A stretch of DNA of 64,000 nt from Niastella vici (GTDB taxonomy: Bacteria > Bacteroidota > Bacteroidia > Chitinophagales > Chitinophagaceae): NCBI RefSeq assembly GCF_002077945.1, contig NZ_LVYD01000002.1, forward strand, positions 454,156-518,155. The letters are read 5' to 3'. Shown in pieces: positions 1 through 64,000 of this stretch (positions are counted from its first letter, which is position 1; each line of letters begins with the position of its first letter). Under the pieces are notes generated by a model, which had not been told where the DNA came from, ran no database searches, and saw nothing but the letters and a program-made list of their open reading frames with translations. Both the position numbers and the translations under genes were made by a program.

Positions 1-76
1 TGGAAGCGGTATTGTTCTTATTGCAGGCAATCACCAGCAACGACAACAGCAGATAGGTATTTCGTATTTTTTTCAT
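1..76 (-). CDS. Lipoprotein, N-terminal part only (runs off the window)
   Basis: The minus strand from 76 reads MKKIRNTYLLLSLLVIACNK and stays open to the window edge. This is a short lipoprotein signal peptide with a lipobox ending in Cys. The ATG is one base past the stop codon of the TonB receptor gene, so the two are almost certainly co-transcribed. In Bacteroidota a DUF4249-type lipoprotein often follows STN-domain TonB receptors in FecI/FecR operons. That identity is inferred from position only, because just 25 residues are visible. Confidence 0.6.
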   Translation of the reverse strand, partial: MKKIRNTYLLLSLLVIACNKNNTAS

Positions 77-77
77 T

Positions 78-2678
78 CTAAAAACTAAAACTATAACTGA
101 ATACCGGGGTAATACCCGAAAATGTTTGCTGCTCAAAAAGATCATCATTACCCACCTGTGGATTTATCTTATACAACAATGGGTTCTCCCAATTATAGAT
201 ATTATACAATCCCACAATAAAAGTATTGATCCATTGCCGCCCGTTTTTAAGTGGTACAGGAAGGGTATACCTGATATTTACATCCAGGTGATGGTAATCG
301 GGCATTCTATCGAGGTTACGTCCGGGATAAATAGGCACCCTCACGCCTTGCTGTTCAAAGTAACCTGTAGGAAACGTAACCGGCCGGCCGGTTGTGTAGG
401 TAAAGTAGGAATTTACCTGCAACGAATTGTTCACCTGGTAACTCATCGATAGCTTCACCGCATGTGGTATATCATAATTGGCCACATATCTTTTACCGTT
501 ATTGATCTCCTTTATTTTCCGGAAAACTTTTGACCATGCATAGCAACCTGCCAACCGGAATTTACCAAATTGATGTAGCGTGCTAAGTTCAAGACCATAT
601 GCATCAGACCTTCCTGTTCGAAGCTCATCCTCAATTAAGGGATTGGAGATGAGTTGGGCATGGTCTTGCAGTTCGAGCTGGTTCCCCATATATTTGTAGT
701 AGGCGCCCAGGGAGAAAGACCCACGGCGGTACTTTCTTTTGTAAGTAAGCGAATACATATCAGCATATTGCGGTAAAATATGCGCGCTGGAAGGGATCCA
801 GGTTTCCAGGGAAGAGAACGCCAGTTCATCACTTTGTACCAATTGCAGATACTGGTAATTACGGCTATAGCTGAACTGTACCGTAGCATGAGCACATAAG
901 ATATACTTCAACATAAGCCTTGGCTCAAATCGTACATAGTTTGTGTGCTCCCTTTCGGTAATGGGATCAAAGTCATCATACAATCTACGCTTTGAGTAGT
1001 TGCAAAATATACTCGTTCTTACACCGTATAATAGTCTTAAACGATCACCGATGGAAATTTTTTGTGAGAAGTACAGGGCGTTTTCCGAAGCCCTTGCGCG
1101 GGGAATATTGCTATAGTAAGAATTTGCCCCGGTTGTTTCTCCCGGTATGAAAAGGTGAAAGATGCTGTTGAAACCAAACTGCATTTGATTGCCCGGTTTC
1201 TTAAAATAAGTAAAATCTCCTTTCACCGTAATATCCCTGATGCCTGTTAGCCACCTTTCCATGCCGGCCGAAGAATCAGCATTCACGTTCAGGGCATTTC
1301 TATAATTACTGTATATGGCCGACAGGTTTAAAAACAGCTTCGGGTTAAACACATGGTTCCACCGTAAAGTGGCGGTCTTGTTACCCCATTTATTCAGGTA
1401 CCCATTGTCGGCATTAACCCTGTCGCGGCCAAAGTAGGCAGAGAAAAACAGGCGGTTCGAAGCATTCAATTTGTAATTGATCTTGCCATTGAGATCATAA
1501 TAGGCAGCGTTCAGATTATACAGATCAAGGTCTTTATTCAGCAGGTTGGCAATACTTCTGCGGCCGGTGATCAAAAACGATCCCCGCTCTTTGACCACGG
1601 GCCCCTCCAGCGACAATCTTGCCGACAGCAGGCTCATACCGCCTTTAACGCGGAAAGCCTTATCGTCGCCGTCTGCCATGCGGGCATCGATCACCGAAGA
1701 CAGGCGCCCGCCAAAATTAGCAGGTATCTCATCCTTATAAAGCTGGATATTTTTCAGGGCATCGGGATTGAATACAGATGTAATGCCAAACAGATGTGCC
1801 GGGTTGTAAACAACCGCTTCGTCGAGCAGAATAAGGTTCTGGTCTCTATTGCCGCCCCTGATAAACAGGCTGCTGCTGCCTTCAGTAATGCCAACCACTC
1901 CATTTTGCATTTGAAGGGCTTTTACAACATCGGCCTCGCCTTTAAAAAAAGGTTGCTCCCGCAACAGGTCCCATTGTAACTGTTGTGCAGGTGCGAAGGG
2001 TTGCAATGAATCAATACCGTTTTTCCTGGTAACAGTTACTTCCCTGAGCGCACTCACCTTTTTTTCTAATTGAATATTGAAAGACTGGTCTGAAGCCGTG
2101 AATGTGACCATGATCCTTTTGGCTGCATACCCAACACTGCTCACCAATAACTCATAGTTTCCGGCAGGCAGGGTCAGTGAATAAAATCCGTAGCTGTTGC
2201 TGCTGGTGCTTTGATTGAGCTGGAAAACGAAGATGTTCGCACCAATAAGGTCTTCGCCATTTTGGGCATCGATCACATGGCCACTGAGCGTGGAGCTTTT
2301 CGTAGCTGGCACAATGATGATCTCCTCGGCAAAATATCTCCAGGTGAGCGGTGTGCCCTGCAGAAGATCGCGCAGGATATCTGCGACCTGGGCATCATAA
2401 AAATTCTTGTTGATGGTTTTCTCCATCCCCGGTTGAGTGGGTTCAAATGAAATGGGAAGATCATTTTGCATCGACAGCTTTGTTAAAGCATCCCGGAGCG
2501 AAATATTAAAAAAACTGATCGTAAGCCGCCTGTTCAGGGAACTTCGCTGTGCATTGGCATCGAAACCAAACAACAGAATATATACGAAAATAAAAATTGC
2601 CCCTGCCAGTAAGTTGCTCTGCGCAGGAGGTATGTGCACATGGTTATCAATAAACTGTTTGCCCGGCCGGTTTGGCAT
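78..2678 (-). CDS. TonB-dependent outer-membrane receptor with N-terminal STN signalling domain
   Basis: An 866-residue receptor. After a membrane-spanning signal region (about residues 25-45) comes an STN/secretin-like domain (about 45-125, with ISFNISLRDALTKLS), then a carboxypeptidase-D regulatory-like beta sandwich (about 130-205, SGHVIDAQNGEDLIGANIFV), a plug (about 230-330, SSLFIRGGNRDQNLILLDEA) and a 22-strand-type barrel ending in aromatic FSYSFSF. The STN domain is the part of FecA-type receptors that contacts the anti-sigma factor in the periplasm. The sigma and anti-sigma genes lie directly upstream on the same strand, so ligand uptake is probably coupled to transcription of this operon. 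The ligand cannot be read from sequence; no SusD partner is present. Confidence 0.88.
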   Translation of the reverse strand: MPNRPGKQFIDNHVHIPPAQSNLLAGAIFIFVYILLFGFDANAQRSSLNRRLTISFFNISLRDALTKLSMQNDLPISFEPTQPGMEKTINKNFYDAQVADILRDLLQGTPLTWRYFAEEIIIVPATKSSTLSGHVIDAQNGEDLIGANIFVFQLNQSTSSNSYGFYSLTLPAGNYELLVSSVGYAAKRIMVTFTASDQSFNIQLEKKVSALREVTVTRKNGIDSLQPFAPAQQLQWDLLREQPFFKGEADVVKALQMQNGVVGITEGSSSLFIRGGNRDQNLILLDEAVVYNPAHLFGITSVFNPDALKNIQLYKDEIPANFGGRLSSVIDARMADGDDKAFRVKGGMSLLSARLSLEGPVVKERGSFLITGRRSIANLLNKDLDLYNLNAAYYDLNGKINYKLNASNRLFFSAYFGRDRVNADNGYLNKWGNKTATLRWNHVFNPKLFLNLSAIYSNYRNALNVNADSSAGMERWLTGIRDITVKGDFTYFKKPGNQMQFGFNSIFHLFIPGETTGANSYYSNIPRARASENALYFSQKISIGDRLRLLYGVRTSIFCNYSKRRLYDDFDPITEREHTNYVRFEPRLMLKYILCAHATVQFSYSRNYQYLQLVQSDELAFSSLETWIPSSAHILPQYADMYSLTYKRKYRRGSFSLGAYYKYMGNQLELQDHAQLISNPLIEDELRTGRSDAYGLELSTLHQFGKFRLAGCYAWSKVFRKIKEINNGKRYVANYDIPHAVKLSMSYQVNNSLQVNSYFTYTTGRPVTFPTGYFEQQGVRVPIYPGRNLDRMPDYHHLDVNIRYTLPVPLKNGRQWINTFIVGLYNIYNWENPLLYKINPQVGNDDLFEQQTFSGITPVFSYSFSF

Positions 2679-2709
2679 GAATGCTGTTTGCTTCTACTAA
2701 CAACAATTG

Positions 2710-3702
2710 TTATCGCGAAATTATAAAAGTACTGTCTTTTTTAACTATTTTAAGTTGAAGGGATGCGGCGATGATGTGCATGATCTGATCTTCGGTTTTT
2801 TGATTTAAATAAGCATTCAGCTTTTTTTCCGCTAATGCAGTATCCTGAAATACGACCCGCGTGCCATATATCCGGTTCAGGTCGCGGCACACCATTGACA
2901 GCGGAGTTTGAACATATCGCAATTTTTTATCCTGCCATGCTTTATAATTAAGCGGAGCGGCAGCATCATAGCTTATGCTTTTAGTGTTGCGGTTGAACAG
3001 GGCCATTTGATTGGCCGTCAAAACAACTTTTTGTAAATTGGCTGCGGGTTGTTGATGCTCCATGGATACAGCACCATCATTAACGATCACCTGTATATTA
3101 CCTGTATCTATCTTAATATCGAAGCTGGTGCCAATATCCCGCACCACAATAGCTCCCAACTCAACAAGAAATTCATTTTTATCATCATGCACCACCTCAA
3201 AATACGCTTCGCCTTCGAGCAGCTTCACCTGTCGCTTTTGGTGAAAACTTCGCCTTATATAGCTTATGGCCGATCGTTCATTTAAAAAAACATGGCTGCC
3301 ATCGGGAAGAACAATTTGCCGCCGCTCATTAGCTGTGTGGTAAATGGTTTCTCCTGTTGAAAACCAATTGAACAATATGATCGACACGCCGGTAATCACT
3401 GCGGCTGCCAGTGCGCCAAACAGCAACAGCAAATTCCCTTTTCTTCCTACCTGCGGCTGCTCCTGTTCGCGCTGTACGCTGGCGCTCATCCTGCTCCAGG
3501 CATTATCAACATCGGCTGTTTTATAAAGGTTAAGTAAGGTCAACCGGTCACCCGCGTTCCTGACCGTATTATAGAACGTCAAATTTTCGGGTGAAGCGTC
3601 CTTCCACTGTTCAAGCGCTATCGCTTCAGCTGGCGAAAGCACCCTTTCCATTTCATCAAGAATGAGGTGGTAAGGTATATTATCTTGTTGATAGTTTTCC
3701 AT
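2710..3702 (-). CDS. FecR-family anti-sigma factor
   Basis: A 330-residue protein with a cytoplasmic N-terminal part (1-85), one transmembrane helix (about 92-112, LLLLFGALAAAVITGVSIIL), a periplasmic FecR domain (about 120-215; ERRQIVLPDGSHVFLNERS is typical) and a C-terminal DUF4974-like domain (about 255-330). It should hold the ECF sigma factor inactive until the STN domain of the receptor signals across the periplasm. It sits 8 bases after the sigma gene and about 31 bases before the receptor gene, all on the minus strand, forming a classic three-gene module. Confidence 0.9.
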   Translation of the reverse strand: MENYQQDNIPYHLILDEMERVLSPAEAIALEQWKDASPENLTFYNTVRNAGDRLTLLNLYKTADVDNAWSRMSASVQREQEQPQVGRKGNLLLLFGALAAAVITGVSIILFNWFSTGETIYHTANERRQIVLPDGSHVFLNERSAISYIRRSFHQKRQVKLLEGEAYFEVVHDDKNEFLVELGAIVVRDIGTSFDIKIDTGNIQVIVNDGAVSMEHQQPAANLQKVVLTANQMALFNRNTKSISYDAAAPLNYKAWQDKKLRYVQTPLSMVCRDLNRIYGTRVVFQDTALAEKKLNAYLNQKTEDQIMHIIAASLQLKIVKKDSTFIISR

Positions 3703-3710
3703 GATACTTA

Positions 3711-4337
3711 TTAGACAGGCATTTCGTAAAAAAGTCCTAAAATTATCGTGGCAATAAAAAATATAATCGAAAAAGCCACGTTGCCGGAAATGGCCTTACG
3801 AATTTTCTCATAGCCGATGGTCAGCTGGTTCTTCACTGTTTTAATAGAAACATTTAACCGCTCCGCAATCTCCTGCTGCTTACACTTTTCAAATTTGCTC
3901 ATTAACAATATCTTTTTGCATTGCGGCGGCAGGCCTTCGAGGGCCTTTTCTAGTTGCAACAGCTGCTCCTCCAGGGCTGCCGCCTCATCTTCATCGCTGT
4001 CGGGGATCCCTGAATTGACCTGGTATTGGGTAAACTTTGCCGATAGCCGGTTCTCCTGCCTGATCACATTAAGCGACCGGTTAACCACACTCCGCGAAAG
4101 ATACGGTCTCAGGGAATGTGCAATGTTTAGCCGCGGGGCTTCCATCCATATCTTCAACAGCACATCGTTCACGATCTCTTCTGCCGTTTCTTCATTTCTC
4201 ACATATTGATAGGCAAGAACCAATAATCTACGGTAATGAGTGCGATATAACTGCTCAAAAGCTTTTTGATCTTTCTGACAGATAGCGGCAAAAAGCTCCT
4301 TGTCTTTATCTTGATCAGGCATACACAGACTTGACAT
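3711..4337 (-). CDS. ECF-type RNA polymerase sigma factor (FecI-like)
   Basis: A 208-residue sigma-70 family protein. Region 2 (about residues 25-90) has KAFEQLYRTHYRRLLVLAYQ and a YVRNEETAEEIVNDVLLKIW motif. Region 4 (about 135-185) has LPPQCKKILLMSKFEKCKQQ followed by an HTH, EIAERLNVSIKTVKNQL. The C-terminus carries a hydrophobic tail (FSIIFFIATIILGLF), as in many Bacteroidota ECF factors, and may associate with the membrane. The ATG at 4337 and a second ATG at 4322 are both possible starts; neither has a strong ribosome site. It is first in the operon with the FecR anti-sigma factor and TonB receptor genes. Confidence 0.9.
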   Translation of the reverse strand: MSSLCMPDQDKDKELFAAICQKDQKAFEQLYRTHYRRLLVLAYQYVRNEETAEEIVNDVLLKIWMEAPRLNIAHSLRPYLSRSVVNRSLNVIRQENRLSAKFTQYQVNSGIPDSDEDEAAALEEQLLQLEKALEGLPPQCKKILLMSKFEKCKQQEIAERLNVSIKTVKNQLTIGYEKIRKAISGNVAFSIIFFIATIILGLFYEMPV

Positions 4338-4522
4338 TCATTTATAAATGTAAGGTAAATATGCATGACACCGAATCTGATCAAAAGTCCCGGTCAGCAC
4401 TTAAAAAAATTATATTTTTTTTGCCGCCCCGATACCCAATCGCCTTCACATTACCTGATAAAAGTTCAATCGCTTTAGGACCCTATTTTCATTTTGTTGT
4501 CTTTATGGGTTGAATATTTCAT

Positions 4523-4657
4523 ATGTACAACAAATTGCGTTTAATCTTACTATCCTTCAACTGGAAATTTGGAGGCGGAAACCGGGAAGAAGATCTGGAT
4601 AAAGAAAAAGAGCCGGGGCATAACCGAAGCATGCCGCCGGGCAAAAGAAAAAGGTAG
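4523..4657 (+). pseudogene. C-terminal remnant of an outer-membrane beta-barrel protein
   Basis: The short plus-strand frame reads LILLSFNWKFGGGN followed by a charged tail rich in Lys, Arg and Glu, then a stop at 4655-4657. Terminal strands of the form SFxWKFGGG plus a charged tail are typical of Bacteroidota beta-barrel and TonB-type receptors. No barrel is encoded upstream, and the preceding sequence belongs to the sigma-factor upstream region, so this looks like a leftover 3' end. It occupies most of the 4338-4659 gap; the rest holds the sigma-gene promoter, with no other recognisable feature. The assignment rests on one short motif. Confidence 0.45.
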
Positions 4658-4659
4658 TA

Positions 4660-5481
4660 CTACAAACGGGTGCTATTATTAAGCTCTTTTATCTTTACAT
4701 ATTTTACAAAATGATAAAATGAGCTCAACATTGACCAGTAGAACCCCTGGGCGCCGTTTAAAAAATTCCGCTCAAGCAAATAATACTTGACAAAATTGAG
4801 TGGTATTGAAAGCAATACCGAACATGTTGACTTATTACTTCCTTTATTATTTGCCATCGCAGCCGAATACGAACTGTACCGGTTCATTTTCTCGAGGTAC
4901 TGGTCAATACTGTGATAGCTATAATGTCGAATAATATGATTCGCTTTTTTTACCGGGCCGTTTACCTGTATGCCTTCATGCACTTTGTCGCTGGTAAAAC
5001 CGCCTCTTTTCCTGTTGAACATTCGTAAAAAATACCGGCCGCTTTCCTTTCCGTATTTGAACTCCTTATTTAGAAAGACCAGGTTCATGGGAATTGAATA
5101 CCCGGCATACGCCGTATCCAGTTCTGTAAACTGGCTTATTTCCTCCACCAGTTCATTTGATAACACTTCATCGGCATCTATGCATATTATCCAGTCGTTT
5201 ACCGCTTTTGAAACGGCAAATTGTTTTTGTGAACCATATCCCTCAAAATGCCTGGAAAATATTCTGCAACCGTATCGCTTGCAGATGTCAACGGTATTAT
5301 CGGTACTGTAGCTGTCGACTATTACAATTTCATTACACCAATATAATTTTGACAGTGTTTTCTCAATATTGCGCTCTTCATTAAAGGTAATTATCACAGC
5401 GCTCACTTTGAGTTTGGAAGGAACAGCTTTCATTAAAGGTGGCACTATCCTGAGTGCAAATGTTTTTTTAAATAATGGCAT
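4660..5481 (-). CDS. Family 2 glycosyltransferase (lipopolysaccharide core WaaE/KdtX type)
   Basis: A 273-residue GT-A fold enzyme. The N-terminal nucleotide-sugar site reads VSAVIITFNEERNIEKTL at about residues 26-43. The metal-binding region includes DSYSTDNTVDIC and WIICIDADEVLS (a DAD in the DxD position). GFTSDKVHEGIQV near residue 165 matches the acceptor region of WaaE-like beta-glucosyltransferases. The C-terminal part is hydrophobic/aromatic and probably membrane-associated. Expected role: adding a hexose to lipopolysaccharide core or a similar glycolipid at the inner face of the cytoplasmic membrane. It stands alone on the minus strand, so the acceptor is not indicated by neighbours. 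Confidence 0.82.
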   Translation of the reverse strand: MPLFKKTFALRIVPPLMKAVPSKLKVSAVIITFNEERNIEKTLSKLYWCNEIVIVDSYSTDNTVDICKRYGCRIFSRHFEGYGSQKQFAVSKAVNDWIICIDADEVLSNELVEEISQFTELDTAYAGYSIPMNLVFLNKEFKYGKESGRYFLRMFNRKRGGFTSDKVHEGIQVNGPVKKANHIIRHYSYHSIDQYLEKMNRYSSYSAAMANNKGSNKSTCSVLLSIPLNFVKYYLLERNFLNGAQGFYWSMLSSFYHFVKYVKIKELNNSTRL

Positions 5482-5566
5482 TACTACACTATTTTTCAGG
5501 GATGATGGGGTGAGGATCAGAAATCAAATTGCAGCCTGGCCCTGATGTCCCAACAGTTTATTACCA

Positions 5567-5596
5567 TGACAAGCTTCAGGAATAAAAGTCCCAACC
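5567..5596 (+). repeat. Short repeat, left copy (inverted relative to 9555-9587)
   Basis: Contains aataaaagtcccaacc at 5581-5596. The reverse complement of these 16 bases occurs once more near 9555-9570, and a related variant (taaaaagtcccag) lies at 9512-9524. The two perfect copies are in inverted orientation and bracket the PAP2/CzcA block. A weaker gtcccaaca copy lies just upstream at about 5548. They could be terminal repeats of an old mobile unit or a shared operator. Confidence 0.45.
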
Positions 5597-5621
5597 GTTA
5601 CCATGTCTTTTTGTTTTGAGC

Positions 5622-6320
5622 TCAAAGCAAAACGCAACAGGTCCTCTTCCTGTCCTTCTTACAAATTTTCCCGGCCAGGTAGTTACCCAGTTCGGCACTC
5701 AGCATGCCAATAGCAGCTCCGGCCAGTATATCGGGCACCCAGTGGCGATTATTGAACTGCCGGGTCATGGCCGTTATAGTTGCTGCCGTATAACCAAATA
5801 CGCTGTACCCCAACGAGCGGTTTCCATATTCATGGTCCAGAAAGGAAGCGTTCATAAAGGCATTGGCAGTATGGCCCGAAGGAAAGGAATTCCGGGCGGA
5901 GCCGTCGGGCCGCTCTACCCTGCTTGTATATTTCAGGGAATTGGTTAAACCCGCCATAATGAAACTGGAAAGCACATAGGAAACCACTGTTCTTTTTGTA
6001 TTGTACTTTCCCCTGACCCCGGCGGTCTTGAGCGAAAATACCAGCGCTGCGGGTGCATATTGCAGATAGTCATCATAGTGATGGCAGAATCCGGGCATAT
6101 ACTTATTGCGAAGGTCACGAAAGTCCTTGCGATAATGCCAGGTAGCCATGCTCCCCGCCAGCAGGCATGCCGGAACGAAAGTTTTCCGTAGCAACTGATC
6201 ATTATCAGTTGCTGCATATGCCTGGCAGGTTGAGTCCTGTGCCACTACATGCAGCCGATTAAAAACTGCAAGGCAAATCAACACTATGTTGATTGAAATT
6301 TTTCCCCGAATACTATTCAT
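5622..6320 (-). CDS. PAP2-family membrane-associated phosphatase
   Basis: All three PAP2 signature motifs are present: KYTSRVERP (KX6RP), NSFPSGHTAN (PSGH) and RQFNNRHWVPDILAG (the RX5HXXXD motif). These supply the catalytic His residues of lipid-phosphate and undecaprenyl-pyrophosphate phosphatases. The ATG at 6320 gives a clean signal peptide (NIVLICLAVFNRLHVVAQ); the frame is open further upstream but there it overlaps the pump gene. The start overlaps the stop of the CzcA C-terminal part by 8 bases, implying co-transcription. The substrate is unknown; a lipid phosphate at the periplasmic face is expected. Confidence 0.82.
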   Translation of the reverse strand: MNSIRGKISINIVLICLAVFNRLHVVAQDSTCQAYAATDNDQLLRKTFVPACLLAGSMATWHYRKDFRDLRNKYMPGFCHHYDDYLQYAPAALVFSLKTAGVRGKYNTKRTVVSYVLSSFIMAGLTNSLKYTSRVERPDGSARNSFPSGHTANAFMNASFLDHEYGNRSLGYSVFGYTAATITAMTRQFNNRHWVPDILAGAAIGMLSAELGNYLAGKICKKDRKRTCCVLL

Positions 6321-7911
6321 AGCTGCCGGTTGTAGCATGCAGCATAACCCGGGTTGCCCGTAGTTGAGCTGCTTTCTTTTTATGGATCCAGTAAAAAAGA
6401 ACAGGAAATATGAAAAGATTAAAAATGGTATTGGTAACCAGGCCGCCAATAACTACAATGGCCAGTGGCCTGGATGCTTCGGAGCCAATGCCTGAAGAAA
6501 GTGCAGCCGGCAGCAGACCAATCGCCGCCATCATGGCGGTCATGATCACTGAACGTAAGCGGTCGCGCACTGCATTGCGTAAGGCTTCGCTCAGGGACCC
6601 TGCTCCGCCGGGGAATTTCATTTCATTAAGGTTTGTTTTAAACCTGGTCAGCAGTATTACCCCATTCTGAATACAAATACCAAACAAGGCGATAAAACCT
6701 ATGCCGGCAGAGATACTGAAATTCACTCCACTGAACAGCAAAGCCAGGATGCCGCCGATAATAGCGAACGGCACATTCCCCAACACCAGCAACGCATCAC
6801 TGAACGAGCCAAAGAGTATAAAGAGGATAAAGAAGATCAACAGCAATGAAAGCGGTACCACCAGTTGCAGCTGTTTGGTTGCACGCTGTTGGTTTTCAAA
6901 ATCACCTGCCCACTGTATAGAAAATCCTTTGTCTAATTTTACCCGCGCATTAACTTTTTGTTGCGCCTCAGCGATCGTGCTGCCCATGTCACTGCCACGG
7001 ATGGAGAATTTTATAGCGCCATAGCGCATGCCTTTATCCCTGTAAATGATGCTGGGGCCAATACGTTTTTCAATATGGGCTATTTCGCGAAGTGGAATTT
7101 TGGCGCCTGATAAAGTTGGTACCCGCAGATCTCCAATGGCCTGGATGTTATTGCGGAAATTTTCCGGGTAGCGAACCCGCAGGTCAAATTTGCGTTCACC
7201 TTCATATATCTGTGTGGCAGCCTCGCCACCAATCGCCATTTGTATAACGGCATTGGCATCGGCTGTTGTAACGCCATACAAAGCCATTTTTTCCTGATTC
7301 AGTATAACGTTGAGCTCTGGTTGCCCCAGATTATATAAAATGCCCAGGTCGGCGATGCCGGCCACATCTTTGATGATGCCAAAGATCTGTTTCTCCTTTT
7401 CTTCGATAACTTTCAGATCGGGCCCAAAAGTTTTGATCACAATGGAACCCTTTACCCCCGAAACCTCTTCTGCCACATTATCCGAAATAGGTTGCGAAAA
7501 ATTCAGGTCAATACCGGGGAAACGCTGAAGCGTATCATTCATCTTAGCGACAAGCGCCTCCTTGCTTACACGGCTCTTCCACTCCCGTTTCGGATAAAGA
7601 TCTACCAGGAATTCCTGGTTATAAAACCCGGTAGGATCGCTGCCCCCATCGGGTCTGCCGGTTTGGGAGATCACCTGTTTTACTTCGGGGAAGGTGAGCA
7701 GGATGCTGCGGATCTCATTGGAAAGCATTACAGATTCTTTGAGGGAAGTACTCAATGGTCCGGTAGCCCGAATATAGATGGAGCCTTCTTCCAACTGCGG
7801 AAGGAATTCAGTGCCTACAAATTTGAAGCAGAACAAGCCGGCGGCCAACACAGCAATGGCTATAAAAAAGCTTTTTTTCGCATGGGTGAAACAAAGTTCA
7901 AAAAAAGCCAT
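6313..7911 (-). pseudogene. CzcA/CusA-type heavy-metal efflux pump, C-terminal part of a frameshifted gene
   Basis: 532 residues matching the second half of an RND heavy-metal pump: the second porter region, then transmembrane helices 8-12 (including GIGFIALFGICIQNGVILLT and LAIVVIGGLVTNTIFNLF). It is in a different frame from the N-terminal part at 7923-9527. Reading across the junction shows that one extra A in the run at 7961-7967 would join them into one ordinary protein of about 1,050 residues; the apparent ATG at 7911 is then an internal Met. Either the gene is broken, the assembly lost one base, or slippage restores some product. No CusB-like adaptor or outer-membrane factor lies next to it. 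Confidence 0.85.
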
Positions 7912-7922
7912 GCAACCTTGCG

Positions 7923-9527
7923 TTACCCAGCCAATGAACAGGGTGTGTTTCTCGCGTACGTTTTTTTCAGCAGTACCGCCGCCAGTACAGGCACCAGTGT
8001 GAAGGTAAGGATCAGGGCGCCTAACAAAGCAAAACCGAGTGTCCAGGCCAGGGGCGAAAACATTTTACCTTCCACCTTCTGAAAACTGAAAATAGGCAGC
8101 AGGGCCGCCACAATGATCAACTTGGCGAAAAAGATACCCTTACCATTTACCAGACAGGCTTTTTTAATGAGGCTAAGCTTGCTGAGCTTGTTGAATTTGT
8201 CCATACTGGTTTCCCGGGCCTTATGATCAAGCAAAACGAAAATGCCTTCCATCATTACCACTGCGCCGTCGATGATGATACCAAAGTCAATGGCTCCCAT
8301 CGAAAGCAGGTTGGCAGGCATGCCTTTCAGCCGCAGACAAATAAATGCAAAAAGCAGGGCCAGGGGAATCACCACTGAAACGATGATGGTAGTGCGCCAG
8401 TCGGCCATGAATAGCAGCACGATCAGTGTAACCAGGATAATACCTTCCAACATGTTATGCAATACAGTTTCTGTAGCATAGTTGATGAGCACATCCCGGT
8501 TATAGAAAGTTTTTATTCTTACATCATCGGGGAGCAGTTCATTGTTCAGTTTGGCAATAGTTACATTTAACGAGGCGATCACTTCGCTGGGGATTTCTCC
8601 TTTTCGCATTTGCACAATACCTTCCACAACATCGGGGTCTACATCGCGGCCCACCTGACCCAGTGGTGGCAACGACGATTCGGTGACCTCCGCAACATTC
8701 CTGATGTAAACCGGAATACCGCCCACATGCGTAACAATGATATTTTTTATTTCCCCGATATTACTTAGCAGTCCGATCCCTCTTACCACAAATGACTGGC
8801 CATTCTGCTCAATTACGTCGCCGCTGACATTGATATTACTTTTCGACACCGCGGTAAAGATGTCGACCGGTGTTACACCATATTCAAGCGCCTTCTGAGG
8901 ATCAACCGTGATCTGAAAGGTTTTTGTTTGGCCGCCAAAGGTGCTCACATCAGCCACCCCCGATACAGACCGGATCTCCTTTTCCACAACCCATTGCTGA
9001 ATAGTTTTTAATTCTCTTACCGATTTGCGGTTGCTGGTAAGGGTATACCTGAAGATCTCACCCGTAGGCCCATAAGGCGGTTGAATTATGGGCAGTATAT
9101 TCCCGGGCAGCGATGCAGTACCGATAAGGTTACTGACCTGCATACGTGCGAAAACATAATCTACCTTATCATCAAAGGCGATCTTGGTTACCGAAAGCCC
9201 GAAAAGAGACGAAGAACGGATGCTGATCTTTTTTTCGGCAGGGTTCAGGGCCATTTCTATTGGCCGGGTAATAAACTTTTCAACCTCTTCGGCACTTCTG
9301 CCAGGCCATTGAGTGATGATGGTGACCGTGGTATTGGTTACGTCGGGAAAAGCATCGATGGGTGTATTTTTAAAACTAACATACCCTCCCACCACTAATA
9401 GAAAGGTCAGGAAGAAAATGAAGAATTTATTTTTAAGCGAAAAGGCAAGTACTGCTTTTATGAATTTATTCACAGGCCCAATTAATTTGCCTGTATAGAC
9501 ACACTTGTTATTAAAAAGTCCCAGCAC
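7923..9527 (-). pseudogene. CzcA/CusA-type heavy-metal efflux pump, N-terminal part of a frameshifted gene
   Basis: 534 residues: first transmembrane helix (FFIFFLTFLLVVGGYVSF), first porter domain, and helices 2-6, including GAIDFGIIIDGAVVMME with the paired Asp and Glu of the proton relay in HME-RND pumps. It ends out of frame just after helix 6 (LTFTLVPVLAAVLLKK). The true start is probably the GTG at 9473 (MNKFIKAVLAFS); the longer frame to a GTG at 9527 only adds residues translated from a repeat. Expected role: proton-driven export of Cu, Co, Zn, Cd or Ni. See the C-terminal entry for the frameshift. Confidence 0.85.
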
Positions 9528-9587
9528 GCACGTTTAAAAAAAGAGCTTAATACTGGTTGGGACTTTTATTATAAAGGGGTGTCTATA
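9493..9587. repeat. Imperfect inverted repeat pair upstream of the metal pump gene
   Basis: The plus strand at 9493-9524 (tatagacac, then ttattaaaaagtcccag) and the minus strand at 9587-9553 (tatagacac, then ataataaaagtcccaacc) are two arms of one roughly 32-base sequence with a few mismatches, separated by about 30 bases. The right arm shares aataaaagtcccaacc with the copy at 5581-5596. The pair lies immediately upstream of the probable pump start at 9473, so it could form a hairpin, an operator or a transposon end. Confidence 0.45.
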
Positions 9588-9886
9588 GAAGCAAACGCCC
9601 GGTTTGATCACATTCATTTGGGCCTTAAAGGGTAAACAAAGATCACCCCGCAGCTGGGGGAAACACGTTTTATAGTTGTGAAGGACGGTCAATCTGTAAA
9701 AAGAGCAAGCTGTTGTCTTTCCTAAAAAAACAGCTTCTCCCCGGAAATCATTCCAGTCAGGCAGTAGGGTGAGCATGCAACTTCCAGAGCTACCCGGTGA
9801 TCTTATATGCCGGGTATGTCTTTGGAAGATGTACTACATGCGTGTCATCATCCACGTGTTCTTTTGAAATGATCCTTGAATTCAAC
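9588..9886. other. Region without a supported gene between the metal pump and the EEP hydrolase
   Basis: An 80-codon minus-strand frame (9534-9776) spans most of it but runs through the inverted repeat, has no recognisable domain and an unlikely composition rich in Cys, Phe and Leu, so it is not called. The part nearest 9887 is just downstream of the EEP gene. No other structure is visible. Confidence 0.4.
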
Positions 9887-10669
9887 TTATTTGCTTTTCA
9901 TTTTCAATCTAACCCAAACCGGCAGGTGATCAGAAGCTACCGGCTCATTTTCGACAACTGTTTGTACTACTTTAAAAACCTGGCCAGTTCGTTTACGGGC
10001 CATGATATAATCAATACAGGAGGTTGGCTTATCGGCAGGAATAGTAAACCGGGTAGTGTCATTTAAAATTTCCCAGTTTTGTGAAAAAGCTTTTATGACG
10101 GGTGAAGCAGGTTCTGCATTCAAATCGCCCGCCAGGAAAACCGGCTTTTTGAATTTTTCGGTGAGCTTATCAATCAGTTCCACCGATTGAAGCCGGTCAG
10201 CCTCCGTCAGGGAGAAATGGGTGCAAGCCAGCACATAATTTTTCATTTCAACCACTACTACGCTGCGTTGTTCTTCCCGGCCCGGCAAAGGCATACCTTC
10301 CACTTTCAATGGTTTTTGCCTGGTAAGGATGCCGATCCCGTATTTACCACCCTGATAATCGATTGACGCCCGGTAGGTAGGAACCATACCGGTCAACTTT
10401 GCCAACTCATTCAAAACACCAACTCCTTTGCTTCTTGAAGTGGCGCTATCCAGTTCCTGCAACGCCACTATATTGGCCCCGGTCTTATTGATCACATTCG
10501 CCACCCGTTGATAATTTACAACATTATCCATACCCCGGCAGTTACGGACATTATAAGTAAGAATGGTGATCTCTCTATCATTAAAACCGGCTCTTTGCCC
10601 CGCAGCACTATAATGAAGGGGAAAGGCCATACTTATCAGCAAAAGGATCATTACAGAATACCGTTTCAT
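9887..10669 (-). CDS. Secreted endonuclease/exonuclease/phosphatase-family hydrolase
   Basis: The ATG at 10669 gives a signal peptide (YSVMILLLISMAFPLHYSAA), so this start is preferred over the longer open frame to 10771. The mature protein has the EEP metal-dependent fold: TILTYNVRN with the first Asn, LQELD with the metal-binding Glu, ACTHFS with a catalytic His, AGDLNAEP (Asp/Asn pair) and the C-terminal SDHLPV motif. Family members cleave phosphodiesters or phosphomonoesters in nucleic acids, inositol phosphates or lipids; the substrate is not readable. Export suggests nutrient scavenging. It stands alone. Confidence 0.85.
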   Translation of the reverse strand: MKRYSVMILLLISMAFPLHYSAAGQRAGFNDREITILTYNVRNCRGMDNVVNYQRVANVINKTGANIVALQELDSATSRSKGVGVLNELAKLTGMVPTYRASIDYQGGKYGIGILTRQKPLKVEGMPLPGREEQRSVVVVEMKNYVLACTHFSLTEADRLQSVELIDKLTEKFKKPVFLAGDLNAEPASPVIKAFSQNWEILNDTTRFTIPADKPTSCIDYIMARKRTGQVFKVVQTVVENEPVASDHLPVWVRLKMKSK

Positions 10670-10975
10670 GTATTGTATTTTATAAATGCCAGGCGAAATT
10701 ACCTGCTTTACCCTACTTACTACCAGCGCTATTTTGACACAAACCGATACTTTTTTCACTGCTTGCAACAAGGTCAGTAAGCGCTGCGTACGTGGAGTTA
10801 TTGCTAAAAAGATACTAATATGTTACCGTGGAAAGTCATTAGATAAAACAATTTAACCCCTAAAATTTACCAAAATGTACCCGATCATTCAATAGAGATT
10901 AATTGAGATTTGACCTGCCTGTTAAATTTTATTTACATAGGGAAGCTACAAATTAACTAATCTCAAATTGCCATT
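10670..10975. promoter_or_regulatory. Divergent intergenic region between the EEP hydrolase and the GH16 lipoprotein
   Basis: About 300 bases with no gene, containing the upstream regions of two divergent genes. An inverted repeat TCAAT-N8-ATTGA lies at 10889-10906, about 70 bases before the GH16 start, and could be a regulator site. No canonical TAnnTTTG box was found at a convincing distance. Confidence 0.3.
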
Positions 10976-11782
10976 ATGAAAAAATTAAATCTAATCGTTA
11001 TTGTCTTTCTTTCTGTTATGATGGGTGCATCCTGTAAGAAAGGAGTTGCAGACGCCAATTCAGCACCAGAGCAACAAGCACGTCCCGGGGCAACAGAAGA
11101 AGCTACCTGGGTAACCCTCCTTCCCACCACTTCATTTAATTCGTACAGCACTTACTGGAACAACCTGTATCCATGGGGGTCAGATCATAACGGATCGGCT
11201 CGTATGCGAACCCAAAATATTGCTACTTCAGGTGGGGTCCTCACTATGACTGCTTACCCCGGAACTGTTAGTGATAAGGCAAGCATCCACTACTTTTCCG
11301 GCACCTGTTATGCCAAACAACAGGTTACCGTTAGCGCGTCATGGCCCAAATGGCGGGTTTCCGGTGAATTCCAGTGCCCTTCTGTTAAAGGTACCTGGCC
11401 GGCTTTCTGGTTAAACGGAGCTAATCAATGGCCACCCGAAAGCGATATTATGGAGTTTAAAGGAAGCGCTACCTGCTGGACAAACACCTATAAAAATGAA
11501 AACGGTCAGTGGTCAAGTGTGGGCACATCGATTTCAGGCCCGGCTAACTGGCATACCTACACCGCCTATTTAATAAGAATTGGCACTACTAATAACGTGA
11601 GTATCGAATACTGGATCGATGGTACGAAAGTATCAACACAAACCGGTCAAAACTTCCTTAATGAACCGCTTAACTTAATAATTGACCTTCAGATGGAAGG
11701 TTCATCAGGTACGCCCGGCCCAACAGGAAACACTGTTATGAGTGCGAGAAACGTTACCATTCAAAGAAGCGCTACATTATAA
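10976..11782 (+). CDS. GH16-like glycoside hydrolase lipoprotein
   Basis: 268 residues. A lipoprotein signal peptide with lipobox GASC places Cys near residue 21. The rest is a concanavalin-like jelly roll with the GH16 catalytic motif in PESDIMEF (E-x-D-x-x-E: nucleophile, helper Asp, acid/base), preceded by TWPAFWLNG as in laminarinase-type GH16 enzymes. Expected role: surface or periplasmic endo-hydrolysis of a beta-glucan or galactan. It faces the utilisation locus at 12-28.6 kb convergently and likely belongs to the same substrate programme, but as its own transcript ending at the hairpin at 11832-11864. Assignment rests on the motif and flanking tryptophans. Confidence 0.75.
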   Translation: MKKLNLIVIVFLSVMMGASCKKGVADANSAPEQQARPGATEEATWVTLLPTTSFNSYSTYWNNLYPWGSDHNGSARMRTQNIATSGGVLTMTAYPGTVSDKASIHYFSGTCYAKQQVTVSASWPKWRVSGEFQCPSVKGTWPAFWLNGANQWPPESDIMEFKGSATCWTNTYKNENGQWSSVGTSISGPANWHTYTAYLIRIGTTNNVSIEYWIDGTKVSTQTGQNFLNEPLNLIIDLQMEGSSGTPGPTGNTVMSARNVTIQRSATL

Positions 11783-11831
11783 GGATCATAATTAAACAGC
11801 AGCTTCACTATCATAAAGTTTAATTCAGGTT

Positions 11832-11868
11832 AAGCCAGGCCTTATACTAACAGGGGCCTGGCTTATTT
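11832..11868 (+). terminator. Rho-independent terminator after the GH16 gene
   Basis: A perfect 10-bp stem AAGCCAGGCC (11832-11841) / GGCCTGGCTT (11855-11864) with a 13-base loop, followed by attttat on the plus strand. It lies about 50 bases after the GH16 stop. Confidence 0.8.
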
Positions 11869-12044
11869 TATAAAACAACGTGTTGGGAAAATTCACTGAC
11901 AAATCATCAAGAAGAAGAAAAATAAACAAACAGGCTTTACTATGAAATTTTTTAAACCATATAGCATTAATACGCTTACTTCGTTTATTGTTTGGTTGCT
12001 TTCTCTGAATCAACTCCGTTTTCTCCCGAAATACAGGAACGCCT

Positions 12045-14297
12045 TCAGTATCCTTTCGTTTTTAATTCAGCCAACGTTGTTGTTTTTGTTTCCCCAGCTT
12101 TAACCGAAACAATTGGACAACTGCTGATAAACCCCTGTGGATAAACCTTTGCAGGAATTTCATCAATAAACACCCTCACATGTGCATCGAACTTCGTCGG
12201 ATTGGTGATGGTAATTGTGTTGCCGATCAGTTTTGCCTCTACATGATCAAATACTACCAATTCCTTTTTACCGGAATTGATATAAATACCTGGAATCTGC
12301 GCCACAGTAAGCATGGCGCTAACCTGCGCCCACGTGTTGCCGTGAAATATATTACCGATATTTTCTATTCCTTCCCAATCGCTGAGGTTCACTCTTTCAT
12401 TGATCCAGCCTATATGCTGATCTTTAACAGGACGATCTTCACGAGCAATGTACTGCATGATGTTGTGGGCCACATCGTATATCATGCCGAGGTATATTTT
12501 ATTGCCGGTTGCCCTGTACAACTTAAACAAACAATCTCCCGATAAAGTACAAATGCCGGGGCCTCCATGTTTGTTTTGTGTGTTAGCCCATACAGCGCCG
12601 GTGGTTTTGATATCCAACTGCCCAAATAACGCGGATGCAGGAAACTTATAATCGTACGTTACCATCCAGGTAGAACACAAACCGGCGGCATCTTCGGCAT
12701 AACGCAGCCATTCTTTTTCTTTTGTTGTTTCATAAAGTGTAACAAAAGATTCGAGCATGGCGAATGCTGATTCCGAATCGTTGTTCTGCAAAATTTCACC
12801 GGGCCCTCCGCATGAAATACCTTTCACGGTAAAGTTTTTGTAGTAATAACGTGCGGCTTCTTCGGCCACTGTCAGCCATTGCAGTTTGTTTTCAAATTTT
12901 GCCGCCAGCGCCAATCCGGCTATGGCCATAGAGGCACTGTTGCTGCCGCCCACTTTTATTTCGCCGGTTTCAATATCAATAAACTGACCCCATTGGTGAT
13001 TTTGTTGCCAGAGGTTTACAAATGATTCGGACAATTTATTGAGAGGCTCCTTCCATGCAGCCGGCATTTTCCATTCTTTATTTTTTAACTGTTGTGACAA
13101 ACAATACTTATATATAAAGTACAACGCATCAGCATTTTTACGCAAGAGGTGTAAATTGTCTGGATGCGCCCCCCCAAAACAATCGCTGCACCATTGGTTA
13201 TTGCCTTTACCACAACCATAAAAGAAACCGCTATTTGACTGGCTTTGAGTAATGATCTTGTGATAATTCCTGAATGACCTGTCCGCAGAAGAATCGCACC
13301 CTATTTCACTTAGAGGAAGGGTAACCATCAAACCGCCAACCCAGCCTAATTGCCATTTATGATTCCAACTGTTGCCACCTAACGTATAGATACTGTCCTG
13401 CCCACTCCAGAATTCCCCTTCCTGTTTTTCCATCAGCTCAAATGCCTTGCTGAACGGCAGTTGGTTTATATAAGTTGAATGAGCAAAGCCTTTACGGATA
13501 CTCAAAAATTTATTATTTAAATCTTTGGGTGAAGACAGATTACTGAACGTATAAATTTTATACCGGAAGGTTACTTTATCGCCCTGCTTCAGGTCGACCC
13601 CCGTTTCCCCGGATGGCGATAAGTGGGTCATGCTGTAATACATCTTACGTACACAGGGTGCAGCAATGGTGAACTCCGCCTTATTGCGTTGTTCATTTTC
13701 TTTAAAAATCAGAACACTGTTGCCCAATTCAGTGGCCTGCTCTGTCAGTATCCATATCCCCGTTTTGGTTTTGGGAAAATAAATGCCTATTGCCGGTGTT
13801 GAAAGGTCGCCTGTGTTGAGGTCTATTCTGGATTCGCCTGCGTATTTATTCAACCTCGGCACATCGGTAATAGTTACGGGCGGGGTTTTGCTGTAATCTT
13901 TTTGCTTAAATAATGGAGGGTAATCATATTTCAGCACATCAAAGCGGTTACCGTTGTATGCAGCAGATGGCATGATGACATAATTATCCTTTGCCCAGTT
14001 GCTGAACAAAAAATTGATAGCCACACCCGCTTTTTCTGCATTTCCCTTTGCCAATTGAATGGTATAAATAGTTTCGTTGCCGGGAGCGGTGCTGCTTTCT
14101 TTTTTACATTCCCATACTGCATTATTCAGGGCAATAACTGAGCGGTTGCTTTTTAATGCAAACGCCTGAGGATCTTGAGACTGGCGGCCATTATAGTAAA
14201 GCGCTTCGACGGTAACGATAACACCTGATGAAAGGTTTTGTCCAAAGGTTTGTGAGCTAATAAATAAAAAAATAACAAAAACCTTAAAATCATTCAT
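12045..14297 (-). CDS. Large secreted protein of unknown family, helical-toroid-like (possible carbohydrate-active enzyme)
   Basis: 750 residues with a signal peptide (FKVFVIFLFISSQTFGQ). I do not recognise a named family. The first about 270 residues look beta-rich. From about residue 290 to 670 there are repeated helix-pair segments with Gly/Trp-rich turns (SWNHKWQLGWVGGLMVTLP, SNSASMAIAGLALAAKF, ESAFAMLESFVTLYETT), which resembles the (alpha/alpha)6 barrel of many glycoside hydrolases and lyases. The final about 80 residues look like a beta sandwich. Many Asp, Glu and Trp residues in turns would suit sugar binding. It sits at the 3' side of the SusC/SusD/GH128 operon but after a terminator, so it probably has its own promoter. 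Confidence 0.6.
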   Translation of the reverse strand: MNDFKVFVIFLFISSQTFGQNLSSGVIVTVEALYYNGRQSQDPQAFALKSNRSVIALNNAVWECKKESSTAPGNETIYTIQLAKGNAEKAGVAINFLFSNWAKDNYVIMPSAAYNGNRFDVLKYDYPPLFKQKDYSKTPPVTITDVPRLNKYAGESRIDLNTGDLSTPAIGIYFPKTKTGIWILTEQATELGNSVLIFKENEQRNKAEFTIAAPCVRKMYYSMTHLSPSGETGVDLKQGDKVTFRYKIYTFSNLSSPKDLNNKFLSIRKGFAHSTYINQLPFSKAFELMEKQEGEFWSGQDSIYTLGGNSWNHKWQLGWVGGLMVTLPLSEIGCDSSADRSFRNYHKIITQSQSNSGFFYGCGKGNNQWCSDCFGGAHPDNLHLLRKNADALYFIYKYCLSQQLKNKEWKMPAAWKEPLNKLSESFVNLWQQNHQWGQFIDIETGEIKVGGSNSASMAIAGLALAAKFENKLQWLTVAEEAARYYYKNFTVKGISCGGPGEILQNNDSESAFAMLESFVTLYETTKEKEWLRYAEDAAGLCSTWMVTYDYKFPASALFGQLDIKTTGAVWANTQNKHGGPGICTLSGDCLFKLYRATGNKIYLGMIYDVAHNIMQYIAREDRPVKDQHIGWINERVNLSDWEGIENIGNIFHGNTWAQVSAMLTVAQIPGIYINSGKKELVVFDHVEAKLIGNTITITNPTKFDAHVRVFIDEIPAKVYPQGFISSCPIVSVKAGETKTTTLAELKTKGY

Positions 14298-14520
14298 TAT
14301 ATTCTTTTTTAAGAGGGCTCCAAAGCTACTTTCTGGCCTACTATTATTTATACATCATTTTACCAATTACTGATGCTTTTTTACCTTTCCAACATAACGA
14401 TGGGATGCAGCTATATCCTTGTATTTGTGAACCAGGTAAAACTATCGAAGCAACTGTGAATAGGAAACACATAAGATCAACCAGGCATGGCGCTCAGTAT
14501 CTACAAAGCACCATTTAACC

Positions 14521-14557
14521 TAAAAAAAGAGGTTGCCTCTAAATAAGAGACAACCCC
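14521..14557 (-). terminator. Rho-independent terminator of the SusC/SusD/GH128 operon
   Basis: The stem GGTTGCCTCT (14531-14540) / AGAGACAACC (14546-14555) has one C-A mismatch. Read on the minus strand it is followed by a run of seven U (14528-14522). It lies 40 bases after the GH128-like gene stop. The remaining roughly 220 bases up to 14297 hold the upstream region of the 750-residue gene and nothing else recognisable. Confidence 0.75.
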
Positions 14558-14597
14558 TTGTTTTACCAAAACAACTGCTTAAAACAAAAAGGCTATA

Positions 14598-17500
14598 CTA
14601 TTCTTTCATCATTTCTTTGATGAGGCGTTGCTGTCCATTGACCACCTGTACGTAATACATACCGGCAGTCAGGTTCTTCATAGGTAAATAAGTTGTATTG
14701 TTCATCAATGACTTTGACAAAACGAGAACGCCCATGGCATTGTATACCTGAACCATGGCGGCCTTATCAACGCGGCTTACCCGAACGATCAGTTGTTGCT
14801 GCACCGGGTTGGGGTACAGCCTTATCTGCTTGTCTTCATCCTTAACAATGGGCGCCCTGGTATTTACTTTAGCGGCTGTTAGCGCCAAAGGCATCAGGTT
14901 CGCCAGATTGCTGATGTTCTGTTCGCTCAGGGCATAGTTGTAGATCCTGAACTCATCTACTGCCCCATTCAGGTAAGGATCGGAAAACTGTGATTTACCG
15001 ATGTAGTTTAGACTGGTGCTTCCCAGATCGGATGGTTTAATGGTAACACCCGTATTGGCGGCTACGTTTTGCCCATTCACATACAGCTTTACGGTATCGC
15101 CCAGCCGCCTGATGGCCAAATGCGTCCAGGTATTCAGTGCCCAGGTATAAGAATAGTTTACCTGCTGTTCAGCGCCTCCGTTCTTAATAGCGAATCGAAC
15201 GGTAGATACCCCACCTGAAACGCTTGCCTGAGGTGATAAGAACATGTATTGTGCAGTGCCGGTACCAAAATCAAAAATGCGCATCCAGGTAGCCAGGGAA
15301 TCCATTCTTACCCAGGTAGAAATAGTGAAATCATTCAACGGGGCAAGCAATCCGGCACCCAATGATACATAAGAAGTGGAAGTACCGTTCAGCTTTACCG
15401 AGCTGCCGCTGTTCCCTGTAGTATGGGAAGCTGTTGCGGCCAGTGCGCCATGATAACCGCCCCACGCATCACGGGCAAAAGTACCTGAGGTTTCATCGAA
15501 GGCGAGGTACAGGTGTTGGCCGGCAACCGGAGTACCTGATAATACAGCAGTTTCGGGACTGCGGCCGGCGTTATTATACGCCACAACCTTATAGTAGTAG
15601 GTAGCGCCATTGGAAGCGGTCTTATCTTCATACCGTATCGCATTTATATTGCTTGCAATAACAGTATAAGTACCGGTGGCGCTGGAAGCGCGTGAGATCT
15701 CATATTTCGCATCGTACTGAAAGTCCCAGGTCAATGCTATTTGATTATCGCCCGAAGCAGCATTGGGATTAAGCACGCTTGCCGGCGTTACCAGTGCATT
15801 TGTCGTGAGTTGCAGCACCGTTGAATTGGCGCTTTCACCGGCCGAGTTCAGTGAAGTAATCACATAATAATAGGTAGTGGACGGGCTCAAAGCGGTATCC
15901 ATGTACTGCAGCTGAGTGGTCCTCGATAAAATAGTAGTGAATGGTCCGCTGGCGCTCAACGATCTTTTCAGGTTATAGGAGCGCGCATTGGAGCCTGCAT
16001 TCCAGATAATAGAATCCTGCGTGGCAGATAGTACAGTACCGGTGAGGCTGGTGGGCGCTACAGGAGCTGCATCCCTGGTTATAACCAGGCTTCTGCCGTA
16101 AGCATAGGTAGTGCCATCCTTTGCATAGGCTTTTATGCGATAGGTGGCTTTGTCGAAAACACTGTCAATAAAACTGATCGTACTGCTATAGGCATAACCG
16201 GTAAACGTATTGATGCCAATAAAACCGGTATCCCTGCCATCGATCAATCTTTCCAGTACATAATTCAAACCGGTTTCGCCGTTCATGTCCTTAAACGTAA
16301 GCGTGGTTTTAAAATAGTCGTCACCATTTATGCTGTTCGTTAAAGGCGGCCCCACCAGTTTCCAGGTATGTACAAAGGCTTTGGCCGGATTGTACGCGAA
16401 ATTCGACTTATCGGCTGCATAATATTTACCGGCTGGGGTAAGTGTATCGGCCAATACCAGCGAGCGCTTGTACTGAACCCAATCGTATTCTGCATACCGC
16501 TCAACAAAGGAGGTAGTATCCAACACCTGTAAAATTCCTTTGATGTCGCTCAACTGTTTCTGAAGCGCCAGTGTGGTATCGGTGGGCCAGGTTTCGGTGG
16601 TCCAGTTGGCGCCATTGTTCCATTCGGTTATCCACAGCGGACGTTTTACCCGGTCGTAAATCGCTTTTAACCGGCTATACCATTGCGAAGGCGTTTGTCC
16701 ACCCCAATAGCAGTGAATGGCTACATAATCAACCCGGTAATCCAGTGAATCGGTTTTTGCCAGGAAGTTGGTGATCCAGCTGCTTTCGGGATTGGCCGGT
16801 GCAGGTGACCCTATGCGGTAGCCCGATTGCATGAAGTCGGGCCAGTAGCTCACCGCCTGATCTACTGTCAGGTTCGACTGATCGCTTTGATCAGGTTCAT
16901 TAAAGCCCGACAAATGGTTGATGCCGGTTTTGCTGTTGATGCTGCTCCATGATGGCCAGCCGCCATTTTGCCTGATGGCAACATAATTATAGTTACTGCT
17001 CGAGCTTCCGGCAATATTCCAGTCGTAATACCAGGTGCAATTCAGTTTATTGGGGTCCCAGCCGGCCTTTCCTTTTTTGCTCACCCAATCCCATTTGAAC
17101 ACCCTGATAAAGGAAACAGTGGTATCAAGGCCTTGCGGCATAGCATTAACAATAAGATCGCTGTCGTTGGCAACGAATACACGGCTGTAGCCTGAACCAT
17201 CTGCATTATTGGCCATGGTAGCCATATAGCCGCGGTGCAATTTGAACGACCTGATGCGGTTATCGAATGCGGCCAGGCTGTCGTGATAGGTATTTATTTC
17301 ATAGGACGTAGTGTTTCCTGCCAGGCTGGGTTGTGTAAATACATCCAGGGCAGCCTGCGAGGTTACATTACCATTTGGAATAACCGCTGTTCCGTTCTTA
17401 TAAATGGCCACCCGTACATTGGCATTATTAGCGGCTGATACACCGTTGATGGTCACTTTACTCAACCAATTGGCGGTTACTGTAGCTGGCGGCACATTGT

Positions 17501-18809
17501 CGAAGATCAACCAGGCATCGTTTGAGTTGAGCGCTACGGTTGAGTTGATCAACGGGGAGTAATCGCCGGTAAGATGCAGATCGGTTTTACCCGGTACAGT
17601 GAAACTGGTATTAAATGTTGGCAGGTAAGAAGCCGATGCACCGGTAACGGTTACATTCTGCATGGAGCCGGTAACAATACTTGCGGGCGCATAGGCGCCG
17701 GAATCATAAGTTACCTCAGCTATTTGCATATCTACTGCGCCCGTGGGATAGTTCTTGCCAAAAATAAAACGGGGTGTTGCGGCAAACCGCTTTACCGATA
17801 ATTCAGCAATGGAATAAAGAGCAGTAGGCCCTGTAAATGTAATATAGTAAGTGGCGGATGTTGGCGCAGTAAAAATAAAGTCGTTCTTTTTAAGGGCCCT
17901 CACCGTGGTAGAGGTGGTGAGCGTTTGCGTGGCAATACGGCCGCTTGCGGCAGTGGTAGTGCCAATGCCTACTGTCATGCTTGAGCCGGGCGTACCGTTC
18001 GAGATATAGGCATACAGCATCGACAGGTCGTAGGTAACACCGGCCTCAAGCGTTACAGGGTAACTGTATACCGTGCTGCTATAGCTGCCGTCCCACCGCA
18101 GGAACAGGATGCGGCCCGTATACGTGGAGCCATTGTAGGTATGCAGGTTGCTGCCCGATGAGGCATTGATATCAAGGTAGCGCGAGGTACCTGCCGTAGT
18201 GGAATTGGCCACTGCAAACAGCGTGGTGGATGTGGGGTTCAGGATCCATCCATAATCGCTGGGTTTACCGGTGTTATTGGGCGCTATACCTGCCCAGTTG
18301 GGGACCAACGAGGTATCGCTATTGGTATTTACCACGGTATCGATCTCTGCGCCGGCGGCAATATTCCTTATTTGTGAAAGGGGCTGCGATTGAATATAAG
18401 CCCCGTTTTGATAAATATGCGCCGAATCATTTTTAACGGCAATTCGAATGGTATAGTCCTGCCCCGCCCCTGAAGCAGTCAATGCAGTGCTGCCGCTGAG
18501 CGGCGCCGTGTATTTCAAATTGGCCGCATCGAGCGAAAGGCGAAAGCCCTTTAACAGCTCATTGCGTCCTTCTATATCCATGCCGCGCCCGGTGGCGGAA
18601 TTCACCCTGCCTGTCAACTCAATGGTGTACGCAGCCGGGAGCGTATGCGGTTTTACAACAGTGTCTTCCTGGGTAGCGTTGGTAAATGTTCTGGTAGTGG
18701 AAAGAAGGGTTTCACTTAAAGTACCCTTTGCAGGCAGGTTAGGCGCCTGTGCAAACAAGCATATTTTGCACAGGCACAACATAACCAGCACGAATAAAGT
18801 TTTATTCAT
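14598..18809 (-). CDS. Multidomain GH128-like endo-glucanase with fibronectin III and LamG domains and a type IX secretion signal
   Basis: 1403 residues. After a signal peptide (LFVLVMLCLCKICLFA) come N-terminal beta-rich modules (about 25-560). A glycosyl-hydrolase catalytic core of GH128 type follows at about 565-800, with LSGFNEPDQSDQ (acid/base Glu) and PLWITEWNNG (nucleophile Glu). Two fibronectin III-like repeats (about 910-1100) and a LamG/concanavalin domain (about 1110-1290) come next. The C-terminal 80 residues are a type IX sorting domain (IRLYPNPVQQQLIVRVS, GMYYVQVVNGQQRLIKE). Known GH128 enzymes cut beta-1,3-glucan. It is last in the operon with both SusC/SusD pairs and should be displayed on the cell surface. 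Confidence 0.8.
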   Translation of the reverse strand: MNKTLFVLVMLCLCKICLFAQAPNLPAKGTLSETLLSTTRTFTNATQEDTVVKPHTLPAAYTIELTGRVNSATGRGMDIEGRNELLKGFRLSLDAANLKYTAPLSGSTALTASGAGQDYTIRIAVKNDSAHIYQNGAYIQSQPLSQIRNIAAGAEIDTVVNTNSDTSLVPNWAGIAPNNTGKPSDYGWILNPTSTTLFAVANSTTAGTSRYLDINASSGSNLHTYNGSTYTGRILFLRWDGSYSSTVYSYPVTLEAGVTYDLSMLYAYISNGTPGSSMTVGIGTTTAASGRIATQTLTTSTTVRALKKNDFIFTAPTSATYYITFTGPTALYSIAELSVKRFAATPRFIFGKNYPTGAVDMQIAEVTYDSGAYAPASIVTGSMQNVTVTGASASYLPTFNTSFTVPGKTDLHLTGDYSPLINSTVALNSNDAWLIFDNVPPATVTANWLSKVTINGVSAANNANVRVAIYKNGTAVIPNGNVTSQAALDVFTQPSLAGNTTSYEINTYHDSLAAFDNRIRSFKLHRGYMATMANNADGSGYSRVFVANDSDLIVNAMPQGLDTTVSFIRVFKWDWVSKKGKAGWDPNKLNCTWYYDWNIAGSSSSNYNYVAIRQNGGWPSWSSINSKTGINHLSGFNEPDQSDQSNLTVDQAVSYWPDFMQSGYRIGSPAPANPESSWITNFLAKTDSLDYRVDYVAIHCYWGGQTPSQWYSRLKAIYDRVKRPLWITEWNNGANWTTETWPTDTTLALQKQLSDIKGILQVLDTTSFVERYAEYDWVQYKRSLVLADTLTPAGKYYAADKSNFAYNPAKAFVHTWKLVGPPLTNSINGDDYFKTTLTFKDMNGETGLNYVLERLIDGRDTGFIGINTFTGYAYSSTISFIDSVFDKATYRIKAYAKDGTTYAYGRSLVITRDAAPVAPTSLTGTVLSATQDSIIWNAGSNARSYNLKRSLSASGPFTTILSRTTQLQYMDTALSPSTTYYYVITSLNSAGESANSTVLQLTTNALVTPASVLNPNAASGDNQIALTWDFQYDAKYEISRASSATGTYTVIASNINAIRYEDKTASNGATYYYKVVAYNNAGRSPETAVLSGTPVAGQHLYLAFDETSGTFARDAWGGYHGALAATASHTTGNSGSSVKLNGTSTSYVSLGAGLLAPLNDFTISTWVRMDSLATWMRIFDFGTGTAQYMFLSPQASVSGGVSTVRFAIKNGGAEQQVNYSYTWALNTWTHLAIRRLGDTVKLYVNGQNVAANTGVTIKPSDLGSTSLNYIGKSQFSDPYLNGAVDEFRIYNYALSEQNISNLANLMPLALTAAKVNTRAPIVKDEDKQIRLYPNPVQQQLIVRVSRVDKAAMVQVYNAMGVLVLSKSLMNNTTYLPMKNLTAGMYYVQVVNGQQRLIKEMMKE

Positions 18810-18862
18810 ACAGATTGTTTATCGTTAGTAAATGGTATTGTTTGACTAGTGTGTTTATTGTA

Positions 18863-20656
18863 TTACCACCCCGGGTTCTGCACCATCAAAGGCATTTTCC
18901 GTATTTCCGCATCCGGTATGGGCAACAGGTACATTTCTGGACGAAATACGTGTTGGCGAATGGTATTTTCAACCGTATACGTAAACGTTAACCCTACACC
19001 TGTGGTCAATGAACCGGCGCTTCCCACCCGGGCCACATGCATCACCTTGTTGTAACCGGTCGCCGTGCCATTGTACAGGGTCATGGCTATCTTCCAGCGG
19101 CGGATATCATTCCAGCGATGATCTTCATAGGCCAGTTCTATTCTTCTTTCGTTCTGAATGAACGCACGCATTTCGGCCTGCGTCATGCTGGGGTTCATGC
19201 CATACATATTGTCGATACCGGGATTAATGCCTGCTCTTGCGCGCAGCTCAACCAGCTTTGGATAAGCCAACGCGGTTTGACCGGTTTCATTGATCGCTTC
19301 GGCATAGTTCAACAGTATTTCGGCATACCGCATAATGGGCCATGTTCTGTCGGGACCGGCAGCACTGCCACCATAGGAGGCGGAGCTGTCGCACATTTTA
19401 CGGATGTAGTAGCCGGTATTTGTTCCTGCCACGTATTTATCATTGGTTTCACCAGTGCCGGTAAACGTCCACACAAAATCCTGCGCATTTGAATTGGTAG
19501 CATATCTACTGCCATTATAGATCAACGTATAACGGAAACGTGGGTCCCTGTTGGCGTAAGGATTAGCGGCGTCATAGCCTGAGGTAGCATCGGTAATGGA
19601 TTTCCCGTTTATCATGGGAAAACATTCTGCCAGGTTGTGTGTTCCTCTTGTATAATTGGCGCCGCTGCGGGTGGGCGGGTTGTATACATACTCGAAGTCT
19701 TTATTCGAGGGGCGGTACTTTCCGAAGATGATCTCGTTATTCACGCGGCTGATGAACATTTTATAGAACCCGAACCCTGCCTGCGTGGTATTATCTACAT
19801 TCAATGCATAATAACCTGAATTGATCACTGCCTGGGCCGCATCGGCAGCAGCCTGCCAGCGGCTTACACTATACGTGGGATAGCTTACCACTGCGGCAAT
19901 GCCAGCATCGGTGGTATTGGCCCCGCCATTGAACAGCGGACTGGCGGCATACAACAACAACCGCGATTTCAAACCCAAGCAGGTGCCTTTGGTAACGCGT
20001 CCGTAATCGAGGTTATCATATCCTGCCGGGTAAGCAGCGCCCGGTGTTGGCAACAGAGCGGCAGCGGCATCCAGCTCATTCGATACATAAGTTACCAGGT
20101 CGGCATAATTTGCCCGGGGAAAATTCAGCTTGTCAGTGATCACGAATACTGAATCGCCTACATTGGGCACGCCGCCATAAGCGCTCATCAACTGCATGTA
20201 ATACCAGGCGCGCAGGCACCGGGCCTCGCCCTGCATTCTCGACTGCATGGTTGCCGATAAAGGGGTTACAGGCAAATTCCTCAACAGCATATTGCAACGG
20301 CGGATATTGGTATAGGGTACAGACCAAAAATCGATCATCGTAGGGTTGGTAGTGCCCAGGTTGGTGGCCGATAAGGTGCCCTGGTACAACATCACCGAAG
20401 GCCGGTAAGCAGCGCTGTACGTATACTCGCCATCATCGACCGATTGCTCGGTATTCCCGTGCGTATCCCATCGTTGTTTATTGAAGGTGAAACCGATGTC
20501 GCCATAAATGCCATTCAAAAACTGAATGGTGCGAAGACTGTCTGAAAACACCTGTGTTTCATCGAGGCCGGCCGTTTTATTTTCAAGAAAGCCTTCCGAT
20601 TTGGTGCAGGAGGCGAATATTACCCCAACAGCCAGTATGGTCAGTAATTTCTTCAT
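18863..20656 (-). CDS. SusD/RagB-family nutrient-binding outer-membrane lipoprotein (pair 1)
   Basis: About 597 residues from the ATG at 20656, which gives a lipoprotein signal (LLTILAVGVIFASC); the frame is open to 20677. SusD features include the SusD-like N-terminal region (about 80-220, with YTNIRRCNMLLRNL and EARCLRAWYYMQLM) and the C-terminal RagB/SusD domain (YAEILLNYAEAINETGQ, IQNERRIELAYEDHRWNDI). It is a surface lipoprotein that captures oligosaccharide and caps the SusC channel. It lies about 66 bases downstream of its SusC partner. Confidence 0.93.
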   Translation of the reverse strand: MKKLLTILAVGVIFASCTKSEGFLENKTAGLDETQVFSDSLRTIQFLNGIYGDIGFTFNKQRWDTHGNTEQSVDDGEYTYSAAYRPSVMLYQGTLSATNLGTTNPTMIDFWSVPYTNIRRCNMLLRNLPVTPLSATMQSRMQGEARCLRAWYYMQLMSAYGGVPNVGDSVFVITDKLNFPRANYADLVTYVSNELDAAAALLPTPGAAYPAGYDNLDYGRVTKGTCLGLKSRLLLYAASPLFNGGANTTDAGIAAVVSYPTYSVSRWQAAADAAQAVINSGYYALNVDNTTQAGFGFYKMFISRVNNEIIFGKYRPSNKDFEYVYNPPTRSGANYTRGTHNLAECFPMINGKSITDATSGYDAANPYANRDPRFRYTLIYNGSRYATNSNAQDFVWTFTGTGETNDKYVAGTNTGYYIRKMCDSSASYGGSAAGPDRTWPIMRYAEILLNYAEAINETGQTALAYPKLVELRARAGINPGIDNMYGMNPSMTQAEMRAFIQNERRIELAYEDHRWNDIRRWKIAMTLYNGTATGYNKVMHVARVGSAGSLTTGVGLTFTYTVENTIRQHVFRPEMYLLPIPDAEIRKMPLMVQNPGW

Positions 20657-20722
20657 TTCTCTTTTATAGTTATACATCTGAAATTAGTTTTGTTAAGTAC
20701 ACCTGGTAGTCATGTTCTTCGC

Positions 20723-23700
20723 TCAGAACGTAGCGCTTATTCCAAAGTTGATGATGCGCTGAGGCGGATAAGTTACCCGGTCGGTACCCGAGGTAATTTC
20801 CGGATCGAGCTGGTACAGTTTGCTCAGTTTCGTCCAGGTGAACAGGTTGTACCCGTTGCTGTAGATCCTGATATCTTTCATCCGGAGCCTTTTCAACCAG
20901 GAAGCAGGTAAGGTGTAGCCAAATTCTGCTGTTTTTAATCGGATATAATCGCCTGGCAGCAGCCAGAAGGTTGATACGTTGGCCCGGGTATCGCTGATGC
21001 CGGGAATAAATGTAAGGCGGGGGTATTTGGCATTGTCGCCCAGTTCAGGTGTCCATGCCTGTTGATGAACCGAAGTAAGGTTGGAACCGAAAGCCTGGAT
21101 GGCTTCGCCGCCGCCACGCACATAAAAGTTGGCAGCGCCCTGGAAAAATACGCCTATGTTAAATCCTTTGTAACGAAGGCTTAGGTGAATGCCCGCTGTT
21201 GTATTGGGAATATTCGAGTAGCCCTGTACTTTTTGATCGTAGCCGTCTATTACGCCGTCGCCGTTGAGGTCGGCATATTTAAGGTCGCCGGGGCGTACGG
21301 TTTGCCCGGGTTTGGGACTTTTTACGATATCGGCGCTGTCTTTATAAAACCCAACAAACGAGTATACGCGCTGCATGCCAATACTGTGCCCTGTATACGA
21401 CATCCAGTCGTATTTATAAGAAGGTTCGTCCTGCTCCAGGATCTTGTTTACAGCATAGGAATATGTGCCCTTCACGGCAAAGCTGAAATCTTTCCCGATA
21501 TTGCCATTGTAGTTCACTTCCACTTCCCAACCCTTATTGTTCACCTTGCCCAGGTTTACCGGGGGAAGGGTTTGCCCGAAAGCAGCCGACATGGAAGAAC
21601 TTCTGTCGGTAAGGATATCGTACCGGTTATTATTGAAATAATCAACTGTAGCGGAAAGCCTGTTGTTGAACAGGGCGAGCTCCAGACCAATGTCGAGTTT
21701 CTTTTCTTTCTCCCAGCTCACGTCCGAATTACCAAGCGTTCCTTCATAAATGGCGCTGCTGGTATTGGCGCTGGGATTACCGAAGTACACCGCGCCGCCC
21801 GAGGTGTTCCAGGTAGGCAGGTAATAGTAGCTATACTTGTTACCAATTTTGTCGTTGCCCACCAGTCCATACGAAGCGCGCAGTTTCAGGCGGTCAACAA
21901 AATGAACATTATCCTTGAAGAATTCTTCTTCCGAAATATTCCATCCCGCAGATGCCGCCGGGAAGAACCCGAAACGATGGTCTTTGGCAAAACGGTCGGA
22001 CCCATTATATGCGCCGTTCAGTTCAAACAGGTATTTCATATGATAATCGTACCCTATTCTTCCTGTAAAGCCCCGGAAATTATTGGGAATGAAATTATAA
22101 CTGGCGGTGGTGTTCCTTTTCAATACCGAATTCTGGCTCATAAGGAACAGTCCATACACATGGTGTGTGTTATCAAAGGTCCTGTCGTAATTGAGCGCCA
22201 CCTGTGTAGTGAGGTTGCGAATGGTACTGCCGCCAGAAGCGCCGCGGACCAACCGGCGAACCCGGTAAATATTCGTATTGCGGGCCGCATAGGTATTGGC
22301 AACAGGATTATAAATAAAAGAGGGAAAATCGCCGCCTATCATGCTAACGGTATATTTGTTATCCGGATCTCCATAGGTGGAAGCATAAGAAAGCGTTCCT
22401 TTCAAAGAAAGGCCGCGTGTAACAAAATCGAGTTTCTGGTTAACCACACTGGCCAGGTTCATATTGTTCTCGAAAGTTCTTGTGTAACCCAGGTAGGTTA
22501 ATCGGCCCACTACATTGTTCACATCATAGGCGGTGCCGCCGGTACCGGGACTTTTTTGCCACTGGCTGTAGCCAAACGACCCATCGGGGTTATATACCGG
22601 ATAGGCAAAGGGCGCCAGGGTTAAAAAGCTGCTGTAATCATAGAACAGGTCGTTATAACCGTTGGGGCTGTTTACCTGCGGCTGGTTGATCTGGCTGATA
22701 TTACCGGAAAGATCTAACCGCAGATCGGTGGTGCCTGTTGCTTTGATATCGAGGTTTGAGCGATAGTTGTAACGCTGGCTATAGTAATTGTTATTGATGC
22801 CTACCTTGCTGCTGAAATCCTTTACCATACCATCCTGGTAAAGATACCCGGTGGAAATAAAGTATTTCACTTTTTCGGTTCCGCCCGAGATATCGAAATT
22901 ACCGCGGTATTGCCTGCTGAATTTTTTGAACAATACTTCTCTCCAGTTCACATCAGGGTGTCCGTAAGGATCGGTATGGTCTCTGTAAGCGGCCAGGTCG
23001 GCATCGGAGAAATAAGCGTTGCCGCCATCATTTAAACTGGCCTGGTTATACAGCTTGGCCGATTCATACGCATTGAGGTAATGCGGAATAATATCGGGTT
23101 GTTGCAGACTGGTTTCACCGCGAAAAGCAATTTGCGGCGTGCTGATCTTACCCCTGCGGGTAGCTACCAGCACTACCCCATTGGCGCCGCGTACACCGTA
23201 AACGGCCGTTGTAGAGGCATCTTTTAAAATAGAGATCGATTCAATTTCATTGGGATCGAGCCGGGCGAATTGCTCGTAGGAAAATTCAATATCATCTACA
23301 ACGATCAGCGGCGAATTACTGCCGGTGTTATAGGAACTCACTCCACGAATATAAAAATCTGCGCCATCGGCGCCTGGTTTTCCCGAAGTTTGCTGGGAAA
23401 AGAAACCGGGCAGCCTTCCGGCCAATGTGTTCTGAACGCTTGCTGTAGGGTTATCACGCAGTTCCTTACCCGCAACAACGCTTACCGCCCCGGTCAGCGT
23501 TGCTTTTCTCTGCCGGCCGTAACCAACCACAATAACATCCGACAAACCACCGCCTTTGAATTTCATGGTCACCGGCATTTCACTGCCCCCCACTTTCACA
23601 TCCTGTGTTTCGTAGTCGACCATCGAGATCGTCAACGTATTGGAATTGCCTCTTAAGGTTATTTTAAAACGCCCCGAGGCATTGGTAGAGGTAGCATTGC

Positions 23701-23845
23701 CCACTATGCCTTTTTCAATAACGTTGGCGCCTATAATGCCGGCACCGCTTGAATCTGTGACAATACCGGTTACCTGCCGCTGTGCATAGGAAGTAAATCC
23801 CAACAGCAATACCGGAATAATAATGTATATAATGCGTTTCATCAT
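20723..23845 (-). CDS. SusC/RagA-family TonB-dependent oligosaccharide transporter (pair 1)
   Basis: 1040 residues. Signal peptide, carboxypeptidase-D-like regulatory domain (about 22-105, QVTGIVTDSSGAGIIGANVI), the SusC linker DVIVVGYGRQRKATLTGAVS, plug domain (about 125-245, IRGVSSYNTGSNSPLIVVDD and ILKDASTTAVYGVRGANGV) and a barrel ending in INFGISATF. It imports oligosaccharides across the outer membrane together with the adjacent SusD. All landmark motifs are intact. Confidence 0.94.
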   Translation of the reverse strand: MMKRIIYIIIPVLLLGFTSYAQRQVTGIVTDSSGAGIIGANVIEKGIVGNATSTNASGRFKITLRGNSNTLTISMVDYETQDVKVGGSEMPVTMKFKGGGLSDVIVVGYGRQRKATLTGAVSVVAGKELRDNPTASVQNTLAGRLPGFFSQQTSGKPGADGADFYIRGVSSYNTGSNSPLIVVDDIEFSYEQFARLDPNEIESISILKDASTTAVYGVRGANGVVLVATRRGKISTPQIAFRGETSLQQPDIIPHYLNAYESAKLYNQASLNDGGNAYFSDADLAAYRDHTDPYGHPDVNWREVLFKKFSRQYRGNFDISGGTEKVKYFISTGYLYQDGMVKDFSSKVGINNNYYSQRYNYRSNLDIKATGTTDLRLDLSGNISQINQPQVNSPNGYNDLFYDYSSFLTLAPFAYPVYNPDGSFGYSQWQKSPGTGGTAYDVNNVVGRLTYLGYTRTFENNMNLASVVNQKLDFVTRGLSLKGTLSYASTYGDPDNKYTVSMIGGDFPSFIYNPVANTYAARNTNIYRVRRLVRGASGGSTIRNLTTQVALNYDRTFDNTHHVYGLFLMSQNSVLKRNTTASYNFIPNNFRGFTGRIGYDYHMKYLFELNGAYNGSDRFAKDHRFGFFPAASAGWNISEEEFFKDNVHFVDRLKLRASYGLVGNDKIGNKYSYYYLPTWNTSGGAVYFGNPSANTSSAIYEGTLGNSDVSWEKEKKLDIGLELALFNNRLSATVDYFNNNRYDILTDRSSSMSAAFGQTLPPVNLGKVNNKGWEVEVNYNGNIGKDFSFAVKGTYSYAVNKILEQDEPSYKYDWMSYTGHSIGMQRVYSFVGFYKDSADIVKSPKPGQTVRPGDLKYADLNGDGVIDGYDQKVQGYSNIPNTTAGIHLSLRYKGFNIGVFFQGAANFYVRGGGEAIQAFGSNLTSVHQQAWTPELGDNAKYPRLTFIPGISDTRANVSTFWLLPGDYIRLKTAEFGYTLPASWLKRLRMKDIRIYSNGYNLFTWTKLSKLYQLDPEITSGTDRVTYPPQRIINFGISATF

Positions 23846-23887
23846 TTTAGCTTTTTGAAGAAGTTTATTAAATCCATATTGCCCTGC

Positions 23888-25600
23888 TTACCACCCTTCG
23901 TTCTGCACCAGTTTGGGATTTTTCGATATTTCGTCATAAGGAATAGGCATATGGTATAACCTGTTCTGGAAAGCCGGAGTTGTTACAGTGACTACCTGGT
24001 AGGTAAGCGGCGTTCCATTGGTGATCTTCATACCGGTAATGGGTGTACTCATAACCTGAGCGGCAATTTTCCACCGGCGCAGGTCCCAAAAACGATGTTC
24101 TTCAAAAGCCAGTTCAATGCGGCGTTCATTTCTTATGAGATCACGCATTTCTGTTTGTGTTATACCAACCCTGATGCCATACCGGTTACTGCTGCCTGCA
24201 GTGATACCGGCGCGCGCCCTTAGTTTTATGATCTCGGCCACTGCATTTTCCACCTGTCCCAGTTCATTCAATGCTTCGGCATTGGTGAGCAAAATTTCTG
24301 CAAACCTGAAAATGGGAAAATTGTGGCTCTGGTTCGAGAAAGCAGTGCTTGTAGTGAAGTTGCCGAGGAATTTTCGCAGGTAATAACCTGTTCTTGTTTG
24401 CACCTGGGCTGTTGCCGGATTATCGGGTTTATCTACGCCGCCCTGGTAAGTTTGCACTGCGCGGTTCAACCAGGTCAATCCGTTATAAAAAACAGTGGCG
24501 CCGAGGCGCGGGTCTCTTCCCGTGTAAGGAGCAGCTGCGTTATAGCCCGAAGAGGCATCGGTAATAGCCAATCCGTTATTCATGGGAAATGCATCTACCA
24601 GGTTTTGTGTTGGACTGGTAAGCCCATAGCATTGCACATTTGAAACAACATAGCCAACAGGTGTTTGATAGGTTTCAAGCAGCGAGTTATTGGCGTTCTG
24701 TTTTGCAAAAATGAGCTCGGTATTCTTTTTATTGATGAACACATTGATAAAACCTGCGGGCGCCGTTCCGCTGGTCACCAGGGTATAATATCCCAATGCT
24801 TTAAATTCTGTTACCGCATCTGCCACTTTTTGCCAGCGGGTGGCGTCGGCAACGGGATAACCGGTCAGCGCTTTTTTCGTTGCATCACTTTCAACACCGC
24901 CGCCGTTAAACAACGGGCTTGCAGCATACAGCAATACGCGGCATTTCAGGGCAACGGCTGCGCCTTTTGAAGCATGCCCCCACTCCGCATCGGCGGCAGG
25001 ATCGGCACGTAAACTGTCTTTGATAGCCGTGCACTCGTTGACGATATAGTCAACAGTTTGGGCATAGGTGGCACGCGGAATTTCGATATTGTCGTTCAAT
25101 CCCAAAACCGTATCACCCAGCAGGGGTACGCCACCATATCTTTTCAGTAATTCCCAATAGAAATAAGCTCTTAAAAACCTTGCTTCGGCTTTCCAGTATT
25201 GCATATTGGTAGCTGAAATGGGCGTTCTCACAACATATTTCAGAAAAATATTGGCCCCGCGAATGCCATACCAGGCGTTCTTCCAGTAAGGATCGGGGTT
25301 ATTGGTAAGGCTTACGGTGCCCTTTGAATAATTCTCTACCGTTGCGTTCAACCGGGAAGGCAGCGCATCATCGGTACCGGCATCCAGGTAGTCACCGTCG
25401 ACCCAGTTATAACCGGCGGGCAGGTAGGTATAGATGTTATTCAGGTCATAGGCCGTTACCGTACCATTTTTATCGAGCGAGTCGAATGTAAGATCGGAAG
25501 TAAACCAGTCTTTGGGCTCGGTTTCATATTTCCGGCAGGAGCCCGTCATAACCATTAGTCCCGACACGAATATGGAAAGAAATAAAATTGAATTTTTCAT
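23888..25600 (-). CDS. SusD/RagB-family nutrient-binding outer-membrane lipoprotein (pair 2)
   Basis: 570 residues with a lipoprotein signal (SILFLSIFVSGLMVMTGSC). It has the SusD motifs WKAEARFLRAYFYWELLKRY in the N-terminal half and FAEILLTNAEALNELGQ plus IRNERRIELAFEEHRFWDL in the C-terminal half. It sits 11 bases downstream of the second SusC. Its sequence differs clearly from pair 1, so the two pairs probably take different oligomers or linkages of one polysaccharide rather than being a recent duplication. Confidence 0.93.
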   Translation of the reverse strand: MKNSILFLSIFVSGLMVMTGSCRKYETEPKDWFTSDLTFDSLDKNGTVTAYDLNNIYTYLPAGYNWVDGDYLDAGTDDALPSRLNATVENYSKGTVSLTNNPDPYWKNAWYGIRGANIFLKYVVRTPISATNMQYWKAEARFLRAYFYWELLKRYGGVPLLGDTVLGLNDNIEIPRATYAQTVDYIVNECTAIKDSLRADPAADAEWGHASKGAAVALKCRVLLYAASPLFNGGGVESDATKKALTGYPVADATRWQKVADAVTEFKALGYYTLVTSGTAPAGFINVFINKKNTELIFAKQNANNSLLETYQTPVGYVVSNVQCYGLTSPTQNLVDAFPMNNGLAITDASSGYNAAAPYTGRDPRLGATVFYNGLTWLNRAVQTYQGGVDKPDNPATAQVQTRTGYYLRKFLGNFTTSTAFSNQSHNFPIFRFAEILLTNAEALNELGQVENAVAEIIKLRARAGITAGSSNRYGIRVGITQTEMRDLIRNERRIELAFEEHRFWDLRRWKIAAQVMSTPITGMKITNGTPLTYQVVTVTTPAFQNRLYHMPIPYDEISKNPKLVQNEGW

Positions 25601-25611
25601 AAACAGCTCCC

Positions 25612-28600
25612 TTAAAATTTAATGTTGAGGCCAAAGTTTACCAATCGTTGAACAGGATAACCGCCGGAAAAAGATTCAGGGTCCCTGTCTTTGAAATCGG
25701 CCCTGGCCCAGGTCAATAAATTATAGCCATTGGCAAACACGCGTACGGTTTGCAAGCGTATTTTACGGATCAGCGATCCGGGCAGCGAATACCCGATCTC
25801 TGCATTTTTCAGTCGCACGAAATTGTCGTTCCGCATCCAGTACGAAGAGATAGCCTGGTTATTGATGTTAGTACCATAGCTTAACCGGGGGTACGTGGCG
25901 CCGGCTGCATTGGCAGGCGTCCACCGGCCCAGGTTCTCACTCCATGCCTGGCCTAAACCATTACTGGGGAAGGCCCAGTAATAGCTGCCGGCCATATAAG
26001 CCTGAATGTTCCTTACACCTTGCAACACCGCGCTGATGTCGAAACCTTTCCAGCTTACGCCGAAGGAGATGCCATAAAATAAAAGTGGTTTGGACGTGCC
26101 TATGGCAGTTTGATCGTTCTGATCAATAACCCCATCGGCATTCATGTCTTTGTATTTGATATCGCCCAATTGTGGTTTATAGCCAACCGTGGTGGCATGG
26201 GTGTTAAGCTCGTCGGCAGATTGATACAAGCCTTCGGCGAGGTAGCCGAAAGACTGCCCAACATGCCGCCCGGTTCTTTTCATCCAGTCGTAAGGCCGGT
26301 CTACTTCATCGGCGTACAGTACTTTCGATTGAATAGTTGAAATATTGGCAGCAATGTAGTATTGCCATTTCTTATCGGTGTGTTGCCAGGTTAGCTGGCC
26401 CTCCCAACCGGAATACAGGTTCTTCCCAATGTTTTCATCAGGATAATCGTTACCCAGCATCGTACTGTTCTGACCACGCTGCATAACAATGTCGTAATTT
26501 TTGTTGCGGTAATATTCTACTTTAAAGGCCAGTTGTTTTTTGAGCACGTCGCCGCTGAGGCCAATATTCAATTTGCTGGCTTTTTCAAAAGTTATGTTGG
26601 GATTGGCAAGGGTGCCTTCGGTGATGGTGGTAACGCCGCCGGCGCTTGTACCAAAGTAATAACCGGGCCCATCATAAAAACGGGGATAGTATACAAAGTA
26701 ACCCGGCTTATCCCATCCTGTTTTGCCATAAGAGCCATAGAGTTTCAAAGACGACACGAATGGAACATTGGCCATAAAGGCTTCCTGGTCTATATTCCAG
26801 CCCAACCCAATGGCCGGAAAAAAGCCCCGTTTGGTACTGCCATTGGTGGGATACCTGTTAGAACCGTTGTAGCCCCAGCTGCCTTCCACCATATAACGGC
26901 CTTTATAATTATAGGCCACACGCCCCGACATACCTGTGATAGTATAAGGCAGATCGTATCCATTGGAAGTATTATAGCGGTTAACCAGTACAATGGCATT
27001 GATACCATTATCATTAAAAGTTTTATCGTAGCCAAGGCTGAATTCTTCATAATCGACCCTGCCCATGTAATCGATGCCATTTGAATTTCCCTGCGTACCA
27101 TTGGTTCCGAATTGCGAATAAGACGAACCATTCTTCTGGAACACAGCAAACGATTTGGAACGGATGATGGATTCAGAAAGGCTTCCGTAATAAGCTACTT
27201 TGGCTTTTGTCCACAAGCCGGGTAATAATTCATCGAGCGTACGTTTCAGGTAAACATTCACCAGCACATCTCTTTTGTACGTTTGGCGATAACCCGTGGC
27301 TACCGTTTGCGCCCAGATGTTGTTCTGGTAGATCTGGCTGCCACCCAACGAACCGTTCTGATTTAAAATGGGATAGGCATTGGCAGGCGTAAGCAGTAAA
27401 CTGGAAAGAATGGCACTGGTGGTGGCGCCGGGTTCGTTTGCATTTTGAATGCGGCCCAGTAAATAAATGCCACCGGTGAGTTTGCGGGTAATATTTACAT
27501 CGACATTCGAGCGAATGACATAGCTCCTGAAATTATTATTGGTGTTATAAGAGTTGCTGTCGACCGTTTTAAAAAATCCCGACTGGTTTACATGTTCTAC
27601 CGAAACAAAATACCTGGCAAATTTGCTTCCGCCCCTTGTGCTCAAGGTGTAGCGATTGAGCATGGAGCTGTTCTTGGTGATCTCTTTCCAGTAATTTACA
27701 TCGGGATAACTGTAAGGATCGGTATGGTTTTGATAAGCATCGAGGGCCGTTTGGGAATAATATAACCCCGAGTTGGCGCTGTCGATGCCATCGTTACGAA
27801 GCGCCTCATTGTGCAGGCGTGCATAATCGTAAGCATTCAGGGCCTTCGGATAACCGAGCGGCTGCTGAGTGGCAGTTTGTACGGTCAATGAAACCTGCTG
27901 TTTTCCTTCAATGCCTTTTTTGGTAGTTACCAGAATGGCGCCGGCCGAACCGCTTACGCCCAGCATGGCCAGGGCGCTGGCATCTTTCAAAACGGTCACC
28001 GATTCAATTTCTTCGAGGTCATATTGCGTAAGCCCGGTAACTACACCATCTACAATGATCACGGGCGACTGGCCTCTTAAATTAAAAGAAGCCCCATCGG
28101 CGCCGGGCTGGCCCGACAATTGAAACAAATTCAACCCCGCCATTCTGCCGGCAAGCGCATTGCCAAAAGTTGTTACCGGCGATTTCATAAGGTCATTATT
28201 ATATACAGCATCTGCTGAAGAAACATTCAACCGTTGAGGCACAGTGGAATATAACAACTGAACAGGCTGCGGGCTTTTCAGTGGTACCAGCATATATTCA
28301 TAATCCAGGGCAATGGAAAAGGAGTTATTTTCCCCCAATACATATTCTTTATCCTTAAAACCGGCTTTGGAAATAATAATGGTGGCGCCGGCATTTGCCT
28401 CGATGGTAAAAACACCGTTTTGGTCGGTTTTTGCGGATATGTCGGTACCAGCCACTTTAACCAATGCCCCTGCTACGGGTGAATTGGTATTATCGAATAC
28501 GGTGCCGGTATACTTTTGCGCAAGGCAACCGGCATAGCATGGATCGGTTGTTGTTTTCAGGGGTACTGCTTTTGACGAATACGTCAACAACAACGTACCC

Positions 28601-28635
28601 CAAAAAAGAACAAAACGAATAAGGGTCAATTTCAT
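25612..28635 (-). CDS. SusC/RagA-family TonB-dependent oligosaccharide transporter (pair 2)
   Basis: 1007 residues from the ATG at 28635 (a TTG at 28641 would add two). Signal peptide, a Cys-containing spacer, a regulatory beta sandwich (about 45-115, KYTGTVFDNTNSPVAGALV), plug (about 140-245, FNLRGQSPVIIVDGVV and VTVLKDASALAMLGVSGSAG) and a barrel ending in LVNFGLNIKF. The linker lacks the usual VVVGYG motif found in pair 1, and the plug is shorter. It is first in the minus-strand operon SusC2-SusD2-SusC1-SusD1-GH128, so the promoter should lie between 28636 and about 28900. Confidence 0.92.
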   Translation of the reverse strand: MKLTLIRFVLFWGTLLLTYSSKAVPLKTTTDPCYAGCLAQKYTGTVFDNTNSPVAGALVKVAGTDISAKTDQNGVFTIEANAGATIIISKAGFKDKEYVLGENNSFSIALDYEYMLVPLKSPQPVQLLYSTVPQRLNVSSADAVYNNDLMKSPVTTFGNALAGRMAGLNLFQLSGQPGADGASFNLRGQSPVIIVDGVVTGLTQYDLEEIESVTVLKDASALAMLGVSGSAGAILVTTKKGIEGKQQVSLTVQTATQQPLGYPKALNAYDYARLHNEALRNDGIDSANSGLYYSQTALDAYQNHTDPYSYPDVNYWKEITKNSSMLNRYTLSTRGGSKFARYFVSVEHVNQSGFFKTVDSNSYNTNNNFRSYVIRSNVDVNITRKLTGGIYLLGRIQNANEPGATTSAILSSLLLTPANAYPILNQNGSLGGSQIYQNNIWAQTVATGYRQTYKRDVLVNVYLKRTLDELLPGLWTKAKVAYYGSLSESIIRSKSFAVFQKNGSSYSQFGTNGTQGNSNGIDYMGRVDYEEFSLGYDKTFNDNGINAIVLVNRYNTSNGYDLPYTITGMSGRVAYNYKGRYMVEGSWGYNGSNRYPTNGSTKRGFFPAIGLGWNIDQEAFMANVPFVSSLKLYGSYGKTGWDKPGYFVYYPRFYDGPGYYFGTSAGGVTTITEGTLANPNITFEKASKLNIGLSGDVLKKQLAFKVEYYRNKNYDIVMQRGQNSTMLGNDYPDENIGKNLYSGWEGQLTWQHTDKKWQYYIAANISTIQSKVLYADEVDRPYDWMKRTGRHVGQSFGYLAEGLYQSADELNTHATTVGYKPQLGDIKYKDMNADGVIDQNDQTAIGTSKPLLFYGISFGVSWKGFDISAVLQGVRNIQAYMAGSYYWAFPSNGLGQAWSENLGRWTPANAAGATYPRLSYGTNINNQAISSYWMRNDNFVRLKNAEIGYSLPGSLIRKIRLQTVRVFANGYNLLTWARADFKDRDPESFSGGYPVQRLVNFGLNIKF

Positions 28636-29139
28636 AAGCAACTATTATTGGTTAAAGAATAAACAGGATGCAGGATGGTCGAAATGATTGGTTGCTTTTT
28701 ACCTGGAAGTGAGTGAATGAAATTTTCCGGAGGCCGTACAAAGCAGCTTTCGATCATATGGCAACTGTTTTGGTTAGTTAGTGGGAATCAATCTCCTACG
28801 TAAATAAATTTCTAAAACATTTCGACTATTGCTAAGGGGATAATTCGTAAAAATGGGGGGTGGATTTCTTACATCGATGAAAAAACCGGAGTAAAACCCA
28901 AGTAATTGGAGAATGAGACCGAAGTTCAACTAGGTGATCACTTTATGTAACACATATATGCAAAGCACCCGTCTTTTATTTGAACTATTTGGGGCCAGAT
29001 TAGAAAATCGTTTTTTTATAAAAGGGCTGGCCGCCGGTCGTTCGGCCCGAACATCCCGGCATGTGAACAGCGCATTGCGGGGCAGGCTTATTTTTATAAC
29101 TTTATCTGATACTTTCGAAAATGCCGTTAAAAAAAGTGT
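28636..29139. promoter_or_regulatory. Divergent intergenic region upstream of the polysaccharide utilisation operon
   Basis: About 500 bases without a supported gene. It must hold the promoter of the SusC2-led minus-strand operon and of the plus-strand sterol desaturase gene. No sigma/anti-sigma pair, hybrid two-component sensor or SusR homologue is encoded next to the locus, so its regulator lies elsewhere. Short open frames at 28930-29167 overlap each other on both strands and show no protein character. Confidence 0.4.
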
Positions 29140-29925
29140 ATGGCCTGGTACCAATATTTTCTGTTGATAGCGCTTATTATTACCCTACGTTATTTTATAA
29201 TTGCAGGTATTCTTTTTTTAATTTATTATAAATGGCTACGCAAACGCATTTCATACCGTAAAATACAGTTGCGGTTTCCTAAAAATGCCGATTACCGGCG
29301 CGAAATTGTATACTCGATCATTACCGTTGTCATATTTTCCCTGGTAACTGTATTATTCCTGTTCACGCCGTTGCGAAATAGTACGCAGTTATATTCACAG
29401 GACGCTAAATACGGGATTGTTTGGTACATAGCGTCATTTCCGCTGATGTTTATAGTGCATGACGCTTATTTTTACTGGACGCACCGGCTGATGCATCATC
29501 CGGCTATCTTTCGAATCTTTCACCTGATGCATCACCGCTCAACCAATCCTTCGCCCTGGGCGGCATTGGCTTTTCATCCCCTGGAAGCGGTTGTTGAAGC
29601 CGGTATTTTTCCTGTTCTGCTTATGGTAATGCCGCTTACGACCGGACATTTTACGGTATTCTTTATTATAATGCTGGTATATAATGTATACGGCCATTTG
29701 GGATGGGAAATATACCCCAGATCGTTTAGCCGTCACTGGCTGGGCCGCTGGATCAATACGTCGGTTAACCATAATCAGCACCACCAGTTTTTTAAAGGCA
29801 ATTACGGGTTGTATTTTCTTTGGTGGGACCGCTGGATGGGCACCATTCGTGATGATTATGAGACAGGGTTTGAAGCGGTGCATGAGCGTGGACCCCATCA
29901 AGCTGCTGAACAAAGGTCAGCGTGA
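29140..29925 (+). CDS. Sterol desaturase/fatty-acid hydroxylase family membrane protein
   Basis: 261 residues with about four transmembrane helices. The di-iron histidine clusters of the family are present: HDAYFYWTHRLMHH (HX3H...HRXXHH), FHLMHHRS (HXXHH) and NHNQHHQFFKGNYG (HXXHH). Members hydroxylate or desaturate sterols, carotenoids or fatty acids at the membrane; the substrate here is unknown. It is not closely linked to neighbours. The fragment at 47700-47852 appears to come from a different member of this family. Confidence 0.88.
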   Translation: MAWYQYFLLIALIITLRYFIIAGILFLIYYKWLRKRISYRKIQLRFPKNADYRREIVYSIITVVIFSLVTVLFLFTPLRNSTQLYSQDAKYGIVWYIASFPLMFIVHDAYFYWTHRLMHHPAIFRIFHLMHHRSTNPSPWAALAFHPLEAVVEAGIFPVLLMVMPLTTGHFTVFFIIMLVYNVYGHLGWEIYPRSFSRHWLGRWINTSVNHNQHHQFFKGNYGLYFLWWDRWMGTIRDDYETGFEAVHERGPHQAAEQRSA

Positions 29926-30149
29926 TAACCATACTGTCGGCACAGGAAAACACGATGAAGAATGCCGCTGGCTTTTCTGGAAAAATGAAGCCGGGCCCCT
30001 GAAGTGGTAGATTGAGCAACGGCTCATTAATTTCGGCAGGTGCATTTTTTTAAAGCCCGGAAATAATTACAACTTTTCAGCCGTAACGCTTGGACACCCA
30101 AAAGAACGACAATAAGAATAAGTATGTCATCAAAACAAAATAGAATAGC

Positions 30150-30773
30150 ATGACGGATTTTTGGGAGAAGAACTTTCGGGAAAAACAGGAAATGTGGGGA
30201 TCAATGCCCGCAAATTCTGCAATAGCAACAGCAGAAATATTTTACAACAATGGATTTAATAAAATTCTTATTCCAGGTATCGGTTATGGACGGAATGCGC
30301 AGCCGTTTATCAATAAGGGAATGGAAGTAACAGGCATCGAAATTTCAAATACCGCCATGGAACTTGCTGAAAAACGTTACGGAAAAACGTTGAAAATTCA
30401 TCATGGATCAGTAACCGATATGCCTTTTGACAGTAATCTTTATGATGGTATTTTCTGCCATGCTTTAATTCATCTATTAGATGAGAAGGAAAGAACACAA
30501 CTAATTGCCGACTGCTACAATCAACTTACGGAAAATGGCATAATGGTTTTCACTACCATTACTAAACATGCACACACGTACGGACAGGGAACATTACTCA
30601 GCAAAGACAGGTATGAACAGTTCGGCGGAGTGAAAATGTTTTTCTATGATGAAAATTCAATTCAGGAAGAATTTACCTCCTATGGTCTATGTCAGGTTGA
30701 TGAGATAGTAGAAAATTACCCATTTTATTTGATTCAATGCAGGAAAAAGCATATGATACCAATCATCGGTTAG
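30150..30773 (+). CDS. Class I SAM-dependent methyltransferase
   Basis: 207 residues with a Rossmann methyltransferase fold: motif I ILIPGIGYGRNAQPF (about residues 39-53), the acidic residue ending strand beta-2 in VTGIEIS, and DGIFCHALIHLLDEKER at the motif IV region. FWEKNFREKQEMWGSMPANS at the N-terminus resembles TehB/tellurite-resistance-like and thiol methyltransferases. The substrate is not evident. Confidence 0.8.
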   Translation: MTDFWEKNFREKQEMWGSMPANSAIATAEIFYNNGFNKILIPGIGYGRNAQPFINKGMEVTGIEISNTAMELAEKRYGKTLKIHHGSVTDMPFDSNLYDGIFCHALIHLLDEKERTQLIADCYNQLTENGIMVFTTITKHAHTYGQGTLLSKDRYEQFGGVKMFFYDENSIQEEFTSYGLCQVDEIVENYPFYLIQCRKKHMIPIIG

Positions 30774-30974
30774 CCAGGCTGGATGGAAGTATATTTCCCG
30801 GCTTTCGCAAACCTGATCGTTGTAAGCACTTAACTGATTTAAAAAACAAATAAAGCCTTATGTTAAAGACAGGGAATTGGAGTGGGTATTATAGTTTCTT
30901 AGACCCCGAGATTAACAAAATAAGAGGGTTATAACCCTAATTCAGCCAGGCAAAAGCCCCATGTAGTTTTCGTT

Positions 30975-32339
30975 CTACTTCGTTTTTATCCATTCATAAC
31001 GCCCGTTTTGATTAACATAGAATTTCGTAACCTTTCCTTCTTCAACTACAAATTCGCCACTGGCGCCCAGCAGGTTTTTAAATTGAAAATTAGTTTCCGA
31101 TAGAAAAAGTAAAGGCATTTTTTGTGTAGGCGAAACGACGGCGATAAGCCGGTCATTGACTCTTTGTATGGTGATCGTTCTGTTGGGGTCTATAGACAGT
31201 TTATAAGCCCCTACATATTTGTCAAGAATTTCTGGATCTACTTTTACATCGCATTGCAATGGCTTTCCAAGTGTAATAACCGAAATACTGGCCGACAATT
31301 CATCTATATTAACAGCCCCGCTGTTACACAATATGGCAATAAACAGGTCTTCGGCAGGATAATATATTTCATTGGTCTTAAACCCGGGCATTCCGCCCTC
31401 ATGTTCTATAGATTTAATACCGTTGCTTGTTTTTACAAACCACCCATATCCATAGCCCGTTGTGGTGCCATCGGCCAGTTGAAAAGGTATAAATGCTTTT
31501 TGTAAAGTTTCTTTTTTCAGCACCTGGTAAGAATAAAGGCCATTGTGCCATTTAAGCAAATCGCCTGCATTAGAAATCAACCCTCCTGCGGCATATTCAA
31601 TGGTCGGGCTCCAATAGTCGGCCATTTTAAAATCCGCGCCATCTTTCCGATAGCCATCCACCCGCCCCGGAATAATATTTCCATCGCTGTCAAAACAGGT
31701 ATGGGTTAACCCCAGGGGTCTCAGAAGATTGTCCATTATATATTGTTGATACTGCTTCCCCGTTACTTTTTCAATGATATACCCCAACAGAAAATAACCT
31801 GAATTGCTGTAGGAAAACCTGGCGCCAGGTGTAAAGTTCAGGGGATAATTTTTAAAGCTGTCGATCAACTGTTGGGGCGTAAAATCCCATCTCTCCATAT
31901 TCTGGCCTGAATAATCAAGCTGCAGGTAGTCTTTAATACCTGAAGTATGGGTAAGTAAATGTTCAATAGTGATCGTGTGCCCTTTTGAAGGAAAGCCGGG
32001 AATAAATTTTTGCAAACTGTCGTGCAGTGAAATTTTACCCTGTTCCTGTAATTGCAAAATAGCCACGGCTGTAAATTGCTTGGTGATAGACGCAAGATTA
32101 AAGACCATGCCAGTGCTAAGCGGAACATTTAATTCGAGGTTGGCGCGACCGAATGCTTTTTCATAAATGATCTGCCCATGCCTGGCCACGAGCACTTCGC
32201 AACCGGGTTGCGATGGTATGAAATATCCGGCCAGCAGGCTGTCGAGTTTTTTCTCCATTTCACTGGCTTGTCCATGAGAAGCAATAACAGTAATTAAAAG
32301 ACCGGCAATCAGTAAAAAACGCTTGTACAATACACGCAT
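30975..32339 (-). CDS. Secreted serine hydrolase of the class C beta-lactamase/D-Ala-D-Ala peptidase family
   Basis: About 454 residues from the ATG at 32339, which yields a normal signal peptide (FLLIAGLLITVIASHGQ); the frame extends to another ATG at 32375. Catalytic motifs: SITKQF (SXXK), YSNSGY (YXN) and HEGGMPG (the HXG equivalent of the KTG motif). The last about 100 residues form a beta-rich DUF3471-like C-terminal domain. Family members include esterases, D-aminopeptidases and penicillin-binding-like enzymes. It lies downstream of the AraC-type regulator on the same strand, 116 bases away. Confidence 0.85.
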   Translation of the reverse strand: MRVLYKRFLLIAGLLITVIASHGQASEMEKKLDSLLAGYFIPSQPGCEVLVARHGQIIYEKAFGRANLELNVPLSTGMVFNLASITKQFTAVAILQLQEQGKISLHDSLQKFIPGFPSKGHTITIEHLLTHTSGIKDYLQLDYSGQNMERWDFTPQQLIDSFKNYPLNFTPGARFSYSNSGYFLLGYIIEKVTGKQYQQYIMDNLLRPLGLTHTCFDSDGNIIPGRVDGYRKDGADFKMADYWSPTIEYAAGGLISNAGDLLKWHNGLYSYQVLKKETLQKAFIPFQLADGTTTGYGYGWFVKTSNGIKSIEHEGGMPGFKTNEIYYPAEDLFIAILCNSGAVNIDELSASISVITLGKPLQCDVKVDPEILDKYVGAYKLSIDPNRTITIQRVNDRLIAVVSPTQKMPLLFLSETNFQFKNLLGASGEFVVEEGKVTKFYVNQNGRYEWIKTK

Positions 32340-32455
32340 TAGCAAAAAAAACAATACCAGGCATATTTGTTTCATGGCCGTGAGTTTGATGCAAACTCCG
32401 GGTTTTCTGACTTAATTCGCTGAAAACAAGTTCTCAAATCCGGATTTGAGAATAA

Positions 32456-33592
32456 TTAGTTGTTTGAACCGATCGTTTTCAGGTATGCCGAGGGGGTTAC
32501 CCCCTCTGATTGTTTAAATATGCGTTGAAAAGTAGCCTGAGAATTGAACCCGCATTCCATGGCAAGGGCCGATATGGTGAGTTGCTCAAGGCAACCGTTC
32601 CGGATCCTTAGTTTGAATTCCCCGATGCGATAGGCGTTTACCCATTCGCTAAAGCTGGTTTGCTGGTGTTGGTTCAGGACCGTAGAAATCATTTTGGCAA
32701 CAACGCCGGTATGCTTTGCCACGGCTTCAAGGTTCAATTCGGGGTTCAGATACAATTTGTCATCTTCCATGCTTTTTTGAAGCAGGCTCATTATTTGCGT
32801 ACTCCCCTCTTTCGTTACACGGGAAATTGTCTTTTTTGCTTTTTCGGTATTAACAGCCAGCGAAATAAAGTATCCTTTTAACCCCAGCCAATAGATCATA
32901 ATAGCAATCGGGATATAAATAGGATACCAGTCAAACTTGTTTAAAAGCCAATCACTATAGGCGGGATGAATATAAGGGATCAGATAAATGAACCAGATAA
33001 GTTGAAAAGCTAAAAATATGGTAATAAACAGTTGCAGCCATTTACGTATAGCTTCTTTATCGGTATTACCAGCTGTAGTTTTTTCTTTTCGCAAAAATTT
33101 AAATGCAAGCAATACATAAATAGTAAGTGATAACCACCGCGGTATATCGGAATACATATTATAGCGATCGATAAAAAGCCCCCAGGGTTCGGGGTCATAC
33201 TTTATAACTTTCATGTAAATACCGGTAAGGAAAATAATAGTTGTTAGCTGGGGAACAATATCAATGATGCCAGGCAGGAACTGAAGCCTGTGCCTGCGGG
33301 CAAGCCGGAAAGAAGGATTGAGCATTGATTGAATGTAAAAATAAATGAGGGGCCCCATGGGCATTATGATGATCAAAGGCACCACCCAGGAAATAAATCG
33401 CAATATGTGGTTGGATTCCAGCATATGATTATGAATGCAATAAAGGTTCAAACTTGCCATTGACATCAGCAAAATGAGAAAGGCCAGCATACGGTTGGAA
33501 CGTTTATTGACGGTACGGCGAAAAAGGAGAATGCATAGGATCAATCCCTGTAGTGCACCCAGCAGGATAACGGTATTTAGAAAGGCTGTCAC
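32456..33592 (-). CDS. Membrane-anchored AraC-family transcriptional regulator
   Basis: 378 residues starting at a GTG. The first about 240 residues hold roughly seven hydrophobic helices (VILLGALQGLILCILLF onward), and the C-terminus is an AraC double HTH (about 285-372; FSEWVNAYRIGEFKLRI and ALAMECGFNSQATFQRIFKQ). Bacteroidota have many such seven-helix AraC proteins that sense signals in or at the membrane. It is divergent from the LolA/ABC operon starting at 33822, with a 229-base gap, and is the obvious candidate regulator for it and for the serine hydrolase. Confidence 0.87.
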   Translation of the reverse strand: MTAFLNTVILLGALQGLILCILLFRRTVNKRSNRMLAFLILLMSMASLNLYCIHNHMLESNHILRFISWVVPLIIIMPMGPLIYFYIQSMLNPSFRLARRHRLQFLPGIIDIVPQLTTIIFLTGIYMKVIKYDPEPWGLFIDRYNMYSDIPRWLSLTIYVLLAFKFLRKEKTTAGNTDKEAIRKWLQLFITIFLAFQLIWFIYLIPYIHPAYSDWLLNKFDWYPIYIPIAIMIYWLGLKGYFISLAVNTEKAKKTISRVTKEGSTQIMSLLQKSMEDDKLYLNPELNLEAVAKHTGVVAKMISTVLNQHQQTSFSEWVNAYRIGEFKLRIRNGCLEQLTISALAMECGFNSQATFQRIFKQSEGVTPSAYLKTIGSNN

Positions 33593-33821
33593 GTTTTTTT
33601 TGATTTGTATATCAAAAATAACCGCATTTTGGTATTACCGGTCAAGTACAGCGCCAATTGTTTGCTTTCTCATACAGAGGTATGATTCAGGTCATCAAAT
33701 TACCGCTGTACGGCGTAAACATGGTGTTTAATCTCAGGCTACTTAAAATCAACCCCTTCCTTGACAACGATCATTGATGTTTTCGAATAGGAAGGCTAGC
33801 TTTCCTGTTAAATCGTGTTAA

Positions 33822-34565
33822 ATGAGGTTTTGTGTTTCCCTTTTTTGGCTTTTATCAATTTCCAGTCTTTATGGGCAAACAGCCAGGGAGATCGTGCAGG
33901 CTGCTGATTCAAAAATGCGTGGCAATACTTCACAGGCTCAAATCACCATTCAAACCATTCGGGCCACCTGGTCCCGTGAAATGACTGTAAAAACCTGGAT
34001 GAAAGGAACCGATCTTGCCCTGATCCTTTTACAATCACCTGCAAAAGACAAAGGGATAGTGTACCTGAAGCGTAAAAAAGAAGTCTGGAATTGGATGCCC
34101 TCGCTGGAAAAAATAATAAAACTTCCGCCATCAATGATGAGCCAGTCATGGATGGGTACTGATTTTACAAATGATGACCTGGTAAAAGAATCTTCAGTAG
34201 TAAATGATTACGATCATAGCATTGTTGGTGATACTATTATCGACGATCGCAATTGTTACATCATCCAAATGCTACCCAAACCCGAGGCGGCCGTGGTATG
34301 GGGCAAACTGCTTGTCTGTATTGATAAGAAGGACTTTCTGGAGTTACACACTCGTTTTTATGATGAAGATGGAAGCCTGGTCAATACCATGAATGCTTCT
34401 GATATAAAGACTATGGATGGAAGGCTGATACCAACCCGGTTTGAAATGATACCGGCCGGCAAGCCTAACCAGAAAACGGTGATGGTATATAAAGCGGTTA
34501 TGTTCAACCGGCCCCTGGATGATGCATTTTTTACAACGGAGAAAATGAAAATATTAAATGATTAG
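33822..34565 (+). CDS. Outer-membrane lipoprotein-sorting (LolA-like) periplasmic protein
   Basis: 247 residues with a signal peptide (FCVSLFWLLSISSLYG). The pattern AREIVQAADSKMRG, WNWMPSLEKIIKLPPSMM and SWMGTDFTNDDLVKE matches the LolA-like outer-membrane lipoprotein-sorting family, which binds lipids or lipid-linked cargo in a half-barrel. It is first in a five-gene operon; its stop is two bases before the first permease. In other bacteria this protein family accompanies RND exporters; here it accompanies an ABC exporter. Confidence 0.82.
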   Translation: MRFCVSLFWLLSISSLYGQTAREIVQAADSKMRGNTSQAQITIQTIRATWSREMTVKTWMKGTDLALILLQSPAKDKGIVYLKRKKEVWNWMPSLEKIIKLPPSMMSQSWMGTDFTNDDLVKESSVVNDYDHSIVGDTIIDDRNCYIIQMLPKPEAAVVWGKLLVCIDKKDFLELHTRFYDEDGSLVNTMNASDIKTMDGRLIPTRFEMIPAGKPNQKTVMVYKAVMFNRPLDDAFFTTEKMKILND

Positions 34566-34567
34566 AT

Positions 34568-35785
34568 ATGTGGATCATCAAACTGGCATGGAAAAACCTG
34601 TGGCGCAACCGGAGCCGTACACTGATCACGGTGGCTGCCATATTCTTTGCCGTGATCTTATCCACTATCGCAGAGAGTTTAAAGCAGGGTGTTTTTGAAA
34701 ACCTTGTAAAAAATGTGGTAAGCTTTTATACCGGCTATATCCAGGTTCACAAATCCGGATACCAGGATGAACAAATTCTCGACAATAGTTTTGAGCAAAA
34801 TCCCACGATAGAAGCCACGATTTACAGAAAAAGTAACATTAGCACTGTAACACCCCGCCTGGAAGCATTTGGGCTTGCATCCTCAGAAGACCTCACCAAA
34901 GGTTGCCTGATCACGGGCATTTCTCCCGAAAAGGAAAACAAAATCACGGCGTTGAAAAGCAGATTGGTAAGTGGGCACTATCTGGATAATGATGACCGGT
35001 CTGTACTTCTTGCAGAAGGGCTGGCCGAAAGATTGAAACTTGGCACAGGCGATACAGTTATCCTGATCGGACAGGGTTATCACGGTGCTACCGCCGCAGG
35101 AAAATACCCGGTGAAAGGTATTCTGAAATTTGGCTCGCCCCAATTGAATGATAAAGTCCTGTATATGTCTTTACCCGCAACGCAGGAGTTTTTCAGTGCC
35201 GAAGGAATGGTAACGTCTTATATCCTTTCAATCAGAACTGAAAAGGAATTAAATGCGAGCGCGGAAGCCGTTAAAAAAGCAATTGGGAAAAATTATGAAG
35301 TAATGACCTGGGAAGAACTGCTTCCAGATATAAAACAGCATATTGCCGCTGACTCTAACAACATGAAAGTAGTACAGGGCGTACTATACCTGCTGATCTG
35401 CTTCGGTATTTTCAGCACGATGCTTATGATGATGCTTGAACGAAAGTTTGAGTTGGGAATGCTGGTAGCTATAGGCATGAAAAAAAGCAGGCTGATCCTG
35501 CTGTTTATTGCAGAGTCTGTACTGACAGTACTGACTGGATGCCTTACAGGCATACTGGCAAGTGTTCCATTGATCTTTTATCTCAATAAACATCCCATTC
35601 GCATCGGTGGTGACACGGCAAAAGCTTATGAGCGGTTTGGCTTTGAAGCCATTTTTCCAACTTCAACAGACAGCTCCATATTTGTATACCAGGCGCTGGT
35701 AGTTTTGCTGATTGGTCTTGGGCTATCCCTGTATCCTATTGCAAAAGTGATGCAACTAAAGCCTGTAACGGCTATGAAAAAGTAA
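34568..35785 (+). CDS. ABC transporter permease, FtsX/LolE-like (first)
   Basis: 405 residues with the MacB/LolC/LolE layout: an N-terminal transmembrane helix after WKNLWRNRSRTLITVAAIF, a large periplasmic domain (about 45-265), then three C-terminal helices (about 272-400) with the FtsX domain EIKQ/LGMLVAIGMKKSRLILLFI. It should form a mechanotransmitting complex with the second permease and the downstream ATPase, handing cargo to the LolA-like protein instead of pumping it through the membrane. Confidence 0.87.
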   Translation: MWIIKLAWKNLWRNRSRTLITVAAIFFAVILSTIAESLKQGVFENLVKNVVSFYTGYIQVHKSGYQDEQILDNSFEQNPTIEATIYRKSNISTVTPRLEAFGLASSEDLTKGCLITGISPEKENKITALKSRLVSGHYLDNDDRSVLLAEGLAERLKLGTGDTVILIGQGYHGATAAGKYPVKGILKFGSPQLNDKVLYMSLPATQEFFSAEGMVTSYILSIRTEKELNASAEAVKKAIGKNYEVMTWEELLPDIKQHIAADSNNMKVVQGVLYLLICFGIFSTMLMMMLERKFELGMLVAIGMKKSRLILLFIAESVLTVLTGCLTGILASVPLIFYLNKHPIRIGGDTAKAYERFGFEAIFPTSTDSSIFVYQALVVLLIGLGLSLYPIAKVMQLKPVTAMKK

Positions 35786-35796
35786 AAAAATGAAGG

Positions 35797-37011
35797 ATGA
35801 TACTTCTTATGGCATGGCGTAACATATGGCGAAATAAAGCACGAAGCATTGTCATTATGCTTTCCGTTGCCATTGGCCTGTTTGCAGGCATCGGCGTACT
35901 GGCGCTGTATAAAGGAATGATGAAAAGCAGGATCAGGGCAGTGATCGACTCTGAAGCCGGGCACCTTCAAATTCACCATCCCGATTTTAAAAAAGATAAC
36001 CATCCTGCCTTTATACTACCCGATGCGAACGCACTGCTAAAAAAAGTGCAATCATTCCCCGCAGTAAAAATGGCAGTACCAAGGACCCTCGCGCAGGGAA
36101 TGCTGGTCACCACAACGGGCAGCGCCGGGGTTCAAATCAATGGCGTAGTACCGGCGCTCGAATACAGCGCTTCACAATTAAAGCGTAAAATCATTGCCGG
36201 AGAAGGTTTTCACGAGGGAAAGAAAAACGAGATCGTCATTGGCAAAAAGCTGGCAGATAAAATGAAATTGAAGCTGGGAGCTAAACTGGTATTGACGTTT
36301 ACGGATACAGCAGACAATCTCGTTTCATCGGCTTTCCGTGTGGCAGGTATCTATCAGTCAGGCAATGCACCCTTTGATGAATTGAATGTTTATGTTTCCC
36401 TAACCACATTAAACGAGTGGCTGCTCACAGGAAATTCCTTTCATCAAATTGCCGTGATCCTGAAAAACGATGATGATTTGCAAGTAATGCAGGATCAATT
36501 AAAAAAAACTTATCCATCATTGCTGGTTCAATCCTGGAAAGACCTATCACCTGAAACAGAGCTGATGGTCAAAACAGTAGATGAATATTCCTATATCATT
36601 ATGATCATTATCCTGGTTGCGCTTGCTTTTGGCATTCTTAACACCATGTTGATGTCGATACTGGAGCGAACAAAGGAAATAGGGATGATGGTTGCGCTGG
36701 GAACAGCTAAAGCGAAAGTCTTTTTGCTGGTTCTCATGGAGACGGTTTTTCTTACCATAGCAGGAACACCTATCGGATTCCTGGCGGCATATATTGTTAT
36801 CGGTTATTATCAGAAACATGGCCTGGATCTTTCCGGAATGGGAAAAGACATGATGGCCAGTTTCGGGTTCGAAACCACTATATATCCATCTTTCCCTTCG
36901 GAAAAACTCGTAATGATATTGGCTATGGTCATTTGTACAGCGCTGCTTTCCTGCCTGCTGCCGGCACTGAAAGCTTTGCGCCTGCAACCTGTGGAAGCAT
37001 TAAGAAGATAA
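35797..37011 (+). CDS. ABC transporter permease, FtsX/LolE-like (second)
   Basis: 404 residues with the same layout as its neighbour: MAWRNIWRNKARSIVIMLSV before helix 1, a periplasmic domain (about 40-265), and three C-terminal helices with TKEIGMMVALGTAKAKVF. The two permeases are paralogous but diverged, suggesting a heterodimer like LolC/LolE. It starts 11 bases after the first permease and is followed 11 bases later by the ATPase start. Confidence 0.87.
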   Translation: MILLMAWRNIWRNKARSIVIMLSVAIGLFAGIGVLALYKGMMKSRIRAVIDSEAGHLQIHHPDFKKDNHPAFILPDANALLKKVQSFPAVKMAVPRTLAQGMLVTTTGSAGVQINGVVPALEYSASQLKRKIIAGEGFHEGKKNEIVIGKKLADKMKLKLGAKLVLTFTDTADNLVSSAFRVAGIYQSGNAPFDELNVYVSLTTLNEWLLTGNSFHQIAVILKNDDDLQVMQDQLKKTYPSLLVQSWKDLSPETELMVKTVDEYSYIIMIIILVALAFGILNTMLMSILERTKEIGMMVALGTAKAKVFLLVLMETVFLTIAGTPIGFLAAYIVIGYYQKHGLDLSGMGKDMMASFGFETTIYPSFPSEKLVMILAMVICTALLSCLLPALKALRLQPVEALRR

Positions 37012-37022
37012 AAACTCAGTCT

Positions 37023-37748
37023 ATGGAAAAAACAGTCATCGATGCGCACAACATCAGCAAGATATACAACCCCGAAACCATCCCCGTGTATGCTGTGAAC
37101 AATGTTCACCTGCATTTACTGGAAGGTGAGTTCACAGCATTGGTGGGACCGTCCGGTTCAGGTAAAACTACACTTCTGAATCTGATCGGCGGATTAGACA
37201 AACCCAATGAGGGAAACATATACATCAATGGCACCGATATCACGAAACTTTCAGCAGGCAAACTCATTGACTTCCGGTTGCACAATATTGGCTTTGTGTT
37301 TCAATCTTTCAACCTCATTCCGGTTCTTACCGCCAAAGAAAATGCCGAGTTCATCATGCTGTTGCAGGGTATTAAAAAAAGCGAACGGGAAAAAAGGCTG
37401 CAACAGTTGTTTAAAGAAATTGGATTGGAAGACAAGACCGATATACGACCGTCGCAGCTTTCAGGCGGTCAGCAACAACGGGTAGCGGTGGCAAGGGCCC
37501 TGGCTTCCCGGCCCCACTTCATTTTGGCCGATGAACCTACTGCTAATCTTGATTCTGTTTCGGCTTCCAATCTGCTTGACCTGATGGAAAAACTGAACCG
37601 GGAGGAAAATATGACATTTCTTTTTTCCACCCATGACCAACGCGTTATTGAAAGAGCGCGCCGGGTTATCACGCTGGTGGATGGCCGTATTGCTTCCGAT
37701 AGTGCAGCCGTGCCTACCTCCATACCTCATGAGCAGGTTGTAACATGA
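37023..37748 (+). CDS. ABC transporter ATP-binding protein, LolD/MacB-like
   Basis: 241 residues from the ATG at 37023; the longer frame from 36933 overlaps the permease and is not used. Walker A GPSGSGKTT, Q-loop FQSFNLIPVLTA, signature LSGGQQQRVAVARAL, Walker B FILADEPTANLDS and the His switch STHD are all intact. The Q-loop region and size are those of LolD/MacB-type ATPases. Its stop overlaps the ATG of the next gene (ATGA at 37745), indicating translational coupling. Confidence 0.92.
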   Translation: MEKTVIDAHNISKIYNPETIPVYAVNNVHLHLLEGEFTALVGPSGSGKTTLLNLIGGLDKPNEGNIYINGTDITKLSAGKLIDFRLHNIGFVFQSFNLIPVLTAKENAEFIMLLQGIKKSEREKRLQQLFKEIGLEDKTDIRPSQLSGGQQQRVAVARALASRPHFILADEPTANLDSVSASNLLDLMEKLNREENMTFLFSTHDQRVIERARRVITLVDGRIASDSAAVPTSIPHEQVVT

Positions 37749-38887
37749 AAAGGTTTCTAATTATATTATCTGTTTTTTCCCCTTTATACCTGCTTGCGCA
37801 AGACAGCATGGCAAAGAAAAATGCGTGGTCGTTTTCCGGCTACCTGAAAGACCTGGAATGGGTTCGTTTTGAAAAAGGGTTTACAAACGTTGCCGCCACA
37901 AACCTGGTACACAACCGGATGAATATAAAATGGAATCCGGTGGAAAACTGGACGGCCCGGCTGGAGGTTCGAAATCGCTTATATTGGGGCGATGATGTGC
38001 GGGTACTACCAGGTTTTACGCAACAGTTACGCAATGAAAACGAAGCAGTGAATCTTTCCATAAAATGGTTCGAGGCAAAATCAGCCATCCTCCATACTAA
38101 TGTAGAACGGCTTTGGCTGGAGTATAAAAAAACCAAATGGAATATCCGCGCGGGAAGGCAGCGGATCAACTGGGGTATCACTAACACCTGGAACCCAAAC
38201 GATCTTTTTAATAGTTACAATTTTCTTGATTTTGATTACGAGGAGCGGCCGGGCAGTGATGCCGTCAAAGGTCAGTATCTGGTCAATGATCTTTCAAATG
38301 TAGAGATAGCGGTCGCAGGCACGGGTCATCGGCCTGTTATAGCCGCGAGGTACTTCACCAATTACCACAAATACGATCTGCAATGGAACGCCGGGGTGTA
38401 CCAAAGCAGATTTACAGCCGGTTTCGGCTGGGCGGGAAGCATCAAAGATGCCGGCTTTAAAGGAGAAGCACAATTCTATGCAGATCAGAAGAATGAAATT
38501 TCCCGCCTGCTGTTGGTACTGGAAGGTGATTATATGTTTAAAAACGGATGGTATCTGTCTTCAGCTTTTTTGTACAACGAAAAAGGGATCGACCGGCCGC
38601 TGAACGATTGGACTCAACTCAAATTTCAGGCTTCACCCAGAAGCCTGATGCCTGCAAAATGGAATATACTGATAAATACTTCCAGGGAATTTTCGCCTGT
38701 CTTCAGCGGCAGTATGAACGTTGTTTATTCGCCGGGAATGAACATGCTGATTCTTTTTCCGGCATTCCGCTATAATCTGAAAACAAATTTTGACATTGAT
38801 TTCGTGTGGCAATCTTTTTTTGCAGAAACTGCCCGGTTCGACGCGCTTTCGCATACAGGCTTTTTACGCTTGAGATGGAGCTTTTAA
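37745..38887 (+). CDS. Outer-membrane beta-barrel protein of the LolA/ABC operon
   Basis: 380 residues with a signal peptide (FLIILSVFSPLYLLA) and alternating amphipathic strands ending in LSHTGFLRLRWSF, a typical barrel C-terminus. It contains RAGRQRINWGITNTWNPNDL, reminiscent of porin-like DUF1302 and alginate-export-type proteins. Together with the LolA-like protein, two permeases and ATPase it completes a possible inner-to-outer-membrane export line. No family name is certain; function is inferred from context. Confidence 0.72.
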   Translation: MKRFLIILSVFSPLYLLAQDSMAKKNAWSFSGYLKDLEWVRFEKGFTNVAATNLVHNRMNIKWNPVENWTARLEVRNRLYWGDDVRVLPGFTQQLRNENEAVNLSIKWFEAKSAILHTNVERLWLEYKKTKWNIRAGRQRINWGITNTWNPNDLFNSYNFLDFDYEERPGSDAVKGQYLVNDLSNVEIAVAGTGHRPVIAARYFTNYHKYDLQWNAGVYQSRFTAGFGWAGSIKDAGFKGEAQFYADQKNEISRLLLVLEGDYMFKNGWYLSSAFLYNEKGIDRPLNDWTQLKFQASPRSLMPAKWNILINTSREFSPVFSGSMNVVYSPGMNMLILFPAFRYNLKTNFDIDFVWQSFFAETARFDALSHTGFLRLRWSF

Positions 38888-39012
38888 CCTGAAAAGAAAG
38901 CGTGTCTTATATGACTACCGGCACCCGCTAATTCTAATGATCTTTTAATATATCCCTCAGAGAAAATAGTCTGAACTTACGATACATTAATATTTACAAG
39001 CTAATATCTTAT

Positions 39013-39849
39013 ATGACTATATTTGTTTTTACACTAATTCTTTTCATCGCATCTGCATTTGCAGGATTAATTGGATCCCTTACCGGACTGGGTGGAGGTG
39101 TGGTTCTGATACCTTTGCTGACCCTTGTGTTTAAAATAAATATTCATTATGCCATTGGCACTTCATTGATCAGTGTAATAGCCACCTCTTCAGGCGCTGC
39201 AGCAGCTTATGTAAAGGAAGGGATTACCAATATTCGCCTCGGCATGTTCCTCGAATTGGCCACTACCTCAGGTGCAATAATAGGGGCAATGACAGCCACT
39301 TTTGTTTCCACCAGTTTTATTGCTGTTACTTTTGGTGTTATTCTTCTCGTGTCAGCCATTACCTCCTTCATGAGTATCGATGAAAAAATAGATTCCGGTG
39401 CAAAGGGAAAATTTGCCAGTTTTTTAAAACTAAATAATAGTTTTCCAACAGGGGACGGCATGCGGGACTATACAGTTAAAAATGTTGCAGGTGGTTTTTT
39501 GATGATGAATATTGCGGGAATTGTGAGTGGTTTACTTGGAATCGGGTCGGGTGCTCTAAAAGTGATTGCGATGGATAGGGTCATGAGAATCCCCTTTAAG
39601 GTATCCACCACTACCAGTAATTTTATGATAGGTGTAACCGCTGCGGCCAGCGCAGGCGTATATCTTAAACGTGGATATATCGATCCGGGCCTTTCTATGC
39701 CGGTGGTATTAGGCGTTTTATTGGGAGCACTGATTGGGTCAAGAATATTATTCCGTGCCGAAACCCGAATACTCAAAGTGCTCTTCGCAATAGTGATATG
39801 TATTCTTGCCGCTGAAATGATCTATAACGGAATAAAAGGCACATTATAA
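39013..39849 (+). CDS. TauE/SafE-family sulfite/organosulfur exporter (first)
   Basis: 278 residues, about eight transmembrane helices in two repeats. The repeat motifs are LIGSLTGLGGGVVLIPLL (about 19-36) and VSGLLGIGSGALKVIAM (about 175-192). TauE/SafE proteins move sulfite, sulfoacetate and related anions. It starts the sulfur/redox cluster and is followed nine bases later by the DUF1634 gene, a pairing commonly seen in this family. Confidence 0.87.
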   Translation: MTIFVFTLILFIASAFAGLIGSLTGLGGGVVLIPLLTLVFKINIHYAIGTSLISVIATSSGAAAAYVKEGITNIRLGMFLELATTSGAIIGAMTATFVSTSFIAVTFGVILLVSAITSFMSIDEKIDSGAKGKFASFLKLNNSFPTGDGMRDYTVKNVAGGFLMMNIAGIVSGLLGIGSGALKVIAMDRVMRIPFKVSTTTSNFMIGVTAAASAGVYLKRGYIDPGLSMPVVLGVLLGALIGSRILFRAETRILKVLFAIVICILAAEMIYNGIKGTL

Positions 39850-39858
39850 AGATAAAAC

Positions 39859-40230
39859 ATGGAAAAGAAAATGATAGACGACAAACGTATTGAAATAATT
39901 ATGGGCAACCTGTTGAGGTTTGGGGTATTTTTGTCTGCATTGGTAGTATGTACCGGATCGTTCATCTACCTCTTTCAGCACGGAAGTGCAACACCCCAAT
40001 ATCGTACCTTTGAGGGTGAACCCAAAAGACTAACGGAATTACACTCCATTCTCACATCCGCCCTCAACGGCAGGGGAAGGTCAATTATTCAATTCGGGTT
40101 GCTGCTGCTGATCAGTACTCCCATTGTCCGGATCATCTTCTCCATCATTGGTTTTATCATGGAACGCGATCTACTGTATGCTTTAATTACCCTCGTTGTT
40201 CTTGCAACGATTATGGTGGGCTTGTTTTAA
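39859..40230 (+). CDS. DUF1634-family small membrane protein
   Basis: 123 residues with three transmembrane helices: ILMGNLLRFGVFLSALVV..., IIQFGLLLLISTPIVRIIFS and YALITLVVLATIMVGLF. The pattern matches DUF1634, proteins usually encoded next to TauE/SafE transporters and thought to be accessory subunits. It starts 9 bases after the first TauE gene. Confidence 0.78.
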   Translation: MEKKMIDDKRIEIIMGNLLRFGVFLSALVVCTGSFIYLFQHGSATPQYRTFEGEPKRLTELHSILTSALNGRGRSIIQFGLLLLISTPIVRIIFSIIGFIMERDLLYALITLVVLATIMVGLF

Positions 40231-40291
40231 ATCCATAAAGATGGTCAAAAACCGGCAAGCGCAGCAGTGAACAATGGTCTATCTTTGCCTT

Positions 40292-40939
40292 ATGACAAAA
40301 CAGGAAATTAGCAGGCATTTCCCCAGCCTCGAAAAGGAACTGGTTGATGAAATGGTGGAAGTAGCAGATATTAAAACCTTTAAAGAGGGTGAAGTAGTAT
40401 TGCGAACAGGACAAAATATCCGGTCTGCTATTCTGGTAATAGATGGACTGGTTAAGGTATACCGGGAAGACGAAGAAAGTTCAGAATTCTTTATGTACTA
40501 CCTGGGCCCGGGTAAGGCATGCGCCATATCCCTCGTGTGTGCTTTGGGAAAAGGAACAAGCGGGCTCATGGCAAAGGCAACTACAGATGCAACTGTGATG
40601 TCTATACCGTTACCGTATGTTGATGACTGGATGGGTAAGTATAAAAGCTGGGCGCAGTTCGCTGTAAGTACCTATCGCGAAAGGTTTGAAGAACTTTTAC
40701 AAACTATTGATCACGTTGCTTTCAGAAACATGGACGAGCGGCTTTTGTTTTATCTCAAAAGGCACCAGGAAAAATTTAAAACCAATATCGTTTCTATCTC
40801 ATATACCGAAATTGCGCAGGACCTCAATTCATCCCGGGAAGTTATCTCAAGACTTATGAAAAAATTAGCAGAAAGAGGAATGATTAAACAACGCCGCTCA
40901 GAAGTTGAAATCATTGATTTGGGGAAAGCGTTGACGTGA
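40292..40939 (+). CDS. Crp/Fnr-family transcriptional regulator of the sulfur/redox cluster
   Basis: 215 residues from the ATG at 40292. N-terminal cyclic-nucleotide-binding-like beta roll (about 15-125, EGEVVLRTGQNIRSAILVID, FFMYYLGPGKACAISLVCA) with a C-terminal winged HTH (about 150-213; SYTEIAQDLNSSREVISRLM). The recognition helix SSREVISRLMKKL resembles Fnr/Crp helices that read GTGA half-sites. No Fnr-like four-Cys iron-sulfur ligand set is seen; Cys occurs in CAISLVC only. Four GTGA-N6-TCAC sites lie within 2.9 kb downstream, the first overlapping its own stop codon. A possible -7 box TATCTTTG (40280-40287) is only four bases before the ATG, so the transcript may be nearly leaderless. 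Confidence 0.88.
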   Translation: MTKQEISRHFPSLEKELVDEMVEVADIKTFKEGEVVLRTGQNIRSAILVIDGLVKVYREDEESSEFFMYYLGPGKACAISLVCALGKGTSGLMAKATTDATVMSIPLPYVDDWMGKYKSWAQFAVSTYRERFEELLQTIDHVAFRNMDERLLFYLKRHQEKFKTNIVSISYTEIAQDLNSSREVISRLMKKLAERGMIKQRRSEVEIIDLGKALT

Positions 40940-40950
40940 CCAAAATCACG
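40935..40950 (+). promoter_or_regulatory. Crp/Fnr-type operator, site 1 (second TauE gene)
   Basis: CGTGA-CCAAAA-TCACG, centred at 40942.5 and overlapping the stop of the regulator gene. The -7-like box CAGCTTTG begins at 40972, 29.5 bases from the centre, placing the site near -42 of the predicted start for the TauE gene at 40997. Seen in sequence; regulator assignment is inferred. Confidence 0.72.
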
Positions 40951-40996
40951 TTTTACTATGCTGACATGACCCAGCTTTGCATGCAATATAAATTGC

Positions 40997-41794
40997 ATGG
41001 AAATTTTCGGATATATAGCTGCTCTCCTGATTGGCATTTCGCTTGGGTTGATCGGCGGTGGCGGATCTATACTTACTGTTCCCGTTATGGTGTACCTGTT
41101 TGGATTACAGCCCCTGGTTGCTATGTCTTATTCGCTTTTCATTGTTGGTTCCACCAGTATTGTCGGTGCTGTCAGCAATTACAGAAAAGGACTGGTCAAT
41201 GTAAAAGCAGCAATCTTTTTTGGCGCTTCATCTATAGCCACCGTCTTCCTCGTTAGGAAATATATTGTACCTGCCTTACCCAACACTATTTTAAAAATCG
41301 GGGGATTTCCTATTACGTCATCATTTATTTTGATGCTCCTCTTTGCTTTACTCATGCTGTTCGCTTCTGTAAGCATGATCCGTAAGCCCAAACAGCATTT
41401 TAAAGAAAAGGAAAATAAATCATCTATCCACTTTTTCGGGTTTATTGGTTATGGTATCATGATAGGGCTCATTACCGGATTACTTGGCGCAGGCGGTGGC
41501 TTCCTACTCATTCCAACACTCGTTTTTTTGATTGGGCTTTCTATGAAAAAAGCCATTGGCACATCTCTGTTTATCATCGCTTTAAATTCTTTAATAGGCT
41601 TCCTTGGGGACCTTGGACATATTTCGATCAACTGGGTCTTTTTACTGAAGGTAACCGGTATTGCTATTGCCGGTATATTGATAGGCGGCGCATTTAGTAA
41701 AAAAATAAAAAGTGAAAATCTAAAGAAAGGATTTGGATGGTTCATCCTTATTATGGGGGTTATCATAATTGTTAAAGAAATTTTCTCCAGCTGA
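40997..41794 (+). CDS. TauE/SafE-family sulfite/organosulfur exporter (second)
   Basis: 265 residues with two TauE repeats: ALLIGISLGLIGGGGSILTV near the N-terminus and MIGLITGLLGAGGGFLLIPT (about 155-175), eight predicted helices. It is diverged from the first copy and more like the DUF81 proteins found beside rhodanese genes. A Crp/Fnr-type site ends 46 bases before its ATG, so it should have its own regulated promoter. Confidence 0.87.
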   Translation: MEIFGYIAALLIGISLGLIGGGGSILTVPVMVYLFGLQPLVAMSYSLFIVGSTSIVGAVSNYRKGLVNVKAAIFFGASSIATVFLVRKYIVPALPNTILKIGGFPITSSFILMLLFALLMLFASVSMIRKPKQHFKEKENKSSIHFFGFIGYGIMIGLITGLLGAGGGFLLIPTLVFLIGLSMKKAIGTSLFIIALNSLIGFLGDLGHISINWVFLLKVTGIAIAGILIGGAFSKKIKSENLKKGFGWFILIMGVIIIVKEIFSS

Positions 41795-41803
41795 TCTTTT
41801 ATG

Positions 41804-41819
41804 TGTGACCCAGATCACG
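41804..41819 (+). promoter_or_regulatory. Crp/Fnr-type operator, site 2 (rhodanese genes)
   Basis: TGTGA-CCCAGA-TCACG, centred at 41811.5. A -7-like box GAGATTTG starts at 41841, again 29.5 bases away. It would drive the rhodanese remnant, the intact rhodanese gene at 41987 and the small membrane protein after it. Confidence 0.7.
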
Positions 41820-41833
41820 ATGTTTATAGTTGA

Positions 41834-41944
41834 TTAATCAGAGATTTGCATCAGTATCTCCATACCTTAAACGAACACCTGGCTTCAGTGGATAAAAATG
41901 AAACTTATTATGTGTATTGCGCAAGTGGCTATCGCTACCAGTAA
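41834..41944 (+). pseudogene. C-terminal remnant of a rhodanese-domain protein
   Basis: The frame reads LNEHLASVDKNETYYVYCAS then GYRYQ and stops. This is the segment before and around the rhodanese active-site Cys (pattern YVYCASGYR), as in fused metallo-beta-lactamase/rhodanese proteins where the text would continue with SMIAASILK. Everything before and after is missing. It lies between operator site 2 and the intact rhodanese gene, so a larger sulfur-metabolism gene was probably deleted here. Confidence 0.6.
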
Positions 41945-41986
41945 CAGATAAGCAGATTTCTTACAATAATTAAAATAATTCAACTT

Positions 41987-42301
41987 ATGATATCCTTAAT
42001 AAAACAATTATTCGGTTCTAAAACAGACCTGGAAATGATATTGAAAAATGGAGCTGTCATCCTGGATGTGCGAACGAAAAATGAATATGATGCCGGCCAT
42101 ATCCAGCATTCCAGGCATGTGCCACTTGATATTATCAGACAACAACTAAATCAGCTGAAAAAATTAAACAAACCAATAATTACCGTTTGCAGAAGCGGCA
42201 GCCGTAGTGCTATTGCAAAAAGCCTGTTGCAAAATGCCGGCATAGAGGCATATAACGGCGGTTCATGGATCACATTCAAAAATAAATACGGAATAAAATG
42301 A
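41987..42301 (+). CDS. Single-domain rhodanese (sulfurtransferase)
   Basis: 104 residues, one rhodanese domain: AVILDVRTKNEYDAGHIQHS and the active-site loop VCRSGSRS with catalytic Cys near residue 68. It would carry sulfane sulfur as a persulfide in the cytoplasm; no signal peptide. Its stop overlaps the start of the next gene (ATGA), so they are translationally coupled. Confidence 0.88.
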   Translation: MISLIKQLFGSKTDLEMILKNGAVILDVRTKNEYDAGHIQHSRHVPLDIIRQQLNQLKKLNKPIITVCRSGSRSAIAKSLLQNAGIEAYNGGSWITFKNKYGIK

Positions 42302-42528
42302 TAGCATACTTTAAGAGGTGGACGTTTTTCCGCTGGGTTAGGCTAATTATGGGAATTGCAATTTTTATCCGGGGTGTATCAACCGGTGAATACCTCCTTT
42401 ACCTGGCCGGTGCTTTTGTAACATTTATGGCTTTTGCCAATGCAGGATGCGGCATTGAGGGATGCGCAACAAATGTCAGGCTGCCTAAAAGCAAAATATA
42501 TCATGATGGTAATGTTGATAAGAAATAA
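42298..42528 (+). CDS. Small membrane protein, DUF2892/YgaP-like
   Basis: 76 residues with two transmembrane helices (VRLIMGIAIFIRGVSTGEYL, YLLYLAGAFVTFMAFANAGC) followed by GCGIEGCATN with two Cys in a C-x4-C arrangement (plus a Cys in the helix end). Coupled to the rhodanese gene by a 4-base overlap. The pairing recalls YgaP, where a rhodanese is fused to a DUF2892 membrane part. Possibly anchors or channels persulfide sulfur; that is inference. Confidence 0.72.
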   Translation: MIAYFKRWTFFRWVRLIMGIAIFIRGVSTGEYLLYLAGAFVTFMAFANAGCGIEGCATNVRLPKSKIYHDGNVDKK

Positions 42529-42551
42529 ATTGTTTCTGGCAAATCAAAGAA

Positions 42552-42577
42552 AAACCCCGACGGCGCCGTCGGGGTTT
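42552..42577. terminator. Bidirectional terminator between the rhodanese operon and thioredoxin
   Basis: A perfect 26-base palindrome with 13-bp arms, AAACCCCGACGGC (42552-42564) and its complement (42565-42577), with A-rich sequence on the left and ttctttatt on the right. It separates two convergent genes. Confidence 0.85.
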
Positions 42578-42579
42578 CT

Positions 42580-42951
42580 TTATTGCTGCGGATCTTTTTG
42601 CAATAATCGTTCTTCAATTACCTGTTGAAATACTTTTTTCGATAACGCTCCCGGTTGCATTACAGGGATTCCTTCCACCGGGATAAAAAGAAATGTTGGA
42701 ATACTTTGGATACCGAATACAGCGGCAAGTTCCTGCTCCGTTTCAGTATTGACCTTGTAAATTAATAACTGCCCTTCAAATTGTTTGGACAGATCTTCCA
42801 ACACAGGAGCCACCATCTTACAGGGGCCACACCAATCGGCATAGAAATCGATCATAGCCGGAATCTTTCCCTTGTATTTCCAGTCCTTTTCTACTTCATA
42901 GTTGAAAACTTTATCTTTAAAATCCTGCGTTGTCATTTGTATTGTCGCCAT
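42580..42951 (-). CDS. Thioredoxin
   Basis: 123 residues with the thioredoxin active site FYADWCGPCKMVAP near residue 35-48, the cis-Pro loop SIPTFLFI and a C-terminal helix. Cytoplasmic (no signal peptide). It would keep rhodanese and other Cys-containing partners of the cluster reduced. It is divergent from the DUF302 gene, with two Crp/Fnr-type sites in the shared upstream region; site 3 serves this gene. Confidence 0.9.
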   Translation of the reverse strand: MATIQMTTQDFKDKVFNYEVEKDWKYKGKIPAMIDFYADWCGPCKMVAPVLEDLSKQFEGQLLIYKVNTETEQELAAVFGIQSIPTFLFIPVEGIPVMQPGALSKKVFQQVIEERLLQKDPQQ

Positions 42952-42968
42952 GTTTAAATTGTTTACTC

Positions 42969-43013
42969 CAAAGCTACTTTCTGCTGTTTCTCTGATTCGT
43001 GATATGAGTCACA
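42969..43013 (-). promoter_or_regulatory. Thioredoxin promoter with Crp/Fnr-type operator, site 3
   Basis: The operator CGTGA-TATGAG-TCACA (42998-43013) is centred at 43005.5. Read on the minus strand, a full consensus -7 box TAGCTTTG runs from 42976 to 42969, starting 29.5 bases from the centre. This puts the site near -42, the class II activator position. Confidence 0.75.
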
Positions 43014-43045
43014 CTAAAAGCTCAAACCAAATCAAGGTAGCCAGA

Positions 43046-43090
43046 AGTGATAAAAGTCACGACTGAAGCAACGGCATACATTTATGTTTG
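43046..43090 (+). promoter_or_regulatory. DUF302 gene promoter with Crp/Fnr-type operator, site 4
   Basis: The operator AGTGA-TAAAAG-TCACG (43046-43061), centred at 43053.5, precedes a full consensus -7 box TATGTTTG (43083-43090) whose first base is 29.5 bases from the centre. The ATG of the DUF302 gene is at 43144, leaving a leader of about 48 bases. Confidence 0.75.
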
Positions 43091-43143
43091 GTTTTTAATC
43101 ATTACATCTAATCGTCCGGAAACCGGGCTTTAAAATCATAATT

Positions 43144-43530
43144 ATGAATTACAACATTAGCAAAAAGCTACAAATAAGTTTTCAGGAAGCTATCAATAAG
43201 GTAACAGACGAATTAAAGAAAGAAGGGTTCGGGATCATTACCGAAATTGATCTAAAAGAAAAATTTAAAGAAAAAATAGGAGTTGATTTCAGGAGATATA
43301 CAATTCTGGGCGCCTGTAATCCGAAACTTGCCTATGAAGCTGTGCAACTGGAAGATAAAATCGGCGTGATGCTGCCATGCAACATCCTGGTACAGGAACA
43401 TGAAAACGGCGGGGTAGAAGTGTCAGCAATCAACCCAATGAACGCTATGGACGTTGTGAATAACGAGCGCCTATCATTACTTGCCAACGAAATCGGCCAA
43501 AAGCTACAAAAAGTAATAGCTAATATTTAA
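43144..43530 (+). CDS. DUF302-domain protein
   Basis: 128 residues with the DUF302 pattern: FQEAINKVTDELKKEGFGII, RRYTILGACNPKLAYEAVQ, VMLPCNILVQEHENGGVEVS. DUF302 proteins are small cytoplasmic proteins often found with sulfur/redox and membrane-exporter genes; Cys residues in GACNP and LPCN are conserved in the family and may bind a thiol or metal. Function is unknown. Predicted to be activated by the Crp/Fnr protein through site 4. Confidence 0.85.
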   Translation: MNYNISKKLQISFQEAINKVTDELKKEGFGIITEIDLKEKFKEKIGVDFRRYTILGACNPKLAYEAVQLEDKIGVMLPCNILVQEHENGGVEVSAINPMNAMDVVNNERLSLLANEIGQKLQKVIANI

Positions 43531-44090
43531 AGTGAATGACAATGCACCATCCGCAAAGTTAACCCGTAGTAAAAAAGCGAACAGCAACGGTCGCCTGCTA
43601 AATAGGCGGCCTTTGCTGTTATATGAATACGACTGTACGCTATACAAGATCCATATCAATCTGTTTAGCAACCTGTAAAAAAGATGGGCATAAAGCCAGC
43701 CTTGTAGATAACTGGTTCAGTAGCGGTGAAGAGGAATACAATTCGGCAATCATCTTCAGTTTTACCAGTGAAGGAAATGTTGGCTATACCTCTGAACCTG
43801 TTACAGTCTTCTGTTACAAAGTTTTGCCCGCTGAAATTGATCCTGAACAAGCTGGGAGTTAAGGGTAGCACCTGATCGTTAAATACAAAATTCAGGTTGC
43901 ATATATAATGTTTATTGAAAACCTTCATGCGGAATAAGGAATATTCAGTGGTCTTGTTTTATGAATATTAGAAGACTATTAGAATTTAATATTTTATCAG
44001 TCAATAATCCTATTTCGGGTAATTTTATTGCACTTATGCCTTCTCGACAACTTCTTCCTTTAACGAGTTGCAGGCTCTTCAAACTAACAT
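43531..44090. other. Intergenic region with a hairpin, no supported gene
   Basis: A nested hairpin lies at 43580-43620 (outer arms AACAGCAA/TTGCTGTT, inner arms CGCCT/AGGCG), probably a terminator for DUF302; it lacks a U run on the plus side but has one on the minus side. Two overlapping antiparallel frames (43623-43862 plus, 43665-43928 minus) have no recognisable features. The last 100 bases contain the Lgt-paralogue promoter; no GTGA-N6-TCAC site was found there. Confidence 0.45.
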
Positions 44091-45197
44091 ATGTATCCTG
44101 ATCTTCAGTATTTATTTGAACAGGTTTTCAAAACAAACGTCCCGTCCTTTCTGGGCCTTTTTAAAACCTTTGGTTTTTTTGTAGCATTGGCTTTTCTTGC
44201 AGCAGCGTATCTTTTACAAAAAGAATTGCGCCGTAAAGAAGCCACTGGGCTATTGCAACCTGAACTCCTGCCATTACCGAAAGCTAAAAAATATTTATCG
44301 AAAGGCGATATTACAACGAACACCCAGGACCTTGTTCCTGTATATCCGCATAAAAGAGTAGGAGAAGTTGTTCTCATTGCAGCTATAGGCGGCCTGGTAG
44401 GTGCGAAGGTTTTTAATGCATTGGAATCGTGGGATCAATTTACAGCCGATCCTATCAGCAGCCTGTTATCTGGTAGTGGCCTTACTTTTTATGGCGGTTT
44501 AATTGTGGCGGCCTTATTGATCTTTAATCATTGCAGGAAACATAAAATTAATTTCATTCATTTTTGCGATGCCATAGCTCCTGCGCTTATGCTTGGTTAT
44601 GGGATTGGAAGGTTAGGTTGCCACTTTTCCGGCGACGGCGATTGGGGCATTTTTAATAGTGCTTACATAAGTGCGCCTGACGCTTCTTTGAAAGCCATCA
44701 CCGCAAATGAATATAATCAGGCAATTTTAAACGCGACGGATTACTACTTAACAAATTTCGGGACTGTCACCGATGTACCGTATGCCTATGTAACGGCACC
44801 ATCAGGATTGCCAACCTGGCTTTTTGCAATGAATTTCAACCATAACGTAAATAATGAAGGTATTCCTATCAGCGGTTGCGTTGGCAAGTATTGTCATATG
44901 CTTCCCATGTCAGTATTTCCAACCTCATTGTATGAAGCGGTAATTTGCATTTTTCTTTTTATACTACTCTGGTGGCTTAGAAAAAAATTAAAACCCGGAA
45001 TGCACCTCTTTGGACTCTATCTTGTTCTTAACGGTCTTGAAAGGTTCTCCATAGAAAAGGTAAAAGTTAATTATCGCTATGATTGGGGCTTTATTCACCC
45101 GGCGCAATCTGAGATCATTTCAATTATTTTACTCATTACCGGACTGTTTATCATATTTTTTTATCGAAGCAGGAAATATAATATTGAGCCAACATAA
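44091..45197 (+). CDS. lgt: Prolipoprotein diacylglyceryl transferase (Lgt) family protein
   Basis: 368 residues, about seven transmembrane helices. Lgt features include LSGSGLTFYGGLIVAALLIF (the catalytic-His loop region, with Tyr instead of His), LGYGIGRLGCHFSGDGDWG (the Lgt signature Arg and Asn/Gly region) and FPTSLYEAVICI (HPTQLYE motif variant). It carries an insert of about 80 residues in the middle. Lgt transfers diacylglycerol to the lipobox Cys. The altered motifs and position beside a sulfur/redox cluster suggest a paralogue rather than the housekeeping enzyme. Confidence 0.78.
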   Translation: MYPDLQYLFEQVFKTNVPSFLGLFKTFGFFVALAFLAAAYLLQKELRRKEATGLLQPELLPLPKAKKYLSKGDITTNTQDLVPVYPHKRVGEVVLIAAIGGLVGAKVFNALESWDQFTADPISSLLSGSGLTFYGGLIVAALLIFNHCRKHKINFIHFCDAIAPALMLGYGIGRLGCHFSGDGDWGIFNSAYISAPDASLKAITANEYNQAILNATDYYLTNFGTVTDVPYAYVTAPSGLPTWLFAMNFNHNVNNEGIPISGCVGKYCHMLPMSVFPTSLYEAVICIFLFILLWWLRKKLKPGMHLFGLYLVLNGLERFSIEKVKVNYRYDWGFIHPAQSEIISIILLITGLFIIFFYRSRKYNIEPT

Positions 45198-45386
45198 AGT
45201 GATGCATTTTGTGGGAGACGTACATGCCGGTATGTATTTGCTAAGGGTCACCCTGAACACATTGATATCAATTGCAGAAGAACTTTATACTACCCCCAAA
45301 CCAGATAAGATAAAGCTTTAGACACAAAGCGAGTGAATAAAAAACAATGTGTGAAATTGTATTACCCTAACCAAATCAATAATCTA

Positions 45387-45551
45387 CTACCGACTTACAT
45401 TTTTAGCCAACATTTCCTGTAGGACTGGAACAATTTGCCCACAGGGATCGTTCGGACGCCTGGAACTACATATCGTTGCCATTTCTTGATCTGCATCTAT
45501 AAATTTTCTGATATATAAATTTTGATATTGGTTCAATTTGATTAATTTCAC
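45387..45551 (-). CDS. Short conserved-looking protein or gene remnant
   Basis: A 54-codon minus-strand frame from a GTG at 45551 ends KFIDADQEMATICSSRRPND then PCGQIVPVLQEMLAKN. It has ordinary protein composition and a helical Cys/Pro-containing end, unlike random translation. The frame is closed by a stop shortly upstream, so it is either a small protein or the 3' end of a decayed gene. No family is recognised. The rest of the 45198-45707 gap shows nothing else beyond the promoter of the next gene. Confidence 0.35.
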   Translation of the reverse strand: MKLIKLNQYQNLYIRKFIDADQEMATICSSRRPNDPCGQIVPVLQEMLAKNVSR

Positions 45552-45707
45552 TGTCGGAATAAGCGTCTGTCTTTACTTAAACTTCACATTTCTCCTCCTT
45601 ATAAAAAACATTTTTTCTTGCTGTACTCCTTTAGGATTTATAAATGATATCATCTGGGCCAATCTATTCCCCATGAATAGTAATATTCACTTATAAATAC
45701 GAGGATT

Positions 45708-46709
45708 ATGTACACAAACTTCTTCAAGGCGACATTCGCCTTACTAACGATTTCTTTTCTGCTATTTGCTTGTCAGAAAAATAAGAATGAAACCAGTGTG
45801 CCCCGGCAGCTGGCGCAAGGACTGGGAGTCAGTTTCGGCAGCACGACTGGCCCTGGTGGCGATCTGTTTGTTCCTGACGCCCAGGCGGGCGTAATATATC
45901 GCATTGACCCGAAGACTGGCGTTAGATCCGCCTTCGCCAGTGGATTACCTAAGTTGATCCCCGAGGTTGGTATTGGTGGGGTTACAGATGTTATATTCAT
46001 CGGTGGTACCGCTTACGCGCTTGTTACGCTGGTTGATGATCCTACTTTTCCGACCGGCCAGGTCAACGGCATTTATCGGATTGACGGTCCGAACAGTTTT
46101 AAAGTTATTGCAGACATCGGCGCTTTCAACATAGCCCATCCTCCAACCGGCTTTGAATTCGACGTTGCAACCGGAGTGCTGTATTCGATCGACTTTTATC
46201 GCGGTGGCTTTCTTGTAACTGATGGTCACCTTAACCGGGTGCTGCACATTACACCTGATGGTGAAATCAAACTGGTTCAACAGTTTGATGATATCGTCCC
46301 CACTGGCCTGGCGGTTAAAGGCAATATGGTCTACGTCGCCCAGGCAGGTCCTGCGCCTCACCATCCTGAAGACGGGAAAGTTGTTTTATTAAATGATAAA
46401 TTTTCTTCGATTACAGAAGTTGCCTCGGGAGCTCCGTTACTCGTTGATGTGGAGTTCGGCCGCGGCCAGTTGCTTTTTGCGCTGTCGCAGGGTGTTTTCG
46501 GGGGTGGTCCGAACGGTTCGCCTGCGCTGCCTAATACGGGCTCACTCGTGCTGGTTAACGCGGACCGGACATTCACCATGGTAGCCGACAAACTTGATAT
46601 ACCTACTTCACTTGAAATCATCGGTAACAGCGCTTACGTCGTGACACTCGAGGGTGAAGTATGGGCTATTGATAACATCGCTGATTCGCCGTTTGCACGG
46701 CCAATTTAA
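45708..46709 (+). CDS. ScyD/ScyE-family beta-propeller lipoprotein
   Basis: 333 residues with a lipoprotein signal (TFALLTISFLLFAC) and NHL/SMP-30-like propeller blades, such as GDLFVPDAQAGVIYRIDP, TGVLYSIDFYRGG and VYVAQAGPAPHHPEDG. This pattern matches ScyD/ScyE-family proteins, named from the cyanobacterial scytonemin cluster but widespread with unknown roles. It would be anchored in the outer membrane. Codon use is GC-richer than the genes after it, which mark the start of the decayed region. Confidence 0.8.
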   Translation: MYTNFFKATFALLTISFLLFACQKNKNETSVPRQLAQGLGVSFGSTTGPGGDLFVPDAQAGVIYRIDPKTGVRSAFASGLPKLIPEVGIGGVTDVIFIGGTAYALVTLVDDPTFPTGQVNGIYRIDGPNSFKVIADIGAFNIAHPPTGFEFDVATGVLYSIDFYRGGFLVTDGHLNRVLHITPDGEIKLVQQFDDIVPTGLAVKGNMVYVAQAGPAPHHPEDGKVVLLNDKFSSITEVASGAPLLVDVEFGRGQLLFALSQGVFGGGPNGSPALPNTGSLVLVNADRTFTMVADKLDIPTSLEIIGNSAYVVTLEGEVWAIDNIADSPFARPI

Positions 46710-46850
46710 TAACACTTCCTGCAATACCGTATCATTAGGCACCCCATTAGTGAACGTTACTGTGGTAGCGAACGTATGCCGCACAATGTGGCGTTTTAAT
46801 ATTGACATTAGTTGTAAACATTTGGGCTTATGTTGCCAACGTTGAATCAA
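46710..46850 (-). pseudogene. Tyrosine recombinase (integrase) remnant
   Basis: The minus strand encodes RHIVRHTFATTVTFTNGVPN, the box II active-site segment (HxxRHTFAT) of Bacteroidota tyrosine recombinases, and then degrades into unrelated sequence. The same segment occurs in the larger integrase pseudogene at 54.8-55.9 kb. No catalytic Tyr follows. It marks the left side of the accessory region. Confidence 0.65.
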
Positions 46851-46986
46851 GGTCATTTCAGATAAATATTTACTAACGGTTATAAGGCCACTGAATGATC
46901 TAAAAACTAACTTGATTCGTATTTGCACTACCTTAGTGGGCGTATTAAAATACATTCAACGAATAAATAAATCTCTAAATAACATT

Positions 46987-47684
46987 ATGATTTTAATTAA
47001 TCCACAGTGGCGGGGCTCAGTTTCACAGATGATTTGAAATTGGGAGCAGAGACTTTCATTTCATATTTCAAGGATAGTGACACCAAAGTTATCCCACTTT
47101 CAACGAAAGGCTTAACAACAATCGCCAACATTAAATGCTTTGAACCAATACTTGAGCAGACAAAGTTTTTCAAAGAAATAATTATTAACAGTAAACCTGA
47201 TAAAATATCAACTATTGGTGGCGACTGTGGAATTGAAATCATACCTATTTCCTATCTAAACAAGATATACAAGGAAGACATTTGTATCATTTATATAGAT
47301 GCACACGCAGATTTGAATACACCAGAAAGCTCCCCAAGCAAGGCATTTCACGGAATGCCACTACGAACACTTTTGGGAGAGGGGAACGAAGAATTTATTG
47401 GCTTACTGTTTTCAAGACTGAAACCAGAACAAATATGTTATGTTGGATTGAGAGACTTAGACGAGCCTGAAAGCAACTATATCATACAGCATAATATTAC
47501 AACAATTACAGATTGTCAATATGAATACGTTCAAAATAAAATTAAGAATTTCAAAAATATTTACATTCATCTTGACTTAGACGTTTTAGATAAATCCGAA
47601 TATGAGTTTTCAATGTTTCCGACAAACATTGGTTCTTCAGTATCTGACGTTGCTGAACTTATAAGAAAAATAAGCCGTCAATAA
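46987..47684 (+). pseudogene. Arginase/agmatinase-family protein, frameshifted and C-terminally truncated
   Basis: From the ATG at 46987 the text reads MILINPQW and then shifts frame within tggcgggg at about 47008-47014; the rest runs from a GTG at 47007. Metal ligands of the ureohydrolase family are present: GGDCGIEI, IDAHADLNTPESSPSKAFHG and HLDLDVLD. The frame stops at IRKISRQ, about 60-70 residues before a normal C-terminus, missing the active-site ITECT-like region. One base missing near the start plus loss of the 3' end indicates an inactive gene. AT-rich compared with the upstream neighbour. Confidence 0.72.
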
Positions 47685-47699
47685 TATCTTCATGGACTC

Positions 47700-47852
47700 C
47701 CCTGTGTATATTTCTCTGAATTGCGGTGTGGTGAGCCATTCCGGATATTTAAAACAAATAACGCCAGTCAGGGAAAGTAAACCAAGGAATATCGACGAAT
47801 AGCCGCTTATTTTCCCTTCGCCAATTTTAAGACGCTGAACAGGTGTACTCAT
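47700..47852 (-). pseudogene. N-terminal stub of a sterol desaturase-family protein
   Basis: The minus strand reads RLKIGEGKISGYSSIFLGLL then SLTGVICFKYPEWLTTP, as at the start of a group of Bacteroidota sterol-desaturase-family membrane proteins. It breaks off after about 50 residues, right where the truncated arginase ends on the other strand. The two broken genes therefore meet at a deletion or insertion junction near 47685-47700. Family assignment is from memory of the N-terminal pattern and is tentative. Confidence 0.42.
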
Positions 47853-47970
47853 ATTAATACATTCAATATGTTGAATTGGGAAATTATGTAATTAAACTTA
47901 AACTCCCGGTGGACTGCTTTTATTGTAAATTGTCTATAAGCTGGCATTAGTAGCTAAAAAGCGCACAAAA

Positions 47971-47993
47971 AAAGCGCTGAAATTCAGCGCTTT
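47971..47993 (-). terminator. Terminator hairpin next to a degenerate tRNA-3'-end-like sequence
   Basis: Perfect stem AAAGCGCTGA/TCAGCGCTTT with a 3-base loop; on the minus strand it is followed by a U run (47970-47964). It follows the gene at 48061-48636 and the tRNA-like sequence at 48012-48059. Confidence 0.75.
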
Positions 47994-48011
47994 ATAAGTT
48001 AAGATTTTAAT

Positions 48012-48059
48012 GCGGAGAGAGAAGAATGACCCCACCCTACCCCTTATTGTTAGTCAGTT
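48012..48059 (-). repeat. Degenerate tRNA-3'-end-like repeat, copy 1 (possible attachment site)
   Basis: The plus strand has gcggagagaga (48012-48022), about 19 variable bases and ccttattgttagtcagtt (48042-48059). On the minus strand the end reads like the 3' end of a tRNA-Ser-type gene (CCCTCTCTCTCCGC form) followed by a terminator hairpin. Copy 2 at 59272-59321 has the same 11-base and 18-base blocks, the same orientation and also a hairpin after it. The intact tRNA is not in the window. Confidence 0.55.
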
Positions 48060-48060
48060 C

Positions 48061-48636
48061 TCACATCATTACATTTTGCTTGTTTAACCTGCTGCTAATA
48101 GTACAGGGAGCTACCAATATGCAATTGGTAGCTTTTCCTTTTTGCTCAAGCCCAATTTGATTAAAAGATTGCTTTAGTGATAAAGTTTGACTACTCAACA
48201 TTTTGACTGCTAACTCATTTACAGTCGCCTTGCTCACAGGATCTACAGGATCTACAGGATTGTTTGAGTCCTTCAACCTGTAACAGTTTGCATTTATAAC
48301 AAATAAAATTGGTAGTACGATGTGAATTTTATTCTTTTTGCAATATGCAACATAGCGCTTATCCCATATCTTTAGCGGGTCAGCAAGCAGGCTTTCAATG
48401 CGCCTTTTATAAACGGAATTTAAATTGCCTGAAATAAATGTGGACATCGATCCCGATGAGAAACTAATTTCCAGAAAATGAATTCCGGTATAGCAGGTGT
48501 CTACAAAAGATTCGGAGTAAAATTGACGTTGTAAATATGTTGCCAGGACTGTGTCAGCTGGTTCAACCGTTTGTTTTTGCTGAGCCAGGGAGGCTACAGC
48601 AATTAAATTCAAAATAAAGAACAAATAAACTTTCAT
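48061..48636 (-). CDS. Secreted hypothetical protein
   Basis: 191 residues with a signal peptide (VYLFFILNLIAVASLA). No recognised domain. The mature part has paired Cys residues (about 45 and 100), a helix-rich middle (VYKRRIESLLADPLKIWDKR) and the tripeptide repeat NPVDPVDPVS encoded by a 9-base tandem repeat (ggatctaca). The end contains NCILVAPCTISSRL. It runs directly into the tRNA-like repeat, so its 3' end may have been altered by integration. Confidence 0.55.
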   Translation of the reverse strand: MKVYLFFILNLIAVASLAQQKQTVEPADTVLATYLQRQFYSESFVDTCYTGIHFLEISFSSGSMSTFISGNLNSVYKRRIESLLADPLKIWDKRYVAYCKKNKIHIVLPILFVINANCYRLKDSNNPVDPVDPVSKATVNELAVKMLSSQTLSLKQSFNQIGLEQKGKATNCILVAPCTISSRLNKQNVMM

Positions 48637-48970
48637 GAAATACTATTAAGGGTTACGGGCTTCTAAATCCTTCATTAACGTTAGCTAATGGTAAATTTGG
48701 ATTTAGTAATTATATCGAACAACCATAATAGCAAATATTTGGCCATTTTTTAATAAGTTCCTTAGAATACCCCTTCAAGATCAGATATTTTATGCATTAC
48801 GAAACTTTACCAGGGGATTTTACGAAGAGGAAAGCTTACAGTAGTTTACCATGCACTTACAAGTGTATAACCCAAATACTGATTATTGTGATACTAAAGT
48901 GGGCCAATAACCGGACTGCTGCTCAGAAACCCTTTTACAAAAAGACTTTTCGGCTTACCAGGCTTCGGAT

Positions 48971-49455
48971 GCCGCATTTTGATATAACTATGTCGCATTT
49001 TGATTCAACTTTTCGACTTACCCGACCATCTTTAGAGCATTGCAGCCCCGGGTTGGGTCATACCTGAATGGAATTTCATCATACCAGACTCGATTTTCAT
49101 CATACCCGAATGGATTTTCATCATCCCAGGCAAAGATTGGGCTATACCTCCCTTTGTTATGGTCCAATCTTAGGCCGGAACGGCGAATTCGTAGCCAATG
49201 ACACCACAATGTTGCTTACTGACGCTCCATAATGAGATCTGGATACAACATAATGAATGTCGGATACACTATAGTGATACCGGGATATAATATTGTTAGT
49301 ACTGAAAATTGGATACCTACTTCCGAATGATCTATAGTAACGTGCCAACTGAATTTTTTAGGAACCTTCCCTCTCATATCATTTCCATGTATAATGATTG
49401 TTCGGATACACCCAGGAATTCAACCTGATCCCCAACTTTTCAACCCGATCCATCC
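48971..49455. repeat. Region of degenerate 20-21-bp periodic repeats
   Basis: Clusters of diverged repeats with a strict 21-base step: gcattttgat at 48971 and 48992 (unit starts); units starting 49050, 49071, 49092 and 49113 built on gattttcatcatacccgaat; units starting 49220, 49241, 49262 and 49283 built on ggatacaacataatga; and ttcaacctgatc/ttcaacccgatc at 49419/49439 (20-base step). No gene, no constant spacer. It resembles the multiple recognition repeats at the ends of some IS21-like elements, but no istA/istB is visible. The remainder of 48637-48970 shows nothing recognisable. Confidence 0.65.
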
Positions 49456-49463
49456 ATTTGTTG

Positions 49464-49793
49464 TCAACAGTTATCTTTTGAAATATAGCGGTCGTAAAAA
49501 ACACCATTCCCTTTCGCGTCAAGCCTCCCCACAATTACCATCTCTGAACTGTTTGATAAGTCAAACTTTGGTCGCAGGTGAATGTGCTCTCTTGCGCCTA
49601 TTGGAAGTTCGTCAACATTATCCTGGTTGAGGTCGGCTATCTTTATTAAAAGTTTAGCAAATGATTTTAGTCCGTCAGGATCACCGTGAATTAATATTTC
49701 CTTCCACCGCATTTTTTCACCATTTAATTCGTCCTCGTTTTCAGTTACAAATATGTCCAGGTGCCCAGTAATTTCTGATTTGAATTTTTTCAT
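49464..49793 (-). CDS. Imm32-like immunity protein
   Basis: 109 residues from the ATG at 49793 (MKKFKSEITGHLDIF); the longer frame to 49904 has unlikely composition. The text GDPDGLKSFAKLLIKIADLN, GAREHIHLRPKFDLSNSSEM and IVGRLDAKGNGVFYDRYI matches the pattern I associate with Imm32, predicted immunity proteins against polymorphic toxins. No toxin gene is adjacent, so it is an orphan immunity gene. Family assignment is from memory and tentative. Confidence 0.55.
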   Translation of the reverse strand: MKKFKSEITGHLDIFVTENEDELNGEKMRWKEILIHGDPDGLKSFAKLLIKIADLNQDNVDELPIGAREHIHLRPKFDLSNSSEMVIVGRLDAKGNGVFYDRYISKDNC

Positions 49794-49967
49794 TGTCCTA
49801 AGTCGAATAATTTGAATTAAATGATATTCTTCAGCCAACAGCAGAAAACTGCTACGATGCCACAATACGTGCCGCTGACCGGGGCAATGGACCCAGGGGG
49901 TCATTTTGTATTTTCGCGCAAGACGAATTGACTCCCAATGTCCGATCCTCGAAAGCTTGAAACCGCC

Positions 49968-52871
49968 TTATAGATTTACAGCCAGCTTCGCGAATAGGCG
50001 CATGCCGTTATAACCCATTTGCACGGCGTCCCATGGGCCGCCTGTTTCACCGTCATATGCCTGGGCATTGGCGCCGGGTACGATCCCCAGATCGGGATGC
50101 ACATTGAAGATATTGTCCACTCCCCAGAAAAGGCTGACTGTTTTGGAGAACCTGTAAGAAAAGAACAAGTCAGAAACCACTTTACCATTGTAGTTAAAGA
50201 TCTCAGGCACCAGCGGGCCGGATTGATCCGCTCCCAGGTTGACAACAGGCGTGATCCCCGTTCCTATCAGATCGGGGTCGCCCTGCTTCCCTGTCCCTGT
50301 CAATGAATTTTCTCCTGAATAGCCATATCCTTCCAGCCTGATCTTTCCAAAGTAGGTGAAATGGGTGCCTGCCGTAAATTTATTGACATCGTACTGCAGG
50401 TTGAGGCTGATCTTGGCGGGTGGAGCCGAGGCCTTTACAAAGTATTGTTCCCTTCCGCTGAAAAAGGTCTGCTGATGCAGATAAGTATCATTCAGCTTCG
50501 CAGGCACGTTGACCTTGTCGATATTCATGTGCTGAAGATTTCCAGCAAGCAGAACGCTGAGTTTGTTCCTGCCCCAATTCTGTTTCCAATCTGCCACTAC
50601 ATCCAGCCCGTAATTCGAGGTATTGACGGCATTGGCGAAAAATTGCGCGCTATTGACCTTCAATGCCTGGAGCGTATTGGTTAGATTGGAATTGAGCGTA
50701 GCGTCTGTTGCCTGGAACGTACCGGAAAGGACGACCCTGTTCGTGATCTTCACGAAGTACCCGTCTATGGTCAGGGTAAAGTTATTCACCGGCTTCCAGG
50801 TACCGCCCATGCTGGCATTCACCGATTTCTCCTGCTTAAGATCCGGGATGCCTGCCGCCCGGGTTATGGGGCTATAGTTTGGCGCGATTTTCACCAGCGA
50901 TGGAACACCTGCAACCACATTACTTTCTGTATTGCTGAAATTGATCTGCTGCAGGGAAGGGGCGCGGTAGCCCGTGCTCACGGAGCCCCGGAGGTTGACG
51001 TTGTTGGACAGCTTGACACGTGTGGCCAGTTTATAGGTATTGACGAATCCAAAGTCCGAATAGTTCTCCAGCCTAACGGCGCCGTCCACCAGCCAGGACT
51101 TTGTAATGTCAATGGCTACATCCGCATAACCTGCTACGTTGGAACGGTTGGCCTTGTGCACATCCGACGGCTGAAAACCGGGAAAACCCTGCGCGCCTGT
51201 AGCGGGATAGGTAGTATCTCCGTTCGGATAGGCGACGGGTTGGGTGCTGTAATTCGCGTAAGAGGCTTCTTCTCCTTTGTAGATCGCATACTGCTCATAC
51301 CGGAATTCAGCGCCAAAGGCAAGGGTCATTCCTTCTGCAACGTCTTTGTATCGCTTATCGAGATCAAGGTTGGTCGTGTTCTGGAAAAAATAGAATCCGC
51401 CGTCATCGAAATGGTTTTTGGTTGCGCCGGCCGCTCCGAGCGAGGAATTGAAGGTTCCGTCACCGTAGTAATGGAAATTATTGCCTCCTGCCGTATTGCT
51501 GATGTCCCAATTCCACTCATCGGCTGTTCCCTTGAAGCCGACCGCCAAAGATGCGTCGGTTATATGGACGTCTTCGATGGGATTGTAATAGATATCAGCA
51601 GCCGAATTAATATTCACAGGACTGGTATAGGAGATAGAGGCAGGGCCGGAAAAATGCATGATACCCGGTACGAAGATCAGGTTTCCATTGCCATCGTTGG
51701 GGAACCGCTCCGGATGCCCGGTGAAATTCCTGGAGTAAGCATAGGCATTGGAGTTTTTATAATTGTACCCGCCAAATGCATAGAAGCTGGTTGTGCCGGT
51801 GAGGGGGATCTCTGAATTAAGCATGAGCCCGCCCGAAGTGACGGAGGCGTCGCCCATGGCCCTGCGCACGTTGTTAACAGGGAGTGCTTTCGAATTTGAA
51901 AATATAGTGGTGTCCGGCACCTGACGAAAGGTCTTACCCTGGCTCAGGAAGTTAAGGGAATAATTGAGGAATCCTTTATTAGGGCCTATAGAAAATCCGT
52001 GGTTAAGTCCAAATGTGAATGTTTGCCCGTCAAACCAGTTTCCCTTGACATATTGACTAGGTTGAACGCTGTTGAGAGAATTGTATTTATGGTCATAATA
52101 GGCGGAATAGCCGGCGGTCACAGCAAGGTGGTTTACATCCCTTTTCAAAATGATATTCATTACCCCTGCTATGGCGTCGGACCCGTATTGCGCGGAGGCG
52201 CCGTCCCGTAGGATCTCGACTCTGTCGATCGATGCCTCCGGGATGGCGTTCAGGTCGGTTCCTGAATTGCCCCGGCCGCGCGTGCCGAACAATGCTACGA
52301 ATGCAGTCTGATGGCGGCGTTTGCCATTGATGAGAACCAGCGTTTGATCGGGTCCCAGGCCCCGAAGGGTTGCGAGGTCGATGGCATCGGCGCCGTCACC
52401 CCCGCTTTGCTTATTGTAATTGAAAGATGGTGCTGTCATATTAAGCAGGGAGGTCAGCTCCATTTTACCCGTCGGCAGACCCACTTGATTCACTTTGATG
52501 ACATCCACCGGAACAGGTGTTTCCGTTTTAGCCCTTCCGGCACCACGGTTTCCCACCAGGACGATATCCGACAAAGTGGTGGAGGCGGGTTGGAGGGCGA
52601 TCGTAACCTCGGATTGGCCGTTGAGCGGGAAGGATTGCGGGCTGTACCCGATGAAACTTATTTCCAAAATATCATTGGCCGCCCCTACCTGGACATTAAA
52701 AACACCATCGTTGTTCGTAGAAGTCCCCGCTTTGCCGATGCGGCTCTTTACTGTGGCGCCCGCTAGCGGAGTTCCTGTTTTCGCATCCACAACTTTGCCG
52801 GTGATCATTTTCTGGGCATATAGCAGGCAGGAGGATAGCACAAGGCATATCAGCAGCAGTGTTTTTCTCAT
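49968..52871 (-). CDS. Orphan TonB-dependent receptor
   Basis: 967 residues: signal peptide (TLLLICLVLSSCLLYA), carboxypeptidase-D-like regulatory domain (about 20-100, MITGKVVDAKTGTPLAGATV), plug (about 115-240, IDLATLRGLGPDQTLVLING and RVEILRDGASAQYGSDAIAG) and a long barrel. The plug motif is the classical TonB receptor form, not the SusC form, and there is no SusD, FecR or sigma gene nearby. The ligand may be a metallophore, vitamin or small glycan. GC-rich codon use contrasts with the AT-rich immunity-type genes on each side. Confidence 0.88.
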   Translation of the reverse strand: MRKTLLLICLVLSSCLLYAQKMITGKVVDAKTGTPLAGATVKSRIGKAGTSTNNDGVFNVQVGAANDILEISFIGYSPQSFPLNGQSEVTIALQPASTTLSDIVLVGNRGAGRAKTETPVPVDVIKVNQVGLPTGKMELTSLLNMTAPSFNYNKQSGGDGADAIDLATLRGLGPDQTLVLINGKRRHQTAFVALFGTRGRGNSGTDLNAIPEASIDRVEILRDGASAQYGSDAIAGVMNIILKRDVNHLAVTAGYSAYYDHKYNSLNSVQPSQYVKGNWFDGQTFTFGLNHGFSIGPNKGFLNYSLNFLSQGKTFRQVPDTTIFSNSKALPVNNVRRAMGDASVTSGGLMLNSEIPLTGTTSFYAFGGYNYKNSNAYAYSRNFTGHPERFPNDGNGNLIFVPGIMHFSGPASISYTSPVNINSAADIYYNPIEDVHITDASLAVGFKGTADEWNWDISNTAGGNNFHYYGDGTFNSSLGAAGATKNHFDDGGFYFFQNTTNLDLDKRYKDVAEGMTLAFGAEFRYEQYAIYKGEEASYANYSTQPVAYPNGDTTYPATGAQGFPGFQPSDVHKANRSNVAGYADVAIDITKSWLVDGAVRLENYSDFGFVNTYKLATRVKLSNNVNLRGSVSTGYRAPSLQQINFSNTESNVVAGVPSLVKIAPNYSPITRAAGIPDLKQEKSVNASMGGTWKPVNNFTLTIDGYFVKITNRVVLSGTFQATDATLNSNLTNTLQALKVNSAQFFANAVNTSNYGLDVVADWKQNWGRNKLSVLLAGNLQHMNIDKVNVPAKLNDTYLHQQTFFSGREQYFVKASAPPAKISLNLQYDVNKFTAGTHFTYFGKIRLEGYGYSGENSLTGTGKQGDPDLIGTGITPVVNLGADQSGPLVPEIFNYNGKVVSDLFFSYRFSKTVSLFWGVDNIFNVHPDLGIVPGANAQAYDGETGGPWDAVQMGYNGMRLFAKLAVNL

Positions 52872-53219
52872 AATTACAAGTAATTGTTAGCGTTAAGTTA
52901 ACTATATTCAAAGAAGTAAAAAAACTAACTCCAGCGTGCGACGAACTTCGTGAACCCTGGCTTGCAAGGTGGCTGGGTATCTACTGAGCACAGAGGCAGG
53001 GGTTCTTAGTCCTTCTCTGAGTGTGTTTTCAATACACTGGATGGTGACAGGTTTCTCCCGCTTCTGAATACATAAATATATGCCTGATACCGGGAGGTTC
53101 TCCCCTATCTAATTGTTGTTTGACGATACCATTATTTTAATACTTCTTTCAGGCTGCTAAGCTGACCGATAAAGCTCTGCTGTGCGAAATCGCCAGGTTT
53201 TGTATTTTAGCCATTCAAT
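52872..53219. promoter_or_regulatory. Upstream region of the orphan TonB receptor and the Imm35-like gene
   Basis: About 350 bases without a gene. The TonB leader (minus strand) contains short complementary segments such as ACGAAcTTCGT near 52940-52950 and a GC-rich stretch to about 53100. No known riboswitch class (cobalamin, SAM, TPP, FMN) can be matched by conserved core sequence. Confidence 0.35.
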
Positions 53220-53735
53220 TTGACCACTTTGACAAAAATTACTTTCGAACAGGCAAGAATAATAGCAGAGCAACAAATTAAAGCATTATCCCATGGCGAC
53301 ATAGAGTTAGTGATTTTAGAATCTGAAACCGTAGAAAAGTGGTATGGATGGATATTTTGTTATACTTCAAAAAAGTTTATAGAAACTGGCGATATGAAGT
53401 ACGCTGTGGCCGGCAATTGTCCCCTATTTATTTCAAAATTAAGCGGTGAAATTGCCACGTATTTTACGTCCTATTCACTCGAATCCATGACTGAAATCCA
53501 TGAAGAAGAATTTAAGCTGTGGCAGCTTCATTTAGACCATGACATATATGATAATACCCAGCTCCTGGCATCTCTAAAAAAATGCATGAATTTAACCATG
53601 GCAGACGTCGTTAAATTAAAATCGAACTACTCATTATTAATAGATGCCGGCTCGTACAACCGGCTGTTAACGGCTCAAGAAAAGTTAGCCGAATTCAACA
53701 TAAAATGCTCCATCAGAAAAGCACTTGATCTTTAG
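53220..53735 (+). CDS. YrhB/Imm35-like immunity-type protein
   Basis: 171 residues, apparently from a TTG (no ATG available). The first about 95 residues read like Imm35/YrhB: FEQARIIAEQQIKALS, VEKWYGWIFCYTSKKFIETG and YAVAGNCPLFISKLSGEI. The C-terminal 60 residues (LLASLKKCMNLTMADVVKLK and a second helical pair) add an L7/L12-like helix-rich part. Proteins of this kind are found as immunity factors for secreted toxins. No toxin is adjacent. AT-rich. Confidence 0.58.
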   Translation: MTTLTKITFEQARIIAEQQIKALSHGDIELVILESETVEKWYGWIFCYTSKKFIETGDMKYAVAGNCPLFISKLSGEIATYFTSYSLESMTEIHEEEFKLWQLHLDHDIYDNTQLLASLKKCMNLTMADVVKLKSNYSLLIDAGSYNRLLTAQEKLAEFNIKCSIRKALDL

Positions 53736-53846
53736 AAATATTGAGTAAGGCACGTTACCGTTATCAATTCCAGGCATATTTCTGCTAACCGTCTGTTAAA
53801 AGACATTTAACGCTTTAAAAAATCACACTACCAAATTAGTAACGCC

Positions 53847-54392
53847 ATGAAGGTATTGCAAGACATAGATGATATTTCATATAATAATGACGACTACGAC
53901 TACCAACCACTACTAACTATTAAATTAGATCAGGCTCACTCTCAGACCTTCACTCAAGAATTAATCAACGAGATTGTGCTATGGAAGATTAATCGCTATG
54001 CACAAATTAATCCTGAAACTTTAGAATCGTTAAACTCGGAGGTTTTAAAAAACAACATTTTAGATACAGAATTTACCAGGCATATATTAAAAGCACTTTT
54101 GAAAACGCCCGGCATTCGTCTGCCAATGGCATCAACAATACTAAGATTTCGCAACCCAAATGTTTATCAGATAATTGATCAACGCGCCTACAGAATTCTG
54201 TATGGTTCGGAGTTAAGGTCAACTGATCCAAGAAATGACAAGGTGATTGATCAACAAATTTTGCATTATTTAAACTATCTAGAAAAATTGAGAATTACAG
54301 CTGGTGAACGCTCCTGGTCATTTTCAGAAATGGACCGCATACTCTATATGCTTGACCTAAAACATAACAAGAATATCCCTATTAAAACTTAA
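53847..54392 (+). CDS. Helix-hairpin-helix (HhH-GPD-like) protein, function unknown
   Basis: 181 residues, AT-rich. The segment KTPGIRLPMASTILRFRNP followed by VYQIIDQRAYRILYG resembles the HhH motif and following helix of base-excision DNA glycosylases (PG-hx-hp-x-A-S then D/R). A catalytic Lys or Asp pattern of a known glycosylase was not found. It may bind DNA. It sits among immunity-type genes and an integrase remnant. Confidence 0.45.
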   Translation: MKVLQDIDDISYNNDDYDYQPLLTIKLDQAHSQTFTQELINEIVLWKINRYAQINPETLESLNSEVLKNNILDTEFTRHILKALLKTPGIRLPMASTILRFRNPNVYQIIDQRAYRILYGSELRSTDPRNDKVIDQQILHYLNYLEKLRITAGERSWSFSEMDRILYMLDLKHNKNIPIKT

Positions 54393-54457
54393 AGCGAATC
54401 TAAGTTTTTGAAGACAGTATCGATTTCACCTAAATGATACAGCATAGTTAAATTAAA

Positions 54458-54814
54458 TCAACCTTGCGCTGCCGCTTTCTTATTTTTATTCGATTTGCTT
54501 TTTTGCTCCTCCTTTTCCTCTCTCAACCTAAGTTTATAAATATCACTACTTAAAGGAATTCCCGAACTTGCTCTTTGTTTTTTAGAAAGACATTCCCCGC
54601 TTTCAAAAACACCTTGGCCTATATTTCTATACTTTTTAGGAAGCCTGCCTAGCGAGCTTCTTTGAAACACCCATCCCGAGCTTCTCAGATATTTATATAC
54701 AGCATAATTAATTACATAGTCTATCTCTTCAAAATACCGTCCCACATCAGTAAACAAATAAGTTGAAATCCAACCATCATGCGAATTTCTTAATTTCGTT
54801 AAAAGCTTTGTCAC
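54458..54814 (-). CDS. Hypothetical charged protein next to the integrase remnant
   Basis: 118 residues from a GTG at 54814, with a stop in frame only 15 bases upstream. No family recognised. The central part (YFEEIDYVINYAVYKYLRSS) is helical; the C-terminus is a Lys/Glu-rich tail (LREEKEEQKSKSNKNKK). It begins exactly where the integrase homology ends, so its 5' part may have been created by that junction. Confidence 0.4.
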   Translation of the reverse strand: MTKLLTKLRNSHDGWISTYLFTDVGRYFEEIDYVINYAVYKYLRSSGWVFQRSSLGRLPKKYRNIGQGVFESGECLSKKQRASSGIPLSSDIYKLRLREEKEEQKSKSNKNKKAAAQG

Positions 54815-55912
54815 ATCAAACCCCCATTAGTAAGCGTTACAGTAGTTGCGAACGTATGCCGGGCAATGTGGTAAGTAAGCGTTTTTTGTATTCCGCATCA
54901 GCTATTTCCTTCAGGTAAGCATTCATCTTCTGGTTGCTCAGTATGGGCAGCACCAGGTCTTTTTCCTGGCAGTGTTGGTGGTCTTTGTACTTGCTAATAA
55001 TTGTAAGGGCAGCGGATAATAAGGGTATGCGGGCAGAGATATCTGTTTTCTGCCTTGGGCTAACCAGCCACTGTTCGCCATCAACACCGATTATGATCTC
55101 GGAGCGTTTGAGCTTCTTTACATCGGCGTAGGCCAGGCCGGTATAACAACTGAACAGGAAAATATCGCCCACCACTCGCAGGCGGTCGGTGGGAAATTGT
55201 TGGGCAACCAGGGTTTGCAATTCTTTTTCTGTTAGGGCTATTCGTTCCACTTCCCGCAGAGTCATTTTGAAATTGGCAAACGGGTCCTGCGCCAGCCAGC
55301 CATGCCGCACACACCGGTTGATCACCTTCCGGAAATTGGTCAGGTACTTTATGGTGGAGTTGTGGTTGCACTTCCGTACACTCTTAATCCAAAACTCGTA
55401 TTCGCTTATAAACTCATAGTCCAGCTTACTGATATCAATATCGTCTTCCTTGTACTTCCCCATTGCAAAAAGGATAATGTATCCCGGTAAGCAGTTTGAA
55501 ACCGTTCCATGGTACCGGGTGCATATTCCAGACCTACCAACTCCGCCATCTGGTCATTATGCTTTTTAAACACTTGCATCAACATGTACTTATGCGTCTG
55601 GATTTCCTGCCCATGAAAAACGGTTTTAATATTCTCGGCAGTTACCGGATAACCATTATGTAGCAATTGCTTCCGGGCCTCATACACTTTCCGCTGTAAC
55701 AGGTCCAGGTAAGAATTGAGGGACTATACGTTCTCCGTTTTGCCTTCTGCCCTAGAATCGGAATTCCATTTTGCCGGGTCCTACTTCCGTTTGGTACTTA
55801 TTTCGCGACTAATCTTATCCACTGTTACGCACAGGTAAATTGGCAATTCGCCCACGCCCTTGTAATTCCTGGTGCTTTTGAGGTGAAAGAACAAACCGAA
55901 ACTCTTTTCCAT
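54815..55912 (-). pseudogene. Tyrosine recombinase (integrase) pseudogene
   Basis: The reading can be followed from the ATG at 55912 (MEKSFGLFFHLKSTRNYKGV) through the N-terminal arm-binding domain, the SAM-like core-binding domain (about 55690-55310, IKYLTNFRKVINRCVRHGWL) and the catalytic domain (SCYTGLAYADVKKL with the first Arg region replaced by Cys/Tyr-type family text, and the box II HIARHTFATTVTLTNG). It has two in-frame TAG codons (where TGG and CAG are expected, near 55780 and 55725), a frameshift near 55465, another near 54870, and it ends after TNGG without the catalytic Tyr. It is clearly non-functional. Confidence 0.8.
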
Positions 55913-56934
55913 AAATGACGCTTCATTTAATAGTTTAAAATTACCCCAATGGGGCAGTTAAAAATCGAGTTCAGTTCTTACAAAGTGTTAATAAACAGCG
56001 TCTTGAGTTAAGTTTCTGGAGTCTTTATAAAATCCGGTATGACTCCACGGATGACTCCGAAAAACTACATCCATAAAGTGCAGTAAAATCAGGTATGCCT
56101 AAAAAGCAAAAAACCTGCAAATCATTGATTTTGCAGGTTTTATTACTTTAAGTTTTATCTCAATTAACTGAGGCTAGCGGGCTGTAGGTTACAACTTTCG
56201 AACCGGTTTATTGAGGAGCTCAATAATATTATAGATTTCCACAATGAGTATTTGATAAAAATTCAATCATTAACTTGAAAAAGACATATCTGTCGGTGAT
56301 GGGGATTGTGTTCGAACAAAAAGGGTATTTCAAAGAAAATTTTACTGAAAATTATAAAATCCGCCGGATGTCTAAGCTAACCGAACCTGAGCTCGTCTTG
56401 GCTCAGCCGGGCCATGTCTGGGAATATTCATTTAAATATAATGTTAGTGGGTTGGTTGACCAGACATTCAAATATTCAGGTTTGCCCCGCTTTAATTTCT
56501 TTTCACGGATTAATGCTGATCGTTTATCCGGATGCTCTTCGACATATATCAACCCATTTACTCCTTTTGACTATCGGGCTACGAGGCAGGAAGACCTACG
56601 TCCCCTGAATATGCGACTATTCTCTTGCCTGATACCCTTATTTAAAAGAAACATGGTACTTATTAGAATATGACAAAGTTTGTGAATGACAAAACGCATA
56701 CGTGAACATCGTATTGGCAGGTGAGGAAACAGGTAGCAGTAAAATCCTCCGGTAATTAAGTAACAAATAAAAAGATATTGCCGCAATGGGGGCCGACATG
56801 CCATAATCAAGGTCAGCCCTTTTTTTGTGTATTTATGCAACCCACAGGATCTATTCAGTTGATTATATAAGAAAAATGTAGTATATTAAAGAACGACATA
56901 AAATGGGTATATACTCATTTCCAAATTAAACCTG
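55913..56934. other. One kilobase without a supported gene; contains a strong hairpin
   Basis: A perfect 11-bp hairpin AAACCTGCAAA (56111-56121) / TTTGCAGGTTT (56130-56140) lies about 200 bases upstream of the integrase start; it resembles the terminators that follow tRNA genes in related genomes. A 132-codon plus-strand frame starting at a TTG (56275) was not supported. The part next to 56935 holds the promoter of the Crp/Fnr gene. Confidence 0.45.
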
Positions 56935-57534
56935 ATGAGCATTGAACCGCATATTATTGATCCGAAATTTACAATCCTCTTCAAAGACACATTTGGACTG
57001 AATGAAAAAGAGTTCAACATGCTGTTGTCATGTTTCGAAGTCAAATACATTCGCAAAAAAGATTTTTATGTAAAGCCCGGTACCATTTGCAGGCATAAAG
57101 CGTATGTAAATAAAGGCTGCCTGCGTACTTATGTAATAGATGAAAAAGGCCATGAGCGGATTCTTTTTTTCCCTATGGAAGATTGGTGGGTTGCCGATAT
57201 CGACAGTTATTACTCCGGCCATGCAGCAACTAATTACATCCAGGCCATAGAGAATTGCGAACTGCTTGAAATTTCCAAAGAAGATTTTCAGATGTTGGAG
57301 AATACAATACCTAGGCTCAAGCAATGGTATATAGTAAAAATGACCCGCAGAGCCACCGGTTCTGCAAGAAGAATGGAAGAATTGAGAACCATGACGCCGC
57401 AGGAACGTTATGTTAGCTTAATTGAAAAAAGCCCGGAGATTTTTGACCGCATTCCACTTCAGGACATTGCTTCCTACCTGAATATAGAACCCCAGTCGCT
57501 GAGCCGCCTGCGCAGAAAACTAACTAAACATTAA
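56935..57534 (+). CDS. Crp/Fnr-family transcriptional regulator
   Basis: 199 residues. N-terminal cNMP-binding-like beta roll (about 25-115; FYVKPGTICRHKAYVNKGCL, ILFFPMEDWWVADIDS) and a short C-terminal HTH (about 150-197; IPLQDIASYLNIEPQSLSRL). This is the Bacteroidota subgroup in which the recognition helix is of the EPQSLSRLRR type. It is followed 86 bases later by an NmrA-family gene with a palindromic operator between them, so it probably controls that gene. Confidence 0.87.
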   Translation: MSIEPHIIDPKFTILFKDTFGLNEKEFNMLLSCFEVKYIRKKDFYVKPGTICRHKAYVNKGCLRTYVIDEKGHERILFFPMEDWWVADIDSYYSGHAATNYIQAIENCELLEISKEDFQMLENTIPRLKQWYIVKMTRRATGSARRMEELRTMTPQERYVSLIEKSPEIFDRIPLQDIASYLNIEPQSLSRLRRKLTKH

Positions 57535-57553
57535 ATTCCCCGTCATTTTTTTT

Positions 57554-57598
57554 CTTAACCTGGGTTAAGTGATTTCGTAATTACAATTACCAATTTTA
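57554..57598 (+). promoter_or_regulatory. Palindromic operator and -7-like box before the NmrA-family gene
   Basis: CTTAACC-TG-GGTTAAG at 57554-57569 has 7-bp arms centred at 57561.5. A -7-like sequence CAATTTTA begins at 57591, exactly 29.5 bases from the centre, the spacing found at the four GTGA-type sites at 41-43 kb. It probably binds the Crp/Fnr protein encoded immediately upstream. Confidence 0.6.
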
Positions 57599-57619
57599 TG
57601 TAAACAAAAATTGATAATT

Positions 57620-58480
57620 ATGAAAACATTAGTAATCGGTGCAACCGGGAATACCGGTTCTATCCTCATTCCAGCATTAATAAAATCAGGTCAGAAGGTT
57701 CGTGCATTTGTGCACCACGAACAAAAAGCACAGGCGCTTAAAGAAGCCGGTGCGGAAATTTATGTCGGCGACCTGGATCGTCCGGAAACCATTGATGGCG
57801 CTTTGAAAGACATTGACCAGGTATATTTCTGTTTGTGGAATGGGCCCACAGCGGCCACCCAGGGTATCAACGTCATTAACGCCATTAAACGGGTGGGAAC
57901 CAATTCGTTTGTGGTAAGGCATTCGGCTTTTGGCAGTAAAGGATCAAGGATCATTCAGCAGATAGATGAAGTGGATAATGCGCTCAAAGCCTCAGGTCTT
58001 CACTGGACCAGCATCAGGCCCACCTTTTTTATGCAAAATCTTCTGATGGCTGCATCCACTGTACAGCAGGATGGGAGCATTTATTGGGATTGGGCTGATG
58101 GCAAAGTTGGAATGATTGATGTGCGGGATGTGGCAGAAAGTGCCCTGGGTGCTTTAACCGGAAAAGCAGAAGAAGGTAAAGAATACGTTCTTACCGGACC
58201 GGCGCCGGTATCTATGAAAGATGTTGCCACAACATTTTCAAAAAAATTGGGTAAAAAGGTGAATTACGTGCCGGTTTCTCATGAAGCATCCAAACAAGCC
58301 ATGATGGGCATGGGTTTTCCTGAGTTCATAGTAGATGGCTATATTGAATTGAATGAGGGATTTTCTAACGGTGTTGCCAATACCTCCACTAAAAATGTTC
58401 AGTTACTAACAGGGCATCCGGCCCGGTCAGTAGAAGATTTTGCCAGTGATTTTAAGGATTATTTCATCAGCCATAATTAA
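57620..58480 (+). CDS. NmrA/NAD(P)-binding-family oxidoreductase-like protein
   Basis: 286 residues from the ATG at 57620 (MKTLVIGATGNTGSIL). GATGNTG is the dinucleotide-binding loop of the NmrA/atypical short-chain dehydrogenase family; RHSAFGSKGSRIIQQIDEVD and SIRPTFFMQNLLMA follow the family pattern. Such proteins sense or use NAD(P)H, for example as quinone oxidoreductases or redox-sensing repressor partners. Likely activated under the conditions sensed by the Crp/Fnr gene upstream. Confidence 0.85.
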   Translation: MKTLVIGATGNTGSILIPALIKSGQKVRAFVHHEQKAQALKEAGAEIYVGDLDRPETIDGALKDIDQVYFCLWNGPTAATQGINVINAIKRVGTNSFVVRHSAFGSKGSRIIQQIDEVDNALKASGLHWTSIRPTFFMQNLLMAASTVQQDGSIYWDWADGKVGMIDVRDVAESALGALTGKAEEGKEYVLTGPAPVSMKDVATTFSKKLGKKVNYVPVSHEASKQAMMGMGFPEFIVDGYIELNEGFSNGVANTSTKNVQLLTGHPARSVEDFASDFKDYFISHN

Positions 58481-58509
58481 GCGGAAAAGAAAACTACCAC
58501 TTTTTCCCG

Positions 58510-58541
58510 GCCGTGTCTTCATTGGTGAGACACGGCATTTT
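58510..58541 (+). terminator. Rho-independent terminator after the NmrA-family gene
   Basis: Perfect 9-bp stem GCCGTGTCT (58510-58518) / AGACACGGC (58528-58536), then attttaat on the plus strand, about 30 bases after the stop codon. Confidence 0.8.
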
Positions 58542-58638
58542 AATATACCTGCATGTTACTAAAACATTTAATTGATTAACTTTAAATAATCCGGCTCTTT
58601 TGTATACTTAACCAAAAACTCAATTAAAACGAATTGAT

Positions 58639-58910
58639 ATGAGAGCTATTATTTTGTTTATCACAACGATGGTTTTTGGGTGATAGGGAGGAAAGGTGGA
58701 GAAGAAAAATTTCAGCAGTTGCTATCCCAGAAGCTGGCGGGAAAAACTCCTTCGATCACTGTAGTCGATTACAAGGATGCATCTATTGCCGGTATATTCA
58801 ATAAATCACTGCCGGGTTCCTCTGTTAACTGTACAGGAGAGACATTTTCAAGTTATATGAAATATTGCATGACGGAACCTGATCACTTTTTTAAAATTCC
58901 ACGCCCCTGA
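58639..58910 (+). pseudogene. Small secreted-protein fragment, probably frameshifted
   Basis: An ATG at 58639 starts a signal-peptide-like run (MRAIILFITTMVFG) that stops at 58681-58683. An overlapping frame continues as EEKFQQLLSQKLAGKTPSIT then VVDYKDASIAGIFN to a stop at 58910. Together they look like the start and body of one short exported protein broken by a frameshift near 58680. No family recognised; the join is inference. Confidence 0.35.
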
Positions 58911-59714
58911 TTGATGAGGTTCTATACAGAGTTGCTTGTCGTAGCATATGGTTTATTTTAAAAGTATCGCGTCAGCCGTAATCTGGGTTACAGCATTTGG
59001 TTTATATACAAAATTTAAACGTCTAACAAATTAGGACCTGTGATATGCAACCCAAGTAAGCTTCATCGGGTGCGAAGCATCAACGACGAAGCTTAATGTT
59101 GCTTGGAACCGTCGGTAGCCGGGCAATAGAAAAACTAATTTCTTTGCAACACTTCGAACCCGTTAATGATCTGATAGCCAACACTTAATGTAAAGAAGAA
59201 TAAATTGCTGATAATAATTCGAACAAAAAAACGCCTTCAAATTCAACAACTTGAAGACGTTTCGATTTTCCGCGGAGAGAGAGGGATGTGAACCTACTCT
59301 ACTCCTTATTGTTAGTCAGTTAGTTGAGTGCTGCAAAATGGAATACTCAATGGATGACGCTTGTGATTTTTGACAATATAAGAACTGATATTATTTTATA
59401 AAGATAAATAAAACTGTTGAGAAGAGTTTTCGCACTAACAAAAGGGTACTAATCTCTAATTTATTACAATGCAATACTGCCACGAAGACTAAACTAAATC
59501 GTCCCTTTATCTTTAATATTATTTTTACTCGTTTCTCTTGCCTAAATCAAATCCCAGGCAAGATTTTCAAGATTGAGAAAATCAAAATATGACAGTTGTA
59601 TCTATATTGCATTGCAATAAGTTTTCTAGCAAAAATTATTTACCATACTAAAATAGGAGAAAAGGAAACGAAATGTTTTTTAAGGCAAGAGAATACAGGG
59701 TTTAACTGTACAAA
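58911..59714. other. Non-coding region with a stem-loop-like segment, a tRNA-like repeat and possible remnants
   Basis: No supported intact gene. At about 59055-59120 there is an imperfect long inverted repeat (ccaagtaagcttc ... gaagcttaatgttgcttgg). At 59135-59226 (minus) a short frame ends LFFFTLSVGYQIINGFEVLQ, possibly a barrel-protein remnant. At 59226-59262 (minus) a hairpin and U run follow the tRNA-like repeat at 59272-59321. From 59330 to 59714 nothing is recognisable. Confidence 0.45.
59226..59321 (-). repeat. Degenerate tRNA-3'-end-like repeat, copy 2, with terminator hairpin (possible attachment site)
   Basis: Contains gcggagagaga (59272-59282) and ccttattgttagtcagtt (59304-59321), identical blocks to copy 1 at 48012-48059 and in the same orientation. 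The minus strand reads GGTTCACATCCCTCTCTCTC then CGC, close to a T-loop and acceptor 3' strand, followed by a hairpin (AACGTCTTCAA/TTGAAGGCGTT with minor mismatch) and seven U. The two copies bracket 11.2 kb of accessory DNA. Confidence 0.58.
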
Positions 59715-62700
59715 TCATATCCGGTCCTGCTTAGGCAAAAGGGTTTTTAGATCGGGCAATAAACCAACCAGCTTCTCCAATACAATAGCCGCATTCTCTG
59801 AAGCCGGAATCCGCCATTTGTCGTCTTTGTCAAAATCAGCATGATCAGAAATTCCCCGGATAATAAGCACCCCTATTCTTTCAACAACATGGTTTAATTC
59901 TTCTTCATAAAAAGTATTACTCATCCCCACAGCTTCAGTTTCTAGCGCTAGTGTCTTGCTGTTGAAATTTTTTAGCCATAGCTTAATTGCAGAAGAAGGG
60001 TTGCCCACTACTGCATTCCCGGATCCAATTGGTCCGGGCTGAACCAAAAATGTTTTTTCAAGAGAATCCGGGCTTGCTTCTAACCTGCAAAATTCCCCAT
60101 ACTCGTTAAAAAATTCATTAATAAAGATCTGCAACTTGGCAGAAACCCTGTATGTGCTACCACGCTCCTTTATCTCACCATCCGCTACTTCCTTTCTTTT
60201 GTCATAATCTATAACCTGGTTCGCAATACAAACGTCACATAATTTCATTTTATCATCAATACATCCGCCCACCCCAAACAGAACCATTAGCTTTGGATTA
60301 AATTCATCTACAATATCCCTGTAGGCGGGCGCTACCGATTCATTGCCCTGGATCAATTGCTGAGTCATTACAACAGAATGCTGAATGCCGCCCAATCCCT
60401 GCAATGTACCTTTGCTATACTTTCTAACCGTTTTCTTTCCATGTTCAGCCTTGAAATTTTTGAGGATTTTATCAATAGCCCTTTTCTCAGGCGGAACAAT
60501 TGTAATTATCCCAATATCAAAAGTTTCCGAAACAGGTTGTACCATATCGAAATATCCAATTATGATTTGTTCTGTGATAGTTGAATTTATAGTGACAATG
60601 CCTGAAGTTGAAAAATTGATCAATCTGCCGGAATCCTTTTCAATATCATTTACCAATACGTCATGCTGATCTTTTGACAATGAAACGGTAGCGAAAACTG
60701 GCCGGCATGTAAGATTAGTCAAATGCTCAACAACAGGTTCTGCCCTATCGAAGAAAAAGCCAAATTTAATATTATTGTTATTTTTAGCCTGTACTGTAAT
60801 TGTGGAATTGGAAGGAAGATCAGTGAAAAGTACAAAAAAGTACGTACACTTTCCTTTTATAGCAGCCGAAATTCTGCCTATCAGCTCTATCAATCGCCTT
60901 TTCGCAAATGCGCCTCTTCCAATAATTAACCTGCCGCTGTTAAGTTTATTTTTACCTTCTGAAACAGCATAAAAAGAAGGCGGCAGATTGTTTTGCTCTT
61001 TATACCGGAATATTTCTTTTTCAAATTCTAACAGCACTTCAGAAATAATATGATCAATTTGCCGACGGTTATAATCGTCTACGTAATCATAATGTACCCA
61101 AAAAGCATGTGGGTACTCGGCCGCATACTCCACCTTTCCAAAGGGAGACACTATTAAATCAACTTTTTCCAATATTAGCCTGGCATCATCATGCAATTCA
61201 TCGAGTTTACGCAAGGTAGTGCTAATAAAACGCCTGCTTTTAAATGCATTTATTTCCTCTAACGCTAAAGTAAGCCGGACGTCATTTATATATTTTTTAA
61301 TTGTTATAACATTTTCACCTGTATGCTGCTCAAGCAAGGACATCAAACCATTAACTTCTTCTACGACTGGCTCAAAACCCTGAATAATATCTTTTATCTC
61401 ATCTGCAATTTTGTCCTTTGAATAACTTGCTTTTCTAAGCTCCTGTTGTAACCTTTCATGAAGGGGATTGTTTTCTTTCTGGAGTTTACTGTCTTTTACC
61501 TGTCTGCGAAGATTAGCAACATTCTGACTTTGATATTCCAACTGGGTGTTAAAATAATTTAAGGTAAGTTTATCTTCACCCGACAACTGTAACAACTTCC
61601 TGAATAGCGAATCCAGTATCCTGAGGTATATATTTGCTTTAAATAACCAAGCAGCCTGCCTGTCAATTAAAACTTTAAGGTTCTCATCAATACTATTCTC
61701 ATCCCACTCCATATTTTCCGACCAAAACTGCCGCCAATTCCTCGCCGTTACTTTGCTTACATTTAACAAGCCTGTTGTTATATCTTCTATTATTTGATGT
61801 CCTCTTTTTGTTTTAAAGTCAACAAATTTGTCCTGGCCGCTATTAACAGCCGTCCACATTTTATTTTTATGCCTTAAATCTCTAATGATAGTGTAATACT
61901 GCTTTTGGTTCCTTGCCTGCAAATTAACAGATTCTTTGTACCGCTTCCAACGATTTTTAAAGATCGAAATTTCAGCAGCCATAGAAGCAGCAATATCGTT
62001 TGGATTAAGGCAGCTTGTCAAAATCACCATATCCTTTTGAACCAGCCGGGGCATTTCCTCATTAGCATACAGCATACCAAAAATATCGCCTATATTTTCT
62101 GCTTCCATTCTGATATTTGCATTCACATCCGACGCATCAATCTCTTCTACCTTATAAAAATCATCTTCTGCTTCCGACAGGTATTTCTTTTCAAGAAGAA
62201 TGGTTGAGAGCCACTGGCTTTTCTGGTCTTCATTCAGATATACAGGACTAAGTTGCTTGTCATTTTCCATCACCTGCTCTGCCGCCACCTGCCCAAACAT
62301 AAAATTCTTTACACTAACAATCCTATAAACTCCTTTCGGGGGATTATCATAAATAAATTCACGCAAAAGTTTTTTATGTACACCTATCTTCAATAACAGT
62401 ACAAGTAACTTTTCTGTCCAGATATGTGGAATTGTAGTCCGGTTAGCACTTTTCGAAAACTCTTCCAACATAAGAATACAGACCTTCTCTTCCAATTCGC
62501 TGAAAATAACATCTTCACCATGACGATAAGCTCTGAAAAGAATGCCATTCTCCTCGCCTGTAATAGGCACAACGATACCCATGTCTATAGACCGATCCAG
62601 GAAAAGTGATACCAGCTTCTCTGTATCATAACAACTGGCATAGTCAGACACAAGGTTTTGCAGGTACGTAACAGAAAAACCTTTTTTCAGCCTTGTAAGA

Positions 62701-63989
62701 ATAGTTTTGTACTCCTCGTTATTAAATACCTCCTTGTGATGTTTCTTTACAAGCTCTCTTGACTTTAGTTCCTTCGAATAATACAGATCAATAAATGGTT
62801 CTGCCAGCTTTGCATTGATGCTTAACAAATTCACTTCCTTTATCTGGCTTTCAAACTTTGTATTGTTTAAATCGTAATGGGTTCCCGATGTAAAAGTGGC
62901 AGCTTTAAAAATATTGTCAGCCTGTGAGAAAATGGCCCTAACGATCGTAACCATGCGAGGGGGATATAAAAATTCCAGGGCCCGATTATCCTGATGTAGC
63001 GAAATCTTACTGTCAGTTAACCTTGCAATCTCCTGTACCCAGATCCTGCCCAGATAATGAGCAGCAATATGCTGGATCAGTCGAAGCTTTGATTGTGAAC
63101 TGGTAAAACATTCGGTAAGAATTTCCACCTCATCACCAAAATGGCTTAAAATGGAATTGAAGATATCATTAACAGCAACAGCGCTTATTGGTTTTAAGAT
63201 TACAATTGGCAGTATCTTGAGATGGTAAACATTCCTTGTTGTAAGATTAGATACAGCTACTTTCCGGGACCGTGAATAGGTACTGCGGTTGTTTTCTATA
63301 AGCTTACCATACAACCTCAATTTGCAGATGGAGGTGCCCGAAATTTGAAACCCGAGATCCTCATCCAATTTCTCCAGAAAAAACTTGTTAGGAGTAATAG
63401 TCAGTGAGATGACAGAATTCAGTTTCTGAAGGCTGGAAGTGATTTCATCACAATCCCAACAGGAATTGATTAGGGCATTATCTAACACACTTTCAGGGAC
63501 CCTGATGCGCGTATAAAGCGGAAAATCTACCGCATAAGGCCGTGGAAATATAGATAATGCCGTTACAATGTCTGAACAGAGTTTAATACACTCGTCATTC
63601 TTTAATTTTAAATATGGCTCCTGCAAATAGGAATTTCCATTTTCGTCAAGAAGCAGTTCCGGCGTATACCAATCTTTGTTAACGGATATTACTGTAACCT
63701 GTATCGCCGCAACTTCTGCTTTTTTTAAAACATTGATCGTTTCAAAAATCGTTGTGCCAGACACTATAGCATCATCCACAATTGTAATTCTTTTACCCTT
63801 TAGCCACTTCAGATTCATGTCCAATATCCTGTCGGTGGTTACATGGCCATTTAGCTTTAGCAATCCTAACTCCTGTAAACATTCGGTAAAACATGCCGCT
63901 TTCCTGGCCAGCAACAAAAAAACATCTGTATCGGTGTTGGTTATCTTTTTTCCAAATTCAATTATGCCTGTATGTAGATTCCTGCGCAT
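59715..63989 (-). CDS. Giant phosphoribosyltransferase/nucleoside-phosphorylase fusion protein (possible defence or stress effector; start may lie outside the window)
   Basis: At least 1424 residues; the frame is open to the window edge (WVN before the first Met), and the PRTase motif lies unusually close to the Met, so the N-terminus is probably incomplete. Residues about 1-170: phosphoribosyltransferase fold with the PRPP loop ITIVDDAIVSGTTI at 68-81. Residues about 170-820: mostly helical, no recognised domain. About 830-910: coiled coil (LRRQVKDSKLQKENNPLHER). About 930-1130: mixed alpha/beta segment (HAFWVHYDYVDDYNR, YFFVLFTDLPSNSTI), unidentified. About 1153-1415: nucleoside phosphorylase/MTAN-like domain with DIGIITIVPPEKRAI, VLFGVGGCIDDKMKLCDVC, LALETEAVGM and GISDHADFD (catalytic Asp). 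It should bind PRPP-like and nucleoside-type ligands in the cytoplasm. AT-rich, with no visible partner inside the window. Confidence 0.78.
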   Translation of the reverse strand: MRRNLHTGIIEFGKKITNTDTDVFLLLARKAACFTECLQELGLLKLNGHVTTDRILDMNLKWLKGKRITIVDDAIVSGTTIFETINVLKKAEVAAIQVTVISVNKDWYTPELLLDENGNSYLQEPYLKLKNDECIKLCSDIVTALSIFPRPYAVDFPLYTRIRVPESVLDNALINSCWDCDEITSSLQKLNSVISLTITPNKFFLEKLDEDLGFQISGTSICKLRLYGKLIENNRSTYSRSRKVAVSNLTTRNVYHLKILPIVILKPISAVAVNDIFNSILSHFGDEVEILTECFTSSQSKLRLIQHIAAHYLGRIWVQEIARLTDSKISLHQDNRALEFLYPPRMVTIVRAIFSQADNIFKAATFTSGTHYDLNNTKFESQIKEVNLLSINAKLAEPFIDLYYSKELKSRELVKKHHKEVFNNEEYKTILTRLKKGFSVTYLQNLVSDYASCYDTEKLVSLFLDRSIDMGIVVPITGEENGILFRAYRHGEDVIFSELEEKVCILMLEEFSKSANRTTIPHIWTEKLLVLLLKIGVHKKLLREFIYDNPPKGVYRIVSVKNFMFGQVAAEQVMENDKQLSPVYLNEDQKSQWLSTILLEKKYLSEAEDDFYKVEEIDASDVNANIRMEAENIGDIFGMLYANEEMPRLVQKDMVILTSCLNPNDIAASMAAEISIFKNRWKRYKESVNLQARNQKQYYTIIRDLRHKNKMWTAVNSGQDKFVDFKTKRGHQIIEDITTGLLNVSKVTARNWRQFWSENMEWDENSIDENLKVLIDRQAAWLFKANIYLRILDSLFRKLLQLSGEDKLTLNYFNTQLEYQSQNVANLRRQVKDSKLQKENNPLHERLQQELRKASYSKDKIADEIKDIIQGFEPVVEEVNGLMSLLEQHTGENVITIKKYINDVRLTLALEEINAFKSRRFISTTLRKLDELHDDARLILEKVDLIVSPFGKVEYAAEYPHAFWVHYDYVDDYNRRQIDHIISEVLLEFEKEIFRYKEQNNLPPSFYAVSEGKNKLNSGRLIIGRGAFAKRRLIELIGRISAAIKGKCTYFFVLFTDLPSNSTITVQAKNNNNIKFGFFFDRAEPVVEHLTNLTCRPVFATVSLSKDQHDVLVNDIEKDSGRLINFSTSGIVTINSTITEQIIIGYFDMVQPVSETFDIGIITIVPPEKRAIDKILKNFKAEHGKKTVRKYSKGTLQGLGGIQHSVVMTQQLIQGNESVAPAYRDIVDEFNPKLMVLFGVGGCIDDKMKLCDVCIANQVIDYDKRKEVADGEIKERGSTYRVSAKLQIFINEFFNEYGEFCRLEASPDSLEKTFLVQPGPIGSGNAVVGNPSSAIKLWLKNFNSKTLALETEAVGMSNTFYEEELNHVVERIGVLIIRGISDHADFDKDDKWRIPASENAAIVLEKLVGLLPDLKTLLPKQDRI

Positions 63990-64000
63990 GTTGACCCACC

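Follow-up and report, generated by a model that had tools for sequence, protein, structure and literature searches.

Four palindromes of the form GTGA-N6-TCAC stand close to a Crp/Fnr-family gene in a 64,000-nucleotide stretch of Niastella vici DNA (the window, i.e., the whole stretch that was analysed), and the question raised by this locus is what they do there. We consider it probable, at roughly 0.8, that the four palindromes are class II operators through which a two-cysteine Crp/Fnr regulator would activate a sulfur regulon, a prediction made from sequence. Re-reading of the window returned the palindromes of the earlier note exactly, and at all four sites an nAnnTTTG box starts 29.5 bp from the palindrome centre. 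They are listed below, each with a +1 position predicted from the box coordinates in the available text of PMC9723704.

40936 to 40949, plus strand, operator 1, GTGACCAAAATCAC, overlapping the stop codon of the Crp/Fnr regulator gene
40972 to 40979, plus strand, -7 box CAGCTTTG, predicted +1 at 40984
41805 to 41818, plus strand, operator 2, GTGACCCAGATCAC
41841 to 41848, plus strand, -7 box GAGATTTG, predicted +1 at 41853
42999 to 43012, minus strand, operator 3, GTGACTCATATCAC in minus-strand reading
42969 to 42976, minus strand, -7 box TAGCTTTG of the thioredoxin promoter, predicted +1 at 42964
43047 to 43060, plus strand, operator 4, GTGATAAAAGTCAC
43083 to 43090, plus strand, -7 box TATGTTTG, predicted +1 at 43095

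The palindrome, GTGANNNNNNTCAC, was present only at these four positions in the whole 64-kb window, while 100 dinucleotide shuffles of the window contained 0.56 on average and 3 at most. For four sites with a common TTTG offset out of 60, in either orientation, the rough chance is 1.6e-6. In the 10.06-Mb genome, GTGAN6TCAC-N26-TTTG occurs at 5 places, of which 4 fall within one 2.1-kb stretch of the window, and the reversed-pattern control occurs at 4; the fifth site, ahead of an alpha/beta hydrolase gene, may be a chance match. When 1 mismatch was allowed, GTGAYN4RTCAC-N23-ANNTTTG was found at 9 places genome-wide and its control also at 9, which favors the explanation that look-alike palindromes share their spacing by accident. 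Because this count equals the control, sites outside the cluster are not above chance; we therefore rejected it as a demonstration that the regulon is wide, and the evidence consists of clustering and conservation. A paralogous module in the same genome has TTCA instead of TTTG at the right spacing.

The gene calls around the sites hold, and the Crp/Fnr gene adjoins them as described earlier:

39013 to 40230, plus strand, genes for a second TauE protein and a DUF1634 protein, lying upstream of the regulator
40292 to 40939, plus strand, Crp/Fnr-family regulator of 215 aa with cNMP_binding and HTH_Crp_2 domains, helix SREVISRL and C77-x5-C83; a longer reading from start 40274 would add one cysteine
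40997 to 41794, plus strand, predicted TauE/SafE-family exporter (PF01925, 3.2e-40)
41849 to 41941, plus strand, remnant of a persulfide dioxygenase (PDO)-rhodanese gene, matching residues about 400-430 of intact relatives
41987 to 42301, plus strand, single-domain rhodanese (PF00581, 5e-16)
42298 to 42528, plus strand, small membrane-like protein without Pfam match
42580 to 42951, minus strand, thioredoxin with WCGPC (PF00085, 2.7e-23)
43144 to 43530, plus strand, DUF302 protein (PF03625, 8.2e-26)

The sites were said to precede TauE, rhodanese, thioredoxin and DUF302 genes, and they do, except that site 2 meets the PDO-rhodanese remnant before the rhodanese. No operator was found ahead of the second TauE and DUF1634 genes, even at 2 mismatches.

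To follow palindrome and spacing at orthologous promoters, as the earlier note had proposed, we compared 130 loci around orthologues of the regulator. These comprised a first set of 62 regulator-chosen loci and a second set of 68 further named loci, left after 12 of 80 were dropped for overlap with earlier loci; regulator loci L108, L116, L123 and L152 were widened, the sites there being known beforehand. A site with at most 1 mismatch was present in 105 of 130 loci compared with 2 of 130 for the control word, and absent at this stringency from the remaining 25. The two sets contained 88 and 115 palindromes; six control words gave 2-13 and 2-14 matches there and had TTTG at N26 in 0-2 cases. 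TTTG stood at N26 in 50 of 88 palindromes of the first set (4 palindromes at the next-best offset) and in 70 of 115 of the second (14 at the next-best offset), i.e., in 120 of 203 altogether, with 15 for the next-best spacing; 83 of the 203 regulator-near palindromes lacked TTTG at N26 on both sides. All 120 N26 sites carried Y and R at the two inner positions that the search had left free, and the putative operator motif is GTGAY-N4-RTCAC, a fuller form of the palindrome first described.

The 29.5-bp spacing thus dominates at orthologue loci, but spacings longer by one base are frequent in related families. A class-level scan independent of this regulator gave 88 places, namely 47 with N23, 30 with N24 and 11 with other spacings, against 21 for the reversed-pattern control in the same genomes with all spacings summed, and strict uniqueness of 29.5 bp is ruled out at class level by the 30 N24 places. 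The half-site GTAAY was rejected as a mark of a replaced regulator alone, because it also occurs at 10 of the 17 loci in the first set whose site has one mismatch.

We further compared genomes with and without the orthologue, defined by E below 1e-50; G022 (3.4e-50), G099 (1.2e-48) and G095, which has a 61% identical fragment, therefore fell into the group lacking it. The site was present in 45 of 58 genomes with the orthologue (108 sites, control 13) and in 22 of 89 without it (28 sites, control 7; Fisher p = 3.5e-10), and a perfect site was absent from 13 of the 58. Altogether, 112 of the 136 site matches in all genomes lay within the window or examined loci. For PDO genes we used 20 per group, drawn from longer lists, with one upstream region (L366) of only 706 bases. 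Among orthologue genomes, a site with at most 1 mismatch preceded 16 of 20 listed PDO-A genes and none of 20 listed PDO-B genes. Genomes without the orthologue had it ahead of 8 of 20 listed PDO-A genes, rising to 15 at up to 2 mismatches, and these genomes were therefore rejected as a clean negative. A GTAAY or RTTAC half-site was present in 10 of those 15 sites, and both in 3; three of the 15 lie 576-2118 bases upstream. The same spacing in two separate genome sets, the co-occurrence with the orthologue and the difference between PDO-A and PDO-B rule out palindrome noise; chance, already hard to reconcile with one spacing at four window sites, as the earlier note held, has a practically negligible probability.

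The same comparison bears on whether another Crp/Fnr protein, global and of cAMP type, uses the sites, the neighboring regulator gene being unrelated. The motif equals the E. coli CRP core, another Crp/Fnr protein of the N. vici genome (L052) also has an R-E-x3-R helix, and the 28 sites against 7 in genomes lacking the orthologue would fit such a user. However, sites concentrate in orthologue genomes and beside the regulator gene, and among aligned own-genome matches only a 58% paralogue, encoded in the same genome, has both the recognition helix and the cysteines. We regard this other user as quite improbable and retain the neighboring two-cysteine protein as the candidate regulator.

In class II promoters of E. 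coli CRP, the operator is centred at -41.5. The available text of PMC9723704 places the -7 box of Flavobacterium psychrophilum at -12 to -5; with these coordinates from another species, the palindrome centre falls at -41.5, which bears out the earlier placement near -42, and the sites likely occupy the class II position. Start codons agree with this +1: four TauE genes start exactly 4 bases past TTTG, i.e., at +1, and only 1 of 115 script-assigned start codons lies nearer. The N26 sites have A at -11 in 113 of 120 cases and C or T at -4 in 114, and their sequence is A-rich from +1 onward. Bound at -41.5, the regulator would overlap the -33 region and recruit sigma-A RNA polymerase at the -7 box.

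The same regulator could instead repress its targets by occupying the -33 region until reactive sulfur releases it, similar to BigR. SqrR and CstR are repressors. Likewise, the sulfur sensor BigR represses its operon, according to the available text of PMC7315123, and the right half-site spans -38 to -35, where a repressor would block polymerase too. A repressor does not need the fixed phase to the core promoter that is typical of class II activators, yet one spacing dominates (29.5 bp in 120 of 203 palindromes). Furthermore, no further conserved element was found between -33 and -13 of the N26 sites, and the canonical T at -12 is retained in only 28 of 120, both of which are expected of activator-dependent promoters. 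Repression is thus improbable, and activation remains the preferred reading.

The regulator belongs to the Crp/Fnr superfamily based on PF13545 (41.1 bits, cut-off 27), PF00027 (36.6 bits, cut-off 27.5) and a fold match. R182, E183 and R187 of the recognition helix (R-E-x3-R) are present in 63 of 63 orthologues, and together with the GTGA half-sites they predict CRP-type DNA recognition; the protein of 40292-40939, and its paralogue, would bind GTGAY-N4-RTCAC sites. CRP contacts cAMP through E72, R82, T127 and S128 (mature numbering). In the orthologues the E72 position is L, I or V in 62 and M in 1 of 63, R82 is retained in 2 of 63, T127 aligns with L135 (L in 59 of 63) and S128 with L136. 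The NCBIfam CRP model scored 40.2 bits against a cut-off of 266, and a cAMP-responsive CRP orthologue is ruled out by the loss of these contacts. FNR, in which N-terminal cysteines hold an iron-sulfur cluster, was also rejected, since C77 and C83 are the sole cysteines of the protein as read from start 40292, and neither is N-terminal.

C77 is conserved in 63 of 63 orthologues and C83 in 59, being missing from 4, a conserved cysteine pair as in thiol sensors. Both sit in the former cAMP cassette of the CRP fold, in a loop that has the lowest confidence of the structure model (residues 80-84 under 50). Persulfides or polysulfides may react with C77 and C83, which lie at CRP's cAMP-binding place, and thereby activate the protein; that persulfide is the signal seems to us about an even call.

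To characterize the genes behind the sites, we typed 117 N26 sites in the window or examined loci, counting identical 44-mers once (111 with A at -11), by BLAST clustering and by the Pfam matches of one to three proteins chosen to represent each cluster; loci L161-L218, chosen by their site, inform on gene kinds and not on site presence. The commonest genes encode PDO-rhodanese or rhodanese, TauE, efflux, thioredoxin and sulfur transport. First genes at near sites (n = 50) included 17 rhodanese/PDO, 16 TauE and 6 Sulf_transp, and at remote sites (n = 52) 9 rhodanese/PDO, 6 TauE, 6 thioredoxin and 2 SQR-like genes. The two SQR-like genes encode Pyr_redox_2 proteins, of which one matched a sulfide dehydrogenase below the cut-off; at 18 of the 52 remote sites, the gene that follows belongs to none of the classes named. 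Sites ahead of persulfide dioxygenase, TauE, sulfur transport and SQR-like genes are consistent with a reactive-sulfur regulon. The earlier note's sulfur/redox regulon is supported in content, and because a paralogous module and remote sites exist, it is not only local. TauE would export sulfite or thiosulfate, rhodanese would move sulfane sulfur and thioredoxin would reduce persulfides, so that the regulon would detoxify reactive sulfur.

The cassette might instead answer disulfide stress, metal or nitric oxide, with the sulfur genes part of a wider redox response. This is suggested by the outer-membrane efflux genes that follow 11 of the 117 sites, the thioredoxin genes that follow 8 and the OsmC genes that follow 3. 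Nevertheless, rhodanese/PDO-rhodanese and TauE genes are the most frequent targets, joined by Sulf_transp, and in the available text of PMC7315123 PDO, SQR, TauE and YeeE/YedE make up the FisR/BigR operons of Acinetobacter baumannii. We consider such non-persulfide sensing rather unlikely.

Compared with known systems, the regulator resembles E. coli CRP in fold, R-E-x3-R helix, GTGAY/RTCAC core and the predicted -41.5 placement, and differs by lacking cAMP contacts and having two cysteines in the cassette; E. coli CRP uses -10/-35 promoters in contrast to the -7 TAnnTTTG-type promoters here. HcpR is a nitrosative-stress regulator. It shares the Crp/Fnr fold and the phylum Bacteroidota, and HcpR of Porphyromonas gingivalis (PDB 9day) was the fourth-ranked structure match, with 16% identity. 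To our knowledge, the Crp fold is not known as a persulfide sensor. The FisR/BigR regulons are alike in content, although FisR activates with sigma-54 and BigR represses (PMC7315123, as far as its available text goes), whereas a Crp/Fnr protein would act here with the main sigma factor. MalR and other Bacteroides Crp-like regulators share family and phylum and, in the available text of PMC8510549 and PMC10434189, control carbohydrate or cytochrome genes, not sulfur genes.

Literature searches, some of which may have missed papers on Crp/Fnr proteins, returned no rule for activator placement on Bacteroidota -7 promoters and no sulfide or persulfide regulator for Bacteroidota. Tentatively, at somewhat short of even odds, we propose that Bacteroidota sense reactive sulfur in their own way, through an activator of the Crp fold in which the former cAMP pocket has become a C-x5-C cassette for persulfide, and that this activator shares a 29.5-bp (sometimes 30.5-bp) rule with sister Crp/Fnr proteins, the spacing staying while half-sites may loosen to GTAAY/RTTAC. 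If so, the operator-to-box rule would be the -41.5 rule of E. coli class II promoters on a different sigma factor and promoter, and half-sites may loosen above all where a sister regulator took over. The spacing rule is testable and could be used for predicting regulons in unannotated genomes, and the protein is a named candidate sulfide/persulfide regulator for Bacteroidota. Eubacterium rectale belongs to a different phylum. Its Crp/Fnr protein (PDB 3dv8) was the best PDB sequence match of the regulator (2.6e-13) and has cysteines that align with C77 and C83.

Direct reading of the sequence returned the four GTGA-N6-TCAC palindromes (operators 1–4, 40936–43060), their four nAnnTTTG -7 boxes and the 29.5-bp distances from palindrome centre to box exactly as the earlier note had described them, and a window-wide count found no further GTGAN6TCAC word. 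The window lies on contig C2 of a 10.06-Mb genome, in which a whole-genome scan for GTGAN6TCAC-N26-TTTG gave five matches, four of them in the window cluster, and four matches to the reversed pattern. The fifth site, with the same spacing, may be a chance match:
L161, C58:487738: 14 bases upstream of an alpha/beta hydrolase gene
A GC-rich inverted repeat, CCCCGACGGCGCCGTCGGGG, flanked by runs of A and T, lies at 42555–42574 between the converging 42298–42528 and thioredoxin genes, and is likely a two-way terminator.

Comparative analysis showed that the finding is real, with support beyond what a reading of the sequence alone could give. Close relatives of the Crp/Fnr protein encoded beside the operators carry the names Niastella, Cnuella and Flavisolibacter, which points to a bacterium of Chitinophagaceae type. 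The protein was searched in 147 genomes of the family. The first set held 62 copies (E below 1e-50, window copy left out) with up to about 6 kb on either side, 746 kb in total. These loci contained 88 distinct palindromes, whereas each of six control words with equal composition occurred between 2 and 13 times; TTTG followed at exactly N26 in 50 of the 88, no other offset exceeded four, and the control words gave 0 to 2 at N26. The second set was obtained by scanning named genomes with the orthologue alignment, keeping the best 80 of 560 matches and removing 12 that overlapped the first set. Its 68 loci held 115 palindromes (2 to 14 for control words), 70 of them with TTTG at N26, and since it includes Aquirufa, Flavobacterium sp. 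H122 and a Lewinellaceae genome, the arrangement extends past the family. At least one N26 site was present in 34/62 and 44/68 loci, respectively. Pooling gave 203 palindromes (N26 120, N25 15, N41 13, N27 9). A relaxed site, with at most one mismatch over ten defined positions and an exact ANNTTTG, occurred in 50/62 and 55/68 loci (control word, 1 and 1) and was lacking in 25 of the 130; palindrome and spacing, whose retention in relatives the earlier note had proposed to check, are thus kept.

The 120 N26 sites define the motif more closely. Position -44 was C or T and position -39 A or G in all 120, although the search left both free, and therefore the operator is GTGAY-N4-RTCAC; the four window sites agree, as do 116 of 117 sites pooled from the window and the fetched loci, some of which were chosen by the site itself. 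The box has the form nAnnTTTGY, with A at -11 in 113/120, T at -12 in 28/120 and C or T at -4 in 114/120. Among 124 sites, no strongly conserved element was detected from -33 to -13, and A-rich sequence begins at +1. The class II position, -41.5, is that of E. coli CRP. In PMC9723704 the TAnnTTTG box of Flavobacterium psychrophilum spans -12 to -5, which therefore puts the palindrome centre at -41.5. Start codons fit the +1 predicted from the box: those of four TauE genes (L107, L109, L122, L129) sit exactly 4 bases past TTTG, which would be +1, so that their mRNAs would be leaderless, and only 1 of 115 assigned start codons lies nearer.

Across the phylum, 80 of 296 genomes have a palindrome with 20–26 bases to ANNTTTG. 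The window's class has 88 such places, against 21 for a reversed-pattern control summed over spacings, distributed as N23 (the window geometry) 47, N24 30 and all other spacings 11. The single 29.5-bp spacing of the earlier note therefore stands around regulator orthologues (120/203) and gives way, at class level, to a narrow class II window. One related family has N24 spacing at 10 of its 11 places, and five of these have the palindrome GTGACTTTTATCAC in common.

The window regulator (40292–40939, plus strand, 215 aa) is a Crp/Fnr protein, and alignment of 63 orthologues, including it, showed the recognition helix S-R-E-V-x-S/T-R-L retained. It differs from E. coli CRP in having lost the residues that contact cAMP and in carrying C77 and C83, which align within the phosphate-binding cassette. 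The structure model is good overall (pLDDT 83, pTM 0.60) and lowest at residues 80–84. Among 17 aligned proteins from 18 own-genome HTH_Crp_2 matches, two of them without the cassette, only the window protein and its paralogue combine helix and cysteines; another, L052, has R-E-x3-R and no cysteines. We infer that the cysteine pair would do the sensing.

Sites with A at -11 were found in 45 of 58 genomes with an orthologue (108 sites, control 13) and in 22 of 89 without (28 sites against 7 for the control), a difference with p = 3.5e-10 by Fisher's test. A gene-level control gives a stronger link to the regulator than this co-occurrence. The family has two persulfide dioxygenase (PDO)-rhodanese subfamilies, which we separated by identity to one query and named PDO-A and PDO-B, the latter being the more widely distributed. 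With 20 genes per group and same-strand sites within 2.5 kb upstream at no more than one mismatch, PDO-A in orthologue genomes had a site in 16/20 (14 perfect), whereas PDO-B in orthologue genomes had none in 20. Ten of the 16 lie within 33 bases of the start and six at 894–1085 bases, possibly with a TauE gene between. PDO-A in genomes without the orthologue had a site in 8/20 (one perfect), and in 15/20 at two mismatches. In ten of these 15 (within L351–L370) the spacing is unchanged and a half-site reads GTAAY or RTTAC; this half-site form is not confined to genomes lacking the orthologue, being present in 10 of the 17 loci with one mismatch in the first set. In six of the genomes without the orthologue (G032, G034, G043, G055, G096, G103) a sister regulator likely acts, because another Crp/Fnr gene, 30–36% identical, lies no more than about 1 kb from a PDO-A gene.

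The first gene downstream was classed for the 117 distinct sites.

First downstream genes of 117 sites (window and fetched loci)
Rhodanese or PDO-rhodanese: 28, of which 18 are at least 466 aa
TauE: 23
Outer-membrane efflux: 11
Thioredoxin: 8
Sulf_transp: 6
YgaP-like membrane proteins: 4
Regulator itself: 3; sister Crp/Fnr gene: 1
OsmC: 3
Pyr_redox_2 flavoproteins, here called SQR-like: 2
Remainder: mixed

For 52 sites remote from the regulator in orthologue genomes, the first genes included 9 rhodanese/PDO, 7 efflux, 6 TauE, 6 thioredoxin, 2 SQR-like and 18 other genes. DUF302 was recognised only in the window among the subset of first genes put to Pfam. The regulon is assigned to reactive sulfur because PMC7315123 lists PDO, SQR, TauE and YeeE/YedE in the FisR and BigR operons of Acinetobacter. 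The best reading of the four window sites, in line with the earlier note, is that they are predicted Crp-type operators at the class II position, serving a sulfur regulon. In the literature searched, which included few subscription papers, and in passages of PMC9723704, PMC7315123, PMC9603854, PMC8510549, PMC7366714 and PMC10434189, we found neither a Crp/Fnr sulfur regulator in Bacteroidota nor a rule for how activators are spaced from the -7 promoter. Efflux sites include L192, L197, L112 and L108, and at L192 the next gene looks membrane-fusion-like.

The 138-base gap between the box of operator 2 and the rhodanese start codon is explained by a gene remnant, and an intact PDO-A gene lies in a second module of the same genome:
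41849–41941: PDO-rhodanese remnant between operator 2 and rhodanese, 26 residues, 46–65% identical to intact relatives
C1:384254–385669: intact PDO-A, inside the second module
C1:380837–393451 (L104): second module, with paralogous regulator, palindrome, TauE, PDO-rhodanese and two sulfur-transport-like genes (TauE and transport genes named by look alone)
The paralogous regulator is 58% identical to that of the window, and the second-module box, CACCTTCA, stands at the right spacing and is kept in a same-genus relative (G071).
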